In this document: piece by piece, positions 1-59,856 of the stretch
Numbering within the stretch: the first letter of the stretch is position 1
How the letters are laid out: each line of letters starts with the position of its first letter
Source of the DNA: Desulfuromonas sp. TF
GTDB taxonomy: Bacteria; Desulfobacterota; Desulfuromonadia; Desulfuromonadales; ATBO01
Assembly: GCF_000472285.1 (NCBI RefSeq)
Contig: NZ_KI421418.1
Span: forward strand, 47,475 to 107,330
Direction: 5' to 3'
DNA: 59,856 bases
Translations under genes and position numbers: made by a program
The notes under the pieces: model-generated
The model's input: only the letters and a program-made list of their open reading frames with translations
The model's database searches: none
Told to the model about the DNA's origin: nothing

Positions 1-92
1 GTAAAACAACTCCTTGTTGTGATGAAGATGTGCGGGCGCAACCTATGCGCTGCTCTGAATCAAAACGATAAACCGGGCGAGGCATGCCTACC

Positions 93-2516
93 CTACGGTT
101 TTCTCCCGTTAAATGCAACGCGGTATACATCTTCATAATCTTTTGAAAAATGCACCTCCAGCCCTTCCTTCAGATAATCGGGCAACTCGGCAAAATCCTT
201 TCTGTTCCCCTCGGGGAAGATGAGCATTTTCAGCCCCGCACGGCGGGCGGCGATGGTCTTCTCTTTCACGCCGCCGATGGGCAGCACCCGCCCGGTGAGG
301 GTCAGTTCGCCGGTCATGCCCAGGCTTTTGCGCACCGGCTTGCCGGTGATCATGGAGAGGAGCGCGGTGGTCATGGTCACTCCCGCCGAAGGCCCGTCCT
401 TGGGCGTGGCGCCGGCGGGAACATGGAGATGGACGAAATGGTTGTCGAAGTAATCGTCCGGGGCTCCGTAGGTCTTCAGATGGGCCATCGCATAGGAGTA
501 GGCGATCTCCGAGCTCTCGACCATCACATTGCCGAGCTGCCCGGTCTGCTTGAATCCCTTGCTCTTGCTTGGCATGGCGGTCGCTTCGATCTGGAGGGTT
601 GCTCCGCCCATGCTGGTCCAGGCCAGTCCGGTGACGACGCCGGGCACCCCTTCGAAAACTTCCTCCTCGACGAAGGACGGCTGCCCGAGATAGTCGGTCA
701 GATCCTTCTTCTCGACGACGATTTTCTCCTCCCTGCCGGAAGCGAATTCCCGGGCCGCCTTGCGCATGATCTTGCGAATGCGGTTTTCCAGATTGCGCAC
801 CCCGGCCTCGCGGGCGTAACCGTCGATGATCGCGGCGAGGGTCTCCTTGCGAATGGTCACCAGCCCTTTTTTAAGACCGTGCGCTTCCAGCGCCTTGGGA
901 ATCAGGTAGCGGCGGGCGATCTCCAGCTTCTCCTCGAGAATGTAGCCGGAGAGGCGGATGGTCTCCATGCGGTCGAGGAGCGGAGCCGGTATGGTGTCGA
1001 GCTGGTTGGCCGTGCAGACGAAAAGGACATTGGAGAGATCGAAGGGGACATCCAGGTAGTGATCGCGAAAGGCGGAGTTCTGCTCCGGATCGAGGACCTC
1101 GAGCAGAGCGGAGGCGGGATCACCCTGGAAAGAGGCGCCAATCTTGTCGATCTCGTCGAGCATAAGCACCGGATTTGCGGTGCCGGCGCTCTTCATGGCC
1201 TGGACGAATTTGCCCGGCATGGCGCCGATGTAGGTGCGGCGGTGCCCCTTGACCTCGGCCTCGTCACGTATCCCTCCGAGGGAGAACCGGTAGAACGATC
1301 GTCCCAGGGCGCCGGCGATGCTCTTCCCCACCGAGGTCTTGCCGACCCCGGGAGGGCCGACGAGGAGGAGGATGGAGCCGGAGATGTCGCCCTTCATCTT
1401 GCCGACGGCGATGAATTCGAGAATCCGGTCCTTGACGTCCTCCAGGCCGTAATGGTCGCGGTCGAGCACCCGGCGGGCCTTGTCGAGGTTGTACGAGTCC
1501 CTGCTGAATTGCCCCCAGGGGAGGATGGTCAGCCAGTCCAGGTAGTTGCGGGTGACGTTGTATTCGGGGGAGTTGGGTTCGATCAGGCGCAGCTTCTCGA
1601 TTTCTTCGCGCACCGCGCGCTCGGCTTCGTCATTGAGCTTCAGTTTTTTCAGGCGCGCTTCGAATTTCTCAATCTCCGCGGTTTTCCCCTCCTTCTCCAG
1701 ACCGAGCTCCTTTTTGATCGCCTTGAGCTGTTCCTTGAGAAAGAACTCCCGTTGCTGGGCGGAAACCTTTTCTTCGATCTGTTTGGAGATCTTTGTCTGG
1801 AGCTTGGAAACTTCCAGCTCCTTCTTAAGCAGGACCAGAACCCGGTCAATGCGCCGGCGAACGTCGAAAGTCTCTAGAATCTTCTGCAGCTCCTGTCCGT
1901 CCGCGCTGGTGAGGTTGGCGGCAAAGTCCGCCAGCCGCCCGGGATCATCCATGCTGGAGCGGTTGAGAAAGAGTTTGATCTCCTCGGAGTACAGGGGGTT
2001 GATCTGGACCAGTTCCTTGAGGGTGGTGATGATGGCCATGGAGTAGGCCTTGAGCTCCGGATTGACCGAGAGCTCGGCCCCGTAGTGGTAGCGCACCCGG
2101 GCGAAAAGCCCCTTCGGGTTCTGCCCCATCTCCTCGATGGTGAAGCGCTCGAGGCTGTTGATCAGAAGGTGGACGCTCTCTTCCTCCTCATGGATGACCT
2201 TGAGGATCTTGGCCACCACTCCGATGCGGTGCAGATTCTCCGGCGCGTCTTCATCCTCCGGGTTCCGAACCAGGACCAGTCCCAGAGCCTGGGAGGGGGT
2301 CGCCATCGCTCTCTTGACGGCGGCCACTTGAATATCGCCGGTGATTGCCATGGGAATGAGGATGCCCGGAAAAGCGGGACGAGGTCTCAGGGGAAGGATC
2401 GGCAGAGCGGTAGGGAGGACTTCGGCGGCAACAACCAGTCCCTCCTGGCGGTCTTTGTCCTCGGATCTGTTTCCGTTTAATTCGGCTTCGATGAAATCTT
2501 CCTTCTCTTCGCTCAC
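93..2516 (-). CDS. lon: ATP-dependent protease La (Lon)
   Basis: Cytoplasmic AAA+ serine protease that degrades misfolded and some regulatory proteins. The 807-residue protein has the usual Lon length and order: an N-terminal substrate-binding domain with the PILPLRPRPAFPG start, a coiled-coil stretch (about 230-300), an AAA+ module with Walker A GPPGVGKTS near residue 387, and a C-terminal protease domain. The catalytic Ser lies in KDGPSAGVT near 709 and the Lys in GGVKEKT near 751, a spacing matching the Ser-Lys dyad of the family. The start is GTG at 2516, preceded by AAGGAG. It is the last gene after gspN on the same strand, 88 bases downstream, with a possible promoter of its own. The link to secretion is probably positional only. 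Confidence 0.97.
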   Translation of the reverse strand: MSEEKEDFIEAELNGNRSEDKDRQEGLVVAAEVLPTALPILPLRPRPAFPGILIPMAITGDIQVAAVKRAMATPSQALGLVLVRNPEDEDAPENLHRIGVVAKILKVIHEEEESVHLLINSLERFTIEEMGQNPKGLFARVRYHYGAELSVNPELKAYSMAIITTLKELVQINPLYSEEIKLFLNRSSMDDPGRLADFAANLTSADGQELQKILETFDVRRRIDRVLVLLKKELEVSKLQTKISKQIEEKVSAQQREFFLKEQLKAIKKELGLEKEGKTAEIEKFEARLKKLKLNDEAERAVREEIEKLRLIEPNSPEYNVTRNYLDWLTILPWGQFSRDSYNLDKARRVLDRDHYGLEDVKDRILEFIAVGKMKGDISGSILLLVGPPGVGKTSVGKSIAGALGRSFYRFSLGGIRDEAEVKGHRRTYIGAMPGKFVQAMKSAGTANPVLMLDEIDKIGASFQGDPASALLEVLDPEQNSAFRDHYLDVPFDLSNVLFVCTANQLDTIPAPLLDRMETIRLSGYILEEKLEIARRYLIPKALEAHGLKKGLVTIRKETLAAIIDGYAREAGVRNLENRIRKIMRKAAREFASGREEKIVVEKKDLTDYLGQPSFVEEEVFEGVPGVVTGLAWTSMGGATLQIEATAMPSKSKGFKQTGQLGNVMVESSEIAYSYAMAHLKTYGAPDDYFDNHFVHLHVPAGATPKDGPSAGVTMTTALLSMITGKPVRKSLGMTGELTLTGRVLPIGGVKEKTIAARRAGLKMLIFPEGNRKDFAELPDYLKEGLEVHFSKDYEDVYRVAFNGRKP

Positions 2517-2555
2517 GTAATCACTCCTTGCAGAATCATGCTGATGACTCCGAGC

Positions 2556-2584
2556 AAGCTAATCATTGTGGAGAGGAATGTCAA
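2556..2584 (-). promoter_or_regulatory. Possible promoter for lon
   Basis: In the gspN-lon gap the minus strand reads TTGACA, then 17 bases, then TAGCTT. The -35 is perfect but the -10 matches only three of six positions. It would let lon be transcribed separately from the secretion operon. I see no clear sigma-32 type sequence. Confidence 0.35.
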
Positions 2585-2604
2585 CGGCAGACCGGATACG
2601 GAGA

Positions 2605-3504
2605 CTATTTGACGACAGGATTCGCCACGGTGCCCGTGACCCTGAACCGGTAAGAACCATCGCGGCCGGGTTGCCGGAACAGGTTGAGCAATTCCGCCAT
2701 CTCCTTGTCCAGGGACGGGGTCGGGGAGAGGATCACATTGAGATTGAGTCTGCTGCTTTCGACGGTTCGGCCGAAAAGAAGGGTTCCTCCGCCGGAAACC
2801 TTGAGGTCGCCTCCCTCGGATTCGAGCTGCTCGATTTTGAAGGAGTTCCCCCTCCCTGAGCCCCGCAGGGAAACGGCGCCAAGGGAAAGGGTGTCGCTGC
2901 CGATGCCGACGGATTTGAGCCCGATGACCCTGATGTTCTCGAGAGTGACCTCCATCCGTGATTCCGTCGTCGGCTTCGCCGGCACCGTGGTGACGAGTTC
3001 CCCATTTTTCAGATTCCCTGAAAGACGGAGACTGGTGAGCGAAGGCAGGGGGGTGTCAAAGATGACCCGGGCGATGCTGACTTCCATGTCTCCGTTTCGG
3101 CGAATGGTCCCTTCCCCCGCCCCGCCCAGTATATCGGTATGGATCGCCACGCCGGGATTCCTACCGAACAGGGAATGCCAGAGCGGTTTGACCGAGACTT
3201 TGTCGAAGGTCAGCGAGTACGGCTGCGGCTGATCGATTTTGAGAATAAGCGTTTCTGCTCTCATTGCGGGGGGGAATCCGAGGGAGAGCGCCATCAGGTC
3301 CGCTTCCACCGGCGTGCGCCCGTTGATTTCATATTCGACGCGTTCCTCCAGGGCGGAGACGGGAAAGAAGAAATACAGGCTTGCCACAAGGCCAAGGATC
3401 AGCGAGGCCAGGGCGCCGAGATAAAAGCGGAGCTTCGGTTTGGAAGAGGAAGGGAGCGTTTTCCCCCGGGCCGTTCTAAGGCGATGGAATCGGTTTAATT
3501 TCAT
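2605..3504 (-). CDS. gspN: Type II secretion system protein GspN
   Basis: Inner-membrane accessory protein of type II secretion, of the form found in Deltaproteobacteria. The 299-residue protein has a basic N-terminus, one membrane segment (about 28-48, FYLGALASLILGLVASLYFF) and a periplasmic beta-rich domain with repeated strands resembling the GspN/AsmA-like fold (FDKVSVKPLW, ESEGGDLKVSGGG). Its ATG overlaps the gspM stop as ATGA, so the two are translationally coupled. It is the last gsp gene before lon. Identification rests on position plus fold pattern; the exact role of GspN in secretion is poorly known. Confidence 0.85.
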   Translation of the reverse strand: MKLNRFHRLRTARGKTLPSSSKPKLRFYLGALASLILGLVASLYFFFPVSALEERVEYEINGRTPVEADLMALSLGFPPAMRAETLILKIDQPQPYSLTFDKVSVKPLWHSLFGRNPGVAIHTDILGGAGEGTIRRNGDMEVSIARVIFDTPLPSLTSLRLSGNLKNGELVTTVPAKPTTESRMEVTLENIRVIGLKSVGIGSDTLSLGAVSLRGSGRGNSFKIEQLESEGGDLKVSGGGTLLFGRTVESSRLNLNVILSPTPSLDKEMAELLNLFRQPGRDGSYRFRVTGTVANPVVK

Positions 3505-4034
3505 GCACTGCCTCCGAAGGAGGAGATGGTCATGGTGGTATCGAGCAGAGCGGGATCGTCGAAACGGGTGCGCACCCGCAGGTTCTTGACCTGCAGATAG
3601 GCATCCGCCGATTCGACGCTGAAGAGGAAACGGACCAGCTGATCCAGGCTCAGCTTCTCCAGTTTGATTTCCACCGATTCCTCCTGGCGGCCCTCCCGCG
3701 TGGCGGTCTGCTGGGGTCTCATGTAGATGAGGTTTTCCTTGGTGGCGACTTGGGTAGTCTGCGATTCGATAAAGGAGAAGAGTGAGAAACCCTTGGACTT
3801 GGCCAGGCGGGTCTGCGCCTCGGCAAGCTGCCGCTGCAGCACCCGGTATTCCTGCTGCAGGGCGTCCACTTCCCGGACCTGCTTTTGGCGAGCGGCGATT
3901 CGGGCGTCCAGTCGGGACATCGCCCCCTGGTAGGGAAGGATGAGACCGAAGACCACGACGGTAATCAGCACGGCAATGCCGCCGACGATCAGGGCCGTGC
4001 GGTCGCGCCGGCTCAGTTGGGATAGATCAAACAT
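3501..4034 (-). CDS. gspM: Type II secretion system protein GspM
   Basis: Inner-membrane assembly-platform component that pairs with GspL. The 177-residue protein has a short cytoplasmic tail (FDLSQLSRRDRT), a membrane helix at about 14-34, a periplasmic coiled coil at about 40-80 (RLDARIAARQKQVREVDALQ) and a C-terminal ferredoxin-like domain (about 95-177) ending in a VKNLRVRTRF strand. Size and layout match the family. It starts three bases after the gspL stop and overlaps gspN by four bases. Confidence 0.9.
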   Translation of the reverse strand: MFDLSQLSRRDRTALIVGGIAVLITVVVFGLILPYQGAMSRLDARIAARQKQVREVDALQQEYRVLQRQLAEAQTRLAKSKGFSLFSFIESQTTQVATKENLIYMRPQQTATREGRQEESVEIKLEKLSLDQLVRFLFSVESADAYLQVKNLRVRTRFDDPALLDTTMTISSFGGSA

Positions 4035-4037
4035 GGC

Positions 4038-5426
4038 TTATCCTGGTTTGGCGAAGGAGAGGTTGAGACGGAAGTCGACCCGGGTTCCATCCAGACTCAT
4101 CTTCGCGTCTGCGATCTGGGCCTGGGCAAAAAGAGGGGACTGCTCCAGGCTGCGGGCGATCTGGTTGATGGCTTCAAAGGAGGTGGATACTCCCTCAAGG
4201 CGGACCGATTCCGCCGAGAAATTCATATCCCTTATATCCAGGGTCACCTCGGCGGGGATGCTGCTCGAGATTTCCTGAAGCACCCTCAGAACCGAACCCT
4301 GTGGTCCGCTGCCGATCTGCCAGGCCTGCTGGCGCAGCTCGGTGATTTTACTGCGCATCTGCAGGGGGATGTCCACCATGGGGGCGGCTCCGGGAAACGT
4401 TTCCCGGAAGGCCGTCACCATCTGCTGCTGCAATTGCTCGGCCCGTGCTGCCTTGTGCGCGTAGTTCAGGTAACCGGTTCCGGCCACGATCAGGATGGAG
4501 AGAAGAAGGATGGAGGCCGCGGCGATCATTTCCCTTTTCAGGGTCGACCATTCATTTTTCAGAGCGTAGCGGCCGCGGCGGAAATTGAATTCCCGCTGCT
4601 TGGCCGACATCGCCGCCCGCAGGGCCAAGGCAACCGCCGGAAGATATTCCGGCTCGACCTCCCGGTGGTCCAGCGTGAAACGGGGGATTTCCACTCTCCG
4701 CGTGCCCGGGCGCAGGATGTCCAACAATTCCGGGGTGACCTCGGGGCCGATGAGGGTCAGGGACGGGCCGCCCGTATGCGCTTCGTGCTGCAGGGAGGCG
4801 CTCTCCCGCAGAAGCATGCGGGCGGTCTCCTGAACGGTCGCTGCAGGGGAGGCGGGAATTACCCGGTAGTCGCTCACCCGCCCGGCCGTCACCAGGGCGA
4901 TGGTGGTCTCCCGGACTCCCAGGCTGGCCAGGATTCCGTCCGGAATATGCTCGCGCAGCCCGCGCACAAAGGCGAAGGGAGCCAGGTCGACGATATGCAC
5001 CGGAATATCGGCCCTGTCGAAAACCTCGACAATTTTCTCCAGGGCATCGATGCTCACCGCTGCGGCGGTGACCCGGTACAGATTCTCCTCGGCGGGAACC
5101 GGCGCCTGGAAGTCGACGGCGTACTCGTCGATGGACACCGGCAACTGCGAGGAGAGCTCGAAGGAGAGGGTGGACTCTATCTTTCGGGTATCGGCAAAGG
5201 GGAATTTGAGCCGGCGCACGAAGGTCCCCAGCGCCGGCAGGGCGGTCGCCAGCCGGTCGCCGAAGATGCTGGTGCTGCCGACGATTTCATGCACCGCCGC
5301 CGCCATCTCCTCGGTACTGCCGAATCTCTGCTTCCCCAGGGCGATCAGCCGCTGGTCGTCCTGGGCGAGGATGGCGATGCGCAGGGTGTCCCCGTCGATA
5401 TGGATGCCAATCGTCCGTCGTTCCAT
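4038..5426 (-). CDS. gspL: Type II secretion system protein GspL
   Basis: Bitopic inner-membrane protein that links the cytoplasmic ATPase GspE to the assembly platform. The 462-residue protein has an actin-like (PilM/GspL) cytoplasmic domain over about the first 270 residues, beginning RRTIGIHIDGDTLRIA. A membrane helix follows at about 302-320 (AASILLLSILIVAGTGYL). The periplasmic part has a coiled coil and a terminal ferredoxin-like fold similar to PilN/GspL_C (SVRLEGVSTSFEAINQI). It begins one base after the gspK stop, consistent with a tight operon. Confidence 0.92.
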   Translation of the reverse strand: MERRTIGIHIDGDTLRIAILAQDDQRLIALGKQRFGSTEEMAAAVHEIVGSTSIFGDRLATALPALGTFVRRLKFPFADTRKIESTLSFELSSQLPVSIDEYAVDFQAPVPAEENLYRVTAAAVSIDALEKIVEVFDRADIPVHIVDLAPFAFVRGLREHIPDGILASLGVRETTIALVTAGRVSDYRVIPASPAATVQETARMLLRESASLQHEAHTGGPSLTLIGPEVTPELLDILRPGTRRVEIPRFTLDHREVEPEYLPAVALALRAAMSAKQREFNFRRGRYALKNEWSTLKREMIAAASILLLSILIVAGTGYLNYAHKAARAEQLQQQMVTAFRETFPGAAPMVDIPLQMRSKITELRQQAWQIGSGPQGSVLRVLQEISSSIPAEVTLDIRDMNFSAESVRLEGVSTSFEAINQIARSLEQSPLFAQAQIADAKMSLDGTRVDFRLNLSFAKPG

Positions 5427-5427
5427 C

Positions 5428-6384
5428 TCAATCCACCTTCATGTAGTAGATGTCCTTGCCGTTGCCGCTGACCACAGCAGTGACCTGCCGGGCGCCGTCG
5501 CCGACCCTTCCCAGGGAGGTGATGCGGAATGTTTCCCCGGCCACTGTCACATCGATGTTGCGGTTCAGGGCCGTCCAGTCGTCAAGGGTCAAAATATCCT
5601 TCACGTCATCAGCGCTTTCGAAGGGAGCCGTCTCCCGGGCGAGGAGGATTTCATCGATGGCCTGGGTCGAAACGTCCTTGTCCCAGGCCTGCAGAAGTTC
5701 GGGGGTAGCGGTGTTCAGGTTCAGGTTTGCCGATCCGTTCACCGAAATGTGGGGGAGTACGACAGCCAACACCTCGGGGGTGAACCCTCTCACCATGGAC
5801 AGTTCCTCGATCGAGATCATGGCCGTGTTCGCCGCAGGATAGGGGGAATCCAGCCCCTGGTAGTAGGCATCTTCTGCGCCCGTGACCGGCAAGGTGCTGT
5901 TATCCTCGAAGATGATCTGGTCGTACACGTTCCCCGGTTCATCGATCCAGTCCACCACGGCCGCCGTCAGGTCCCCGGGGGATTGAAGACCGAGGATGTC
6001 GAAGAGACGGTAGAGCCGGCGGATCATGACCGTGTTCGGGTTCCCGCCGGCACTGACCAGGGTGTTGAGATTGAGCTTTCCGTCCAGGTCCTCGATGGTG
6101 ATGAATACGGAGCCGTTTTCACCAATCGGATAGCCTGGGATGCCCTGCCCCCAGAGTTCGCTCGGATGATCCCAGGCATTGGTGTCGTTCTGCAGGATCA
6201 TCCGTCCCGCCTCCACGCCCCCCTTCCCCAGATACCAGGCACGGGTGCTGTCGCGGAAGGTCTCCGTGAGCCGCATGTCAACATGGGTGGAGAAGGCCCA
6301 TTCCGTCAGCAGAGCCGAAAGCAGAGCCACCACCACAAGGACCAGCAGCAGCACCATTCCTTTTTCCTGGCGCAGAACTCTCAT
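5428..6384 (-). CDS. gspK: Type II secretion minor pseudopilin GspK
   Basis: Large minor pseudopilin forming the tip of the pseudopilus with GspI and GspJ. I place the start at 6384 because its ATG overlaps the gspJ stop (ATGA) and gives a nine-residue leader, MRVLRQEKG, before the hydrophobic helix MVLLLVLVVVALLSALL. Upstream in-frame codons lie inside gspJ. The protein is 318 residues, close to the usual GspK size, and contains a helix-hairpin-helix-like T2SSK region (GKLNLNTLV, NLNTATPELLQAW). Like other GspK proteins it lacks Glu at position 5 of the mature helix. Confidence 0.93.
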   Translation of the reverse strand: MRVLRQEKGMVLLLVLVVVALLSALLTEWAFSTHVDMRLTETFRDSTRAWYLGKGGVEAGRMILQNDTNAWDHPSELWGQGIPGYPIGENGSVFITIEDLDGKLNLNTLVSAGGNPNTVMIRRLYRLFDILGLQSPGDLTAAVVDWIDEPGNVYDQIIFEDNSTLPVTGAEDAYYQGLDSPYPAANTAMISIEELSMVRGFTPEVLAVVLPHISVNGSANLNLNTATPELLQAWDKDVSTQAIDEILLARETAPFESADDVKDILTLDDWTALNRNIDVTVAGETFRITSLGRVGDGARQVTAVVSGNGKDIYYMKVD

Positions 6385-6998
6385 TGCGGCACGTCGAAGT
6401 TGGAACGAAACGGAACCGATTGCTCCCCGCTGGGCATGGTGATGCTCACCTCCACCATCTGCGGCAGACCGTCCCGGACGGAGGAGTCCCATTCGTCTTC
6501 CCATTGCCCGTTTCCGTAAAACCGGAAAGTCATCTCCCGGATGCCTCTGGCCAGCGGGTAACCTTCGCGATCCTGAAGCAGTACATCGAAGGTGGTGTAT
6601 TCGTCGCGCATCAGCACCCAGGTGTCCGGCTCCTCCGCCTCAGTGTCGGGACGCAGCTCATAGCGGACGACGGAAATGGCGCCGCGACGGCCGCCGAAGG
6701 GGGTCCCTGCGGTGGTGGTCAGCTCCAGGAAGGTATAGTTGTCTCGAGTGCGGCCTGCCATGAAGCGGGTCTGGCGGTTCGCCTGCCGCCAGTAGGTCCC
6801 CCGCAGTTCGCGGCCGAGGCGGTCATAGAGAACCCGGGTCTGATGATAGCTTTCACCTTCCGCTTCCAGTCGCTGTTTCGCACCGCTGACGGAGGTGAAG
6901 ACGCCGTACACCGCCGTCATCAGCAGGACGGTGACGGTGACCGCAACCAGCACCTCCAGAAGGGTGAATCCATTCTGTGTCCTCAAGGTTGCCGTCAT
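6381..6998 (-). CDS. gspJ: Type II secretion minor pseudopilin GspJ
   Basis: Minor pseudopilin that joins GspI and GspK at the pseudopilus tip. The 205-residue protein begins with a ten-residue leader ending in NG, then FTLLEVLVAVTVTVLLMTAV with the conserved Glu5, the class III signal cut by prepilin peptidase. The C-terminal domain has the beta-rich GspJ pattern (FRFYGNGQWEDEWDS, PQMVEVSITM). It overlaps gspI by four bases upstream and gspK by four bases downstream. Confidence 0.93.
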   Translation of the reverse strand: MTATLRTQNGFTLLEVLVAVTVTVLLMTAVYGVFTSVSGAKQRLEAEGESYHQTRVLYDRLGRELRGTYWRQANRQTRFMAGRTRDNYTFLELTTTAGTPFGGRRGAISVVRYELRPDTEAEEPDTWVLMRDEYTTFDVLLQDREGYPLARGIREMTFRFYGNGQWEDEWDSSVRDGLPQMVEVSITMPSGEQSVPFRSNFDVPQ

Positions 6999-7429
6999 CG
7001 GAAAATGAAAGAGTTGAGATCGACCAACTCGTTGCGTGACTCATCCCCCCAGGCGACGGTGACCGTCACGATCTGGAGATTCGGCAAGGGAGTGTCTTCG
7101 TAGTCTAACCGCCACCGGAATTCGGCAAAAGGCTCATCGAATACACCTTCTTCATTCAGTACCAGTAAAGCGCCGCCAGCCGCCTGGATTTCAACCTCGG
7201 TCATGCGCTGCTGAGCCAGCAATGTGGCCTGAGTGATCTTCTGCAGATGAGCGTTTACGGCAATGCTGCGGTTGCCGAGCCCCATCAGGGCAACCAGGGC
7301 AATGGCGACAATCGCCAGGGCGACCATGACTTCCAGCAGGGTGAAGCCCGCTGTTCCAGTATCGAACTTCGATCCTGGAACGGCGATGTTGCAGGTTTCA
7401 GGTTTCAAGTTCAACTCTTCACGCCTCAC
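6995..7429 (-). CDS. gspI: Type II secretion minor pseudopilin GspI
   Basis: Minor pseudopilin, 144 residues, with the prepilin motif G/FTLLEVMVALAIVAIALVAL. It has the usual GspI C-terminal pattern (LAQQRMTEVEIQ, FRWRLDYEDTPL, VTVTVAWG). The likely start is GTG at 7429, preceded by GAGGAG. This gives an unusually long leader of about 28 residues, because the usual 6-10 residue leader has been extended through an intergenic reiterated sequence that also supplies the ribosome-binding site. TTG codons at 7414 and 7408 are alternatives and would give shorter leaders. The end overlaps gspJ. Confidence 0.88.
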   Translation of the reverse strand: MRREELNLKPETCNIAVPGSKFDTGTAGFTLLEVMVALAIVAIALVALMGLGNRSIAVNAHLQKITQATLLAQQRMTEVEIQAAGGALLVLNEEGVFDEPFAEFRWRLDYEDTPLPNLQIVTVTVAWGDESRNELVDLNSFIFR

Positions 7430-7444
7430 CCCTCACTCCTCACA
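7391..7444. repeat. Reiterated-word repeat at the gspH/gspI junction
   Basis: On the plus strand GGTTTCA occurs twice in tandem, followed by AGTTCAA, then a run of CTCTTCAC / GCCTCAC / CCCTCAC / TCCTCAC units. It lies over the start of gspI and encodes part of its leader. It belongs to the same class of short word repeats seen in ten other spacers of this window. Confidence 0.6.
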
Positions 7445-8009
7445 GATTTTTCTCGAACTCCCGATACCCCTCGTAGATCTCCGTGGAGCCCGTAAAGGGC
7501 ATGAGCCGCAGGGTCAGGGCACGACCGTCCTCGTCTTTCAGATGGATGACCGTTTCCTCCAGCCAGCCCACCGGGTGAATGACCGTGGTCACCTCGCCGG
7601 AGCTGAATTTGCCATGGCCGGCTACGGCGATATCCTGGAATCGAACCCCTCCTTTGAGCTGCTGGCGACGACCGGTGCCTGTGAGTTCGGTTAGTTGCCC
7701 GTTTAGCCTCAGAACCTTGGCTTCGTATGCGCCTTCTTCCAGATTAAAAATCAGGCGGAATTCCTCCTTCTGCAGGGCCGACTCGTTGTAGAGATACTTC
7801 ACGGTACCGGCCAGGCGCCGAGCGGAGGACTGCAATGAGCCTTCTCCCCAGCCGGCGAAGATCGGCACCGTCAGGAGGCAGAATAGACCGATGAGGAGGA
7901 CGACCAGCGAAAGCTCCACCAAGGTAAAACCGCCTTGCGAGGCGCAGGCGCAGCGAAAGGAGACTGCCGCCGGTCTTTTACTCGATCTCCCAGCTGTTAA
8001 CGTCGGCAT
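7440..8009 (-). CDS. gspH: Type II secretion minor pseudopilin GspH
   Basis: Minor pseudopilin thought to connect the tip complex to the GspG shaft. I choose ATG 8009, which overlaps the end of gspG by 32 bases, because GAGGGGA sits just upstream. An earlier ATG at 8069 lies further inside gspG. The product is 189 residues with a long leader of about 27 residues before [21 protein letters not shown] GspH-type beta-rich domain follows ([36 protein letters not shown]). The leader contains two Cys residues, which is unusual. Confidence 0.88.
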
Positions 8010-8427
8010 CGCTCCCCTCGCCCCCGGGTTGGCCGTCGGAGCCATAGGAAATGACATCAACATCGCCATGGATTCCGGGTGACAGATAGACGTAGGTGTT
8101 TCCCCATGGATCGACGGGAACCTTGTTCAGGTAGCCGCCCTCCCGATACCTGGAGGGAATGCGGCCGGTTTCCGGCTTGGTCACCAGGGCTTGAAGTCCC
8201 TGTTCGGTGGTGGGGTAAAAGCCGTTGTCCAGTTTGTACATGGCCAGGGACTGTTCGACCCCCCGGATGTCCGTGGCCGCCTTCGTCCGCCGGGCTTCCT
8301 CCGGCCGGTCCAGCAGGCGCGGCACGACAATCCCGGCCAGAATGCCGAGGATGACTACCACGACCATGATTTCGATCAGGGTGAAGCCTTTGTCATTCCT
8401 TACGATGGATTTCTCGGTTTGCTTCAT
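7978..8427 (-). CDS. gspG: Type II secretion major pseudopilin GspG
   Basis: Main subunit of the pseudopilus that acts as a piston in the periplasm. The 149-residue protein has the class III leader [14 protein letters not shown], then [18 protein letters not shown] with Glu5. It carries the GspG signatures [12 protein letters not shown] and [14 protein letters not shown], and a C-terminal acidic loop ([19 protein letters not shown]) that binds calcium in the family. It starts with a strong AAGGAG site. It is the best conserved pseudopilin of the operon. Confidence 0.97.
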
Positions 8428-8448
8428 TTGTGCTCCTTAAAAATTTAG

Positions 8449-8519
8449 GTAAAAGGTTCAAGGCCCAAAGGTTCAAGGAAAGATTTGTTCATACCTTGTG
8501 CCTTTTACCTTGTACCTTC
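8449..8519. repeat. Reiterated-word inverted repeat between gspG and gspF
   Basis: The words AAAGGTTCAAGG and CCAAAGGTTCAAGG are followed, after a short spacer, by the complementary words ACCTTGTGCCTTTTACC and TTGTACC. RNA from this spacer could fold into an imperfect hairpin. The spacer holds no gene, and the repeat separates gspG from gspF inside an otherwise tight operon. Confidence 0.6.
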
Positions 8520-8527
8520 TCCTGCCT

Positions 8528-9745
8528 TTACCCCATCCCCTGGCTCGCCTGGAAGATGGGGAGAAGAATGGCCAGGACGATGAAACCGACGACTCCACCC
8601 ATAAGAAGGATCATCACCGGCTCCAGCATCGAAAGCAGCCCGTTCAGGGTCATGTCGACCTGATGTTCGTAGGTGTCGGCGACGCGGAAAAGCATGTCCT
8701 CCAGCTCGCCGCTGCGTTCTCCTACCGCCGCCATCTGGGCGACCATGGGTGGGAATACCCCGGAACGGCGGATAGGGGGCGCCAGTCCTTCCCCCTCGCG
8801 CACCGCCGCTCCGGTATCCTCGACAGCCTGGCGCAGCACCCGGTTCTGCATGAGATTCTGTGTAATCTCCAGGGCCTTGAGCAGCGGCACCCCGCTGCGC
8901 AGCAGGGTCCCCAGGGTGCGGGTGAAGCGGGCGGTGGCCACCAGGAGGTTGAGCCGGCCAAAGAGGGGAAAGGTGAGGGCCAGCCGGTCCAGGCGCAGCC
9001 GTCCGGCCTCGGTGCTCGCGTAGCGCTGCAGGGTGAACATTCCCAAGGCCAGCAGCGTCAACAGCAGCCACCACCACTGTGCCAGAAAGTTGCTGGTGCT
9101 GATCAGGACCAAGGTCGGCAGGGGCAGGGCCTGCCCTAGGTCCTCGAGCATGCGCACCACCTTGGGGACGACAAAGGCAAAGAGGAAAAAAAGAACTCCG
9201 GTGCCGATGAGGGCCATGAGAATGGGATAGGCCATGGCCGCGTTGATCTTGCTGCGCATCCGTGCCTGATCTTCCATGAAGTCCGCCAACCGCTGCAGCA
9301 CCTTGTCCAGTGTGCCGGTGTTCTCGCCCACCTGCACCATGTTGACGTAAAGGACGGGGAAAATTCGGGGATGACGGCCGAAAGCGTCGTGCAGCGATTC
9401 CCCTTGAGTCACCTCATCCCTGACGGTGCTGTAGGCCCTGGCCAGCCGCTCGTGTTCGAGCTGGCTGGCGACGGTCCCCAGGGCTTCGTCCAGCGGCAGG
9501 CCGGCTCCGAGCAGGGTCGCCAGCTGCCGTGTGGCCGTGGCCAGTTCGCCGATGGGCACCTTCCGGACCAGGCGCAGCCGGGCGGCGCTCCGGCCCGGCG
9601 CCGCGGCTTTTTCCTCCCGCAGCTCAGTGGGAAATATGCCCCGGGACCGCAGATTCTGCAGGACCGCCCGCCGACCAGTCCCCTCGACGGAGCCTGAAAC
9701 CTTCTTCCCGGCGGCGTTGAGGCCGGAATATTCAAAAAGAGGCAT
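8528..9745 (-). CDS. gspF: Type II secretion inner-membrane platform protein GspF
   Basis: Polytopic inner-membrane protein at the centre of the assembly platform, contacting GspE and GspL. I start at ATG 9745, giving MPLFEYSGLNAAGKKV, the canonical GspF beginning, and 405 residues. An upstream codon at 9784 would add residues encoded by a repeat. It contains two T2SSF domains (about 70-195 and 270-395), each with an LxxGxxLxxAL pattern (LLGAGLPLDEAL, LLRSGVPLLKAL), and membrane helices around 170-195, 220-240 and 375-400. Confidence 0.95.
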   Translation of the reverse strand: MPLFEYSGLNAAGKKVSGSVEGTGRRAVLQNLRSRGIFPTELREEKAAAPGRSAARLRLVRKVPIGELATATRQLATLLGAGLPLDEALGTVASQLEHERLARAYSTVRDEVTQGESLHDAFGRHPRIFPVLYVNMVQVGENTGTLDKVLQRLADFMEDQARMRSKINAAMAYPILMALIGTGVLFFLFAFVVPKVVRMLEDLGQALPLPTLVLISTSNFLAQWWWLLLTLLALGMFTLQRYASTEAGRLRLDRLALTFPLFGRLNLLVATARFTRTLGTLLRSGVPLLKALEITQNLMQNRVLRQAVEDTGAAVREGEGLAPPIRRSGVFPPMVAQMAAVGERSGELEDMLFRVADTYEHQVDMTLNGLLSMLEPVMILLMGGVVGFIVLAILLPIFQASQGMG

Positions 9746-9777
9746 GTCGGGTTCCCAAACCTGTAAAGACCGGAAAT

Positions 9778-9853
9778 TTACCACTGAGACACAGAGGCCA
9801 CGGAGAAAACCTATGATTGTTCACCTCTGCGATCACTGTATTCTCTGTGGTGA
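9778..9853. repeat. Reiterated-word inverted repeat between gspF and gspE
   Basis: ACCACTGAGACACAGAGG-CCACGGAG on the left is answered by CACTGTATTCTCTGTGGTG on the right, giving an imperfect inverted repeat of about 75 bases. The same ACAGAG/GGAG vocabulary recurs at 18387 and 46240. No gene is present here. Confidence 0.65.
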
Positions 9854-9874
9854 TAAAGATTTTTTGCAAAAGCA

Positions 9875-11572
9875 TCAAACTTCCTCTTGGGTCACCCGCA
9901 GGATCTCCTCGATCGAGGTTTGCCCGGCCAGGGCGAGGGCCAGGCCGGCGTCGCGCAGGGTCTTCATTCCCTTTTTCACGGCGGCGCTCTTGATGGAAGC
10001 CGAGTCCTTGTTCTGCAGAAGCAGGTCGCGCACCTGCTCATCTACCGTCATCAGCTCATAGATGCCGGTGCGGCCGCGGTAGCCGATGTCCATGCACTGG
10101 CTGCAACCGGCGCCGCGATAAAATTCAACCCCTTCAGGTACGGACGCCGCCAATCCCATCTCCCGGAGCATCTCGGGGGTAGGGCGGTAGCTCTCCTTGC
10201 AACGGGGACAGATCTGACGCACCAGGCGCTGGGCCATGATGCCGACGATGGAGGAGGCCGCCAGGAAGGGCTCGATCCCCATCTCCACCAGACGGGTGAG
10301 GGCGCTGGCGGCGTCGTTGGTATGCAGGGTGGAGAAGACCATGTGTCCGGTGAGGGCCGACTGCACGGCGATCTCCGCCGTCTCGCCGTCGCGGATCTCG
10401 CCGACCATGATGATGTCCGGGTCCTGGCGCAGGATCGATCGCAGGCCGGCGGCGAAGGTCAGGTCGATCTTGGGGTTGACCTGGATCTGCCCCACCCCCG
10501 GCAACTGATATTCGATGGGGTCCTCGACGGTGATGATGTTCTTCTCCCGGCTGTTGAGCCGGGTCAGCGAGGCGTAAAGGGTGGTGGTCTTTCCCGAGCC
10601 GGTGGGGCCGGTGACCAGAAAGATGCCGTGGCTCTTGGTGATCATGTTGTTGATCAGCCGCAGCATGGGCGGGTCCATGCCGATCTCTTCCAGGGTGAGG
10701 ACATTGGAGGCCTTGTCCAGCAGACGCATGACCACCCGCTCGCCGAAGGCGGTGGGGAGAGTGGAGACGCGCACGTCCACGTCCTTGCCGGCGATGCGCA
10801 CCCGGAAACGGCCGTCCTGAGGCAGGCGTTTCTCGGCGATGTTCAGGTTGGCCATGATCTTGATGCGGCTGATGATGCTCGCCTGGGCCCGGTGGGGCGG
10901 GCGCAGCACCTCATAGAGGATGCCGTCGATGCGGTAGCGGGCGATCAGCTCCCTCTCGAAGGGTTCGATATGGATGTCGCTGGCGCGCTGCTTGTAGGCT
11001 TGGGTGATCAGGCTGTTGACAAAGCGGATGATCGGCGCCTCGTCGGAGGTGTCCAGAAGGTCGGTCGGTTCGAAGCCGGCGGCCAGGGCTTCGCTGCCGC
11101 CTTCGATGTCCTCGATGAACTCCTCCGTCTGCCCCGCCTGCCGCTCATAGCTGCGGTTGATGGCCCGCAGGATCTCCTCGGGGGTGGCGACGGCCGCCTC
11201 CACGCAGGAGCCGGTGAGGGAGGCCAGGTCATTCAGCGGACGGGTGTCGGAGGGGTCGGCGACGGCGACGTTCAGCCGTCCGACCACCCGGTTCATGGGG
11301 AAGATCTTGTACTCCTTGGCAAAGGCGATGGGGATGAGTTCGAGCAGTTCGGCATTGGCGGCGTCGTCGGGAATGCTCTTCAGAAAGTCGAGCCCCTGCT
11401 GCGCCGCCAGGGCGATGCCCAGCTCCTCGGCGGTGATCGCCTTCATCCCCAGGAGGATCTCCCCGATCCGGCGGCCGGATGTTTTCTGGGCGGCGAGAGC
11501 TTCTTCAATCGTTTCACCGGCGAGGCCGTGCTCCTGTTGCAGGATCTCGCCGAGGAGTTTCCACTGGTTCAT
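9875..11572 (-). CDS. gspE: Type II secretion ATPase GspE
   Basis: Cytoplasmic hexameric ATPase that powers pseudopilus assembly through GspL and GspF. In the 565-residue protein, residues about 5-60 hold two tandem 24-residue repeats (LLGEILQQ..., RIGEILLG...) like the MshEN c-di-GMP-binding module. Next come the N2 domain and the ATPase core with Walker A GPTGSGKTT near 322, Asp box, Walker B MVGEIRDGE and His box STLHTND. A tetracysteine zinc site follows (CPRC ... CSQC, about 455-500). It lies between gspD and gspF. Whether it binds c-di-GMP is inference. Confidence 0.96.
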   Translation of the reverse strand: MNQWKLLGEILQQEHGLAGETIEEALAAQKTSGRRIGEILLGMKAITAEELGIALAAQQGLDFLKSIPDDAANAELLELIPIAFAKEYKIFPMNRVVGRLNVAVADPSDTRPLNDLASLTGSCVEAAVATPEEILRAINRSYERQAGQTEEFIEDIEGGSEALAAGFEPTDLLDTSDEAPIIRFVNSLITQAYKQRASDIHIEPFERELIARYRIDGILYEVLRPPHRAQASIISRIKIMANLNIAEKRLPQDGRFRVRIAGKDVDVRVSTLPTAFGERVVMRLLDKASNVLTLEEIGMDPPMLRLINNMITKSHGIFLVTGPTGSGKTTTLYASLTRLNSREKNIITVEDPIEYQLPGVGQIQVNPKIDLTFAAGLRSILRQDPDIIMVGEIRDGETAEIAVQSALTGHMVFSTLHTNDAASALTRLVEMGIEPFLAASSIVGIMAQRLVRQICPRCKESYRPTPEMLREMGLAASVPEGVEFYRGAGCSQCMDIGYRGRTGIYELMTVDEQVRDLLLQNKDSASIKSAAVKKGMKTLRDAGLALALAGQTSIEEILRVTQEEV

Positions 11573-11594
11573 AAAGGAGTCAGTTCCCTGGTAT

Positions 11595-13679
11595 TTAGTT
11601 GTTTTCCATATCGAATTGCAGAAGGTCGGTATCGAGGATTTCCGATTTCAGCGCTCTACTCATTTCCCTGTCCCTGAAACGCTCCATGGCCCCCCTGGCC
11701 CTTTGGGTGGCCTGGGCAAGATCGGAAGCGTCCTTGATGATCTGCGGGGTAATGAAGACCAGCAGGTTGGTTTTTCTCTCCGCATTACTCTTCCGCTTGA
11801 ACAGCCATCCCAGTAAGGGGATGTCCCCCAGGAGGGGGACCTTGGAGATCCTCTGCTGGGTATTGCTGCTGATCAGACCGCCAAGGACGACGGTCCGGCC
11901 GTTTTCTGCGAGCACCGTGTTTCGCAGCAGGCGCTTGGTCAGGGTCGGGCCAACCTGATTCACATCGCCCACGCTGGTTTGGGAGATGTCGGTGATCTCC
12001 TGGTAGACGTTGAGGCGGACCTGGTTCCCCTCGGTGATCTGGGGGGTGAAGCGCAGCGTCAGGGCGACGTCCTGTCGCTCGACGGAGACGCTCTGGGCCA
12101 GTCCGGTACTTCCCGAGTCGGTCAGGCGGCTGGTGATGATCGGCACGTTGGAGCCGATGATGATCTCCGCCTCCTCGTTGTCCGAAGTCAGGAGGCGCGG
12201 CGCCGAAAGGATGTTGATGTCGCTATCGGTCTTGGACAGATCGATCAGGGCCGAGAGTGCGGGCACGGTGATCTCGCTGCCGTCCGGTCCGGTGACGGTG
12301 ATGGGGCTGAAAAGGCCGCCGAGCAGGATGCCGTCGATGGTCTGGGTCAGCAGGGTGGGAACCGTGCTCCCAGATGCGGGGGCAAGACTGGCGATGCCGG
12401 CCGGACCCGTGTTCAGGTTGCTGGTGCCGAATATGACACTGTCGGATCCGGTTGCCACGGCCCCCTGCAGTGAAGCGCCGAGCTGCTTGGTGGCGTCCAT
12501 GGAAAGTTCCAGGATCAGGGCCTCGACAAAGACCTGTTTGCGCTTGATGTCGAGGCTGGAGATGATCCCCTTGATGATGTCGTAGTCCTCAGGAGTGGAA
12601 TTGATGATCAGGGAGTTGGTCGGCTTGTCCGCGGTGATGCTGACGTTCTCCGTAGCCGGCTGAGGCTGGCCGGGAGGCTGCGCCTGGCGACCGGTACGAG
12701 GGACCTGGGCGCGGATTCCGGTCAGGATCTCGTTGAGGGTTGTGGCCAATGTCTCGGCATCGGCATGCTCCAGGTAATAGACATTGATGTGGGAGCGCTC
12801 GCTGGAGGGCTCCCGGTCCAGTTCTGCGATCAGGGACTTGATGGTGACGAGGTCTTCAGCCGAGGCCATGACTACCAGGGTATTGGTCCGGGGATAGGGC
12901 AGGACTTTACTGAGTTCCTTACCTCCGGCTGCCTGAACGTTTGCGGCGACCCGGCCTCGACGGCGTGGGGTTGCGGCTGTTTCGGTCAGGATCTGGGTGG
13001 CGATTTTGGCCACTTCCTCGGCATCGGCGTATTCCAGGCGAAGGACCGCCAGAAGGTCCAGGTCGGTCGGCACGTCCAGTTCCCGGATGATCTCGACCAG
13101 ACGCTCGATATTGGCCGCGCTGTCGGTGATGATCAGGGTATTGGTGGAGGGATAGGCGACGATATTGCTGGTTTTGGGAATCAGGGGGGCCAGGACCGTA
13201 TTCGCGATCTCGGTGGCATCGATATTCTGCAGCTGGATCAGTCGGGTGACGACCTGCTCTGTCGATCTGCCCCTGCCGGTGATGGTCGGCAGGTTGGTTT
13301 CCTTGGCGATTCTGAGAGGGATGATCTTGTTGATGCTGCCGGAGGGAACGGTAGTGAATCCCTTGACGTTCAGCACCGTGAGAAAGAGCTGGTACGCCTC
13401 CTCCAGCGACATGCTGTCCGGAGAGATGATAGTGACCTTCCCCTTGACCGTTTCATCATAGAGGAAGTTTTTTCCCGTCAATTCGCTGATTGTCTGGATC
13501 AGATCGGCCAGTTCGATGTCCTTGAAATCAAGGGAAACCGTCCCCTTCTCTGCTGTTCCGGCGGCTCGCCCGGTGGGGGCAGGGGCCTCCGGGGGCGCTG
13601 CGAGGGCGCCCTGAGAGCAGAGCAGGAGGCAAGCCGTCAGCGTGCCCAGGAAAACGTTCAACCACCTTTTTATAATCAC
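11595..13679 (-). CDS. gspD: Type II secretion outer-membrane secretin GspD
   Basis: Forms the outer-membrane gated channel. The GTG start at 13679 has GGGAGG nine bases upstream. The 694-residue protein has a signal peptide (cleavage after about 27, SQGALA), an N0 domain (VSLDFKDIELADLIQ), N1-N3 repeats (about 130-350; NTLIITDSAANIERLVEI) and a secretin core with the VPLLGDIPLLGWLF signature near 625-640. The region between N3 and the secretin core is Pro/Gln-rich. It follows gspC by 26 bases. No pilotin gene is recognisable nearby. Confidence 0.97.
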   Translation of the reverse strand: MIIKRWLNVFLGTLTACLLLCSQGALAAPPEAPAPTGRAAGTAEKGTVSLDFKDIELADLIQTISELTGKNFLYDETVKGKVTIISPDSMSLEEAYQLFLTVLNVKGFTTVPSGSINKIIPLRIAKETNLPTITGRGRSTEQVVTRLIQLQNIDATEIANTVLAPLIPKTSNIVAYPSTNTLIITDSAANIERLVEIIRELDVPTDLDLLAVLRLEYADAEEVAKIATQILTETAATPRRRGRVAANVQAAGGKELSKVLPYPRTNTLVVMASAEDLVTIKSLIAELDREPSSERSHINVYYLEHADAETLATTLNEILTGIRAQVPRTGRQAQPPGQPQPATENVSITADKPTNSLIINSTPEDYDIIKGIISSLDIKRKQVFVEALILELSMDATKQLGASLQGAVATGSDSVIFGTSNLNTGPAGIASLAPASGSTVPTLLTQTIDGILLGGLFSPITVTGPDGSEITVPALSALIDLSKTDSDINILSAPRLLTSDNEEAEIIIGSNVPIITSRLTDSGSTGLAQSVSVERQDVALTLRFTPQITEGNQVRLNVYQEITDISQTSVGDVNQVGPTLTKRLLRNTVLAENGRTVVLGGLISSNTQQRISKVPLLGDIPLLGWLFKRKSNAERKTNLLVFITPQIIKDASDLAQATQRARGAMERFRDREMSRALKSEILDTDLLQFDMENN

Positions 13680-13705
13680 TTGCAGACCTCCCGATTTGCT
13701 GCGGA

Positions 13706-14602
13706 CTAATTGATCTCATAATCAAAACTCATCGGAGCGCCGTCCCGCTGCAGCCCGATGGAAATATGTCTGGCTTCTCTCAATTGCTGAAAAATCTGCA
13801 GGGCCTTTTCAGGGCTTGCCAGCTCCACCCCGTTGACCTCCATGATGACGTCCCCCTTCCGAATGCCCAAATTGGCCAAAAGCGATCCGGGTTGAATCAT
13901 CTTCACCACAAAACCTTCCGTATTCCCGTTCACCACATTCGGCTCCATTCGGGCCGACTTCAGGAGTTCACCAATATTGTTTCGAGCTTCTTCTGCAACC
14001 TGACGATCGATCATCCACTGGTTTTCGCCGATCGGTTTGATCTGTTCGTTCCCCTCCGAGGCTGCGGCGGGGGGGGACGACGGAGCGGGCGCCGGACTGG
14101 TTGGCGCCCCGGTTTCATACAGGGAAAGAACCTCCATGGAGCCGTCGCGATTTTGTATCGTCACGAGGTTCCGGGTGATTTCCTTGATGCTGCCGCCTCC
14201 GGGAACTTCGTCCCCGATATGGTAAATGTCGATGGAACGGTTGGCCTCGATCATAGCCAGCGAACCGTCTTCGGCAGATACGGTGCCGAGCAGTTTGAGG
14301 TTGGTCCTGGCTGCCGGTTTCGTTGTCTCCGCGACCCTCTCGGGCTCCGTTTCCTGGAGATCGAAGGTAGCCCCCCTGGCGGAGGAATTGAATATGTTGC
14401 GCTTGAGAACAATCTCGAAATCGGCAAGCAACGGTTTCTGCCGTGTGACGGCACGTTCCTCCGACAGCGTTCCCCGTTCGGGGCCGGATGGAACGAGTCG
14501 GATTCCGAGGGCCGTAGAGATCAAGTGACCCAGCGAAATGCCTAGCAGGGCGAATAAAAGGAGGAATATTCCCCTGAAGTGTCTCTGGATGAATGCAAGC
14601 AT
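13706..14602 (-). CDS. gspC: Type II secretion protein GspC with PDZ domain
   Basis: Bitopic inner-membrane protein that links the platform to the secretin. ATG at 14602 follows an in-frame TTG. The 298-residue product has one N-terminal membrane helix (about 10-30), a homology region binding the secretin N0 domain (about 65-150; LLADFEIVLKRNIFNS, LKLLGTVSAEDGSLAMIE), a Pro/Ala-rich linker and a C-terminal PDZ domain (about 205-298; SLLANLGIRKGDVIMEVNGVEL). It is the first gene of the operon and has a promoter upstream. Confidence 0.94.
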   Translation of the reverse strand: MLAFIQRHFRGIFLLLFALLGISLGHLISTALGIRLVPSGPERGTLSEERAVTRQKPLLADFEIVLKRNIFNSSARGATFDLQETEPERVAETTKPAARTNLKLLGTVSAEDGSLAMIEANRSIDIYHIGDEVPGGGSIKEITRNLVTIQNRDGSMEVLSLYETGAPTSPAPAPSSPPAAASEGNEQIKPIGENQWMIDRQVAEEARNNIGELLKSARMEPNVVNGNTEGFVVKMIQPGSLLANLGIRKGDVIMEVNGVELASPEKALQIFQQLREARHISIGLQRDGAPMSFDYEIN

Positions 14603-14653
14603 CAAATAACTCTAGCGAGAAGATGTCAAATTTCTGTAACTTCTAAATGAGTT

Positions 14654-14682
14654 AGCATAGGGAAAAAGCGATTAAAAATCAA
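14654..14682 (-). promoter_or_regulatory. Probable promoter of the gsp operon
   Basis: The minus strand reads TTGATT, 17 bases, TATGCT, which is four of six matches at each box with ideal spacing. Transcription would start near 14647 and leave about 45 bases of leader before gspC. The rest of the 14603-14983 spacer holds a word repeat and the polA ribosome-binding region. Confidence 0.5.
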
Positions 14683-14782
14683 GGTGCAAAACCCTGTAAA
14701 TTAATGAAAACATAAACTGGCCGGCGGCAGCATGCGACAAGCGGATGATCCTCACTCACCCTTGCTGGAAACCCATAACTAG

Positions 14783-14940
14783 CCACGAAGACACCAAGGC
14801 ACCAAGAACTGCAAAAGCGATTTTGACTTGCTTGGTATCTTGGTGCCTTGGTGGCAAATCGCCTTTGGTTTTCGTCCTTCTCCTTTGGTTTTCGTTCTTC
14901 TAAGTTCTTCTAAGTTCTTGTGTCCCTTTCTGCTCCGTGG
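14783..14940. repeat. Reiterated-word inverted repeat between gspC and polA
   Basis: The left half has CCACGAAGACACCAAGGCACCAAG and the right half CTTGGTATCTTGGTGCCTTGGTGG, a long imperfect inverted repeat. It is followed by a tail of repeated CCTTTGGTTTTCGT and TTCTAAG units. The element fills most of the divergent spacer. It is the largest member of the word-repeat class in this window. Confidence 0.7.
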
Positions 14941-14983
14941 AATAATGCCCTCCAGTTTTTCCTTCTTCTGAACGAGGCATTTC

Positions 14984-17659
14984 ATGACCGACCAGCCCCA
15001 GCGCATCTATCTCATCGACGGCTCCAGCTACATCTACCGGGCCTACTTCGCCATCCGCCATCTTTCAAACGCCAGGGGTTTTGCCACTAACGCCGTCTAC
15101 GGTTTCACCAACATGCTCCTCAAGGTGGTGCGGGACGAGCACCCCGACCATCTGGCCGTGGTCTTCGACGCGAAGGGACCCACCTTCCGCAAGGAGATCT
15201 ATCCCGAATACAAGGGCAACCGCAGCGCCATGCCCGACGATCTGGTCCCCCAGATCCCGGTGATCAAGGAGGTGGTACGGGGATTCAGGATGCCGGTGCT
15301 GGAGATGGAGGGGTTCGAGGCCGACGACATCATCGCCACCCTGGCCCGGCGCTTCGCCGACCGCGGCATGGAGGTCACCGTGGTCACCGGCGACAAGGAC
15401 CTGATGCAGATCGTGAGCGAACGCATCCGGCTGCTCGACACCATGAAGGACAAAATCACCGGGCTGGAGGAGGTGAGGGAGCGCTTCGGCGGCTCCCCCG
15501 ACAAGGTGATCGAGGTTCAGGCCCTGGCCGGCGACAGCTCGGACAATATTCCCGGGGTGCCGGGGATCGGCGAAAAAACCGCCCGGGACCTCATCGAGGA
15601 GTTCGGCAGCGTGGAGAACCTGCTGGTCAACATCGACAGGGTCCGGGGGAAAAAGCGTCAGGAGAACCTGCGGGAATTCGCCGACCAGGCCCTGCTGTCC
15701 AAGGCCCTGGTGACCCTGCGCTGCGACCTTCCCCTGGAGGTAGACTACGACGACTTCATCCTCAGCGAACCGGACCGGGAGGCGCTGACCGCCATCTTCA
15801 AGGAGATGGAGTTTCACAAGCTGCTGCAGGAATTTTCCTCCGATATTCGCGCCACCGGCGAAGAGTACCGGACGGTCCTCACCGAGGCGGATCTGGATGC
15901 CCTTACGGCCGAACTGGAGCAGGCCCCGCGCATCGCCTTCGATACGGAAACTACCAGCCTCACCCCGATGCGGGCCGAACTGGTTGGACTGTCCTTTTCC
16001 ATCCGTGCCGCAGAAGGGTGGTACATTCCCCTGTCCCATCACTATCTGGGGGTGCCGGAGCAGCTTGACCGGAAGCTTGTCCTGGATCGTCTGCGCCCCG
16101 TTCTGTCCGATCCCGGCAAAGCGAAGATCGCCCAGAATGCCAAGTACGACCTGCTGGTGCTGCGCCGGGCGGGGCTCGACGTGCACGGACTCGTCTTCGA
16201 CACCATGATCGCCTCCTATCTCGCCAACCCGTCGGCCAAGTCGCACGGCATGGACGCCCAGGCCGCCGGGTTGCTGGGATACAAGACCATCACCTACTCG
16301 GAGATGACCGGCAACGGCAAGAAGCAGATCGGCTTCGCCGAAGTCGAGGTGGAGAAAGCGACGGTCTACGCTGCCGAGGACGCCGACATCACCTTGCGTC
16401 TGGCCGAAAAGCTCGAACCGATGATCGTCGAGAGCGGCCAGGAGAAGCTCTTCCATGATATCGAGATGCCGCTGCTGGAGATCCTCGCCGATATGGAATG
16501 GACCGGGGTGCGCATCGACCCCGAATTTCTCGGAGGCCTCTCCCGGGAGATTCAGGCCAAGCTCAAGGTGCTGGAGGAGAAGATTCACGATATCTGCGGC
16601 GGATCTTTCAACGTCGGTTCCCCCAAGCAGCTCGGCGAGGTCCTTTTCGAACGGCTCAGGCTTCCCCGGGGAAGAAAGACCAAGACGGGATGGTCGACGG
16701 ACGTCGATGTGCTGACCAAACTGGCCGAGGAGCACGAGGTCTGCGCCCGCATCCTCGATTACCGCTCCCTGGCAAAGCTGAGCGGCACCTACACCGAGGC
16801 TCTTCCCAGACTGATCCACCCGGAGACCGGGCGCATTCATACCTCCTTCAACCAGAGCGTCACAGCCACCGGCCGGCTCTCCTCCAGCGAGCCGAACCTT
16901 CAGAACATCCCTATCCGAACAGAGGAGGGGAGCCGGATCCGCGAGGCCTTCATCCCGGCGGAAGGGAACGTCCTCCTCTCGGCCGACTACTCCCAGGTGG
17001 AGCTGCGCGTCCTGGCGCACATGGCCGGCGAGGCGGTGCTCAGCGAGAGCTTCGAGCGCAATGAGGACATCCACCGGCGAACCGCCAGCGAGATCTTCGG
17101 CGTCTTTCCCGAGATGGTCACCGAAGAGATGCGTCGCCAGGCCAAAACCATCAACTTTGGTATCATTTACGGGATGAGCGACTTCGGTCTGGCCAAGGCC
17201 CTGGGAATCGGGCGCAAGGAGGCGCAGGTCTTCATCGACAACTACTTCGCCCGCTATCCGGGGGTGCTCGGGTTCATGGATAGCAAGAAGGAGGAGGCGC
17301 GGGCCAAAGGGTATGTGACCACTCTCCTCGGCCGACGCTGCGCCGTCCCCGAGATCCACAGCCCCAATCGCAACATCCGCGACTACGCCGAGCGAAACGC
17401 CATCAACTACCCCATCCAGGGGTCGGCCGCCGACATCATCAAGGTGGCCATGGTGAGGGTCTTCAGGCGTCTGGAACATGAGGGACTAAGAGCCAAGATG
17501 GTGCTACAGGTCCATGACGAACTGGTCTTCGATGTCCCGCGGGACGAACTGGAAAAAGTCAGGACCCTCGTCCGGGAGGAAATGGAAGGGGCCGTTCGTC
17601 TGGATGTTCCCCTGGTGGTCGATATCGGCATCGGAAACAACTGGCGCGAGGCACATTAA
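14984..17659 (+). CDS. polA: DNA polymerase I
   Basis: Repair and Okazaki-fragment polymerase of 891 residues with all three activities. The 5'-3' exonuclease/FEN domain is at about 1-290 (YLIDGSSYIYRAYFA, TGDKDLMQIV). The 3'-5' exonuclease (about 300-490) retains its carboxylates: FDTETTSL in Exo I, QNAKYDLLVL in Exo II and YAAEDADITL in Exo III, so proofreading should be active. The polymerase domain has motif A SADYSQVELR, motif B RRQAKTINFGIIYG and motif C VHDELVFD. The start ATG is preceded by GAGG. It stands divergent from the gsp operon. Confidence 0.98.
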   Translation: MTDQPQRIYLIDGSSYIYRAYFAIRHLSNARGFATNAVYGFTNMLLKVVRDEHPDHLAVVFDAKGPTFRKEIYPEYKGNRSAMPDDLVPQIPVIKEVVRGFRMPVLEMEGFEADDIIATLARRFADRGMEVTVVTGDKDLMQIVSERIRLLDTMKDKITGLEEVRERFGGSPDKVIEVQALAGDSSDNIPGVPGIGEKTARDLIEEFGSVENLLVNIDRVRGKKRQENLREFADQALLSKALVTLRCDLPLEVDYDDFILSEPDREALTAIFKEMEFHKLLQEFSSDIRATGEEYRTVLTEADLDALTAELEQAPRIAFDTETTSLTPMRAELVGLSFSIRAAEGWYIPLSHHYLGVPEQLDRKLVLDRLRPVLSDPGKAKIAQNAKYDLLVLRRAGLDVHGLVFDTMIASYLANPSAKSHGMDAQAAGLLGYKTITYSEMTGNGKKQIGFAEVEVEKATVYAAEDADITLRLAEKLEPMIVESGQEKLFHDIEMPLLEILADMEWTGVRIDPEFLGGLSREIQAKLKVLEEKIHDICGGSFNVGSPKQLGEVLFERLRLPRGRKTKTGWSTDVDVLTKLAEEHEVCARILDYRSLAKLSGTYTEALPRLIHPETGRIHTSFNQSVTATGRLSSSEPNLQNIPIRTEEGSRIREAFIPAEGNVLLSADYSQVELRVLAHMAGEAVLSESFERNEDIHRRTASEIFGVFPEMVTEEMRRQAKTINFGIIYGMSDFGLAKALGIGRKEAQVFIDNYFARYPGVLGFMDSKKEEARAKGYVTTLLGRRCAVPEIHSPNRNIRDYAERNAINYPIQGSAADIIKVAMVRVFRRLEHEGLRAKMVLQVHDELVFDVPRDELEKVRTLVREEMEGAVRLDVPLVVDIGIGNNWREAH

Positions 17660-17733
17660 CATGTCCCGGTTTTCTCCCCTCCATTGATGGGAGGGGGAAT
17701 CAACTCCGATAATCAGTCATCCGAGGTTTAGCC

Positions 17734-18378
17734 GTGCCCCATCAGGAAGGCGTCATCAAATTCGACCTGAAGTTCACTTCGGCGCCGCCGCTCCCCCCGG
17801 AGGATCTGCGGGAGATCAACGCCTGGCGACGGATTCTCCACCTGCTCGGTCTCACCGGACAGGATCCGGAGCGCTACGACGGCCTGGGATACGGCAACAT
17901 CAGCCGTCTCCTCGAGCCCTTCGACGCGCCGGCGTCCAGGCGGAGGTTCGTCATCAGCGGCACCCAGACCGGCGGCCTGACCGATCTCAACGAGGATCAC
18001 TATGCCCTGGTGACGGAATGCGAACCGGAGCGCAACCGCGTTGTTGCCGAGGGGCCCATCCGCCCCTCCTCCGAGGCGCTCACCCACGGCACCCTGTACC
18101 AGGCCGACTCCTCCTTGCGCTTCATCATGCACGTCCACTCACCGGAGATCTGGCGCCGCGCCCGGGAGCTGAAGATCCCTCTCACCAACGAGAAAGCGGC
18201 CTACGGCACACCGGATATGGCGGGGGAAGTGCGGCGGCTGTTGCTCCAACCTTCCGTTCGGAAGGGGCGGATCTTCGCCATGGGAGGCCACGAGGACGGC
18301 CTCGTCGCCTTCGGCCACACCGCCGAGGAGGCCGGAACGGTGCTGGTAAGCCATCTCGCCCTGGCTTTTCAGTTCTAG
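17734..18378 (+). CDS. Class II aldolase/adducin-family protein
   Basis: Probable zinc-dependent class II aldolase-fold enzyme of 214 residues with a GTG start. Visible family features are the DGLGYGNISRLLE stretch (equivalent to the GNxS motif), ISGTQTGG, and FIMHVHSPEIW, whose two His residues match the metal-ligand HxH motif. A GGHEDGLVAFG segment near 188 could supply the third ligand. Family members act on fuculose phosphate, ribulose phosphate or methylthioribulose phosphate; the substrate here cannot be told. It sits 74 bases after polA, with an imperfect GC-rich stem (about 17674-17696) between them. Confidence 0.8.
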   Translation: MPHQEGVIKFDLKFTSAPPLPPEDLREINAWRRILHLLGLTGQDPERYDGLGYGNISRLLEPFDAPASRRRFVISGTQTGGLTDLNEDHYALVTECEPERNRVVAEGPIRPSSEALTHGTLYQADSSLRFIMHVHSPEIWRRARELKIPLTNEKAAYGTPDMAGEVRRLLLQPSVRKGRIFAMGGHEDGLVAFGHTAEEAGTVLVSHLALAFQF

Positions 18379-18386
18379 AATCTTTA

Positions 18387-18464
18387 CTCACGCGGAGCCG
18401 CGGAGTACACGGAGAATTTCAAATACTCAGAATTTCCCTCCGCGTCTCCGCGCCTCCGCGTGAA
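18387..18464. repeat. Reiterated-word inverted repeat (GCGGAG type)
   Basis: CTCACGCGGAGCCGCGGAGTACACGGAG on the left and CTCCGCGTCTCCGCGCCTCCGCGTGA on the right form an imperfect inverted repeat around an AT-rich centre that itself contains ACTCAGAATTT. It occupies nearly the whole spacer between the aldolase-like gene and the acyltransferase gene. Confidence 0.7.
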
Positions 18465-18486
18465 ACCGTTTAGATTGGATTGTCTC

Positions 18487-19386
18487 ATGCTCCACTTTCT
18501 TCCTCCAATCCTGCTCGCCGGCCTTTCCTTGCTCCTTTACCTGATCAACACCATCTTCTGGTGCCTGCCGGTATATGCCCTGGCCCTGCTGAAGGTCATT
18601 TTCCCTTTGCAGGTCTTCCAGCGGATCTGCGCCCGCGCCATGACCGGCCTGGCGCAGGGGTGGGTCTGGGGTCTCAGGGTCGTTATCCGCCTTACCCAGA
18701 AGATCGAATGGGACGTCCGGGGAAAGGAGGGGCTGCGGCGCGAAGGCTGGTATTTGCTCGTCTGCAACCACCAGTCCTGGGTGGACATCATTGTGCTGCA
18801 GCAGTTTTTCCACGGCCGCATTCCTTCACTGAAGTTCTTCGTTAAAAAGGAGCTGCTCCGGCTTCCCTTTCTGGGGGTAGCCATGCGGGCCCTCGATTTT
18901 CCTTTTGTCGAGCGCTACTCCCGGGAGGTTCTGGAAAAGCACCCGGAGCTGCGCGGCAGGGACCTGGAGACGGTCCGCCGCTCCTGCGAGCGTTTCCGCC
19001 AGGCCGCCGCCGCCATCGTCATCTTCCCCGAAGGGACCCGCTTCACCCCCGAAAAGCACGACGTGCAGCAATCCCCCTACCGCCACCTCCTGCGCCCCAA
19101 GACCGGCGGCCTGTCGGCAACCATGGCCGCACTGGGAGACAGGATCGACTCCCTCCTCGATGTGACCATCGTCTACCCCGACGGACGGCCGACCTTCTGG
19201 GATTTCCTCTCCGGCCGCATCTCCCGGGCGGTCGTCCGGGTGCAACCCCACCCGATTCCGCCGGAGTTGCGGACGGGGAACTGCCCGGCCGATCCCCGGT
19301 GCCGCGAGGGTTTTAATAAGTGGATGGGGGAGCTGTGGGGGGAGAAGGATGCGCGGATCGAAGGGTTTCTGCGTCAGTTGGAGTAA
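18487..19386 (+). CDS. PlsC-type lysophospholipid acyltransferase
   Basis: Membrane-bound acyltransferase of 299 residues, most like the YihG/long PlsC group that acylates lysophosphatidic acid or related lipids. I chose ATG 18487 because the earlier GTG at 18460 lies inside a repeat. There are two N-terminal membrane segments (about 5-25 and 30-55). The catalytic block is NHQSWVD (HxxxxD, near 97), then FFVKKELLRLPFLG, then FPEGTRF (about 187), the acceptor-binding motif. Upstream is the aldolase-like gene and downstream a pseudopilin-like gene; no shared pathway is evident. Confidence 0.85.
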   Translation: MLHFLPPILLAGLSLLLYLINTIFWCLPVYALALLKVIFPLQVFQRICARAMTGLAQGWVWGLRVVIRLTQKIEWDVRGKEGLRREGWYLLVCNHQSWVDIIVLQQFFHGRIPSLKFFVKKELLRLPFLGVAMRALDFPFVERYSREVLEKHPELRGRDLETVRRSCERFRQAAAAIVIFPEGTRFTPEKHDVQQSPYRHLLRPKTGGLSATMAALGDRIDSLLDVTIVYPDGRPTFWDFLSGRISRAVVRVQPHPIPPELRTGNCPADPRCREGFNKWMGELWGEKDARIEGFLRQLE

Positions 19387-19542
19387 CAGCTATTTGTGTT
19401 CGCCGCCGGTTTGGGGTAAATTGAATTCTGCCAAACAGCCCCTTGCGGGGAAACCGGGCCGGTTCAAACCACAAAGATGTTTTGATTTTCGTTGCGCCGT
19501 CGCGGCGCTTGAGACTGCTTTATAGAAATGATTCGGAGCGGG

Positions 19543-20184
19543 ATGCCTTCTTCTCATATCCAAAATCAGCGGGGCGTCACCCTCGTCGTGGTCCTGGTCA
19601 TCGTCGTGATCCTCGGGCTCTCGCTGGGGATAGCGGGCTCCACCTGGCGGACGGTCGTGCACCAGGCCAAGGAGAAGGAACTCCTCTTCCGCGGTGACCA
19701 GTACCGCCGCGCCATCGGGAGTTACTACAAAATGGTGCACGGCGGAACCAAGGCGGCGTTTCCCACGAGGCTGGAGGATCTGCTGAAGGATCCCCGCTCG
19801 CCGCAGACGCTGCGCCATATCCGGAAGCTCTATAAAGATCCCATGACCGGGGAGGACTGGGTGCTCATCCGCCAGGGGGGGACGGTGGGGGGGACGGTGA
19901 CAGCCAGTGCCGGTACCGGCGGGATCATCGGTGTGCGCAGTTCCAGCGATCTGGAACCCTTTAAAAAGGACGGTTTTTCAGAGGAAAACGAAAAGTTAAA
20001 GGATAAAGAGAAATACAGCCAGTGGGAGTTCGTGTACGAGCCGTCTGCAAGCACGACACCGCCGGCGGCCAAGGCCCCTCCCGGAACGGCAGCTCCACCG
20101 GCGACAACTCCACCGGCGGGAGCAGTGCCGCCCGCGGAAGGGGGAGCGCCGCCCGCTGAGGAGGGGAATCAGGCAGGTGAATGA
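19543..20184 (+). CDS. Orphan GspK-like pseudopilin with Pro/Ala-rich tail
   Basis: Secreted-pilin-like protein of 213 residues. ATG 19543 (with GGAGCGGG upstream) gives a short leader MPSSHIQNQRG, then a hydrophobic helix VTLVVVLVIVVILGLSLGIA. The helix lacks Glu5, as does GspK. Residues 35-150 (LFRGDQYRRAIGSYYKM, RLEDLLKD, LYKDPMTGEDWVL) match the conserved soluble part of 'type II secretion system protein' orphans near Geobacter secretion loci. The last 45 residues are PPA/PPAE-rich and look disordered. It runs convergent to an orphan GspE-type ATPase, which may be its partner. Confidence 0.75.
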   Translation: MPSSHIQNQRGVTLVVVLVIVVILGLSLGIAGSTWRTVVHQAKEKELLFRGDQYRRAIGSYYKMVHGGTKAAFPTRLEDLLKDPRSPQTLRHIRKLYKDPMTGEDWVLIRQGGTVGGTVTASAGTGGIIGVRSSSDLEPFKKDGFSEENEKLKDKEKYSQWEFVYEPSASTTPPAAKAPPGTAAPPATTPPAGAVPPAEGGAPPAEEGNQAGE

Positions 20185-20194
20185 CAGGAAGTCG

Positions 20195-20230
20195 AATAAA
20201 AACAGGCCGCGGATGCGGCCTGTTTTTATT
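20195..20230. terminator. Bidirectional intrinsic terminator
   Basis: A perfect 16-base inverted repeat (AATAAAAACAGGCCGC / GCGGCCTGTTTTTATT) surrounds a GGAT loop, with A and T tracts on both sides. It lies between the convergent pseudopilin-like gene and the GspE-type gene and should stop transcription from both directions. Confidence 0.9.
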
Positions 20231-20248
20231 CGGGAGTTTATGTCCGAA

Positions 20249-22516
20249 TCAGAGACACACGCGGGTGATCTGCTCCAGATCGGTCAAGCCGTCGAAGATC
20301 TTGCACACTCCGTCCATGCGCAGAGTCCGCATCCCCTCGTGGATGGCGGCCGCCCGCAACACTTCGGCGCGCGATGTCCTTTTGATCAGCTCCCGAATAG
20401 GCTCTGAGTTGACCAGCAGCTCGTGGATTGCCAACCGTCCCCGGTAACCGGTGCCGCCGCAGGCGTCGCAGCCTGTCTTTTTCATCAGGACCAGGTCGGT
20501 GGAGTAGTCCGGCATGTCGTGGGGGCTGAACCATTTCGCCCCGTAAGCCTCGACCAGTTGTTCGTATGTGGCGCGATCGGGATGATATGGCTTGCGGCAG
20601 TCGGTGCACAACCTTCGGGTGAGCCGCTGGGCCAGGATGCCGAGCATGGCATCGGCGAAATTGATGGGATCCATGCCGATTTCGATCAGGCGGGTAATTG
20701 TCTCCGGAGCGTTGTTGGTGTGCAAGGTGCTGAGGACCAGGTGGCCGGTCAGCGAAGCGCCGATGGCTGTTTTGGCGGTTTCGGTATCGCGCATCTCTCC
20801 GATCATGATGACGTCCGGGTCGGCACGGAGAAACGAGCGCAGGGCGGATTGAAAGGTAAAGCCGATTTTGGCGTCGACCTGGACCTGACGCAGCCCGGCC
20901 TGGGTGATCTCCACCGGATCCTCGACCGTCCATATCTTCCGGTCGGGGGTGTTGATCCGGCCGAGTGCGGAGTGCAGGGTAGTCGTCTTGCCCGAGCCGG
21001 TTGGCCCGACGCAGAGGATGATTCCGTAAGGCTGGTTGAGCAGATGTGCGAACTTGTCGAGATTGCCGGCGGAGAAGCCCATCTCCTTCAGCGGCAGGGA
21101 ACGCGAAGAGGAGAGGACCCGCAGGACCACATCCTCCATGCCGCCGACTGTCGGGGTCACTTCGGCCCGGTATTCGACTTTCTTGCGACCGAAACGCAAC
21201 AGAATCTTGCCGCTCTGCGGCCGGCGCCGCTCGGCAATGTCGAGTCTGGCCATGATCTTGACCCGAGAGACGATGGCGGGTTTGTAGGCGGCGGAGATTC
21301 GATGCATCGGTCTGCAGAGACCGTCGATACGGTAGCGCACCTGCAGATCGCGGGCGCCCATGCCCGGTTCAAAATGGATATCCGAAGCCCCCTTGTGATA
21401 AGCGTCGACCAGGATGCGGTTGACGAGGGTGATGATCTTCGAGTCCGATTCCCTGAGCAGCGGGACCTCTTCGTCCTCGCTCTCCACCGCGATCTCATCG
21501 CCGCTCATTTCGTCGAGCAGATCTTCGACCGACTCTTCATTCTCGCCATAGTGTCTACGAATGGCGTCGGCGATCTGCTGCCGGCGCGCGACGACGAAAT
21601 CGATATTGAAATTGCTGATGAAACGCAGGCTGTCGCCGAGACTCGGGTCGGTGGGTGAGGAGGTGGCCACAGCCAATGTGCGTCCGTAGGTTTCGATCGG
21701 CAGTACCTGGAGCCGGAATATAGTTCCTCGGGAGAGCGCCCCCAAGGCCTCGTCGGTGGGCACCACATCTTCAAGATCAATAAAGGGCAGCCGGAATTTG
21801 GTAGCCAGCGCGGAAAGGAGTTGATCCTCGGTAATCAGACCCCGCTCGATGAGCAGCGTGCCGAGCCGCTTCTTCTTGCCGCGTTCCTGATTAGCCACCG
21901 CCTCTTCGACCTGCTCGCGAGTGACGAGGCCGGTGGCGATGAGTATATCGCCCACGCGGGCGTTGGGCGGCAGTTTACGAGACTGCTCGGCATCCAGAAT
22001 CGACTGCTCCACGGATGCCTGGGTAAGGTTGTTGTGCTGGGCGAGGATCTCGCCGAGCCGGCGGCTGCGCAGCAGGGATTGTTCCTGCAGCACCTCCTCC
22101 ATCGCCGAGGGGGTGACCAGACCTTTTTTTTCGAGAATGTGTCCGAGAAGGTGTCTCTGTCGACGTGAGCGGATGCCGTGGCGGGCGAAGAATATGCAGC
22201 CATAGGGGGCATTCGCACCGATCGGGAAGCCGAAGAAGCCTTCGTTCTTGGAATTCTCGCCGAAGGTGCGAACTGGGAAACAGTCGCCGTGGATCGTTTC
22301 GACCTCCTCGTGGAATTCGTCCTCCCCCGGAGAGGGACTCCAGTTCCCTTTCTGTGTAAAGAAGAGACAGCAGATCTCATCGATGGGGAAGACGTGCCGG
22401 CTGCCGTCCTGCTCCAGAACGGCCTCGACCTGAAGTTCCGGCGGACGGAAGGGACGGACGAGGACGCCTCTTTCCTCGTGACCGTCCATGAATTTCAGCA
22501 CCACCCTTTTTTCCAT
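20249..22516 (-). CDS. GspE/PilB-family ATPase with four MshEN-type repeats
   Basis: Orphan secretion/pilus ATPase of 755 residues; ATG 22516 has AGGA upstream, with longer in-frame starts up to 22564. The N-terminal 60 residues (VVLKFMDGHEERGVLV...FPIDEICCLFF) form a small domain I do not assign. Residues about 115-240 hold four tandem 24-residue repeats starting LLGHIL, RLGEIL, RVGDIL and RLGTLL, each ending in a Gln- or Ala-rich helix. This is the MshEN c-di-GMP-binding pattern, duplicated. The ATPase core follows, with Walker A GPTGSGKTT near 505, Walker B IGEMRD, STLHTNN and a CTDC...CDAC zinc site. It is not part of the gspC-N operon. Confidence 0.9.
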   Translation of the reverse strand: MEKRVVLKFMDGHEERGVLVRPFRPPELQVEAVLEQDGSRHVFPIDEICCLFFTQKGNWSPSPGEDEFHEEVETIHGDCFPVRTFGENSKNEGFFGFPIGANAPYGCIFFARHGIRSRRQRHLLGHILEKKGLVTPSAMEEVLQEQSLLRSRRLGEILAQHNNLTQASVEQSILDAEQSRKLPPNARVGDILIATGLVTREQVEEAVANQERGKKKRLGTLLIERGLITEDQLLSALATKFRLPFIDLEDVVPTDEALGALSRGTIFRLQVLPIETYGRTLAVATSSPTDPSLGDSLRFISNFNIDFVVARRQQIADAIRRHYGENEESVEDLLDEMSGDEIAVESEDEEVPLLRESDSKIITLVNRILVDAYHKGASDIHFEPGMGARDLQVRYRIDGLCRPMHRISAAYKPAIVSRVKIMARLDIAERRRPQSGKILLRFGRKKVEYRAEVTPTVGGMEDVVLRVLSSSRSLPLKEMGFSAGNLDKFAHLLNQPYGIILCVGPTGSGKTTTLHSALGRINTPDRKIWTVEDPVEITQAGLRQVQVDAKIGFTFQSALRSFLRADPDVIMIGEMRDTETAKTAIGASLTGHLVLSTLHTNNAPETITRLIEIGMDPINFADAMLGILAQRLTRRLCTDCRKPYHPDRATYEQLVEAYGAKWFSPHDMPDYSTDLVLMKKTGCDACGGTGYRGRLAIHELLVNSEPIRELIKRTSRAEVLRAAAIHEGMRTLRMDGVCKIFDGLTDLEQITRVCL

Positions 22517-22772
22517 GCGACCCATCCTGACTGTGACTGGCGATAGGGGAAATCCGCTATTCACCAGAGGCGAAACAACTCGCTGCGGCCCAAAAACCTG
22601 CTCACCGAAGTGGCGATATTATCTCACAAGGCATTCTTGCTTTCCATCACAAAGAGCACAGCTTCGGGGACGGTTCTTTCGGGAAAAGGTCGCCGCGGTG
22701 GAGAGCGGATAAGCTCGTTCTGGAATTTCCGGAAAGGTGGGTTGAACAGGCGTGAACGCGGCCTGCCTGCAT

Positions 22773-23261
22773 TCAGGTGCTTTTGTGGCGGTCTTTGCTG
22801 AACAGGGAGAGGAGGAGCCCCAGAAGCAAAAGAAGGGAAGTACCCTGCAGCAGCCAGAAGGCGCCGAGCTTGAGCCAGGCGAAAGGTGCGCCGGCATAGC
22901 GCACCAGCCATCCTGCCGCCATGTCGCCCAGGATCGCTACGGCCAGAAGTCGGATGATTACTCCCTTGAGCCCTTCGCGAAAAGGAGAGAAGAGGAGCAG
23001 ATGGCTGAAGACGACGAAAAAGAGCCCCATGGCGAAGAGATGAAAGTGGGTCACCTCCAGCAGACCGATGAAGCTGCGCGGATTCATGAACATCTCCGGG
23101 TCGCCGAGATAATAGCGCACCACCGAATCGTAGCTGAATCCGAGCTTCTCCCGGAACATGAAAATGCCTGTGGCCCAGTGGAGAAGAAAATAGCCGTAGA
23201 AAAACAGCAGAATGGTTCTGCCGAGGGGGCGGCTGCCGGGACCGGACATCATCACTCTCAT
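22773..23261 (-). CDS. Four-helix membrane protein of the FMN/porin cluster
   Basis: Unrecognised 162-residue inner-membrane protein with four predicted helices: TILLFFYGYFLLHWATGIF, a THFHLFAMGLFFVVFSHLL segment, LLAVAILGDMAAGWLV, and a Leu-rich C-terminal helix. Histidines fall within or beside helices 1 and 2 (LLHW, THFH, FSH), a pattern compatible with heme b or quinone-linked electron transfer, though this is inference only. Its ATG overlaps the stop of the FMN-binding gene (ATGA), so the two are coupled. A membrane partner delivering electrons to the periplasmic flavoprotein is the simplest reading. Confidence 0.7.
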   Translation of the reverse strand: MRVMMSGPGSRPLGRTILLFFYGYFLLHWATGIFMFREKLGFSYDSVVRYYLGDPEMFMNPRSFIGLLEVTHFHLFAMGLFFVVFSHLLLFSPFREGLKGVIIRLLAVAILGDMAAGWLVRYAGAPFAWLKLGAFWLLQGTSLLLLLGLLLSLFSKDRHKST

Positions 23262-23809
23262 GGCCGGCGTTCCAGAAACAGCCGCAGCATGGCACTGCTT
23301 TTGCGCACCTGACGGGTGATCGCCTGGGCCGACAGGGTCGCGCCGGTCAGCCCCTGGATGTCGCCGCCGACGCGTAAATTGGCACTGAGCCTCTCCCCCT
23401 GGAACTGGTCGAGCCAGCGCTTCGACGGCTTGTATTCCTCCGGTTCGAAAAAAGCCAGTATCTCGACGAAATCCACGGACCCGTCCGGGTTCATCACCAC
23501 CATCACCGTCTCCGGCAGTGTCCGAACCGTCGCCGCCTCGATCGCGGCGTAGCCGAGAACCTCATTTCCCCTTTTCCCCACATAAAGCATATACAGAGCC
23601 GAGTCGACGGTTGCTCCGGAGGCCCGGGTCACCTCTTTCATCTCCTCTTCGGTGAGGTAGAGATTGGTCGTTTCGATTTTGTCCGCGCCGGGAAAGGCGA
23701 GTTGCAGAGCGTCGTCTTTGGGGAGGTAAACCTTGCCTTGTGCAATGCTGCCGAAGGCGGCCAGAACGAGAGTGAAGGCGATGACGATTTCAAGAGGTCT
23801 GATCAGCAT
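23258..23809 (-). CDS. Periplasmic FMN-binding domain protein
   Basis: Exported 183-residue protein with an FMN-binding domain like those of NqrC and RnfG. ATG 23809 is preceded by GGAG and gives a signal peptide of about 25 residues (IVIAFTLVLAAFGSIAQG). The C-terminal motif LTGATLSAQA is the site where, in the family, FMN is linked to Thr by an Apb/FTP transferase; no such transferase is seen here. The middle part (YAAIEAATVRTLPETVMVVMNPDGSV) matches the domain. It lies 87 bases after the porin gene and overlaps the membrane protein gene. Confidence 0.85.
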   Translation of the reverse strand: MLIRPLEIVIAFTLVLAAFGSIAQGKVYLPKDDALQLAFPGADKIETTNLYLTEEEMKEVTRASGATVDSALYMLYVGKRGNEVLGYAAIEAATVRTLPETVMVVMNPDGSVDFVEILAFFEPEEYKPSKRWLDQFQGERLSANLRVGGDIQGLTGATLSAQAITRQVRKSSAMLRLFLERRP

Positions 23810-23896
23810 GGGCTGGCTCCGCCGGCAAAAATGGCCGGGAGATGGGATCAGCATCTCCCGGCAGGAGGCAATTAATAAGTAGAGAAGTTCCAGAAG

Positions 23897-25102
23897 TTAA
23901 AAGATGTAGCCGAAACCGAGATTCAGCTCGTCGGCCTTGTCGCCGACCTTTTTGTCGAAATTGCGGTAGTCGGCCTTGAGAACCACGTTGGGGATCGGCT
24001 TGTAGCTGATGCCGACGTTGTAAAGATCGAGATCCTCGTTGTTCCCCTTGTAGTCGACATCCTCGTAGCGAAAGAAGGGCGCCAGATACTGGGTGGTTCC
24101 CCGGGCGAGCAGCGGCATCACATCGTAGGCGACCTCTCCGTACCAGCCCGTGATCTCCTCGGGGACGTTCGCGCCGATCAGTTCGTTGTCGTCGATCTGG
24201 ACTATTGTGCCGAGCGCCTTGAATTCGAGACCGGCGACTTTGTACTGGCCATGAATTTCATAGATTTCGGTGAAGACGTCTGCTTTATCGCCATCGGCTT
24301 CGAGGACTTCCTTCTGGCCGCTGTCGCCGACATAAAAGCTGCCGCCGAGATTGAGGCCGAGGACCGGCTCATAAGCGAGGCTGCCGACCAGGGCCCAGTC
24401 ATCGGCCTTGGCTTTGGAACCCTTCTGCCGTCCGCCGCGCAGCCCCTTACTGGTGAAGTCGGCGCCCTGAAAGCCGTTCATCACATAGAGTTTGTATTCG
24501 AGGTTTTCCGCAAGTTTGCCAAAGGCGCCGGCGCCCATCTCCCGCCAGGTGCTGGGGATGACTTCGCTCTCCACGTAAGGGCGCATGTTGCCGTGAAAGA
24601 GGGTCGGCTCGTGGAGTTCATTGGTAATCCCCACCGGGGCAAGGAGAAGACCGGTGCGCAGGTTTATCTTCTCATGCAGGAGGAAGTCGAGACTGGCCAT
24701 CTCGACGAACGTCTCGTTTGCATGCTCGATCTCGATTTCCGTATTCAGGATGATGCGGTCGGTGAATTTGTATCCTACATAGAGAATGGCGCGCAGCATG
24801 TCGGCGGTGTCGCTGCTGGCTCCCTTGTCGCTGACGAGATTGCTGAAGTGGCCTTCGCCGTAGCCGCCGATGGAGAGTCCCTTGTTGAGCTTGTAGACCT
24901 TGGAGGCGGCCGGGCCGAATCCGAAGTTCGAAGAGTAATCGGTCTCGCCGGTTACAGCTGATTCGTGTTTCAGGGTCTGCAGTTCCTGGGTGACGATATC
25001 GAGTCGCCGCTCCAACTCCTCCATCGTTGCGGCCGAACCCGCAACGGGGAGGGCCAGCAGGCTCATCAATACCAGGGTGCTTGTCAGTAGACGATTGAAC
25101 AT
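23897..25102 (-). CDS. Outer-membrane porin-like beta-barrel protein
   Basis: Predicted outer-membrane protein of 401 residues. It has a signal peptide (MFNRLLTSTLVLMSLLALPVAGSAA), then a short coiled coil (MEELERRLDIVTQELQTL) typical of porins that anchor to or trimerise at the periplasmic side. Many amphipathic strands follow, and the terminal residue is Phe in GFGYIF, the usual assembly signal. The strand text (NLRTGLLLAPVGITNELHEP) resembles carbohydrate- or phosphate-selective porins. It has its own sigma-70 promoter and is the first gene of the three-gene FMN cluster. Substrate is unknown. Confidence 0.85.
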   Translation of the reverse strand: MFNRLLTSTLVLMSLLALPVAGSAATMEELERRLDIVTQELQTLKHESAVTGETDYSSNFGFGPAASKVYKLNKGLSIGGYGEGHFSNLVSDKGASSDTADMLRAILYVGYKFTDRIILNTEIEIEHANETFVEMASLDFLLHEKINLRTGLLLAPVGITNELHEPTLFHGNMRPYVESEVIPSTWREMGAGAFGKLAENLEYKLYVMNGFQGADFTSKGLRGGRQKGSKAKADDWALVGSLAYEPVLGLNLGGSFYVGDSGQKEVLEADGDKADVFTEIYEIHGQYKVAGLEFKALGTIVQIDDNELIGANVPEEITGWYGEVAYDVMPLLARGTTQYLAPFFRYEDVDYKGNNEDLDLYNVGISYKPIPNVVLKADYRNFDKKVGDKADELNLGFGYIF

Positions 25103-25195
25103 TTCATTTCTCCTTGCTGTGATTAAATGGATTGCTGTTTTTGCCGCGGCCGCGAGCCCTGCGTCGCAGCTGACGAAATTGAAAACTGATTTCAG

Positions 25196-25224
25196 AAGAT
25201 ACGGAAAGAGCCGTCAGGTGTCAA
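25196..25224 (-). promoter_or_regulatory. Promoter of the porin/FMN cluster
   Basis: The minus strand reads TTGACA, exactly 17 bases, then TATCTT. The expected start near 25189 leaves a leader of about 87 bases before the porin ATG. This is among the best sigma-70-type matches in the window. Confidence 0.65.
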
Positions 25225-25321
25225 TTAGAAAATGATTTAAAATTTCAAATTCAAAAAAGCTCAAATGTCCTTTTATTTGGCAGGCAGGCTTTTTCAGATC
25301 TGCCTCAAAAAATTGCATCTT

Positions 25322-25335
25322 TTGACCTGCATCAT
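25322..25335. promoter_or_regulatory. FNR/HcpR-like operator
   Basis: TTGAC-CTGC-ATCAT is one base per half-site away from the FNR consensus TTGAT-N4-ATCAA. Its left half equals the TTGAC half-site of HcpR-type CRP/FNR regulators. The centre at 25328.5 would be at -41.5 for a start near 25370, with TTATTCT as a plausible -10. It precedes the DUF1858/hemerythrin operon. Confidence 0.5.
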
Positions 25336-25393
25336 GTTTTTATGGGGGCGAAGGGGGTTATTCTGCAGTCACCATCGAGGAAGGAGAGAGACC

Positions 25394-25618
25394 ATGAACC
25401 TGAAAAACAATATCGGCAGTGCTCAGATCAAGGACGTCATCGAAACCCACCCCCGGATCGGCGAGATCCTGGAGGCCTATGAGATCGGCTGCGTCACCTG
25501 CGGCGTGGGAATCTGTCTGCTGAAAGACGTGGTTTCCATTCACGCCCTCGGCGACGAGATCGAAAAGAAGATCGAGACGGAAATAAACGCCTATCTGGAT
25601 GCAACCCCCACAGGTTGA
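25394..25618 (+). CDS. DUF1858 domain protein (ScdA N-domain-like)
   Basis: Small 74-residue protein made almost wholly of a DUF1858-type domain (IKDVIETHPRIGEILEAYEIGC). It has a CVTCGVGIC cysteine cluster near residues 35-43. The start has a strong AAGGAGAG site. DUF1858 resembles the N-terminal domain of the di-iron repair proteins ScdA/YtfE. Here it is a separate gene in the same operon as a hemerythrin protein, so the pair may act like a split version of that protein. The FNR/HcpR-like box upstream suggests anaerobic or nitrosative-stress control. Confidence 0.88.
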   Translation: MNLKNNIGSAQIKDVIETHPRIGEILEAYEIGCVTCGVGICLLKDVVSIHALGDEIEKKIETEINAYLDATPTG

Positions 25619-25621
25619 GCA

Positions 25622-25680
25622 TTAAAGAATTCACGAATTGATCGATAACGGATCACGAATCACTCATCACGGAATCAAAA
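25622..25680. repeat. Reiterated-word repeat (ATCACGAATC type)
   Basis: The words CACGAATTGATCG, GGATCACGAATC and ACTCATCACGGAATC follow one another in the spacer, ending just before an AAAGGAG ribosome site. It is the shortest and least regular of the word repeats. Confidence 0.4.
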
Positions 25681-25691
25681 GGAGATACACC

Positions 25692-26150
25692 ATGAAAAAT
25701 CTTGCTTGCGGATGCCCCGGTTCCAACGTACGTACCGTCGAGAAGAAAGAAAACCACAACGAAGCCGCCACCGGCCGTCTCAGTTCGGAACTGCGCCAGT
25801 GGCCGACCCAGCTCCAGCTCGTTCCGCCCACCGCTCCCTGGCTTCAGAACGCGCATCTGCTCATCGCCGCCGACTGCGCCCCTTTCGCCTATGCGGAGTT
25901 CCACAGGGACTTCATCAAAGACAAGGTGCTGGTCAACGCCTGCCCCAAACTCGACGACACCGGCCCCTATGTCGAGAAGCTTGCCGCGATTCTGAAGCAT
26001 AACGACATCCAATCGGTCACCGTGACCATCATGGAAGTTCCCTGCTGCCGCGGCCTGGCCATGATGGCCGAGCAGGCGGTTGCCGCCTCCGGCAAGGACG
26101 TACCTCTCGAGGTGGCGATCATCGGAGTCGACGGCGAAAGGAGGAGCTGA
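25692..26150 (+). CDS. Stand-alone C-terminal domain of ferredoxin-type oxidoreductase
   Basis: A 152-residue protein matching the C-terminal part of a larger family in which an N-terminal two-[4Fe-4S] ferredoxin precedes this region. The conserved blocks are SELRQWPTQLQLVPPTAPW, LLIAADCAPFAYAEFHRDF, LVNACPKLDDTGPYVEKL and IMEVPCCRGLAMMA. The usual ferredoxin CxxCxxCxxxCP motifs are absent. A good ribosome site (AAAGGAG) and a fresh start MKNLACGCPGS indicate a true short gene, not a truncation. Four conserved Cys (DC, CP, CC) could bind a metal or cluster. It is followed by the hemerythrin gene two bases later. Confidence 0.8.
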   Translation: MKNLACGCPGSNVRTVEKKENHNEAATGRLSSELRQWPTQLQLVPPTAPWLQNAHLLIAADCAPFAYAEFHRDFIKDKVLVNACPKLDDTGPYVEKLAAILKHNDIQSVTVTIMEVPCCRGLAMMAEQAVAASGKDVPLEVAIIGVDGERRS

Positions 26151-26152
26151 GC

Positions 26153-26704
26153 ATGACGAACGTCACCGCGGTAATGGTGGAAGAGCATAAGCTCATCCTG
26201 CGCATGATCGACCTCGTGGAGAAGAACACCCGCCTTGCCGAGGCGGGCCGTTTCACCGACTGGGATTTCTTCATCGACGCGGTCGATTTCATCCGCAACT
26301 TTGCCGATCGCTTTCATCATTCCAAGGAGGAGGACATCCTCTTCAAATCCCTGGTGGAAAACGGGATGCCTGCGGAGAATTCGCCGGTGGCGGCCATGCT
26401 GATGGCACACGACCAGGGACGGGCCTTCGTTCGCAACATGGAGGAGGCGGCGCGGAAGGCTCTTGCCGGAGAACCCGATCAGACTCCGATTCTCGCCGAC
26501 AACGCTTACGGCTATGTCACTCTCCTGCGAGACCATATCGATAAGGAGGACTCTATTCTCTACCCCCTTGCCGAGCGAGTGCTCCCCGAAGCGATGCGCC
26601 CCGCCATGGTCGAAGGATATGCCAGGGCCGAGGAAAAAACTCCTGGCGTCGCGGAGCGCTACCGGAAGGTAGTGGAAAGGTACGAAGCAAAGCTGGCAGC
26701 GTGA
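26153..26704 (+). CDS. Hemerythrin-like di-iron protein
   Basis: Cytoplasmic 183-residue four-helix protein of the hemerythrin HHE family. Metal ligands are visible as EEHKLI (near 12), FHHSKEEDILF (about 56-66), MAHDQGR (about 84) and LRDHIDKEDSILYPLAE (about 128-145), a complete His/Glu set. Such proteins sense or carry O2 or NO, or repair iron-sulfur clusters. It sits directly after the DUF1858 and ferredoxin-domain genes, and the operon ends in a strong terminator. With DUF1858 it could form a two-protein ScdA/RIC-like system (inference). Confidence 0.9.
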   Translation: MTNVTAVMVEEHKLILRMIDLVEKNTRLAEAGRFTDWDFFIDAVDFIRNFADRFHHSKEEDILFKSLVENGMPAENSPVAAMLMAHDQGRAFVRNMEEAARKALAGEPDQTPILADNAYGYVTLLRDHIDKEDSILYPLAERVLPEAMRPAMVEGYARAEEKTPGVAERYRKVVERYEAKLAA

Positions 26705-26756
26705 GGTGCAAGATCGAAGGGGCGCGCAGCGTGCTGACGCCCCTTCTTGAAAACAT

Positions 26757-26794
26757 GAGGCCCCCGGAAAAGTCCGGGGGCCTCGTTTTTTTTT
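26757..26794 (+). terminator. Intrinsic terminator after the hemerythrin operon
   Basis: A perfect 12-base stem (GAGGCCCCCGGA / TCCGGGGGCCTC) with loop AAAG is followed by nine T residues on the plus strand. On the minus strand only a short T run follows, so it may work weakly for the Spy-like gene. Confidence 0.92.
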
Positions 26795-26820
26795 AGAAGT
26801 TGCAGTACTTGCCGGAATGT

Positions 26821-27318
26821 TTATCGACGGTGCCCCTTGTGCCCCCGTCGCTCTTTCATGGAGGAGCGCATTTGTTCCGCCTTTTCGCGCTGCTCGGGAG
26901 TCAGCAAGGCATGGATCTGGTTCTTCACCCTGGCGTGTGAGACGATCATTTCGGTGCGGATTTCAGCCTGGTCGGCCGCCAGGGCACGCACCGCGGCTTC
27001 ATCAAAGGGTTGCTGCTCTGCGGCGACGCGCAGCTGTTCGCGACCCTTTCGCAACTGCTCTTTCAGCGGCGCGACCTTATCCTGCTCGGCGGCTCGGATG
27101 GCCTTGATCTGCTCCCGCTGGTCGGGGGTCAGATCCAGGGCCTCGGCCATGCGGTCGAAGTGCCGCTCTTTTCTCATGTCATAGGTTGCCGGACTGTCAC
27201 CGGCGCGCTTGTCCACGGCCAGGGCGGAGCCGGAAAGAGGGTCGGCGGCTACAGCGTACAGGGCGCTGCAGACAACGGCTGCAGCCAGGAATGCGGCGAT
27301 GAGGATGGAATTTTTCAC
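26821..27318 (-). CDS. Spy/CpxP-family periplasmic protein
   Basis: Secreted 165-residue helical protein. I place the start at GTG 27318, where AGGAGAG lies upstream and a signal peptide begins (KNSILIAAFLAAAVVCSALYAVAA). The two LTxxQ signatures of the family are present: LDLTPDQ (near 63) and LLTPEQ (near 139). The body is charged and helical. Spy/CpxP proteins act as periplasmic chaperones or inhibitors of Cpx/Bae-type kinases. It is divergent from such a kinase across 240 bases that contain a CpxR-like box. Confidence 0.85.
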   Translation of the reverse strand: MKNSILIAAFLAAAVVCSALYAVAADPLSGSALAVDKRAGDSPATYDMRKERHFDRMAEALDLTPDQREQIKAIRAAEQDKVAPLKEQLRKGREQLRVAAEQQPFDEAAVRALAADQAEIRTEMIVSHARVKNQIHALLTPEQREKAEQMRSSMKERRGHKGHRR

Positions 27319-27558
27319 GATTTCTCTCCTTTGGATGATGGTGTGCCTCGAATTTGAGGGAGCGAGCCTGCTGAGAACTTGCTCGCATCCCCGGTTCTGC
27401 GTCTCTGTTGAACAAATAAATAACAGGCGAATATGCAGAAAATGTGGAGGAAATATGGAAATGTGGAGAGGATGCAGGTTCCCTGTGGAATTTCCGTGGA
27501 AACCTGTGCTAGTAAAGATGATGTAAATGCCAGATTTCACTGCTTTGAAGGGAACGAT
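27319..27558. other. Divergent control region, Spy-like gene / sensor kinase
   Basis: This spacer holds an imperfect inverted repeat near 27357-27392 (GGGAGCGAGC ... GCTCGCATCCC). A purine-rich stretch with repeated GTGGA/GAAATATGGAAATGTGGA follows, then the GTAAA-N6-GTAAA box. No open reading frame of interest is seen. Confidence 0.5.
27512..27527. promoter_or_regulatory. CpxR-like box GTAAA-N6-GTAAA
   Basis: Two perfect GTAAA half-sites separated by GATGAT match the enterobacterial CpxR consensus GTAAA-N4-8-GTAAA. The box is 31 bases upstream of the kinase ATG, between it and the Spy/CpxP-like gene. Use of this consensus outside Gammaproteobacteria is not established, so this is a candidate only. 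Confidence 0.4.
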
Positions 27559-29004
27559 ATGAAGGTCGGAATCAAGCACCGCCTCTTTGCAGCCCTGCTG
27601 GCCGCCACGGCGTTGGTGGCCCTGGGCATGTTCCTCATCATGCAGTGGAGCATCGACCGCGGTTTTCTTCGCTATGTAAATACCCTGGAACAGGAAAGGC
27701 TGGAACGTCTGGCGGTGGAATTCGAACAGGCTTTTGCTGAACAGGGAAGTTGGGATTTTCTGCGGGACGATCCGGGCCACCTGTTCAGGCTGGCGTACAG
27801 AACCCTGCCCGAGGGACAGGCCACCCCCGAGCGACTGGAGCGGCTTGAACGGCGTCTCGAGCGGCGGTTGAGTGCCGAGCCGCCCGGTGAGCCGTTGCCG
27901 CCGCATCTCGCCCATCGGTTCGAGGCGAGGATCCTGCTTCTGGACAGCGAACGCCGTCCGGTTGCAGGGACCAGGGCAGCGGAAGAAAAAATCGAGTTCA
28001 AGCGCCTTTACCACGAGGGGCAGGTGGTCGGCTATCTCGGCATCGTCCCTCGCAAAGGTCTTTCCGATGCTCTTCAGCTGAGCTTCGTCAAGCAGCAGAA
28101 ACTGGCCATGGCGCTGGTCGCCGGAGTGACACTCCTGGTCTCGGCGCTTCTGGCCCTGCCTCTGGCGAACCGGCTGGTCCGCCCGATCAGATCCCTGGCG
28201 GACGCCACACGCTGCCTTTCGGCCGGAGACTATGCCACCCGTGTGCCGGTGACCGCTACCGACGAACTGGGTCAGCTGGCCTCCGACTTCAACACACTGG
28301 CCCTGACCCTGGAGAAGAATGAACAGACGCGCCGGCAGTGGGTGGCCGACATCTCCCATGAGCTGCGTACTCCGCTGGCGGTGCTGCGCGGCGAGATCGA
28401 GGCCCTGCAGGACGGAGTTCGTCAGGCCACACCCGCTGCGGTCGCCTCGCTGCATACGGAGGTTCTGCGCGTCGGACGACTGGTGGATGATCTCTATCAG
28501 CTCGCCCTCTCCGATCTCGGAGCCCTGAATTACCGCAAGGAAGCAATCTTCCTCTCCGGCGTGCTGAAGGATGCGTTGGAGGCGTTCCGCCCCGAGTTCG
28601 AGCGCAAGGGCATCGCCCTGCAATACACCCCCCCAGCCCGGGATATCCTTCTCTTTGCCGATCCCGAACGGCTGCATCAGCTTCTTGCCAACCTGCTGGA
28701 GAATTCACTCCGGTACACCGATGCCGGAGGCCGACTCGAAATCGTCCTGGAGCAGGAGAAGGGGAGGGCGATGCTGACGTTTCGCGACAGCGCCCCCGGG
28801 GTGCCGGCGGCCGACCTGGAACGATTGTTCGAACGGCTCTACCGGGTGGAAGGCTCACGCAGCCGCGCCTCCGGAGGGGCAGGTCTGGGGTTGTCGATCT
28901 GCCGCAATATCGTCGAGGCACATGGAGGCGACATTTCGGCGGCGCCATCGCCGCTGGGCGGATTGGCGGTAACGGTGGCGCTGCCGCTTGAAGAACGCTC
29001 TTGA
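27559..29004 (+). CDS. BaeS/CpxA-like sensor histidine kinase
   Basis: Inner-membrane sensor kinase of 481 residues. ATG 27559 with GAAGGGA upstream is chosen over earlier codons. It has a membrane helix at about 8-28, a periplasmic domain (about 30-165) rich in charged helices (RLERLERRLERRLS), a second helix (about 185-205), HAMP, a HisKA domain with ISHELRTPLAVL (His near 264) and an HATPase domain with N box LLENSLRYTD, G1 DSAPGV and G2 GGAGLGLSIC. No response regulator gene is adjacent, which is unusual for this family. Confidence 0.92.
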   Translation: MKVGIKHRLFAALLAATALVALGMFLIMQWSIDRGFLRYVNTLEQERLERLAVEFEQAFAEQGSWDFLRDDPGHLFRLAYRTLPEGQATPERLERLERRLERRLSAEPPGEPLPPHLAHRFEARILLLDSERRPVAGTRAAEEKIEFKRLYHEGQVVGYLGIVPRKGLSDALQLSFVKQQKLAMALVAGVTLLVSALLALPLANRLVRPIRSLADATRCLSAGDYATRVPVTATDELGQLASDFNTLALTLEKNEQTRRQWVADISHELRTPLAVLRGEIEALQDGVRQATPAAVASLHTEVLRVGRLVDDLYQLALSDLGALNYRKEAIFLSGVLKDALEAFRPEFERKGIALQYTPPARDILLFADPERLHQLLANLLENSLRYTDAGGRLEIVLEQEKGRAMLTFRDSAPGVPAADLERLFERLYRVEGSRSRASGGAGLGLSICRNIVEAHGGDISAAPSPLGGLAVTVALPLEERS

Positions 29005-29078
29005 GAGGAGGTGGGCTGGCTGGAGAATCGTAGTTTGACAGGTTCTTACAGCCGGTGCTACACTCACGCGTTTGACTA

Positions 29079-29226
29079 TTCAGTTTCTGTCTGGAAACGG
29101 CCCTTTTCCGCAATCTCTGCGTCAATCTTCAGTCTTGCTTGTGCGGCGTACCTGGGTACGCCTCCGCGCAAGACTTTGATTTCCTTGATCTTGCGAAAAA
29201 TTACTCGTTTCCGAATCAGAAACTAA
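29079..29226. repeat. Large palindromic intergenic element, copy 1
   Basis: An imperfect inverted repeat of about 148 bases. The outer arms are CAGTTTCTGTCTGGAAACGG and its partner CGTTTCCGAATCAGAAACT. The middle arms are TTCCGCAA/TTGCGAAAA and AGTCTTGC/GCAAGACT. The centre is a perfect GGCGTACC-TG-GGTACGCC. No protein is encoded. It resembles a non-autonomous mobile palindrome and shares its centre with 51004-51150. Confidence 0.7.
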
Positions 29227-29262
29227 ACAGTGTCCATCCGGAGTTCCGGATGGACACTGTTT
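29225..29262 (+). terminator. Perfect 18-base inverted repeat, possible terminator
   Basis: AAACAGTGTCCATCCGGA is followed by GT and then its exact complement. It lies 27 bases before mgtE and directly abuts the palindromic element. Only a short T run follows, so it may instead be a regulatory hairpin or an element end. The formal loop is two bases, so the top of the stem must open. Confidence 0.5.
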
Positions 29263-29289
29263 AATCCCGCCGCCCAGGAGGAGCCTGCC

Positions 29290-30645
29290 ATGGATCAGAA
29301 ACTTCAGATACTCCTCGACACGGTAAAAAAGCTCATTCGGCGCGGCGCCTATCCCAATCTCACCAACGTCGTCGCCAAGACCCATCCCGCCGACATCGCC
29401 CATCTCTTTCGCTACCTGGATCAGAAGGAGCAGCGCGTCTTCTTCAACCTGATTGAAGATTCGGAGACGGCCGCTTCGGTGCTCTCCGAGCTCGATCACG
29501 GCACCGGCGCCCAGCTCCTGGAGAAGATCGACACGGAGACCATCACCGGGATCCTCCAGGAGATGCCTTACGACGATGCCGTCGACATCATCCGCAACAT
29601 GCCGGAGGAGAAAGCGGAAGAGATCCTCCAGATCATGGAGGACGAACATTCGGATGAGATCGAGGAGCTGCTCAAATACGGCGAGGATACCGCCGGCGGC
29701 ATCATGGCCACGGAGATCTTCTCCCTGCGCGAAGACATGACGGTCAAGGAAGCCGTTGCGGCCCTGCAGGAAGCCAAGGACGTGGAGATGGTCTTTTACG
29801 TCTATGTCACCGACGAGCACAACCACCTGGTGGGGGTTCTCTCCCTGCGCAACCTGCTCACCGTCCCTCCCAGTACCCGTCTCCGGAACATCATGACCAC
29901 CGACGTCATCAGCGTCCGAACGGACATGGACCAGGAGGAGGTGGCCCATCTCGTGGCCAAGTACGACATTCTGGCCATTCCCGTCGTCGATGAAGGGAAC
30001 AAGCTGATGGGGATCATCACCGTCGACGACGTCATCGACGTCATGCGCCAGGAGGCCACCGAGGACATGTTCAAGATGGCCGGCGCCAGCGAGGAGGAAC
30101 TCCTCTACGGCTACAAATCCTTCAAGATCGCCAGGCTGCGCCTCCCCTGGCTGGTGACCAATCTCTTCGGCGGGGTAATCACCGGGTACCTGATGTGGCG
30201 GTTCAAGGTGACCCTCAAGGAGGTCATCGCCCTGATCTCCTTCATCCCGGTCATCACCGGCATGGGGGGGAACGTCGGGGGGCAGTCCGCCACCATCGTG
30301 GTGCGCGGCTTCGCCACGGGGCGCATCGACTTTTCCACCCTGCGCCAGGTGTTCTACAAGGAGGTGCGGGTCGGGCTGATCATGGGGACAGTATGCGGTA
30401 CTGTCACCGGTTTGATCGCTTTTTTCTGGCACCACAATCCCTACCTTGGATTGGTGGTGGGACTGGCCATGGTCACCGCCATGACGGTTGCCGCCAGCAT
30501 GGGGGTCATCGCCACCTCCTTTTTCAAGAAGATCGGTATCGATCCCGCCATCGCCTCCAGCCCCTTTGTCCAGACGGCCAACGACATTACCGGCATCCTG
30601 ATCTACTTCGGCACGGCGACCCTTTTCATCAACTACCTACGGTGA
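29290..30645 (+). CDS. mgtE: Magnesium transporter MgtE
   Basis: Homodimeric Mg2+ channel of 451 residues. ATG 29290 is preceded by AGGAGG; longer in-frame starts run through the upstream hairpin. The N domain (about 30-130) has helical repeats with KTHPADIAHLFRYL and MPYDDAVDIIRNMP. The CBS pair (about 135-255) contains TVDDVIDVMRQEA. Five membrane helices begin near 285 (LRLPWLVTNLFGGVITG) and include the conserved GMGGNVGGQSATIVVRG pore signature and a final ANDITGILIYFG segment. No M-box riboswitch is seen upstream. Confidence 0.96.
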   Translation: MDQKLQILLDTVKKLIRRGAYPNLTNVVAKTHPADIAHLFRYLDQKEQRVFFNLIEDSETAASVLSELDHGTGAQLLEKIDTETITGILQEMPYDDAVDIIRNMPEEKAEEILQIMEDEHSDEIEELLKYGEDTAGGIMATEIFSLREDMTVKEAVAALQEAKDVEMVFYVYVTDEHNHLVGVLSLRNLLTVPPSTRLRNIMTTDVISVRTDMDQEEVAHLVAKYDILAIPVVDEGNKLMGIITVDDVIDVMRQEATEDMFKMAGASEEELLYGYKSFKIARLRLPWLVTNLFGGVITGYLMWRFKVTLKEVIALISFIPVITGMGGNVGGQSATIVVRGFATGRIDFSTLRQVFYKEVRVGLIMGTVCGTVTGLIAFFWHHNPYLGLVVGLAMVTAMTVAASMGVIATSFFKKIGIDPAIASSPFVQTANDITGILIYFGTATLFINYLR

Positions 30646-30762
30646 TCCGGAAGCAGCATCATTTCACCGCGGGTTTCCGCCAGCTTCAGGAATACACCAC
30701 ACACCCTTCCTGTTCTTCTATAAATATCAAGTAATGTGATTAAGCCATGAAGGGGAAGACGG

Positions 30763-31741
30763 ATGTACAGCTCAGAGCACCTTTCGCAGCAGTGGATTTA
30801 TACTTTGGATGCCATGGGAGGGGGAGAGCTTCTGCCCTTCGAAAAGATCGACTCACTTCTTCCCGAGGGCAAGATACCCTGGATCCACCTGAGTTATACG
30901 GATGAGAAGGCGCAAGCCTGGCTGGCCCGGGAAAGTGGCATTGATCCCGTCGTCCTCGAATCCCTTCTCGCCGAAGACACGCGCCCGCGCAGTTTCGATC
31001 ACGGGCAGGGGCTGCTCGTGATCCTTCGGGGAGTCAACTTAAATATCGGAGCTGAACCGGAGGACATGGTCTCGGTCCGACTGTGGATCGAGCCTTCCCG
31101 GATCATCACCATCAGCCACCGTAAGCTCATGGCCCTGGAGGATCTCACCCGCAGTCTCGCAAAGGGAGAAGGGCCGGTCGGAGGCGCTGATTTCGTTCTC
31201 ATGCTTGCGCAGAGTCTGGTTCGCCGGATGTCTGCCGTTCTGGGTGATCTGGAGGATGGGGTCGCAATACTGGAGGATGATATCCTCGCTCAGGAGAGTC
31301 ACACGCTTCGAGGCAGCATCAGCCTGCTGCGACGAAAAGCGATCCGCTTTCGCCGCTACATGGCACCTCAGAGGGAAGCCCTGGAACGTCTGCACGCTGT
31401 GAAAGGCCCATGGTTCGATGAAATTCAGAAGGTAAGAATTCGAGAGATAGCGGATCAGATGACCCGATATGTCGAGGACCTTGATGCGACAAAGGACCGC
31501 GCTGCGATCCTTCAGGACGAACTGGAGGCGGATCGGGAATCAGATGAATAAGACAATGTATCTTCTTTCGATTGTCGCGGCCATTTTCCTGCCCCTGGGT
31601 CTTCTGACGGGATTGCTTGGCATCAATGTCGGCGGCATTCCCGGGACGGAGAGTCCCTATGCCTTCTTCATCGTCTGTGGCATTCTGTTCGTCATCGCGG
31701 CCATGCAGATCCTGATCTTCCGTCGCATGCGCTGGATGTAG
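30763..31741 (+). pseudogene. CorA/ZntB-family transporter interrupted by a frameshift
   Basis: The first frame (30763-31551) encodes the cytoplasmic domain and the long helix of a CorA/ZntB-type metal transporter (PWIHLSYTDEKAQAWL, SLLRRKAIRFRRYMAPQREAL) and then stops at TAA. The two membrane helices, with the ZntB-type GLLGINVGGIPG in place of CorA GMN, continue in another frame to 31741 (NQMNKTMYLLSIVAAIFLP). The break falls near 31528-31538 in GAGGCGGATCGG; losing one CG from a GAGGCGCGGATC original would explain it. Upstream is AGGGGA. It could be a real inactivating mutation, a programmed shift or a sequencing error. Confidence 0.8.
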
Positions 31742-31802
31742 CTCGATCACCATGTCCAATGAGATTCCCTTTTCCCGGAAATCACGCTCTTTCCGAAATC
31801 GA

Positions 31803-31830
31803 TTGACTCTTTGCGGGCAAGTGATAATAT
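31803..31830 (+). promoter_or_regulatory. Possible promoter for the small exported protein
   Basis: TTGACT, 16 bases, TAATAT (overlapping GATAAT) gives an expected start near 31837, about 34 bases before the ATG at 31871. Confidence 0.4.
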
Positions 31831-31870
31831 CTGCGCTGCTTTCGGGACCCCTTGAAATTCACCGACTGGT

Positions 31871-32209
31871 ATGCGCGGATATTCCCTCACGAAAAAGATC
31901 CTTTCCCTGCTCGTCGTCGCCGCGCTTCTCTCCCTGCGCCTGGGAAGCCTTACCGACGAAATTTTTGCCACTCCCGTCGAAGAAGCCATCTTCGATTGCG
32001 CCTTCATTGCCGAAGAGAATCATACCGAAGGAAAATCGATTAAAGTCAAGGCCAAGCGGATGTTCGAGCTTATCCTGACATCTGTCGACGCAATCCAACC
32101 CCACATCGAAATACCGGAACCGGCCGAGAGGGCCGTCGTACCCGTCCTGCTTCCCCAGGACATCCCCTTTGAAATCTTCATCCCCCCCGAGAACGACCTC
32201 CTGAGCTGA
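31871..32209 (+). CDS. Small exported protein of unknown function
   Basis: A 112-residue reading frame I do not recognise. The N-terminus has basic residues and a hydrophobic stretch (TKKILSLLVVAALLSLRLG) like a signal peptide or membrane anchor. The rest is acidic with a Pro-rich end (IEIPEPAERAVVPVLLPQ). There is no clear ribosome-binding site, which lowers confidence, but a promoter-like sequence precedes it and codon use looks normal. It lies between the broken transporter and pal. Confidence 0.5.
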   Translation: MRGYSLTKKILSLLVVAALLSLRLGSLTDEIFATPVEEAIFDCAFIAEENHTEGKSIKVKAKRMFELILTSVDAIQPHIEIPEPAERAVVPVLLPQDIPFEIFIPPENDLLS

Positions 32210-32305
32210 ACATTGGCGATCCTTGTCCCCGCTGCCTGAAAGCAAAGGCGCTTGAAGGCCGGCAGGGATGAAAAAAAAGTTCTTAACAAGCTTGGGAGAC
32301 CAAAC

Positions 32306-32842
32306 ATGCATCGTTCTTACGTTGTTGCCGCCATCATTCTATCGATTCTGATTGTTTCGGGCGGATGCGCCCGTAAAGCAAGTCGATCAGCCCTCGATCC
32401 GACCGGATCTTCCGGCGCCGTCACTGCCGTTCAGCCCTCTGCCGAAGAGGCAACGGACAGCATGCAAAGGGAGACGGATGGCGATGTCAGGACCGCGACG
32501 CTTAATACCCTTGATGGAAAAAGCCTGGAAAAGGTTTACTTCGATTATGATTCATACACCTTGAAACCCGAAGCAAGGCGGGCCCTGGATGTCAATGCGG
32601 GGTGGATGCGGGACAATCCGGAGGCCATCGTCACCATCGCGGGACACTGCGACGAGCGGGGCTCCGATGAATACAATCTGGCGCTCGGCGACCGCCGGGC
32701 CAAGGCGGTGAAAAGCTACCTGGCGGCGCTCGGAATCGCTCCGGAGCGTCTGGGCACGATCAGCTACGGCGAAGAGATGCCCGCCTCGGACGGCCGGGAC
32801 GAAGCGGCCTGGAGCAAAAACCGCAGGGCCGAGTTCAGGTAA
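32306..32842 (+). CDS. Peptidoglycan-associated OmpA-domain lipoprotein (Pal-like)
   Basis: Outer-membrane lipoprotein of 178 residues. ATG 32306 has GGGAG upstream and starts a lipoprotein signal (VVAAIILSILIVSGGC, lipid Cys near 20). After a Ser/Ala-rich linker comes an OmpA-like domain (about 70-178) with VYFDYDSYTLKPEA, IAGHCDERGSDEYNLALGDRRA and SYGEEMPA. The DERG-NxxLxxRRA pattern contacts diaminopimelate in Pal. The gene stands alone, without tolB, so it may be Pal or a paralogue. Confidence 0.88.
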   Translation: MHRSYVVAAIILSILIVSGGCARKASRSALDPTGSSGAVTAVQPSAEEATDSMQRETDGDVRTATLNTLDGKSLEKVYFDYDSYTLKPEARRALDVNAGWMRDNPEAIVTIAGHCDERGSDEYNLALGDRRAKAVKSYLAALGIAPERLGTISYGEEMPASDGRDEAAWSKNRRAEFR

Positions 32843-32857
32843 TGTGACGGAAAGAGC

Positions 32858-32889
32858 GCACCGGGCAGGCTGTTCAGCCTGCCCGGTGC
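32858..32889 (+). terminator. GC-rich hairpin after the Pal-like gene
   Basis: A perfect 14-base stem (GCACCGGGCAGGCT / AGCCTGCCCGGTGC) surrounds GTTC, starting 16 bases after the stop codon. No T tract follows directly, so termination would be weak or factor-assisted. Confidence 0.6.
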
Positions 32890-32947
32890 ATGCACCTCCC
32901 AAGGGCCTTTTTCCTGCCGATTCCGATCTCCCGAACGCCGTTGGAGG

Positions 32948-32977
32948 TTGACACGCCCTGTACTGCGCGGATAAAGT
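32948..32977 (+). promoter_or_regulatory. Possible promoter of the Cys-rich/ABC cluster
   Basis: TTGACA, 18 bases, TAAAGT. The start would be near 32984, so either the first ATG is nearly leaderless or translation begins at the second ATG (32999). Confidence 0.45.
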
Positions 32978-32983
32978 AAGCAG

Positions 32984-33316
32984 ATGCTGACCTCCCTCAT
33001 GAAAATAGCGGCGCCCCTGACGCTGCTCCTTGCCCTGATCTTCCTGGCCGGAGCGGTCTCCGCGGCGGTTCCCCTTGGGGAAAAAGCCGAGGCCAGCCAT
33101 TGCTGCGAGAAGGAGGCGGATGAAGAGGCGCCCTCAGCAGACGGCGAATGCACCGATCCCGGATGCGGCTGCCTCTCCTGCAGCGCTTCCCTGCTTTCCC
33201 AGATTCCCCGGATCTCATCCTCCACTTCCGAATACCGTCCACTTTTGTGGACCCTGACCCTCTCCCTCCCCTCGGCCCCCGGCCGATCCATCGACTATCC
33301 CCCCGAATTTCTCTGA
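32984..33316 (+). CDS. Small exported Cys/His metal-site protein
   Basis: A 110-residue protein I cannot name. The signal peptide (APLTLLLALIFLAGAVSA) points to the periplasm; a start at Met6 (32999) is equally possible. The mature part carries SHCCEKEADEEAP and a CTDPGCGCLSCS cluster, six or more Cys plus acidic residues, suggesting metal or redox chemistry. It precedes an OB-fold lipoprotein with a Cys pair and an ABC exporter, so the four genes may handle a metal or a thiol-reactive compound (inference). Confidence 0.65.
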   Translation: MLTSLMKIAAPLTLLLALIFLAGAVSAAVPLGEKAEASHCCEKEADEEAPSADGECTDPGCGCLSCSASLLSQIPRISSSTSEYRPLLWTLTLSLPSAPGRSIDYPPEFL

Positions 33317-33424
33317 TTCGCCCAGAACGTTGTGCAACTGACCGGCGATCCGCCGCCCGTGGTGCATCCGCGCCCTACGGGTGTGGTTTGTTCGACTGTA
33401 ACGTCTTTCAGAGGAGTCCGAATC

Positions 33425-33817
33425 ATGAGAAATCTTCGCTATCTTTTTATCTTCATAACCGCCATTTCCCTGCTTGCCCTCTCCGCCGGCTGCAAGAACG
33501 AGGCCCCCTCCTTTCAGGTCAACGACCTGGCCTCCGATCCCGGCGCCTTCAGCGGTCCGCTCACTGTGGTGGGCATCGCTTACGGCTACTCCAAGTCCGA
33601 CGCCACCATTGTGGGAATCATGGACAAGAAGGAGCTTCAGTGCACCACGCCCAACTGCAACAAGGTGCTTCTGCCGGTGAAAATCGCGGGAACCCGTCCA
33701 GCCATCGGTGATGAAGTGAAGATCTCCGGCTCCTTCAGCCGTGAACCCGGGGGATACCTCTTCCGCGCCGAGAAAATGGAAGTGGTAGCCAACCACAAGC
33801 TGGGAGGGCAGGGATGA
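33425..33817 (+). CDS. OB-fold-like lipoprotein linked to an ABC exporter
   Basis: Lipoprotein of 130 residues; ATG 33425 has AGAGGAG upstream. The signal ends in LLALSAGC with the lipid Cys near 21. The mature domain (PLTVVGIAYGYSKSDATIVGIMD ... GDEVKISGSFSREPGGYLFRAEKMEVV) has the five-strand OB pattern resembling CcmE/bOB proteins. A Cys pair, CTTPNC, lies in the middle. It overlaps the permease gene by ATGA, indicating that it works with that transporter. Confidence 0.78.
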   Translation: MRNLRYLFIFITAISLLALSAGCKNEAPSFQVNDLASDPGAFSGPLTVVGIAYGYSKSDATIVGIMDKKELQCTTPNCNKVLLPVKIAGTRPAIGDEVKISGSFSREPGGYLFRAEKMEVVANHKLGGQG

Positions 33818-34971
33818 CCCCCGGTAAACTGGTCTTAAAGAACATCGTCCGCAGGCGCGGCCGGTTCGTCTTCACCCTCCTTGGCATCATCATCGGCATG
33901 GCCTCCTTCGTCACCTTCATGGCGCTGGGAGGGAGTCTGAAAACCCAGATCGAGCGGGAGTCGGCCGCCCTGGGGGCGAATCTGGTGGTCACGCCCAAGG
34001 GGAGCTGCGCCTACGAGCAGGTCTCCATACTCACCGGCGAGCAGCTCCCCACCACCATCACCGCCGAGGAGGTGGCGGCCATCCGCGCCATCGATGGGAT
34101 GACCGCCATCCCCTATCTGGCCGAGCGATCGGCCATCGACAACCGGCCCGTTTCGGTGATGGGGATTCTCCCGGCCGAGACGCTGCGGTTCAAGGAGTGG
34201 GCCCTCGCCTCGGGAGGCTACTTCTCCTCCGAGGAGTCCGAGGGAGCCGTTCTGGGTTCGGTGCTCGCCGAGCAGTTCGGTCTGCAGCCGGGCGCCGAGG
34301 TGCGCATCCGAGGGAAGCAGATTCCCGTACTGGGGGTTCTGGAGGAGACGGCGGGGAAGGATGACCTGACGGTCTTCCTGAGCATGCCGGCGGCCCAGCA
34401 GCTCTATGAGCAGAAGGACAGGGTCTCCTACGTCGCCGTGCGGGTCGACCGTCTTGACGAGGTGGACCTCTACGCCATGAAAATCAAGGATGCGGTGAGC
34501 CTTGGCGTCGTTTCGGACAAGCAGATGCTCGGTTCGGTGCTCTCCATCGTGGGCACCGTCAACATGACCCTGCAACTGATCGCGGCGGTGGCCATTCTCG
34601 CGGCGGCCTTCGGCATCGTCAACACCATGATGACCGCCACCTACGAGCGCAAGCGCGAGATCGGCATCCTGCAGGCCATGGGCGCGACCCGGGGCGGCAT
34701 CTTCCGCCTCTTTCTCCTCGAGTCCGGGGTTTACGGACTGCTGGGAGGGCTGGGCGGGGCGGTGCTGGGGTTCGCGGCCTCCCTGGTGGCGGCGCCCTAC
34801 ATCGGTCAGAACGCCGCCACGTCCTTCGTGAAGGGCTCCCAGACCAGCATCGATCCCCTGCTCTTTGTCGGGGCCGTCCTGTTCTCGACGCTGGTCGCCA
34901 TGGTTTCCGGCCTCTATCCCGCCTGGAAGGCCTCCAACCTCTCACCCGTGGAGGCCATCAGCTATGAGTGA
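33814..34971 (+). CDS. MacB/FtsX-type ABC transporter permease
   Basis: Inner-membrane permease of 385 residues. An N-terminal helix (about 18-40, FVFTLLGIIIGMASFVTFMAL) is followed by a large periplasmic MacB_PCD domain (about 45-240), then three C-terminal FtsX helices (about 255-285, 305-330, 345-370) with the MMTATYERKREIGILQAMGATRG coupling motif. This is the mechanotransmission class of exporters, which move substrates out of the periplasm or handle lipoproteins. It is coupled to the lipoprotein upstream and overlaps the ATPase by eight bases. Confidence 0.9.
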   Translation: MTPGKLVLKNIVRRRGRFVFTLLGIIIGMASFVTFMALGGSLKTQIERESAALGANLVVTPKGSCAYEQVSILTGEQLPTTITAEEVAAIRAIDGMTAIPYLAERSAIDNRPVSVMGILPAETLRFKEWALASGGYFSSEESEGAVLGSVLAEQFGLQPGAEVRIRGKQIPVLGVLEETAGKDDLTVFLSMPAAQQLYEQKDRVSYVAVRVDRLDEVDLYAMKIKDAVSLGVVSDKQMLGSVLSIVGTVNMTLQLIAAVAILAAAFGIVNTMMTATYERKREIGILQAMGATRGGIFRLFLLESGVYGLLGGLGGAVLGFAASLVAAPYIGQNAATSFVKGSQTSIDPLLFVGAVLFSTLVAMVSGLYPAWKASNLSPVEAISYE

Positions 34972-35650
34972 CGCCATCATCAGAACAGAAAGTCTCACGA
35001 AGGAATACGGCCGGGGCGCGACCCTGACCCGAGCGCTGCGGGGTGTGGACCTGGAGATCCCCCGGGGCAGCTTCACCTGCATCGTCGGCCCCTCCGGTCA
35101 CGGCAAGTCCACCCTCATGCATCTCATCGGCGGCCTCGACCGCCCCACAGGCGGCAGCGTCTTCCTCGACGGGCAGGAGATGTTCCGTCTCGGAGGACGG
35201 GAGCTGGCGGCGATGAGGGCAAGCAAGATCGGTTTCGTCTTCCAGTTCTTCAACCTCCTTCAGAGCCTTACGGCGATGGAGAACGTGGAGACGGCGCTGA
35301 TGCTGGCCGGAGTCCCCGAGGCGCGGCAGAAAGAGCGGGCGAGGGAGCTGCTGGCCCTGGTCGGTCTGGAGGAAAAAGCCGGCGCCAAGCCGGGACAGCT
35401 CTCCGGCGGACAGCAGCAGCGAGTCGCCATCGCCCGCGCGTTGGCCAACGACCCGCCCGTCCTGCTGATGGACGAGCCCACGGGCAACCTGGATTCCGCC
35501 GCCGAAGGCGAGGTGATGGCCGTGCTGGAAGAGCTCAACCGACAGGGAAAAACGGTCATCCTGGTCACCCACAGCAGCGAGATCGCCGCCCGGGCGGGGA
35601 ACCTGGTGCGGGTGCGCGACGGGCTGATCGATGCGAGTCCAGCCATTTGA
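34964..35650 (+). CDS. LolD/MacB-type ABC transporter ATPase
   Basis: ATPase of 228 residues. ATG 34964 overlaps the permease stop. Motifs are Walker A GPSGHGKST (the usual GPSGSGKS with His for Ser), Q-loop FVFQFFNL, signature LSGGQQQRVAIARAL, Walker B VLLMDEPTGNLD and H-loop VTHSSE. The FFNLLQSLTAMENVE stretch is typical of LolD/MacB subunits. The operon ends at a strong terminator. Confidence 0.93.
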   Translation: MSDAIIRTESLTKEYGRGATLTRALRGVDLEIPRGSFTCIVGPSGHGKSTLMHLIGGLDRPTGGSVFLDGQEMFRLGGRELAAMRASKIGFVFQFFNLLQSLTAMENVETALMLAGVPEARQKERARELLALVGLEEKAGAKPGQLSGGQQQRVAIARALANDPPVLLMDEPTGNLDSAAEGEVMAVLEELNRQGKTVILVTHSSEIAARAGNLVRVRDGLIDASPAI

Positions 35651-35673
35651 ATAGAGGATCAATGTTCATCATT

Positions 35674-35708
35674 AAGGGCCGCTTCCGGAGAAGGAGCGGC
35701 CCTTTTTT
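35674..35708 (+). terminator. Intrinsic terminator after the ABC exporter operon
   Basis: Stem AAGGGCCGCT / AGCGGCCCTT around TCCGGAGAAGG, then TTTT. It starts 24 bases after the ATPase stop. Confidence 0.88.
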
Positions 35709-35797
35709 AATGGGGTTCTTTTGCAGGAGATTGCCAACTGGGAAGAGTTCGGGCAGAGGAAGTCGAAGAAAACTATAGCATTCCTTAACCCAGCGGA

Positions 35798-35866
35798 TAT
35801 AATGCGGAAGATATTTCGGATTCAATGACTTGTCGGCGGACCAGCCGACGGCGGAACGCCGGCTGA
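35798..35866 (+). promoter_or_regulatory. Leader with -10 box, mini-ORF and two exclusive stems
   Basis: A perfect TATAAT (35798-35803) starts a leader of about 138 bases before the XRE-cupin gene. The leader has a stem GTCGGC/GCCGAC (35832-35849) that competes with CAGCCG/CGGCTG (35842-35865). A 13-codon frame at 35825-35866 (five Arg codons, stop TGA) covers both. This resembles an attenuation-type leader, but no T tract follows and no known riboswitch is recognised. Confidence 0.35.
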
Positions 35867-35948
35867 ACTTTACGTGTTAAAGGCTTTTCCCGAGTTACAT
35901 GAAAAAAGCTTCCGTTGCGCCGGACGTCTATCTCAAAGGAGAAAAACG

Positions 35949-36533
35949 ATGACGGACCAAAAACAGATCGGCGAAAGAATCAAATCCCTGAGGACCAGAA
36001 AACAGATGTCATTGGATGATGTTTCAAAGGAATCCGGGATATCTCCATCGACCATTTCGGGGATTGAAGACCTTTCTGTCGCGCCGCCTCTGGGACATAT
36101 TATCAGTCTGGCAAAGGTCTTCAACGTTTCGGTGGGTGAGGTTTTCGGAGACAGCGCGGATTCGCCTTTCTGCATCGTTAGAAGCGATGACCGAAAAACC
36201 GTATCCCGATTCAGTCAGGCCGGCGGCAAATCCGGGGGCTACGGTTATGAGTCTCTGGGCCACCACAAGCAGAACAGGCAGATGGAGCCATTCCTCGTGA
36301 CCCTGACGCCGCTTGAAGACATTGCTGAGCCCAATCAGCATGTTGGGGAAGAATTTCTTTTCGTGTTGACGGGGCATGTTGAAATAAGGCTTGCAGGCCA
36401 TACCGAGATCCTAAACCCCGGTGATTCCATCTATTACGATTCGAATCTACCTCATGCCGTTTCCTGCCATGGGAATGATCCTGCAACGATACTTGCCGTT
36501 ATTTACGCAAAAAAGGAATTGATGATTTTTTAA
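35949..36533 (+). CDS. XRE-family transcriptional regulator with cupin domain
   Basis: DNA-binding regulator of 194 residues; ATG 35949 has AAAGGAG upstream. The N-terminal HTH_3 domain (about 5-62) reads IGERIKSLRTRKQMSLDDVSKESGISPSTIS. The C-terminal cupin_2 domain (about 110-190) has VGEEFLFVLTGHVEIRL and LNPGDSIYYDSNLPHAVSC, where the ligand- or metal-binding His/Glu residues lie. Such proteins often sense small molecules and control nearby metabolic genes. A separate cupin gene is convergent downstream. Confidence 0.92.
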   Translation: MTDQKQIGERIKSLRTRKQMSLDDVSKESGISPSTISGIEDLSVAPPLGHIISLAKVFNVSVGEVFGDSADSPFCIVRSDDRKTVSRFSQAGGKSGGYGYESLGHHKQNRQMEPFLVTLTPLEDIAEPNQHVGEEFLFVLTGHVEIRLAGHTEILNPGDSIYYDSNLPHAVSCHGNDPATILAVIYAKKELMIF

Positions 36534-36615
36534 CTTGCGCCCACCAAAAAGTTACCTCCTTCGTTCGTTTTTACCAAGCGACTTACCGTCCCAGCTAGGG
36601 ACACTTGTACCGTCG

Positions 36616-36882
36616 TTAATCTTTCTTCACAACCGGTACAAGGAATGACGTTACATAGATCTCATCATCAGATCTCATGCTGTGCTTGACCCCTGCAGGT
36701 ACAATAAAGGCCTTGCCGGTCGTGAGTTTCACTTCGCCATTCTCCAGCACTCCGAAGCCTGCACCTTTTATGCAGTAAAAGATCTCATCATGATCTGCAT
36801 GAGAGTGAAGGGGGACCTTTCGTTCGGCGGGGATATGGTACACGTTTGTTACAATGGCATTCTTGATCTTTTCCAGATCCAT
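36616..36882 (-). CDS. Small cupin-domain protein
   Basis: Single-domain cupin of 88 residues. ATG 36882 is preceded by AGGAGG. The metal-site pattern HSHADHDEIFYCIKGAGFG ... PAGVKHSMR holds the two cupin motifs with three His and one Glu. Function is unknown; members include oxygenases, isomerases and sensors. It faces the XRE-cupin regulator, with 82 bases between the two stop codons and no obvious terminator there. Confidence 0.88.
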   Translation of the reverse strand: MDLEKIKNAIVTNVYHIPAERKVPLHSHADHDEIFYCIKGAGFGVLENGEVKLTTGKAFIVPAGVKHSMRSDDEIYVTSFLVPVVKKD

Positions 36883-37206
36883 TTCGTCCTCCTCGTTTTT
36901 CCCCTTTGATGTTGTTCCCGAACTTTTTCCTCGCGGCGACATCCCGGCGATTGTTGAGCAGAATCTGTTCCCTTTGTAGCACAGTAACCCGTTTTTTCAC
37001 AGCAATGCACATGAAACCACGGTATTAAAGCGGACGATTTTGGTTTAAAGTAGGCTGGCAGGTCTCTTCAAAGAGGCAAGGGGCGCCCGCTGCAACAGGG
37101 TTTACCTGTTCAGACCTCAACATTGGTGCAGTTATTGCTGCTCTGTAATTCGTTCGCAAACTGGACCAGGCAGAGGTCCTGGGCTATTCACCGTTGAATT
37201 TTAAAT
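36883..37206. other. Divergent spacer, cupin gene / diguanylate cyclase
   Basis: No gene is seen in these 324 bases. The plus strand has a nested pair of stems: AGGTCT (37060-37065) with AGACCT (37112-37117), enclosing AACAGG-GTTTA-CCTGTT (37094-37110). A further stem CCAGG/CCTGG lies near 37167-37185. These could be structured leader RNA for the cyclase; they do not match GEMM-I. Confidence 0.35.
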
Positions 37207-38439
37207 ATGACTGCTAAGAGCATCCCCGTGGCGGAGTTGTCGAACAAGGATCCCGCCTCGCTTCTGAGCCAACTCATCAAAATTGCCTTGGTCTCCCTCC
37301 TCGTCATCCTCTCTCTGGCGGCCGCCAGCATCTATTCCGTCTATTCCCGACATGTAATCTCTCGCGCCGAGATGAATGCGGTCCGAATCGGCAGCGCTCT
37401 TTTGGCTTTGGAGCGGGGCACGCTGCTGGCCCACTCTGCAGAGGGGAGCCGCATTGCCCTCGATGTCGAAAACCTCCCCCAGCTTGACCGTCGACTTCGG
37501 CAATTCCTGAAACCCTTCGCGATCATCAAAATCAAGATTTTTTCGTATGACGGCAGGATCATCTACAGCACCGATCCGTCGATTATCGGTCGTATCGATG
37601 CCGAGAACTCGCGCTTGAAAAAAGCGCTCGCGGGGGAGGTCGATTCCAGGCTGGAGAAAAAGGACGAGGTTATCGACTTGGCTGAAGAGCGCAAGTTCGA
37701 CCTTGATGTGGTCGAGACCTATATCCCGATCAGGAATGACAAGGGCCGGGTGATCGGCAGCTTCGAGCTGTATGTGGATGTTACTGCTGCCCGCCGTGAT
37801 ATTTCCTCCGGTGTGGGGATGTCGATGTTGCTGCTCGCTCTCGCCCTGATCTTCGTCTTTGCCTGCGCTTTCGTTCTGGTGCGGCGAGGGACCAACCAGC
37901 TCAAGGCGACGCAGAATATTCTGCAAATCCTGGCGACGACCGACACCCTGACCTCACTGCTCAATCGCCATCAGATATTTCTGCGGGCTGAACAGGAGTT
38001 TGCACGCCTGGGCCGCGAGCGTGAAGGCGGCGGTACGAAGAAGGCTCTCGGCTTGCTGATGCTTGACGTCGACTACTTCAAACGCCACAATGACACCTAT
38101 GGCCACCAGGCCGGCGACCTGATCCTGAAGGAAATTGCTGACCGCCTCGTCCGGTCGCTCCGTTGCTACGACTTCGTGGGCCGCTACGGCGGCGAGGAGT
38201 TTCTGGCCGTGCTGCCCGGCACCGGCTTTCTTGGAACCCGGGGGATTGCCGAGAGGATCCGGGAGAGGGTGGAAGCCGAGCCGGTCATCATCGGCGGAAT
38301 CGAAGTCCCGGTAACGGTGAGCCTTGGGCTCGCCTGCACTACGGGTGAGGAGGGGAGTTTCGAAGATGCTCTGAAACGGGCCGATGAGGGACTCTATCGG
38401 GCCAAGAGCGAAGGCCGAAACAAGGTCGCCTGGATTTAA
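37207..38439 (+). CDS. Membrane-anchored diguanylate cyclase
   Basis: Makes c-di-GMP. The 410-residue protein has a first membrane helix (about 26-46), a periplasmic CACHE-like sensor domain (about 50-205; FSYDGRIIYSTDPSIIG, VVETYIPIRNDKGRVIGSFELYVDV), a second helix (about 212-232) and a GGDEF domain (about 245-410). The active site is GGEEF. An RxxD inhibitory site (RCYD) sits five residues before it. There is no clear ribosome-binding site before the ATG, so the start is uncertain. Confidence 0.92.
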   Translation: MTAKSIPVAELSNKDPASLLSQLIKIALVSLLVILSLAAASIYSVYSRHVISRAEMNAVRIGSALLALERGTLLAHSAEGSRIALDVENLPQLDRRLRQFLKPFAIIKIKIFSYDGRIIYSTDPSIIGRIDAENSRLKKALAGEVDSRLEKKDEVIDLAEERKFDLDVVETYIPIRNDKGRVIGSFELYVDVTAARRDISSGVGMSMLLLALALIFVFACAFVLVRRGTNQLKATQNILQILATTDTLTSLLNRHQIFLRAEQEFARLGREREGGGTKKALGLLMLDVDYFKRHNDTYGHQAGDLILKEIADRLVRSLRCYDFVGRYGGEEFLAVLPGTGFLGTRGIAERIRERVEAEPVIIGGIEVPVTVSLGLACTTGEEGSFEDALKRADEGLYRAKSEGRNKVAWI

Positions 38440-38638
38440 GGGTTAAGTGTGATCTCCGATCGAAGGCACGGGGACAGGGATCGCAGTGCGTGGGGATGTA
38501 GTTACCGATCGTTTTCACAGAGTCTGTCGGCACGATTCGACGGTGACCTCCAGCACCGCCCGGAGCCAGGGGTTGGCTTTCTTCATCTCTTCCACCTCCG
38601 GTCGCTTAAGATATAAGAAGCGAACTCAAGGAGACGCC

Positions 38639-38983
38639 ATGAAAATCGAATTCACACCCGTTCTCCGGGTGGCCGTCGCCGTCCTGGCACTCTTGCTGCT
38701 GGCCGGGTGTGCGGGGGTCGGCGCCCGTACGCGGGATCTTCTTTCTCAAGACTATCACGCTATGAACGACATGGAGATCCAGACCTACTTCTATCAGCTC
38801 AACGACCAGATCGCCAGGGAGGAGAGAGCGGCCAGAGGGACCTCCGTGGGGGTGGGAGTCGGCACCGGCCCGGTGAGCGTCGGAGCCTCTCAAGACGTGA
38901 CGCGCGGGCGAATCGCAGAGGATCTGAGGGACCGGCGCAACGAAGTCCGCGCAGAGCTTAGCAGGCGGGGTCTGATGCCGTAA
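38639..38983 (+). CDS. Small lipoprotein of unknown function
   Basis: A 114-residue lipoprotein; ATG 38639 follows AAGGAG. The signal ends in LALLLLAGC (lipid Cys near 22). The mature part is charged and helical (YHAMNDMEIQTYFYQLNDQIAREERA), then Gly-rich (GVGVGTGPVSVGAS), then helical again (ELSRRG). I do not recognise the family. It precedes the selenoprotein gene by 44 bases, possibly in one transcript. The 199-base spacer before it holds a short gene-like fragment on the minus strand (38525-38610). Confidence 0.75.
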   Translation: MKIEFTPVLRVAVAVLALLLLAGCAGVGARTRDLLSQDYHAMNDMEIQTYFYQLNDQIAREERAARGTSVGVGVGTGPVSVGASQDVTRGRIAEDLRDRRNEVRAELSRRGLMP

Positions 38984-39027
38984 AGGTGTTCCGGCGAGAA
39001 CAGGACGACTTGCAAAGGAGAGATGGC

Positions 39028-39288
39028 ATGAAGGTGCGCAAGAAGTTTCTCGATTACGAGTACGAGGAAGTCCTCGATATCAAGACCCGGGAACTGATCC
39101 GTGTCGCCTGCGCCGTGGCGGTCGGCTGCCCCGACTGACTGAAAAAGCACTTCGCGGTCGCGAAGGAAGCAGGCGCCGGCGATGCGGAGCTGAAAGAGGC
39201 GATCGCCTACGGCATGATCGCCCCATCGGGGCGGGCCAAAAACTTCACCCTTCGGATGCTGGAGGAGTTGGGGATGGACGAGAGATAA
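39028..39288 (+). CDS. AhpD-like (carboxymuconolactone decarboxylase) selenoprotein
   Basis: An 86-residue protein whose codon 37 is TGA (39136-39138), read here as selenocysteine. ATG 39028 follows AAAGGAG. The frame gives the AhpD/CMD signature: TRELIRVACAVAVGCPD-U-LKKH, that is CxxUxxxH where the family has the CxxCxxxH redox centre. The family pattern resumes at once in the same frame, with EAIAYGMIAPSGRAKNF after it, and the frame ends at TAA. A hairpin with a GGTC loop starts 11 bases after the TGA (SECIS-like). Expected role: thiol-based peroxide or redox chemistry. Without selenium decoding it would look like a 36-codon fragment. Confidence 0.85.
39141..39171 (+). promoter_or_regulatory. 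SECIS-like hairpin for UGA recoding
   Basis: CTTCGC (39150-39155) pairs perfectly with GCGAAG (39160-39165) around a GGTC loop. The loop lies 18-21 bases after the UGA, within the distance used by bacterial SECIS elements, and has the GGU that SelB recognises in known cases. The hairpin is inside the coding sequence, as is normal in bacteria. Confidence 0.7.
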
Positions 39289-39299
39289 GGCTTTTCCAC

Positions 39300-39331
39300 C
39301 AATGACCAATGACAAGGGACCAGTGACAGGA
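39300..39331. repeat. Reiterated-word repeat (GACCAATGA type)
   Basis: ACCAATGACCAATGACAAGG is followed by GACCAGTGACAGG, three imperfect copies of one word filling the 45-base gap before recO. Confidence 0.5.
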
Positions 39332-39333
39332 AA

Positions 39334-40098
39334 ATGAAGCTCCTCTCCTCCGAAGCGATCATCCTGCGCCACCTCGATTACGGAGAGGCCGACCGCATCG
39401 TCACCTTTTTCACTCCCGAGCACGGCCGCCTTCGAGGCTTCGCCCGAAGCGCCCGGAAGAGCCGCAAGCGATTCGGCGCGGCCCTGGAGCCCTTTTCCCG
39501 GGTCCGGATGCACTGGTCGCCGCCGTCTTCGGGGGATCTGGTGCGTCTCCGCGAAGCAGAGCTCCTCGACCTGCGTACCGGGCTGCGCGGCGATCTGACG
39601 GCCATCGCCCTGGCCGGCTACGGGTGCGAGCTGGTCGAGGAGATGCTGGGGGAAGAAGGGGGGCAGGTAAGGGCCTACGCGCTGCTCGGCGCCTTTCTCG
39701 ACCACCTGGCCGGGCACGGCGCGTCCCCTGAAGCACGCTTCCTTTTCGAGCTGCGCCTTCTGGTCCTGGCCGGCTACATCCCCCATCTGCTCCATTGCTC
39801 CGAGTGCGCCGCCGGACTCCGCGGCGACGAGGCTGCTTTCGACGCCGCCCGCGGCGGCAGCCTCTGCCCGGAGTGCGCCCCTCCCGGTACGGCCCTGCGG
39901 GTCAGCCCCCTGACCCTGGGAAGCCTCTCGCGTTCCCTGCAGAGCCCGCTCACCCATTTCGCCGGTTTCCGCTTCGGCAGCCGCACTCTTGAGGAGGGAC
40001 GGGCCATCCTGACCGGCGCCCTGCGGCTGCATCTGCACCGGCCGCTCCGTTCCCTCTCATTCCTGGAACGGATGGAGGCAGATAGCGCCTGTTTTTAG
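39334..40098 (+). CDS. recO: DNA repair protein RecO
   Basis: Recombination mediator that helps load RecA on gapped DNA with RecR and RecF. The 254-residue protein has the N-terminal OB fold (SSEAIILRHLDYGEADRIVTFF, GRLRGFARSARKS), a helical domain (ELRLLVLAGYIPHLLHC) and a zinc site CSEC ... CPEC (about 154-190). Length and motif order are usual. It is placed just after the selenoprotein gene and before glyQS. Confidence 0.95.
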   Translation: MKLLSSEAIILRHLDYGEADRIVTFFTPEHGRLRGFARSARKSRKRFGAALEPFSRVRMHWSPPSSGDLVRLREAELLDLRTGLRGDLTAIALAGYGCELVEEMLGEEGGQVRAYALLGAFLDHLAGHGASPEARFLFELRLLVLAGYIPHLLHCSECAAGLRGDEAAFDAARGGSLCPECAPPGTALRVSPLTLGSLSRSLQSPLTHFAGFRFGSRTLEEGRAILTGALRLHLHRPLRSLSFLERMEADSACF

Positions 40099-40134
40099 CG
40101 AGGCTGAATACGCCTGCGGAGGGGGAGTTTAACC

Positions 40135-40163
40135 TTGACAGCCCCAGTCCGCCGGGCTAGAAT
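40135..40163 (+). promoter_or_regulatory. Sigma-70 promoter of glyQ
   Basis: TTGACA, 17 bases, TAGAAT: eleven of twelve consensus positions with ideal spacing. The start is near 40170, giving a leader of about 70 bases. No T-box is present in this leader. Confidence 0.8.
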
Positions 40164-40179
40164 TTTCAACTTTAAACTT

Positions 40180-40192
40180 GTATACAGTATAC
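40180..40192. promoter_or_regulatory. Possible operator GTATACAGTATAC
   Basis: Two GTATAC palindromes separated by one A, beginning about ten bases after the predicted glyQ start. The left half is TTGTATACA, the kind of sequence bound by GntR-family repressors. No regulator gene is adjacent. Confidence 0.3.
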
Positions 40193-40241
40193 GTCACTCG
40201 GTCCTGAAGACGACGGGTGAACGGTTTCGCATGGAGGCAAC

Positions 40242-41111
40242 GTGACCTTTCAAGATCTTATCCTTTCACTGCAGAACTACTGGGCCCGGCAAGGGTGCAT
40301 CATCCAGCAGCCTTACGACGTGGAAAAGGGGGCAGGGACCTTCAATCCCGCCACTTTTCTCAGGGCGCTCGGACCCGAACCCTGGAACGTGGCCTATGTC
40401 GAACCTTCCCGGCGTCCTACCGACGGCCGCTACGGGGAGAACCCCAACCGTCTCCAGCACTATTATCAATTCCAGGTGATCCTCAAGCCGTCGCCGATGA
40501 ACATTCAGGATCTCTATCTCGACTCCCTGAAGAGTTTCGGCATCGATCCGGCCAAGCACGACATCCGTTTTGTCGAGGACGACTGGGAGTCCCCCACTCT
40601 GGGGGCCTGGGGGCTGGGCTGGGAAGTCTGGCTCGACGGTATGGAAATCACCCAGTTCACCTATTTCCAGCAATGCGGAGGGATCGACCTCAAGCCGGTC
40701 TCCGGCGAGATCACCTACGGTTGCGAGCGGATCGCCATGTATCTGCAGGGAGTGGACAACGTCTACGACCTCGAATGGATCAAGGGGATCAAGTACGGCG
40801 ACGTTCACCACCAGACGGAGGTCGAATTCTCCACCTACAATTTCGAAGAGGCCGACACCGGCATGCTTTTCCAGCTCTTCGACATGTACGAGAAGGAGTG
40901 CATCCGCCTGACCGAGCGCCAGCTGGTCTTCCCCGCCTACGATTTCGTCCTCAAGTGTTCCCACGCCTTCAATTTACTCGATGCCCGCGGAGCCATCTCG
41001 GTGACGGAGAGAGCCCACTATATAGGCCGGGTGCGTAATCTTTCCCGGCTCTGCGCCGAAGGATACGTGGCTCAGCGGGAGAAGTTGGGGTTTCCGCTGC
41101 TGAAACGTTGA
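40242..41111 (+). CDS. glyQ: Glycyl-tRNA synthetase alpha subunit
   Basis: Catalytic (class II fold) subunit of the alpha2beta2 glycyl-tRNA synthetase. The 289-residue product starts at GTG 40242 with GGAGG upstream. Typical blocks are [72 protein letters not shown] and [19 protein letters not shown]. It is followed by glyS across a word repeat. Confidence 0.98.
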
Positions 41112-41216
41112 ATCAAATTAAAGGTTAAAGGTTAAAGGAAAAAGGAGAAAGGTTTAACGCCTTTGATTTTCTTTAGCCTTTTACCTTGAACCTTTTACCT
41201 TGAACCTGGAGCCTGC
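41112..41216. repeat. Reiterated-word inverted repeat (AAAGGTT type), glyQ-glyS
   Basis: TTAAAGGTTAAAGGTTAAAGG on the left and CCTTTTACCTTGAACCTTTTACCTTGAACC on the right make an imperfect inverted repeat of about 100 bases between the two synthetase genes. The vocabulary matches the gspG-gspF spacer (8449-8519). It separates glyQ from glyS, two genes whose products act together. Confidence 0.7.
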
Positions 41217-41220
41217 TTTT

Positions 41221-43287
41221 ATGACCGCAGAACTTTTTCTTGAAATAGGCGCCGAAGAAATTCCCGCCGGCTTCCTCCCGACCGCCATGCGGGATCTGGA
41301 GCGGCTGCTGGGGAAGGAACTGGAGAATGCCAGGGTTTCTTTCGGCGGAATGCGCACCTTCGCCACCCCGAGACGCCTGGCCATTTCCGTTGCCGATGTG
41401 TCCCTGCAGCAGGAGCGCCGTGAGCTGAACGTGGCCGGACCTTCGGCCAAGGTGGCTTTCGATGCCGATGGGAACCCGACAAAGGCGGCGCTCGGCTTCG
41501 CCCGCTCCAACGGAGTGGAGGTTTCGCAGCTCTCCCGCATGCAGACCGACAAGGGGGAATATCTCTACCTCTCCAAGGTGGAGGAGGGCGGGCCCACGGC
41601 CGACCTCCTGCCGCAGATCCTGCCCCGGGTCATCGCCTCCATCCCTTTCAGGAAGTCGATGCGCTGGAAGGATCTGGATATCCGCTTCGCCCGCCCCGTC
41701 CACTGGATCGTCGCCCTTTTCGAAGGGACGGTTGTCCCTTTCCCCTTCGGCAACCTGGAGAGCGGCAATCTCTCCCGGGGACACAGGTTCATGGCCCCTG
41801 AGGCTTTTCCGGTCCAGGGGGTGGTGAGCTATCTTGAAGAGGCCGAGCGCCGCTTCGTCATTCCCGATCCGAAGAAGCGCCGCGAAATCATCGCGCGACA
41901 GGTCGAGCGGGAGGCTCACACGGCCGGCGGCGAAGTGAATCCCGATGAGGAGCTGCTGGACGAGGTGACCTATCTCGTCGAAGATCCCACGGCCCTGTGC
42001 GGCTCCTTCGAGGAGAAATACCTGGAACTCCCCCGGGAGCTCCTGATCACATCGATGCGCGAACACCAGCGCTACTTCACGCTGCTCGATGCCCAAGGCA
42101 GGCTGCTGCCGCGCTTCATCACCATCGCAGGCACTCGCCCCGAGGATCGCGCGGTGGTGGCCCGGGGGAATGAGCGGGTGCTGCGGGCCCGCCTCGCCGA
42201 CGCCATGTTCTTCTGGACCGAAGACCGGAAGGTGAAGCTGGAAAGCCGCCTTGAGGCGCTCAAAAGCGTGGTCTATCAGGCCAAGCTGGGTACCAGCCAC
42301 GCCAAGGTCATGCGCTTCCGGGAACTGGCGGCCGGGCTGGCCCGGCAGCTCGATCCGGCCGTTGTGGAGTTGACCGACCGGGCGGCGCTTCTGGCCAAGT
42401 GCGACCTGGAGACGGGGATGGTCTATGAATTTCCGGAACTGCAGGGGGTTATGGGACGGGAATACGCCCGGCTGGAGGGGGAGGACCCCCGGGTGGCAAA
42501 GGCGATCTTTGAACATTACCTCCCGATCCAGGCCGGAGGCGAGCTCCCCTCCGACAACGTGGGGGCCTTCGTCTCCATCGCCGACAAAATCGATACCATA
42601 TGCGGCTGTTTCGGCGTCGGTCTCATTCCCACCGGCACCGCCGATCCTTACGCCCTGCGCCGCAGCGCCATAGGCATTCTTAACATCATTCTCGATCGCG
42701 CCTACGCTCTCTCCATCAGGGACCTGGTCGGGCGCAGCGTCGACCTGCTGAAGGAGAAGCTGCAGCGGCCGCAGGAAGAGGTGGCGGCCGAGGTCGTCGA
42801 ATTCATCCGGCTGCGGTTCCTCAACATGCTCACCGCTCAGGGCTATGCCCAGGATGTGGTCGATGCAGTGCTGTCGGCATCCTTCGACGACGTGCCGGAC
42901 GCCCAGGAGCGGGTCAAGGCACTGGCCGCCCTCAAAGGGCGAGAGGATTTTGAGCCGCTGGCAGTTGCATTCAAGAGGATTGGTAATATTATTAAGGCCG
43001 GTGTCGATGAGGCTGTTGATCCCGCCCTCTTTGAAGCTTCCTGCGAGAAGGATCTCCATCAGGCTCTGCAGCAGGTTGAAAAATCAGTCGAAGACAGCGT
43101 CGCCCGCGGAGATTATATGACAGCGCTTCGGGCGATCGCATCTCTTCGCGCTCCGGTGGATACGTTTTTTGACGAAGTCATGGTGATGGCCGAGGATGAG
43201 AAGGTGAAAAAGAACCGGCTGGCGCTTCTCACGGCCGTGGCCAGACTCTTCGGCGGGATCGCCGACTTTTCCCGCATCGCCGATTGA
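41221..43287 (+). CDS. glyS: Glycyl-tRNA synthetase beta subunit
   Basis: tRNA-binding subunit of the alpha2beta2 enzyme, 688 residues. ATG 41221 gives MTAELFLEIGAEEIPAGFLP, the canonical start. Other blocks are RWKDLDIRFARPVHWIVALF, LPRELLITSMREHQRYF, HYLPIQAGGELP, SIADKIDTICGCFGVGLIPTG and YALRRSAIGILNI. The C-terminal anticodon-binding region (about 560-680) is complete. The frame is intact over its whole length. Confidence 0.98.
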   Translation: MTAELFLEIGAEEIPAGFLPTAMRDLERLLGKELENARVSFGGMRTFATPRRLAISVADVSLQQERRELNVAGPSAKVAFDADGNPTKAALGFARSNGVEVSQLSRMQTDKGEYLYLSKVEEGGPTADLLPQILPRVIASIPFRKSMRWKDLDIRFARPVHWIVALFEGTVVPFPFGNLESGNLSRGHRFMAPEAFPVQGVVSYLEEAERRFVIPDPKKRREIIARQVEREAHTAGGEVNPDEELLDEVTYLVEDPTALCGSFEEKYLELPRELLITSMREHQRYFTLLDAQGRLLPRFITIAGTRPEDRAVVARGNERVLRARLADAMFFWTEDRKVKLESRLEALKSVVYQAKLGTSHAKVMRFRELAAGLARQLDPAVVELTDRAALLAKCDLETGMVYEFPELQGVMGREYARLEGEDPRVAKAIFEHYLPIQAGGELPSDNVGAFVSIADKIDTICGCFGVGLIPTGTADPYALRRSAIGILNIILDRAYALSIRDLVGRSVDLLKEKLQRPQEEVAAEVVEFIRLRFLNMLTAQGYAQDVVDAVLSASFDDVPDAQERVKALAALKGREDFEPLAVAFKRIGNIIKAGVDEAVDPALFEASCEKDLHQALQQVEKSVEDSVARGDYMTALRAIASLRAPVDTFFDEVMVMAEDEKVKKNRLALLTAVARLFGGIADFSRIAD

Positions 43288-43412
43288 ATCTCTTGGGCGG
43301 TTCTGCAACCCGCTCCAAAAAAAATAAACGCCGGTCATTGGGGGATCGACGCAATTAGGGGGATGGCCGGACTGGACCGGCTACAACTAAAACTGGAGGA
43401 GGAACACTTTAC

Positions 43413-46133
43413 ATGGCAGACACAAAGGAGCAGCTGAAGGTCGTCAAACCGGAGGAGGCAGAGATGGCAGAGAAGTACGTGTATTTCTTCGGGGACGGGA
43501 AAGCCGAAGGAAAAGGGGGCATGAAGAATCTGCTGGGGGGCAAGGGAGCCAACCTGGCGGAGATGACCGCGATCGGCCTGCCGGTTCCGCCCGGATTCAC
43601 CATCACCACCGAGGTGTGCACCGAATTCTACAAGAATAACCGCCGCTATCCCGCCCTTCTCCAGGAACAGGTGGAAGAGAACATGGCCAGGGTGGAAAAG
43701 CTCATGGGAAAGACCTTCGGGGATCCCAAAAAGCCCCTGCTGGTTTCCGTGCGCTCCGGCGCCCGGGCATCCATGCCCGGTATGATGGATACCGTTCTCA
43801 ATCTGGGCCTCAATGACGAGACGGTTCAGGGTGTCATCGAACTGAGCGGAGATCCACGCTTCTCCTATGATTCATACCGCCGCTTCGTCCAGATGTACTC
43901 CAATGTGGTCATGGGAATGGACGGAGACGTGCTCGAGCACCTTCTGGAGCAGATGAAGGAGGATCGGGGAGTCAAGCTGGACACCCAACTTTCCGCTGAC
44001 GACCTGAAAAAGCTGGTGGGGCTCTTCAAGAACAAGGTCAAGGAGGAATTGGGGAAGGAGTTTCCCGACGATCCCAACGAACAGCTCTGGGGGGCGATCG
44101 GCGCCGTTTTCGGCTCCTGGATGAACCCCCGCGCCAATACTTACCGCAAGCTCAACAATATTCCTTCCGAGTGGGGGACTGCGGTCAACGTGCAGTCGAT
44201 GGTCTTCGGCAACATGGGCGATGACTGCGCCACCGGCGTCGCCTTTACCCGAAATCCATCCACAGGCGAGCATCTTTTCTTCGGCGAGTTCCTGGTTAAT
44301 GCCCAGGGCGAAGACGTGGTGGCCGGCACCCGCACTCCGCAGCCGATCAACAAGGCCGGCGGTGACGGCTCCCTCCCCTCCATGGAAGAGGTGATGCCCC
44401 AGTGCTACGATCAGTTGATGCAGGTCCAGGTCACCCTGGAGAAGCATTACCGCGACATGCAGGACATCGAGTTCACCATCGAGAAGGGCAAGCTCTACAT
44501 GCTGCAGACTCGCAGCGGAAAGCGCACCGCCCGGGCGGCCATCAAGATCGCCGTCGACATGGTGAAGGAAGGGCTGATCAGCGAAAAAGAGGGGGTGCTG
44601 CGGGTCGGTCCCGAGCAGCTCGATCAGATCCTGCATCCGACCCTCGACCCCAAGGCGCCCAAGGAAGTCATTGCCAAGGGGCTCCCGGCCTCTCCCGGCG
44701 CCGCCAGCGGCGAGGTGGTCTTCTCTGCAGACGAAGCCGAGGAAGCGGCCAAGCTCGGGCTCAAGGTCATCCTTGTTCGCATCGAAACCAGTCCCGAGGA
44801 TATCCACGGGATGCATGCCGCCCAGGGGATCCTCACCGCCCGAGGCGGCATGACCTCGCATGCGGCGGTGGTGGCACGAGGCATGGGCAAGTGCTGCGTT
44901 GCCGGTTGCGGCGACATCAAGGTCGACTACCGTACCCAGCAGTTTACCGCCCGGGGCGGATCGGTTATCAGCAAGGGCGATATCATCACCCTCGACGGCT
45001 CCACCGGCGAGGTGATGAAGGGGCAGGTCCCCACCGTCCAGCCGGAGCTGACCGGAGACTTCGGCACCCTCATGAAATGGGTGGATAAGTACCGTCGTCT
45101 CGGTGTGCGCACCAACGCCGACACCCCTCACGACTCCAAGGTCGCCCGCCAGTTCGGGGCCGAGGGGATCGGCCTGTGCCGCACCGAGCACATGTTTTTC
45201 GAAGGGGAGCGGATCATGGCGGTTCGGGAGATGATCCTGGCCGAGGACATCGAAGGGCGCAAGCGGGCCCTGTCCAAGATCCTGCCCATGCAGAAGGGCG
45301 ACTTCCTCGGCATCTTCCGCGAGATGAAGGGACTGCCGGTCACCATCCGCCTCCTCGATCCGCCCCTTCACGAGTTCCTTCCCCATACCGAGGCGGAAAT
45401 CGAGGAACTGGCCAAGGTGATGAACGTGTCGGTCGCTACCCTGAAGAACAAGGTCGAGTTCCTCCACGAGTTCAATCCCATGCTCGGCCATCGCGGCTGC
45501 CGGCTCGGCATCACCTTCCCTGAAATCTACGACATGCAGGTGCAGGCCATCATGGAAGCCGCCTGCGAACTGGTCAAGGACGAAGGGTATGAGATCATTC
45601 CCGAGATCATGATTCCGCTGGTCAGCGAGGTCAAGGAACTGGCGATTCTCCGGGGCCATGCCATCCGCGTCGCCGACGAGGTGATTTCCCGCTACGGCAT
45701 CAAGGTGAAGTACCTGATCGGGACGATGATCGAACTTCCCCGCGCCGCTCTTACCGCCGACGCCATCGCCCGGGAAGCCGAATTCTTCTCCTTCGGCACC
45801 AACGACCTGACGCAGACCACCTACGGGCTGTCGCGCGATGACGCCGGCAAGTTCCTCCCCTTCTACGTGGAACGGGAGATACTCCCCAACGATCCCTTCG
45901 TCGCCATCGACCAGGAAGGGGTGGGGCAGCTGGTGAAAATGGGGTGCGAAAAGGGGCGCCAGACGCGCCCGGATATCAAGCTTGGCATCTGCGGCGAACA
46001 CGGCGGCGAGCCCTCCAGCGTCATCTTCTGCCATAATATCGGCCTCGATTACGTTTCCTGCTCCCCCTTCCGGGTCCCCATCGCCCGGCTGGCGGCCGCG
46101 CATGCGACGCTGCTGGAAGAACTTGGCCGGTAA
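43413..46133 (+). CDS. ppdK: Pyruvate, phosphate dikinase
   Basis: Interconverts pyruvate, ATP and phosphate with phosphoenolpyruvate, AMP and pyrophosphate, for gluconeogenesis or PPi-linked glycolysis. The 906-residue protein has an ATP-grasp domain (GGKGANLAEMTAIGLPVPPGF, RSGARASMPGMMDTVLNLG), the swivelling phosphohistidine domain with GGMTSHAAVVARGMG (catalytic His near 485, with the regulatory Thr two residues before) and the PEP-binding barrel (GIGLCRTEHMFF, FGTNDLTQTTYGLSRDD, catalytic Cys in GICGEHGGEPSS). The start has GGAGGAGG nearby; a second Met at 43464 is possible. No PpdK regulatory kinase is adjacent. Confidence 0.97.
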   Translation: MADTKEQLKVVKPEEAEMAEKYVYFFGDGKAEGKGGMKNLLGGKGANLAEMTAIGLPVPPGFTITTEVCTEFYKNNRRYPALLQEQVEENMARVEKLMGKTFGDPKKPLLVSVRSGARASMPGMMDTVLNLGLNDETVQGVIELSGDPRFSYDSYRRFVQMYSNVVMGMDGDVLEHLLEQMKEDRGVKLDTQLSADDLKKLVGLFKNKVKEELGKEFPDDPNEQLWGAIGAVFGSWMNPRANTYRKLNNIPSEWGTAVNVQSMVFGNMGDDCATGVAFTRNPSTGEHLFFGEFLVNAQGEDVVAGTRTPQPINKAGGDGSLPSMEEVMPQCYDQLMQVQVTLEKHYRDMQDIEFTIEKGKLYMLQTRSGKRTARAAIKIAVDMVKEGLISEKEGVLRVGPEQLDQILHPTLDPKAPKEVIAKGLPASPGAASGEVVFSADEAEEAAKLGLKVILVRIETSPEDIHGMHAAQGILTARGGMTSHAAVVARGMGKCCVAGCGDIKVDYRTQQFTARGGSVISKGDIITLDGSTGEVMKGQVPTVQPELTGDFGTLMKWVDKYRRLGVRTNADTPHDSKVARQFGAEGIGLCRTEHMFFEGERIMAVREMILAEDIEGRKRALSKILPMQKGDFLGIFREMKGLPVTIRLLDPPLHEFLPHTEAEIEELAKVMNVSVATLKNKVEFLHEFNPMLGHRGCRLGITFPEIYDMQVQAIMEAACELVKDEGYEIIPEIMIPLVSEVKELAILRGHAIRVADEVISRYGIKVKYLIGTMIELPRAALTADAIAREAEFFSFGTNDLTQTTYGLSRDDAGKFLPFYVEREILPNDPFVAIDQEGVGQLVKMGCEKGRQTRPDIKLGICGEHGGEPSSVIFCHNIGLDYVSCSPFRVPIARLAAAHATLLEELGR

Positions 46134-46156
46134 ATCTTTATCTTTGTGATGCACTC

Positions 46157-46187
46157 AGACCCCCGGCAGATCATCCGTCGGGGGTCT
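46157..46187 (+). terminator. Terminator hairpin after ppdK
   Basis: AGACCCCCG pairs with CGGGGGTCT around a 13-base loop, followed by CGTCTTT. It starts 24 bases after the ppdK stop. Confidence 0.7.
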
Positions 46188-46239
46188 CGTCTTTGGCGAG
46201 TCCACTTCGTCAAAGTTATGAGGTTTTCAGGATCAAGGC

Positions 46240-46312
46240 ATTAACCACTAAGTCACAGAGACGCTGAGAAAATCATAAAATCATCAGGTTTTCTCTGTGC
46301 CTCTAGTGAGCA
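46240..46312. repeat. Reiterated-word inverted repeat (ACAGAG type)
   Basis: ACCACTAAGTCACAGAGACGCTGAG on the left and TTTTCTCTGTGCCTCTAGTG on the right form an imperfect inverted repeat around AAATCATAAAATCATCAGG. It shares vocabulary with 9778-9853. The rest of the 268-base ppdK-dehydrogenase spacer has no gene. Confidence 0.65.
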
Positions 46313-46401
46313 AAGCGAGCGGGTGGTGGAAAGAATTTTGTGGAGTTTCGCAACTATTCCGTCATAGTTTCTTCAGATCACATCCTTAGGAGAACAACCA
46401 G

Positions 46402-47367
46402 ATGAACATCGTGGTGCTGGACGGGTACACCCTGAATCCGGGTGATCTGAGCTGGGAGGGGCTGGAACGGCTGGGAAGCTGTGACGTCTTTGATCGGACC
46501 CCGGCCGCGCAGGTGGCCGAGCGGGCGAAGGAAGCCGAAATCGTCCTGACCAACAAGGCGGTGCTCAACCGGGAAATCATCGGGAAGCTGCCGCGGCTGC
46601 GCTATATCGGCGTGCTTGCCACGGGATACAACGTGGTCGACCTGGAGGCGGCCCGGGCACAGGGGGTTGTGGTGACCAACGTGCCCGCTTACTCCACCGT
46701 CTCGGTGGCCCAGATGGTCTTCGCCCTGCTGCTGGAGCTGACCTCTCACGTCGGCCATCATGCCGGACTGGTTCGCCGTGGGCGGTGGAGCGAGAGCCCG
46801 GATTTCTGCTTCCGGGATACGCCCCTCATCGAACTGGAGGGGCTGATCATGGGGATTATCGGCTTCGGGCAGATCGGCCGCCGCGTGGCGCGGATCGCCG
46901 ATGCATTCGGGATGCGGGTCCTGGTGCAGACCCGGAACCCCGCCCGCTATAAAGGGAACCTGCAGAATGCCGGGATCGAATTTGTTGAGCTGGTCGAGCT
47001 GCTGCGTCGCAGCGACGTGGTCTCGCTGCACTGCCCTCTGACCCCCGAGACCGAAAGGATGATCGATGTCGAACGGCTGGCCCTGATGAAGCCGACCGCC
47101 TTTCTGATCAACACCGGAAGGGGGCCGCTGGTCGACGAGGCGGCCCTTGCCGCGGCCCTGAACGGGAAGCGCCTGGCGGGCGCCGGTCTCGACGTCCTCT
47201 CCCAGGAGCCGCCTCCTGCCGACAACCCCCTCCTTCATGCCGATAACTGCTTCATCACTCCACACATCGCCTGGGCCACAAAAGAGGCGCGGGAGCGGTT
47301 GATGAAGGTCGCTGTGGACAACGTTCGAGCTTTTCTGGAAGGCGGTCCGCACAACGTGGTGAGTTGA
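46402..47367 (+). CDS. D-2-hydroxyacid dehydrogenase
   Basis: NAD(P)-dependent reductase of 321 residues, closest in pattern to glycerate dehydrogenase/hydroxypyruvate reductases. Cofactor domain: GIIGFGQIGRRVARIADAFGM (GxGxxG, near 152). Catalytic residues are visible as the Arg in NTGRGPLVDEAAL (near 237), the Glu in LSQEPP (near 266) and the His in FITPHIAWAT (near 287). YSTVSVAQMVFALLLEL is the usual substrate-cap helix. AGGAGA precedes the ATG. Exact substrate is not determined. Confidence 0.9.
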   Translation: MNIVVLDGYTLNPGDLSWEGLERLGSCDVFDRTPAAQVAERAKEAEIVLTNKAVLNREIIGKLPRLRYIGVLATGYNVVDLEAARAQGVVVTNVPAYSTVSVAQMVFALLLELTSHVGHHAGLVRRGRWSESPDFCFRDTPLIELEGLIMGIIGFGQIGRRVARIADAFGMRVLVQTRNPARYKGNLQNAGIEFVELVELLRRSDVVSLHCPLTPETERMIDVERLALMKPTAFLINTGRGPLVDEAALAAALNGKRLAGAGLDVLSQEPPPADNPLLHADNCFITPHIAWATKEARERLMKVAVDNVRAFLEGGPHNVVS

Positions 47368-47380
47368 GCTAGGATGTCGA

Positions 47381-48064
47381 ATGGATTTTCCGCAACTGCA
47401 CAACTGGTCGATGACTTACCGGGAGGCGGCGGAGCTGCAGCGGGACCTGGCTAAAAGAGTGGTGCTCAGGGACTGTCTACCCAGGCCGGTCAGATTCGTG
47501 GCCGGTGTGGATGTTTCCTACGAGAAGCATGGCGATCTTTTTCATGCCGGCGTGATCGTCCTCTCCCTCCCCGACTTTCGAGTCATCGAAGAGGCCACCG
47601 CCTCGGGGCGGGTCGTCTTTCCCTATATCCCCGGTCTGCTCTCCTTCCGGGAACTCCCCATCATCCTCGATGCCTTCCGCGCCTTGTGCGCCGTACCCGA
47701 TGCCATCCTCGTCGACGGCCAGGGCATCGCCCATCCCCGGGGCCTCGGGATAGCCAGCCATCTGGGATTATGGCTCAACCTGCCTACCGTCGGCTGCGCC
47801 AAAAGCCGTCTATGCGGGGAACATCCGGAGCCCGGCTGCAAGCGGGGAGAGATGGTCCCTCTGCTGGTAAACGGCCGTCAGGCAGGGGTGGTGCTCACCA
47901 CCCGCGACGGAGTCAAACCCCTCTACATATCCCCCGGTCACCTGATGGACGTCGCCGCCGCCGCCCGCCTGACCCTTTCCTGCGGCGCCCGCTACCGGAT
48001 GCCGGAACCGACCCGGCTGGCACATCATCTCACCAACCGCGTCCGGAGAGAGGCGAAGGGCTGA
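47381..48064 (+). CDS. nfi: Endonuclease V
   Basis: Repair nuclease that cuts next to deaminated bases, especially hypoxanthine. The 227-residue protein has the metal-binding Asp in VAGVDVSYE, the damage-recognition wedge FPYIPGLLSFRE, and DGQGIAHPRGLGIASHLGL with further carboxylate and His residues. GCAKSRL and YISPGH follow. The length is standard. It starts 13 bases after the dehydrogenase stop and may share its transcript. Confidence 0.95.
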   Translation: MDFPQLHNWSMTYREAAELQRDLAKRVVLRDCLPRPVRFVAGVDVSYEKHGDLFHAGVIVLSLPDFRVIEEATASGRVVFPYIPGLLSFRELPIILDAFRALCAVPDAILVDGQGIAHPRGLGIASHLGLWLNLPTVGCAKSRLCGEHPEPGCKRGEMVPLLVNGRQAGVVLTTRDGVKPLYISPGHLMDVAAAARLTLSCGARYRMPEPTRLAHHLTNRVRREAKG

Positions 48065-48100
48065 GGACAGAGGACAGAGGACAGAGGACAGAGGACAGAG
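48063..48100. repeat. Tandem 7-base repeat (GAGGACA x5)
   Basis: Five exact head-to-tail copies of GAGGACA begin within the nfi stop codon, followed by GAGATC. The spacer continues with CAGCCCCTAGCCCCTCA, another short doubled word, up to the stop of the DUF2520 gene. Exact heptamers make copy-number variation likely. Confidence 0.85.
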
Positions 48101-48116
48101 ATCTTCCTTCCAGCCC

Positions 48117-48986
48117 CTAGCCCCTCAATATCCTTAAAATCTCCTCCGCCTTTTCCCGGTTCAGGGTCCCTTTCTTTCGCGCCACTTCAACCGTCTTTCT
48201 TCCCAGGACTCGATAGATCTCCTGAAGATCCGGGTCGAGGTCAGCCAGCGCTTGCAGGTGGCATGCAATGGTTTTTATGTCTCCGCGGGCGATGGGGCCG
48301 GTCAGCGCTTGTTCGGGGCCGAGAGCACCCAGGTTCTTTCCCGTTCCCCGAAGCAGGGGAGTGAGGAGATGAAAGGCCTCCTCTTCGGAAAAGCCGCAGG
48401 CGGACATGATCTGCCGGGCGACGACAATGACGGTGACCATGTAATTGGAGGCGACGGAGGCGGCGGCGTGGTAGAGAGGCTTGCTTCGGGTAGAAATACG
48501 AAAGGGTGTGCCGCCCATATCCAAGACGAGTTCTTCGGCCAGCGGGAGCAGGGATTCATCTCCTTCCACCGCAAAGGGGGAGCCTGGGAGGGAGCGAATT
48601 CCGAGGACGGAGTCGGCAAAGGTCTGCAGGGGATGAATGGACAGGGCCCTCGGCGAACCATCTTTGCCCTGGAGGATGGCGGCGGGCAGAATCCCGCTGA
48701 AGTGAATAAGGACTGCATTGGGCGCCAGATACCCCTCACGCCGCAGAGTCGCGCCCATCTCCTCGATATGATCGTCGGGAATGGCAATGAACACGAGTTC
48801 TCCCTCGCGGGCCCTGGAGAGATCGGTTGTGCCGGATCCGGGGATACCTATAAAGCGTGCCGCGGCCGCAGCCCGTACCGGGTCGCGGCTTATGATTGAC
48901 TTGAATTCATGTCCTGCCTCGTGCAGCAGACGGGCGATGGCCTGTCCCGCCCGGCCGGGACCGATGAGAACCATGGATTTCTTCAT
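48117..48986 (-). CDS. Rossmann-fold/DUF2520 oxidoreductase-like protein
   Basis: Probable NAD(P)-dependent dehydrogenase of 289 residues. The N-terminal Rossmann fold has VLIGPGRAGQAIARLLHEAGHE (GxGxxG) and FIAIPDDHIEEM. IHFSGILPA and SIHPLQTFAD match the linker before the DUF2520 helical domain (about 165-285), which contains KPLYHAAASVASNYMV and GPIARGD. The reaction is not known with certainty. The ATG overlaps the FAH-family gene stop (ATGA), so the two form an operon. Confidence 0.85.
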   Translation of the reverse strand: MKKSMVLIGPGRAGQAIARLLHEAGHEFKSIISRDPVRAAAAARFIGIPGSGTTDLSRAREGELVFIAIPDDHIEEMGATLRREGYLAPNAVLIHFSGILPAAILQGKDGSPRALSIHPLQTFADSVLGIRSLPGSPFAVEGDESLLPLAEELVLDMGGTPFRISTRSKPLYHAAASVASNYMVTVIVVARQIMSACGFSEEEAFHLLTPLLRGTGKNLGALGPEQALTGPIARGDIKTIACHLQALADLDPDLQEIYRVLGRKTVEVARKKGTLNREKAEEILRILRG

Positions 48987-49639
48987 CGGACGGAGACCTC
49001 AAGCGACCCGAGACCTTCGATTTCCGCGGTCAACTGATCGCCGGCGGCAACCGGTCCCACCCCCTCCGGGGTGCCGGTAAGAATGACATCCCCCTGCTCG
49101 AGGGTGAACATGGCCGAAATTTCGCTGATAATCGCCGGAATGCGGCGCATCATGCAGGCGGTGGAGGAATCCTGGCGCAGTTCGCTATTGACTTTTAAGG
49201 AGATGCGCAGGCGGTGGGGGTCGGCAATCCTGTCGGCGGGGACGAAGTCCGAAAGGGGGCAGGAGGTGTCGAAGGCCTTGGCCGCCTCCCAGGGCAGTCC
49301 CTTCTTCTTAAGCTCGGCCTGAACGTCCCGCAGAGTCATGTCGAGGGCCACGCCGTAACCGGCCACATGGGCCATGGCGTTTTCCTCGGGGATATTCCGG
49401 CCCCACTTGCCGATCAATACGGCCAGTTCCACTTCGTGATGGCACTCGTTTGAATAGAGAGGGATAACCACCGTTTCCTTCTGTCCGATGATGCTGGAGG
49501 AGGGTTTGATGAACAGGACGGGTTTTTCAGGGACCTCGTTGCCCAGTTCCCGGATATGTTCGCTGTAATTGCGGGCAAGGCAGACCACTTTGCCCACACG
49601 GTAGGTTTTATGGCTTCCGGTCAGTCTTACGGTATGCAT
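48983..49639 (-). CDS. Fumarylacetoacetate hydrolase-family protein
   Basis: FAH-fold enzyme of 218 residues, in the size class of acylpyruvate hydrolases/oxaloacetate decarboxylases. Motifs are VVCLARNYSEHIRELG, PVLFIKPSSSIIG, the metal-binding ECHHEVELAVLIGK (Glu residues), GYGVALDMTLRDVQ, WEAAKAFDTSCPLSDFVP, and GDVILTGTPEGVGPV. It is the first gene of the pair with DUF2520. A joint role in a small carbonyl-acid pathway is possible but unproved. Confidence 0.9.
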   Translation of the reverse strand: MHTVRLTGSHKTYRVGKVVCLARNYSEHIRELGNEVPEKPVLFIKPSSSIIGQKETVVIPLYSNECHHEVELAVLIGKWGRNIPEENAMAHVAGYGVALDMTLRDVQAELKKKGLPWEAAKAFDTSCPLSDFVPADRIADPHRLRISLKVNSELRQDSSTACMMRRIPAIISEISAMFTLEQGDVILTGTPEGVGPVAAGDQLTAEIEGLGSLEVSVR

Positions 49640-49829
49640 GAAATAGTATGCCTCCTGTCAGTGGGAGAAACTTTCCGATACGACTCGTTCAGGTCCAATT
49701 GCGGATTGAGCGAGAATATCGGGTCGATCCGCAAAATGCAAGATGCCAGCGGTCGTAAGCCATGGTAAAATGGCCCTTCAACCGCCGCCTTTCATTTGCA
49801 TCAGTCTACCCGTCCGAAAGAAGTCTGTC

Positions 49830-51002
49830 ATGTTTCTTCCCATCGGCGACACTCCCAACTCCACGCGAACGCCTTATGTCAATTTTCTCCTCATCGGCGT
49901 CAACATCTCTGTATTTCTTTTCGTTTCTCTTCCCCTGATGGGTGCGGCACCCGATCTTTCCGACCCGTTGCTGCTCGATTATCTGCACGCCCTGGGAGCC
50001 CGGGGTGCCGTTCCGGCCCAGAGCATTCTCGAGCGGGTCAGCGCCTACGATCTTTTCATCTTCCGTTACGGGTTCCGTCCCGCCGAGCCCTCCCTCGCCA
50101 CTCTTTTTACCGCCATGTTTCTGCATGCCGGCTGGATGCATCTGGCGGGAAACATGCTCTTCCTCTGGATTTTCGGCGACAACGTCGAGCATCGTATCGG
50201 CCGTCTCGGCTATCTCATGGCTTACCTGGGAACCGGCCTCGCCGCCACTTTCTTCTTCGCCCTTTTCGTTCCAGGCTCAGAGGTCCCTCTGGTGGGGGCC
50301 TCAGGGGCGATCTCGGGGGTCCTCGGCTTCTATTTCCTCTGGTTTCCCCGCAACCGGGTCAAGACCTTCGTCTTCCTGTTTCCATTCATCATGACCACCT
50401 TTATGATTCCTGCCCGCCTGGTCCTCGGTTTCTACCTTCTCCTCGATAACCTTCTCCCTTTTCTGTTCACCGGCGGACGCGGTGCGGGGGTGGCGCATGG
50501 AGCCCACATCGGCGGTTTTCTGGCGGGACTCGGCTTTGCCTATGGAATCGATCGCCTCCCAAGCCTGGTGCGCCGGGAAAAGGCCCGGCAGCGATTGCAG
50601 AAAGAGCGCGATTATATTCCCGATCCGATCGAAGAGATCGGTCGCAGTCTCCATCGAGGTGACGTGCGCCGCGCCGCCACCCTCTACCTTGGGCTCGAGG
50701 GGCGGGAGGAGCGCGGCCGATTGGCATCCGGAGATGTTTTGCATCTCGGCCGGGCGCTTCTCGGGGCCGGCGAGTTCGATCAGGCTCTAACCCTCTATCG
50801 ACGATTCATTGCCGAGCGTCCCGCCGACCCGGACCTTGACCGGGCCCATCTGGGGGCTGGCAAGGCCATGATCCATAAGCCCCGCCATATCACCAGCGCT
50901 TACCAGTATTTTCTCGATGCCCTCGACCTTGCCCACAGCCATGAAGTCGCCGAGGAGGCGCGGATGCATCTGCGCGCGATCGAACGTCTGGGAGAGGATT
51001 AG
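49830..51002 (+). CDS. Rhomboid-family intramembrane protease with TPR-like tail
   Basis: Membrane serine protease of 390 residues; ATG 49830 is chosen for the FLPIGDTPN rhomboid start. Helices run from about 17 to 245. The conserved HAGWMHLAGNMLFLWIFGDN is present, with catalytic Ser in GASGAISG (near 157) and catalytic His in GAHIGGFLAGL (near 222). The last 130 residues are soluble and helical (LGRALLGAGEFDQALTLYRRFI) like TPR repeats, probably a cytoplasmic binding module. Substrate unknown. Confidence 0.9.
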   Translation: MFLPIGDTPNSTRTPYVNFLLIGVNISVFLFVSLPLMGAAPDLSDPLLLDYLHALGARGAVPAQSILERVSAYDLFIFRYGFRPAEPSLATLFTAMFLHAGWMHLAGNMLFLWIFGDNVEHRIGRLGYLMAYLGTGLAATFFFALFVPGSEVPLVGASGAISGVLGFYFLWFPRNRVKTFVFLFPFIMTTFMIPARLVLGFYLLLDNLLPFLFTGGRGAGVAHGAHIGGFLAGLGFAYGIDRLPSLVRREKARQRLQKERDYIPDPIEEIGRSLHRGDVRRAATLYLGLEGREERGRLASGDVLHLGRALLGAGEFDQALTLYRRFIAERPADPDLDRAHLGAGKAMIHKPRHITSAYQYFLDALDLAHSHEVAEEARMHLRAIERLGED

Positions 51003-51003
51003 C

Positions 51004-51150
51004 AGCTGATAAAAAACCAGCCTTCGCCAAGGCTATGGCCCGGCAAGCGCCCATCTGCGGCGTTGGCCTCATCCCTCGTCAACGACGTACCTTCCAGGTA
51101 CGCCTTATTCCACAGGATTTCAGCCGCCTTGCATCTGGACATTTTTGATC
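51004..51150. repeat. Palindromic intergenic element, copy 2
   Basis: Imperfect inverted repeat centred on GTACCT-TCC-AGGTAC (51087-51101), with flanking arms TGCGGCGTTGGCCTCATCC and GGATTTCAGCCGCCTTGCA. CTGATAAAAAA near the left end and TTTTTGATCAG on the right mark possible ends. The centre matches the palindrome at 29145-29162 (GTACC..GGTACGCC). It fills the convergent gap between the rhomboid gene and glpK, where no other terminator is seen. Confidence 0.65.
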
Positions 51151-51214
51151 AGCCAGGGAAACCACTTTTTCAACTCTCTGGTAGTGATAAACGGTGAGGC
51201 GTAAGGAGATCGCA

Positions 51215-52693
51215 TTATGCCTTTCCCACCGCCGTACGCCAGCGCTGCTGCAGCTCCTCCCGCCAACTCGGGGGTTGCCGGCGCAGGAAACGCCGCTCCT
51301 CCCGCCAGCTTGCCTTGACCTCGTCGAGGTCGCGCCAGAAGCCTGTGGCCAGCCCCGCCAGCATGGCGGCTCCGAGGGCGGTGGTTTCCAGAGTCTGCGG
51401 CCGGACCACCGGCAGGTCGATCAGGTCGGCCTGCAACTGCATGAGGAGGTTGTTGCCGGCCGCTCCGCCGTCCACCTTCAGCAGAGCCGGAAGCTTGCCG
51501 CGATCCGCCGCCATTGCCGTCACCAGATCGGCGATCTGCAGCGCGATCCCCTCCAGTGTGGCCCGCGCCAGGTGAGCGGCGGTCGTGCCGCGGGTGATCC
51601 CAAAAATGGCGCCCCTCGCTTCGCTCCTCCAGTGGGGAGCCCCCAGGCCTGCCAGGGCCGGAACGAAGACGAGTCCGCCGCTGTCGGGCACCGATGCCGC
51701 CAAAGCTTCGATGTCCATGGACGACTGAAACAATCCGAGCCCGTCCCGCAGCCACTGCACGGCGGCCCCGGCGATAAAGGCGCTCCCTTCCAGGGCGTAG
51801 CTGACCTCCCGGCCGATCTGCCAGGCAACGGTGGTCAGCAGTCCGCTTTTGCTGAAGACGATCTCCTCTCCGGTGTTCTCAAGGAGAAAGGCTCCGGTGC
51901 CGTAGGTGCATTTGGCCTCCCCGGGCTCGAAGCAGGCCTGGCCGAAGAGGGCCGCCTGCTGATCGCCGGCCATCCCGGCCACGGGAATGCCGTCGGGCAG
52001 GATCTCCAGCCCCCTGGTGACTCCGTAGACATGGGAGGAGGGTCGGATGTCGGGAAGCATGGGGGAGGGGACTTCCAGAAGGGTGAGGAGCTCATCGTCC
52101 CAGGAGAGGTTCTTCAGGTCCATCAGAAGGGTGCGCGAGGCGTTGCTGATGTCGGTGACATGGTGCGTGCCTCCGGTCAGGCGCCAGACCAGGAAGGAGT
52201 CCACGGTGCCGAAGGCCAGCTCGCCGGATTCGGCCCGGCGGCGCAGGTTCGCATCCTCCCGCAGGCGCCAGGTAATTTTCGTCCCTGAAAAATAAGGATC
52301 GAGGACCAGCCCGGTCTTCTCGCGGACCCTGGATTCGGTTCCTCTTTCCTTCAATTCGCGGCAGATGCCGGCGCTGCGGCGGTCCTGCCAGACGATGGCG
52401 TTGCCCGCCGGCCGACCGGTCTCCCGGTCCCAGAGCAGGGTCGTTTCCCGCTGGTTGGTGATGCCGATGGCGGCGATTTCCGAAGCGGGCACGGCCGTTT
52501 CCTTCATCACACGGCGGATCGCCTGGAGAACCGAGAACCAGATCTCTTCCGGGTCGTGCTCCACCCGTCCCGGCTCGGGGAAGTGCTGGGGGAAGTCGAC
52601 GGTAACCTTGCCGCGGATGACAAGGTCACGGCCGATGAGGAGGGCTGTCGTTCCCGTCGTCCCCTGGTCGATGGCAAGAATATAGTGGATCAT
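51215..52693 (-). CDS. glpK: Glycerol kinase
   Basis: Phosphorylates glycerol to sn-glycerol-3-phosphate. The 492-residue FGGY-family protein begins with the ATP-binding [14 protein letters not shown]. It has [73 protein letters not shown] and [18 protein letters not shown]. All main substrate contacts are present. No glpF, glpD or glpR is adjacent. It has a strong promoter of its own and a GGGGGAAG ribosome site. Confidence 0.97.
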
Positions 52694-52734
52694 GCTTCCC
52701 CCCGCTTCACTGGGTTCTGATTATATCTGTTTAT

Positions 52735-52762
52735 TATAGGGGCGCGTTCAATGGAGTCAAGT
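52735..52762 (-). promoter_or_regulatory. Sigma-70 promoter of glpK
   Basis: The minus strand reads TTGACT, 16 bases, TATAAT. The start is near 52728, about 35 bases before the glpK ATG. A second TATAAT lies 13 bases downstream. Confidence 0.7.
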
Positions 52763-52811
52763 CGGCGCGTTTACTGCCATTTTTAAGACGATCACTGATA
52801 ACGGAGGTAAA

Positions 52812-53126
52812 ATGAGCGAGAAAAAAAAGCAGGAAGCCGGCAAACCGGTAAAGCTGGAGATCCAGTTGGATGAGGAAATCGCCCAGGGGGTCTACGCCAA
52901 CCTGGCGGTGGTGAACCATACCGATACCGAATTCACCCTCGACTTCATCTTCGTCCAGCCCCAGGTGCCGCGAGCTAAGGTCCGCAGCCGGGTGATCACC
53001 TCTCCGCGCCACGTCAGACGCCTCATCGCGGCGCTGGAGGAGAACCTGCGGCGTTACGAGCAGAAGTTCGGTTCAGTGAAGGAAGAGACCGGGGCGGCGA
53101 CTCCCGTGGAGGGGAATTATCACTAA
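52812..53126 (+). CDS. DUF3467 family protein
   Basis: Small 104-residue protein of the DUF3467 family, of unknown function. The diagnostic text is EIAQGVYANLAVVNHTDTEFTLDFIFVQPQVPRAKVRSRVITSPRHVRRLIAALEEN in shortened form: a strand-rich first half and a helix rich in Arg after SP. The start has GGAGG five bases upstream. The C-terminus is variable and acidic. It is divergent from glpK and convergent with the c-di-GMP operon. Confidence 0.88.
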   Translation: MSEKKKQEAGKPVKLEIQLDEEIAQGVYANLAVVNHTDTEFTLDFIFVQPQVPRAKVRSRVITSPRHVRRLIAALEENLRRYEQKFGSVKEETGAATPVEGNYH

Positions 53127-53174
53127 CCTGTCGGACTTGCAAGACGGGGTCTGGTTACACGGACAGGTGTGCTA

Positions 53175-55289
53175 TTATAAGGGCTCCGGCGCCAGCTCCA
53201 GCCACCGAACCAGATCCTCCGCCGCCATCGGAGCTCCCAGGAGGAATCCCTGGGCCTCGCTGCAGCTGTGATTTTGCAGGAACTCCAGTTGAGCCCGGGT
53301 CTCCACTCCCTCCGCCAGGACCCTGATCTTCAGGGTGCGGGCCAGGGCAATGACGGCCGCCACGATAGCGGTGTCACCCGGGTCGCGATTGATGCCGGCG
53401 ACAAAAGCCCGGTCGATTTTGATCCGGTCGATCGGGAAGTGCTTCAGGTAACTGAGGGAGGAATAGCCGGTGCCGAAGTCGTCAATGGAGAGCTGAATCC
53501 CCATTCCCTTGAGAGTTTGCAGTACGGCCACTGTCTGATCCGCATGCTCCATGAGGACGCTCTCGGTGAACTCGAGCTCGAGACTCGCAGGATCAAGCTG
53601 CGTCTCCGTCAGGATGCGCTTAATGAGATCGGGGAAATCGGACTGGCGCAACTGATGGCCCGAGATGTTGATCGCCACCCTCTCCACTGGGCAGCCCGCC
53701 TCAGCCCAAGCCTTGGCCTGGGAGCACGCAGAGTGCAGCACCCACTCGCCAAGGCGGAAGATCTGTCCGCTGGTCTCGGCCAAGGGGATGAACCTCGTCG
53801 GCGAAATTTCCCCAAGCTCGGAGTGACGCCAGCGGGCCAGTGCCTCCACCACGCATCGGCTCCCGCTCTGCAGGTCCCACTGGGGCTGATACAAAAGGGT
53901 GAGCTCCTCCCGCTCAAGTGCCTGCCGGAGAGCGGACTCCAGAGCCACCTTCTCCACGATTTCCCTGTTCATCTCGGCCGAAAAGAATTGAAAATTCTGT
54001 CGTCCACGGGACTTGGCCTGGTACATGGCCGTATCGGCGCTGCGCAGCAGCCCCTCCAGGTCAGGAGCATCGTCGGGGTAGAGGGCGACTCCGATGCTGA
54101 AGCCGGCATGGGTCAGTCGCCCATCGATCTCGAAGGGCGTACGGAAGGTCTCCAGAATGCGCAGTGCCGTGGCGCTGGCCGTCTCGTGGCCCGTGGCGGC
54201 CAACATGACCACGAACTCGTCCCCTCCCAACCGGGCCAGGGTATCGGCTGCACGGATGCAGCCGGAGAGCCGCTGGGCCACCTCCTTGAGAAGCTTGTCG
54301 CCGAATTCGTGCCCCTGGGTGTCGTTGACGTCCTTGAAATTGTCGAGGTCGAGAAAAAGGACAGCGATCGCCTGCCTTGATCGATCAGACAAGGCCAACG
54401 CCTTTTGCAGGCGATTCAGGAAGAGGGCTCGATTGGGTAGTCCGGTGAGAGGGTCGTAATAGGCAAGCTGGTGGATTTTTGCCTCGTTCTTCTTGCGCTC
54501 GTTGATGTCCTCGCAGGCGGTGACGATGCCGAGGAATTCCCCCTCCGGGCTGCGGACGGAGACTGAAGAGAGCTGGACCTGAAACTCCTCCCCGCATTTG
54601 CGCCGGTTCACGCTCTCCCGACGCCAGAGGCCGCATTTCTCAAGCTTTTCCGCGAACGATGTGCGGTGCAGGTGTTGTGGCGCCAAGACTCGGGCCTCCC
54701 GGTCAAGCAGTTCTGCAACCTCGAACCCGTGCATTGCCGCTTCGGCCGGGTTGGTGTAGGTGATTTTCCCTTTCGCGTCGCTGATGGTGATGCCGATCGG
54801 AAGAGACTCCACTGCCGTTCTCAGAAGTCTAAGATTGGCCTCGCTTCGGGCCAACTCTTCAAGGGCCCTGCCGGCCCGCACCAGGTAACGAGCCCGATAG
54901 CCCAAGAGTTCGCCGCTGACCGGCTTGCAGATGAAATCAGTCGCCCCAGCCTCGAAGGCATGGTGAAGGGAGGCAGTGTCATGGAGTCCCGTGACCACCA
55001 GGATCGGAGTGTGTCGTCCCTCTGCCAGGTTTCGCAGGGCGGCGCAAGTCTCGAACCCGTCCCTTTCCGGCATCACCAGGTCCAGGACAACCAGGTCAGG
55101 GCGCAGGCGCTGAAAAATGCGAGCGCCCTCCTCACCACTGCTGGCTTCCTCCACCCGGCAGCCGGCCTCCTCCAGGGCCGCGCGGAAGTTAAGGCGCATG
55201 AAGGCCTCATCATCGATCACCAGGACCGAGGGCGAAGCAGTGTCAGCGCTGGCTCCCGGCTGCAAGGTATTGCATGATTCCTGCTTCAT
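53175..55289 (-). CDS. Response regulator with PAS, GGDEF and EAL domains
   Basis: Protein of 704 residues with both c-di-GMP synthesis and breakdown domains. ATG 55289 is preceded by GGAGG. Order: receiver (about 20-140; VLVIDDEAFMR, phospho-Asp in LVVLDLVMPE, Lys in FICKPVS), PAS (about 155-280), GGDEF (about 290-450; intact GGDEF, I-site RAAD five residues before), EAL (about 460-700). The EAL catalytic set is complete: EALARW, NISGH, EFTES, DDFGTGYSSL, KIDRAF, AEGVET and QGFLLG. It is the third gene of a riboswitch-controlled operon. Confidence 0.95.
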   Translation of the reverse strand: MKQESCNTLQPGASADTASPSVLVIDDEAFMRLNFRAALEEAGCRVEEASSGEEGARIFQRLRPDLVVLDLVMPERDGFETCAALRNLAEGRHTPILVVTGLHDTASLHHAFEAGATDFICKPVSGELLGYRARYLVRAGRALEELARSEANLRLLRTAVESLPIGITISDAKGKITYTNPAEAAMHGFEVAELLDREARVLAPQHLHRTSFAEKLEKCGLWRRESVNRRKCGEEFQVQLSSVSVRSPEGEFLGIVTACEDINERKKNEAKIHQLAYYDPLTGLPNRALFLNRLQKALALSDRSRQAIAVLFLDLDNFKDVNDTQGHEFGDKLLKEVAQRLSGCIRAADTLARLGGDEFVVMLAATGHETASATALRILETFRTPFEIDGRLTHAGFSIGVALYPDDAPDLEGLLRSADTAMYQAKSRGRQNFQFFSAEMNREIVEKVALESALRQALEREELTLLYQPQWDLQSGSRCVVEALARWRHSELGEISPTRFIPLAETSGQIFRLGEWVLHSACSQAKAWAEAGCPVERVAINISGHQLRQSDFPDLIKRILTETQLDPASLELEFTESVLMEHADQTVAVLQTLKGMGIQLSIDDFGTGYSSLSYLKHFPIDRIKIDRAFVAGINRDPGDTAIVAAVIALARTLKIRVLAEGVETRAQLEFLQNHSCSEAQGFLLGAPMAAEDLVRWLELAPEPL

Positions 55290-55342
55290 GTAACCTCCGG
55301 CAACTGCATCAAATGGGCAGCATTTTGCCTGACAATATTGGC

Positions 55343-55723
55343 CTACGGGGTTGAGGGAAGGAATCGCCGGATCAAACCAACAAGAACATCGGGGCGCAGC
55401 GGCTTTGCAATCCACCCCTCAGCCCCCGATTCATGCGCCAGAGTTTCAAGACCCTCCGGTGACTTGTGGGACATGAGGATGGTGGGGATATCCCTGGAGC
55501 TCTTTGACTCTTTGAGGAGCCGGACCTTGCGGTCACCCCGCAGCATCGGCAGTTCGACATCGATCAGGAGAAGGTCGGGACGCGGCAGTCCGAAGATGTG
55601 AGGATTGGCTTCAATTCCCGACTCGGCTGTCAGCACCTCGAAGCCCGCATTTTCAAGCATATCCCGGGCCATTGCCAGGGTCAGTCTGCAGTCATCGATG
55701 ACTATGATGCGTTTAGGCTTCAT
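55343..55723 (-). CDS. Single-domain response regulator
   Basis: CheY-like receiver of 126 residues; ATG 55723 has AGGAGGAG upstream, while the longer in-frame extension crosses the previous gene. Acidic pair IVIDDC, phospho-Asp in LLLIDVELPM (near 55), Thr/Ser in ILMSHKS and Lys in WIAKPLRPD. No output domain, so it probably signals by protein contact, plausibly to the neighbouring GGDEF-EAL protein. It lies 53 bases upstream of that gene. Confidence 0.93.
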   Translation of the reverse strand: MKPKRIIVIDDCRLTLAMARDMLENAGFEVLTAESGIEANPHIFGLPRPDLLLIDVELPMLRGDRKVRLLKESKSSRDIPTILMSHKSPEGLETLAHESGAEGWIAKPLRPDVLVGLIRRFLPSTP

Positions 55724-55761
55724 GAGTGCTCCTCCTGTTTCGAATGTCAGTGAATTCCCAG

Positions 55762-55977
55762 TCAGGGAAGATCGAGAAAGGATTTTGGAACCGCCTTGCC
55801 TGTCGGTATGAATTGATAATCCGGGAATTTTCCGTCCTTCTGAAATTTTTTCCTGTTCTCGCAAAACTTGAACCCGTTTCCTATGCAGTAATAACCGAAC
55901 AGACCTTTCCAAACGTTGCTCTGCCGATTTCCGAACTTTCGAAAGAAGCCGCACTGGTCCTGGATATCACATGCCAT
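55762..55977 (-). CDS. Small Cys-rich protein at the head of the c-di-GMP operon
   Basis: A 71-residue protein with ordered cysteines: MACDIQDQCGFFRKFG, then LFGYYCIGNGFKFCENR, then a PTGKAVP end. The pattern CxxxxxCxFF ... YCxG...C.R ... PTG recurs in small proteins or domains beside regulators in Deltaproteobacteria; I know of no assigned function. ATG 55977 has GGGAG six bases upstream; an in-frame start at 56016 is less likely. It is the first gene after the riboswitch and terminator. Four Cys suggest a metal site. Confidence 0.8.
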   Translation of the reverse strand: MACDIQDQCGFFRKFGNRQSNVWKGLFGYYCIGNGFKFCENRKKFQKDGKFPDYQFIPTGKAVPKSFLDLP

Positions 55978-56023
55978 GCATTTCTCCCAAACTGATGATC
56001 TTTTGCACAGGAACAATTGGAAA

Positions 56024-56057
56024 TAAAAAAAGCCCGTTTTCGTAACCGAAAACGGGC
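56024..56057 (-). terminator. Riboswitch expression-platform terminator
   Basis: On the minus strand GCCCGTTTTCG-GTTA-CGAAAACGGGC, a perfect 11-base stem, is followed by seven T residues. No minus-strand gene ends here. It lies between the GEMM-I aptamer and the Cys-rich gene, so it should act as a ligand-controlled terminator. Confidence 0.88.
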
Positions 56058-56090
56058 GTGAGCATCTCTCGAAAACAAAAGACGATCATC

Positions 56091-56170
56091 TCTCTTCGGC
56101 GGCTCGGCTATCCACTTGGGACCCGTGACTCTGCGTCTCTGGATTGCTCCAGATTTGCTATTGTCGGAGA
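56091..56170 (-). promoter_or_regulatory. c-di-GMP-I (GEMM-I) riboswitch
   Basis: The minus strand shows the GEMM-I core in order. AGCAAA is followed by the P2 hairpin TCTGGA-GCAA-TCCAGA with a GNRA loop, then GACGCAGAG, then TCACGGGTCC. Next come the P3 return TAGCCGAGCC and GCCGAAGAGA, which can close P1 with the 5' TCTCCGAC. The GNRA loop, the GACGCA joint and the CACGGG...AGCCG stem are the family hallmarks. Combined with the terminator downstream and GGDEF-EAL genes in the operon, it implies feedback by c-di-GMP. Confidence 0.85.
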
Positions 56171-56498
56171 AAACTATTTAATTATTATCAACTTTCCCGC
56201 TCCAGGCGGGTTTGTTTTGAATTTGGCCAATAATAACATAAAAATGAAAATATTCATAGATGGGAAACTGCTTATTTCTCTGTATTGAAAACCATTGTTT
56301 TTTTTGTAATGTTTTTTTAAAATTTATTAGAATTTATACAGAATTACCTTCATCGGGGTGATTATCAGGCGGCTGCACTGGGAAAATATGTCAGAAACAG
56401 CTCAGAATTATTCATTGCTTGCTTTTTGCCTGGTATTTTTATTCTTCGGGGTTAGATTTATCGGTGAAAACAATCGTAAGTATCGGAAGGGCAGCCGG
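56171..56498. other. AT-rich spacer between riboswitch and DUF3047 gene
   Basis: No gene is supported. The region is much more AT-rich than its surroundings. It contains a small stem CCCGC-TCCAG-GCGGG (56197-56211) followed by TTTGTTTT on the plus strand. The promoter of the riboswitch transcript must lie in its first part, perhaps around TTGATAATAATTAAAT (minus strand, about 56172-56193). An in-frame extension of the DUF3047 gene with one hydrophobic stretch starts at 56358 but has no ribosome site. Confidence 0.4.
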
Positions 56499-57152
56499 AT
56501 GTTGGATTTGTGGGTAAAAGTAGGTTTGCCGCTGTTGATGATGCTCTGGGCTGCTTCGGCCGTTGCCACGGATCGTGTGCTGCTCATCGACGATTTCGAG
56601 AACGGCCTCCGCCCGGAATGGAAGGAGAAGGTGTTCAAGGGTCGGACCGAATACCGGGTGGTCTCGGAGGGGGGAGGGCACGTGCTGCGGGCCGAATCGC
56701 ACGGGACGGCCTCCGGTCTCATCCTGGAGGAGGAGATAGACTTGAAGGAATTCCCCGTTCTCGCCTGGCGCTGGAAGGTGGAGAACATCCTGGAGAAGGG
56801 GGACGCCAGGAGGAAGGAGGGGGACGATTACGCCGCCCGGATCTACGTCATCTTTCCCCACTGGTTTTTCCCCAGAACCCGGAGCATCAATTACATCTGG
56901 GCGAACAAGCTGCCGCAGGGGGCGATCGTTCCGAACCCTTTCACCTCGAACGCCGTGATGGTCGCGGTGGAGAGCGGGGAAGAGAAAGTCGGGGAGTGGG
57001 CGGCCGAGAGCAGGGATGTCCGTGCCGACTACCGGGCGATCTTCGGCGAAGATCCGCCGATGGCCGGGGCCGTCGCCGTCATGACCGACACGGACAACAC
57101 CGGCGGCTCGGCGGTGGCCTGGTATGACGACATCGAGCTCAAGGGGAATTAG
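56499..57152 (+). CDS. Exported DUF3047 protein
   Basis: Secreted protein of 217 residues; ATG 56499 with GGAAGG upstream gives a signal peptide (VGLPLLMMLWAASAVA). The mature domain has IDDFENGLRPEWKEKVFKGRTEYRV, FPVLAWRWKVENIL, DDYAARIYVIFPHWF, SINYIWANKLPQG and AVAVMTDTDNTGGSAVAWYDDIEL, the DUF3047 pattern of a concanavalin-like beta sandwich. Function is unknown; a sugar- or envelope-binding role would fit. It is flanked by c-di-GMP genes on both sides. Confidence 0.88.
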   Translation: MLDLWVKVGLPLLMMLWAASAVATDRVLLIDDFENGLRPEWKEKVFKGRTEYRVVSEGGGHVLRAESHGTASGLILEEEIDLKEFPVLAWRWKVENILEKGDARRKEGDDYAARIYVIFPHWFFPRTRSINYIWANKLPQGAIVPNPFTSNAVMVAVESGEEKVGEWAAESRDVRADYRAIFGEDPPMAGAVAVMTDTDNTGGSAVAWYDDIELKGN

Positions 57153-57173
57153 GGGCGAAGTCTGAAACTTTTT

Positions 57174-57272
57174 GATCCGCAGATTCCGCAGATTCACACA
57201 GATGAGTTAAAGCGGAAACCCTTTAATCCGTGAGGTTTTAATCTGCGGGAATCTGCGTCATCTGCGGATAAA
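57174..57272. repeat. Reiterated-word inverted repeat (CGCAGATT type)
   Basis: ATCCGCAGATTCCGCAGATTCAC on the left and ATCTGCGGGAATCTGCGTCATCTGCGGAT on the right form an imperfect inverted repeat of about 100 bases around AAACCCTTTAATCCGTGAGG. It ends at the stop codon of the convergent diguanylate cyclase gene. Confidence 0.75.
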
Positions 57273-58196
57273 TCAGGTTTGCAGCCGCATCGTCTCCACC
57301 CGGTTGCGGCCGGATCGTTTGGCGGCGTAGAGAGCCGAATCGGCCTCGCGGATGAGATCGTCCACCGAACGGATGCCTCCGCGGGGGTAGGTGGCGACTC
57401 CAAGGCTGACCGTCAGATGGAGATCCTTGAGTTTGCCATCGAAGGAGAGAGCACCGGTTTCGGTCCGGATGCGCTCGGCCACCTCCGCCGCCTGGGGGAT
57501 ATCCGCTTCGGGAAAAATCAGAGCGAACTCCTCGCCGCCGAAGCGGGCGGCCTTGTCGTACTCGCGCAGATGAGTATTCAAGAGTTCGGCGACATCGACC
57601 AGCACGGCGTCTCCCTGCTGGTGCCCGTAAGAGTCATTGATCTTCTTGAAATGATCGATGTCCGCCATCACCAGCGACAAGGGGGTATGGGCACGGCTGC
57701 TGCGGTTGAACTCCCTGCTCATCGCCTCCATGAAACAGCGCCGATTGCACAGCCCGGTCAGGGGATCGGTGTGGGACAGTTCGTAAAGGAGCAGGTTGCT
57801 TCTCTTCAAACTGTCCTGAAGGGACTTGATTTTGAGCTGGACCTTGACCCGGGCCACGAGTTCCCCTTCGTCGAAGGGTTTGGTGATGTAATCGCTGGCC
57901 CCCTCTTCGAGCGCCTTGATCATGGATTCGCGGTCTTCATGACCGGTGAGCAGGATGACCGGCACGTCCATGAGTCCTTCTTTTCCATTCCTCATTTCCA
58001 GGAACTTGAGTCCCCCTATCACGGGCATCTCCATATCGCAGAGGATCACGTCCACCGGGTGGTTGAGGAGCACTTCCATCCCCCGGCTTCCATCCTCGGC
58101 TTCAAGGTAGAAGTCGAAGAGAGACCTGTCCCTCAGGGTGTCGATGATCTTATGCCGCGCGACGCCGGAGTCGTCGATGACCAGAACAGATGTCAT
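57273..58196 (-). CDS. PleD-like response regulator diguanylate cyclase
   Basis: Cytoplasmic protein of 307 residues that makes c-di-GMP in response to phosphorylation. Receiver domain (about 1-125) with VLVIDDSG, phospho-Asp in VILCDMEMPV (near 54), Thr in LLTGHED and Lys in ITKPFDE. A coiled linker (KIKSLQDSLKRSN) leads to GGDEF (about 140-300), with active site GGEEF and I-site REYD five residues before. It is monocistronic; its kinase is not in the window. Confidence 0.95.
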   Translation of the reverse strand: MTSVLVIDDSGVARHKIIDTLRDRSLFDFYLEAEDGSRGMEVLLNHPVDVILCDMEMPVIGGLKFLEMRNGKEGLMDVPVILLTGHEDRESMIKALEEGASDYITKPFDEGELVARVKVQLKIKSLQDSLKRSNLLLYELSHTDPLTGLCNRRCFMEAMSREFNRSSRAHTPLSLVMADIDHFKKINDSYGHQQGDAVLVDVAELLNTHLREYDKAARFGGEEFALIFPEADIPQAAEVAERIRTETGALSFDGKLKDLHLTVSLGVATYPRGGIRSVDDLIREADSALYAAKRSGRNRVETMRLQT

Positions 58197-58332
58197 TATT
58201 GATGCCTCTCCAAATAGCCTCTATTTTTAACTTAAAGCAGGCTTCAGGCGTTTGTAAAGTGTCCCCCGGAGGACAAGGGTTTGCTGAAGGGTTATACTGA
58301 AATAAAACAACCCTGCCGGAAGGAGGTTCTCG

Positions 58333-58518
58333 ATGTCCCTGGTCAAAACCTGGTATACCCCTGAAGAAGTCGAATCGAAGTACGGCGTGCAGAAAGACCG
58401 TATTCTGGAATGGGTGGAGGACGGGCTGGTTCGCTGCGAGCGAGAGGGGGAGAACGTCGTTCGGGTCAATATCGACGACGTAAAACTTGAAGTCGAATCG
58501 ATGTCCAGGGGGGACTGA
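58333..58518 (+). CDS. Small MerR/excisionase-like HTH protein
   Basis: A 61-residue protein with a winged-helix-turn-helix of the MerR/excisionase type: TWYTPEEVESKYGVQKDRILEWVEDGLVRCEREGENVVRVNIDDVKLEVE. It is the whole of the protein, so it binds DNA without an effector domain. The start has AAGGAGG upstream. It lies two bases before lhgO and is probably co-transcribed with it. Confidence 0.82.
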   Translation: MSLVKTWYTPEEVESKYGVQKDRILEWVEDGLVRCEREGENVVRVNIDDVKLEVESMSRGD

Positions 58519-58520
58519 GA

Positions 58521-59753
58521 GTGGCCGCTGGAAGATTACCGTACGATGTGGCGGTCATCGGAGGAGGCATCGTGGGAGCGGCCACGGCCATGGCCATGAT
58601 GGGGGAAATAGGCGGACTCTCCCTGGTGATGCTGGAAAAGGAGGACCGCCTCGCAGCTCACCAGACGGGGCACAACAGCGGGGTCATCCATTCCGGACTC
58701 TACTATCGCCCCGGCTCGCTCAAGGCACGCAACTGCACGGCGGGGCGGGAGGACCTCTATCGCTTCTGTGCCGCGTACGGCATCCCCCATGAGCGCTGTG
58801 GCAAGCTGGTGGTCGCGACCCGCGAGGAGGAGCTCCCGGCTCTCGATGAGCTGGAGCGGCGCGGCCGCGAAAACGGGCTGGAGGGAATCGAACGGCTCGA
58901 AGACGACCGGCTCAAGGAATATGAGCCTCATGTGGCGGGAATCGCCGGGTTGTACGTTCCCGATACGGGTATCGTCGATTTCGCCCGGGTAACGGAGGCT
59001 TTTGCCGACGAGGTGCGAAAGAAGGGTGGAGAAGTTCGTACGGGCGCCGAGGTGCGGGGGATTCGTCGGGAGTCCGAAGGTTTCGTCCTGGATACCCCTC
59101 TCGGCGAATTTCGTTGCCGTTTTCTGATCAATTGCACCGGTCTGCAATGCGATCGCGTCGCCCGCATGGCAGGGGCCGATCCCGGCATCAGAATCATCCC
59201 CTTTCGCGGCGAATATTATACGCTCAAAGACGGGCGGCGCTCCCTGGTGCGCACACTTATCTATCCGGTTCCGGATCCGGCCTTCCCCTTTCTGGGCGTT
59301 CATTTCACCCGCAGGATCGACGGCGCGGTGGAAGCCGGTCCCAATGCGGTCCTGGCTTTGAGGCGGGAGGGTTACGGCCGCTTCAGTTTTTCTCTTCGCG
59401 ATACGCTGGAAACCCTCGGCTACGGGGGGTTCTGGTGTCTGGCCGGACGCTTCTGGCAGACGGGGCTACAGGAATACCGCCGCTCCTTCAGCAAGGGGAT
59501 GTTCGTGCGCGACCTGCAACGGCTTGTGCCCGAACTGCGGAGGGGGGATCTGCTTGGAGGCGGCGCCGGGGTGAGGGCTCAGGCGGTGGACCCGGCGGGG
59601 AAACTGCTCGACGACTTCCACATCGTGGAAGGGGAGGGAATGATCCATGTCCTGAATGCCCCATCGCCGGCGGCTACTGCTTCGATCAGCATCGGCAGGA
59701 CGGTGGCCGCCAAGGCGCGGGAGGCTTTGGAGAAGCAGGCATTTTCCGCCTGA
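58521..59753 (+). CDS. lhgO: L-2-hydroxyglutarate oxidase/dehydrogenase (LhgO-like)
   Basis: FAD-dependent enzyme of 410 residues that oxidises L-2-hydroxyglutarate to 2-oxoglutarate, passing electrons to the membrane quinone pool in known members. The GTG start gives YDVAVIGGGIVGAATAMAMM (GxGxxG FAD motif). HQTGHNSGVIHSGLYYRPGSLKA is diagnostic for L2HGDH. Others are CGKLVVATREEELPAL, PDTGIVDFARV, RGEYYTLK, HFTRRIDGAVEAGPNAVLALRREGY and AGVRAQAVD. The whole gene is present. It follows the small HTH gene. Confidence 0.93.
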   Translation: MAAGRLPYDVAVIGGGIVGAATAMAMMGEIGGLSLVMLEKEDRLAAHQTGHNSGVIHSGLYYRPGSLKARNCTAGREDLYRFCAAYGIPHERCGKLVVATREEELPALDELERRGRENGLEGIERLEDDRLKEYEPHVAGIAGLYVPDTGIVDFARVTEAFADEVRKKGGEVRTGAEVRGIRRESEGFVLDTPLGEFRCRFLINCTGLQCDRVARMAGADPGIRIIPFRGEYYTLKDGRRSLVRTLIYPVPDPAFPFLGVHFTRRIDGAVEAGPNAVLALRREGYGRFSFSLRDTLETLGYGGFWCLAGRFWQTGLQEYRRSFSKGMFVRDLQRLVPELRRGDLLGGGAGVRAQAVDPAGKLLDDFHIVEGEGMIHVLNAPSPAATASISIGRTVAAKAREALEKQAFSA

Positions 59754-59759
59754 AACCCC

Positions 59760-59856
59760 TCAGGCTTGATGCACTCGCAAAACTCAGAGGATGGCTAAGC
59801 AAAAATTTCGTCCTACAAGGCTTGGTGGTTTTTCAGGGGCGAAGGCATACATCAGG
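59760..59856. other. Unresolved intergenic sequence at the window edge
   Basis: No gene is seen after lhgO. The text (GATGCACTCGCAAAACTCAG ... GGGGCGAAGGCATACATCAG) has the look of one arm of a dispersed intergenic element, but its partner would lie outside the window. Confidence 0.25.

Follow-up and report, generated by a model that had tools for sequence, protein, structure and literature searches.

A predicted selenoprotein gene of the known GSU3128 family in Desulfuromonas sp. TF and its putative SECIS hairpin

A gene of Desulfuromonas sp. TF that is split by an in-frame TGA codon very probably encodes a compact, selenium-containing redox protein with the CMD/AhpD fold, a member of the known GSU3128 family (NF041047). 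The gene occupies positions 39028 to 39288 (+) of the window, by which we mean the whole stretch of 59,856 nucleotides that was analyzed. It starts with ATG (39028 to 39030) and ends with TAA (39286 to 39288), and its sole internal TGA (39136 to 39138, +), the predicted selenocysteine (Sec) codon, is codon 37. A Shine-Dalgarno-like AAGGAG, read directly from the sequence, lies 7 nt 5' of the ATG (39015 to 39020, +). Translated with TGA as U, the product has 86 residues, with Sec37 as the second position of CxxC in the redox motif GCPD-U-LKKH (C34-x-x-U37-x3-H41). The read-through protein matched the NCBIfam model NF041047, “GSU3128 family (seleno)protein,” with 157.7 bits (cutoff of 110) over profile positions 1 to 83 of 84, and Pfam PF02627 (CMD) with 50.3 bits (cutoff of 23).

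A preliminary description of this DNA had reported the same frame with one TGA at codon 37, and our re-reading returned identical coordinates and the same placement of the TGA within the motif. Its statement that the protein remains family-like past the TGA is borne out by the full-length NF041047 match and by a downstream frame that is conserved in 91 distinct genes. Its proposal of Sec insertion is favored by the alignment of homologues and by the Sec genes of the genome. It erred in calling the selenoprotein overlooked, at least at the family level, since a curated NCBI equivalog model (NF041047) and papers from 2005-2006 onward list the family. As far as the available text of these papers goes, a carboxymuconolactone decarboxylase homologue in G. 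sulfurreducens, which we infer to be GSU3128, was predicted by read-through in 2005 (PMC1242214); a “distant AhpD homolog” was included in the selenoprotein tables of a 2006 survey for G. sulfurreducens and G. uraniumreducens (PMC1794560); and the family was listed with the motif CxxU in reviews from 2022 (PMC9312934) and 2026, the latter under NF041047 (PMC13188914). A literature search with most subscription papers outside its scope found no experimental work on the GSU3128 family. The selenoprotein family is already known and has stood in lists for about twenty years, and the finding is correct but ordinary. The gene described here matches the family over its full length, has CxxU in the same place and Sec predicted at the TGA, and differs from it in nothing of substance; it is a further member with the commonest form of the hairpin described below. 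The split gene is nevertheless real, and its annotation as one protein is called for.

Conservation of codon 37 and the Sec machinery

All 106 loci that matched at E < 1e-20, which represent 91 distinct genes counting that of the window, had TGA at codon 37, and none had Cys. These close loci comprise the window and the loci up to L172, including two copies of the same gene (L022 and L120) and other duplicates; the count was made without preselecting TGA loci, and the gapped alignments of L117 and L125 were counted. Twelve of 12 further stretches beyond the close loci also had TGA at this codon. When one match per locus covering codon 37 was taken at E ≤ 1e-8, the 114 loci consisted of 111 with TGA, 2 with TGC, and 1 with TGT. 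Among 46 weaker matches, 10 had Cys at this codon, 5 had a stop, and 25 had another residue, and the position was gapped or not covered in 6. Of the examined loci that have Cys at codon 37, the closest was L145, which is 48.9% identical. The alignment of homologues that the preliminary description had proposed as a check has therefore come out in its favor: they extend past the TGA and are conserved there, the close ones carrying TGA and some distant ones Cys. The GSU3128 family apparently always uses Sec (the Cys form was seen in 0 of 91 distinct genes), and it is well suited to the question of why some proteins do not go back to Cys.

Surveys of other genomes gave a similar picture. A scan of genome contigs yielded 64 loci, and among the genomes of 98 relatives, 47 had a match at E ≤ 1e-5; every match at E ≤ 3.0e-32 contained an internal TGA, in one case with a TAG as well. 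In the class Desulfuromonadia, 136 of 277 genomes had a family member above the NF041047 cutoff, with an internal TGA in every match row, the position of the TGA having been verified in individual loci rather than in each row of this class table. In a sample of the phylum, 16 of 395 genomes scored above the cutoff, all from the same class. Plasmids were searched too and gave 433 matches, all below 60% identity; among the 10 of these that were listed, 9 carried the annotation “carboxymuconolactone decarboxylase family” and the tenth had none.

Five loci from other families of the phylum (L132 to L136), 41 to 45% identical, have TGA at codon 37 and a similar downstream sequence. They fall below the NF041047 cutoff (71.0 to 77.3 bits for the three of five that were scored) and may form a sister group of selenoproteins for which no separate model exists. 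In one relative, a second copy of the gene (L183, on contig 112 of genome G031) carries an additional in-frame TAG and is apparently decaying.

The genome of Desulfuromonas sp. TF (4,402,753 bases in 17 contigs) has the genes that the preliminary description had suggested looking for. The selA, selB, and selD genes (616.9, 381.5, and 359.5 bits) adjoin one another on contig C17 (239876 to 244188), and tRNA-Sec (80.9 bits), with anticodon TCA according to ARAGORN, is found on the same contig (250738 to 250829). The selD gene (L010) has its own in-frame TGA, in the context LSRSSGUAAK, so that the genome has at least one further predicted selenoprotein gene, SelD.

Across the 277 class genomes, selB was detected at E ≤ 1e-60 in 126 of the 136 that carry the family versus 111 of the 141 that lack it. 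Of the 10 family genomes without selB at this threshold, 5 had tRNA-Sec and 2 more had selA; in the 3 others, G486 (59% complete), G598 (96%), and G608 (99%), searches for selA, selB, and tRNA-Sec found none. The genes in G598 and G608 (L173 and L174) keep both the TGA and the common hairpin. A missing contig is the easy explanation for these two genomes, because the sel genes and tRNA-Sec lie within about 11 kb in the genome of the window; alternatively, Sec decoding may have been lost recently.

Two readings would deny Sec at codon 37. The TGA could be a true stop, leaving a decayed CMD gene or a 36-residue peptide: TGA is a stop in table 11, the table-11 open reading frame from 39028 has 36 codons and so falls below the 60-amino-acid limit of the open reading frame list, and one relative (G031) has the decayed-looking second copy with an extra TAG. 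We consider this very improbable, because a pseudogene would drift, whereas the frame downstream is conserved in 91 distinct genes and codon 37 in them is TGA throughout, with no case of TAA, TAG, or a sense codon. The TGA could also be a sequencing error for the Cys codon TGC or TGT, which do occur at codon 37 in 10 of the 46 weaker CMD matches; with TGA in 106 of 106 close loci, this reading is refuted by the comparative data and its probability is negligible.

The predicted SECIS hairpin and its variation

The feature that we predict to be the SECIS element is a hairpin at 39150 to 39165 (+) composed of CTTCGC (39150 to 39155), the loop GGTC (39156 to 39159), and GCGAAG (39160 to 39165). 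The preliminary description had already pointed to a GGTC-loop hairpin, which is present, but placed it 11 to 27 bases downstream; it covers bases 12 to 27 after the TGA. The stem has 6 bp, and the loop begins at 17 nt from the UGA. In the available text of the 2026 review, the bSECIS rule asks for an apical loop of 3 to 9 nt, a stem of 4 to 16 bp, a G in the first two loop positions, and a distance of 16 to 37 nt from the UGA, with a minimum free energy of at most -7.5 kcal/mol (PMC13188914). The hairpin agrees with this rule, whose specificity is low, in loop, stem, and spacing, and its energy is borderline to the limit (-7.1 kcal/mol for the 16-nt core and -8.7 kcal/mol for 19 nt).

Neither fold stability nor the rule was taken as proof. 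We rejected thermodynamic significance as evidence for the hairpin, as 145 of 200 shuffles of a 67-nt stretch folded at least as well (z of 0.67). Our own hairpin criterion, a stem of 5 bp or more within the loop and spacing limits, was satisfied by 85 of 85 family sequences, but also by 32% of 20,000 versions in which codons 38 to 51 had been resampled synonymously.

More telling is the constraint on synonymous sites. Over codons 41 to 46, which mostly read CAC TTC GCG GTC GCG AAG, the synonymous third-base entropy in 91 distinct genes averaged 0.14 bits (0 to 0.35 for single codons). No other run of six codons went as low, and the 55 runs without any overlap had 0.92 bits or more, with a mean of 1.21. 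A set of 69 genes gave the same picture. Other single codons of low entropy were 23, 36, and 61 (0.39 to 0.58 bits).

Pairing in the stem is also preserved. In a comparison of 85 distinct stretches of 45 nt, standard pairing was seen at each position of the stem in 84 or all 85, and the loop was GGTC at 17 nt from the UGA in 73. The outer pair changed from C-G to T-A in 3 of the 85, through two synonymous changes, and the second pair changed from T-A to C-G in 3 of the 85, through Phe42 to Leu and Lys46 to Arg jointly. Each of these trios is confined to one genus, so they probably represent two events. L163 kept the stem, with the loop AGGT. We suggest that it is the synonymous constraint and the paired changes, not fold stability, that mark the hairpin as a predicted SECIS.

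Rfam searches of the gene at E ≤ 10 gave no matches, and the window at the gathering threshold gave only a riboswitch. Rfam SECIS_1, which we take to be a eukaryotic-type SECIS family, had no matches in the genome, and none in 14 control genomes, making this search uninformative.

The new detail concerns one genus, g51, where the hairpin may have been partly rewritten and shifted by 3 nt. Position 44 is Leu in the 11 folded sequences from this genus. Four of them (L125, L175, L177, and L180) have a new hairpin of 6 to 8 bp whose loop, GGCA, begins at 20 nt from the UGA. In the other seven (L117, L164, L172, L176, L178, L179, and L181) the old stem is possible with the loops CCTG, CTTG, or TCTG, which lack a G in the first two places, and the minimum-energy fold differs in 6 of the 7. 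At E ≤ 1e-60, selB was detected in 10 of the 11 genomes; the remaining one has selA. We tentatively propose, in a post hoc reading of these sequences to which we give somewhat less than even weight, that the family as a whole always uses Sec and that in g51 its SECIS was rewritten with a shift of one codon. If this is true, g51 offers a natural experiment on shifts in SelB recognition. The GSU3128 family is also a clean case for how a SECIS hairpin evolves within coding sequence.

Fold, active site, and likely function

An AlphaFold2 model built with 30 sequences had a mean pLDDT of 93.0 and a pTM of 0.75. The top Foldseek matches were RclX (7y4r; E of 0.0016) and 3bey (E of 0.0019), with none at or below 0.001, and VIA-align gave Z scores of 10.4 and 10.0 for the same two structures. 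A sequence search against solved structures agreed with these fold matches (7.7e-10 for 7y4r and 1.6e-7 for 3bey). It is this sequence match that carries the fold assignment, because for helical bundles, as the tool itself warns, Z scores under about 13 may be commonplace.

The residues expected of an AhpD-type site are in place. Glu22 (codon at 39091 to 39093, +), Cys34 (39127 to 39129, +), position 37, and His41 (39148 to 39150, +) are all invariant in the 30-sequence alignment, with spacings of 12, 3, and 4. Cys34 is Cys in 79 of 79 close loci (TGC in 58 and TGT in 21), and His41 is His in 69 of 69 distinct genes. The site of M. tuberculosis AhpD, in the available text of its description, consists of Glu118, Cys130, Cys133, and His137 (PMC3141380), and it is by this spacing that Glu22 is assigned to a putative AhpD-type proton relay. 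The fifth AhpD relay residue (His132; Tyr50 in PA0269) is absent, the gene of the window having Asp36. In 26 GSU3128 members position 36 is Asp or Thr, and once Val. The sister group has Thr there in L133 and L134 and His in L132 and L136; these last two carry CxHU, comparable to CSHC of M. tuberculosis AhpD.

Comparison with known proteins places the product near AhpD, but not within it. AhpD of M. tuberculosis (1gu9 and 1knc) and Pseudomonas PA0269 share with it the CMD-type fold and the spacing Glu-x11-Cys-x2-Cys/Sec-x3-His. The product differs in having Sec in place of the second Cys, in its length of 86 residues versus about 170 to 175 for the M. tuberculosis chains, and in its failure against the AhpD subfamily model TIGR00777 (13 bits against a cutoff of 191.95). 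It may work like AhpD, yet we do not file it in AhpD sensu stricto. RclX (7y4r), the best solved match by both sequence and fold, is a longer Cys form with a CxxC site and is about 35 to 38% identical. ArsM-AhpD (NF041537) and MduS (NF045649), whose models are longer (345 and 338 positions), matched weakly over the CMD part and far below their cutoffs. The motif CxxU has been published, in the portion of the literature available to us, for ArsM-AhpD and for AhpD-like 1 and 2 of the GOS survey; the latter two are likened to the product by this motif description.

We postulate the following mechanism. SelB, bound to the hairpin that starts 12 nt after the UGA, would deliver Sec-tRNA(Sec), and Sec would be inserted at codon 37, as sequence conservation and the presence of the machinery suggest. 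Sec37 would take the place of the second redox Cys of AhpD (Cys133 in M. tuberculosis), with Cys34 as its partner and Glu22 and His41 as the proton relay. The selenolate might attack a peroxide or disulfide, and Cys34 might then resolve the intermediate as an Se-S bond, followed by reduction by a thiol system.

In function, the product is likely a peroxidase or disulfide oxidoreductase that works through a selenol, with an AhpD-type site of Glu, Cys, Sec, and His. That it is a peroxidase rather than a protein with another redox role we regard as an even call. There is also a fair-sized chance, if one below even, that the Sec-containing protein is not a peroxidase and acts instead as a thiol-disulfide adaptor, the part that AhpD plays for AhpC, or in some other redox role. 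The available literature describes AhpD as the AhpC adaptor, the closest solved fold, RclX, is named in papers on hypochlorous acid stress, insofar as their text was available, and no shared gene neighbor indicates a substrate. Nothing in these data separates an adaptor from a peroxidase. This question concerns function alone, and an adaptor is compatible with the identity of the protein as a selenoprotein.

Gene neighborhood and the rest of the window

Gene neighborhood was rejected as a clue to an operon or partner. A recO cluster lay directly downstream in 5 of 91 distinct loci (6 in 105 loci before deduplication), and no neighbor cluster occurred in more than 17 of the 91; because many loci have only about 1.5 kb of flank, this count sees adjacent genes at best. 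In the window, recO, glyQ, and glyS lie downstream of the selenoprotein gene, and a GGDEF diguanylate cyclase (37207 to 38439, +) lies two genes upstream. A 382-amino-acid open frame (38890 to 40038, -) runs antisense to the selenoprotein gene and recO and is probably a shadow frame in GC-rich coding DNA.

A crude filter found 20 TGA codons in the window with long GC3-rich frames on both sides, 2 of which had a Cys three residues away: codon 37 and a TGA at 44626 (-), in the context CRIUSSC. We rejected the latter as a second selenoprotein, as it lies antisense within a 906-amino-acid frame (43413 to 46133, +) and so probably belongs to a shadow frame. The window also contains a c-di-GMP-I riboswitch (Rfam RF01051, 48.9 bits) at 56095 to 56169 (-).
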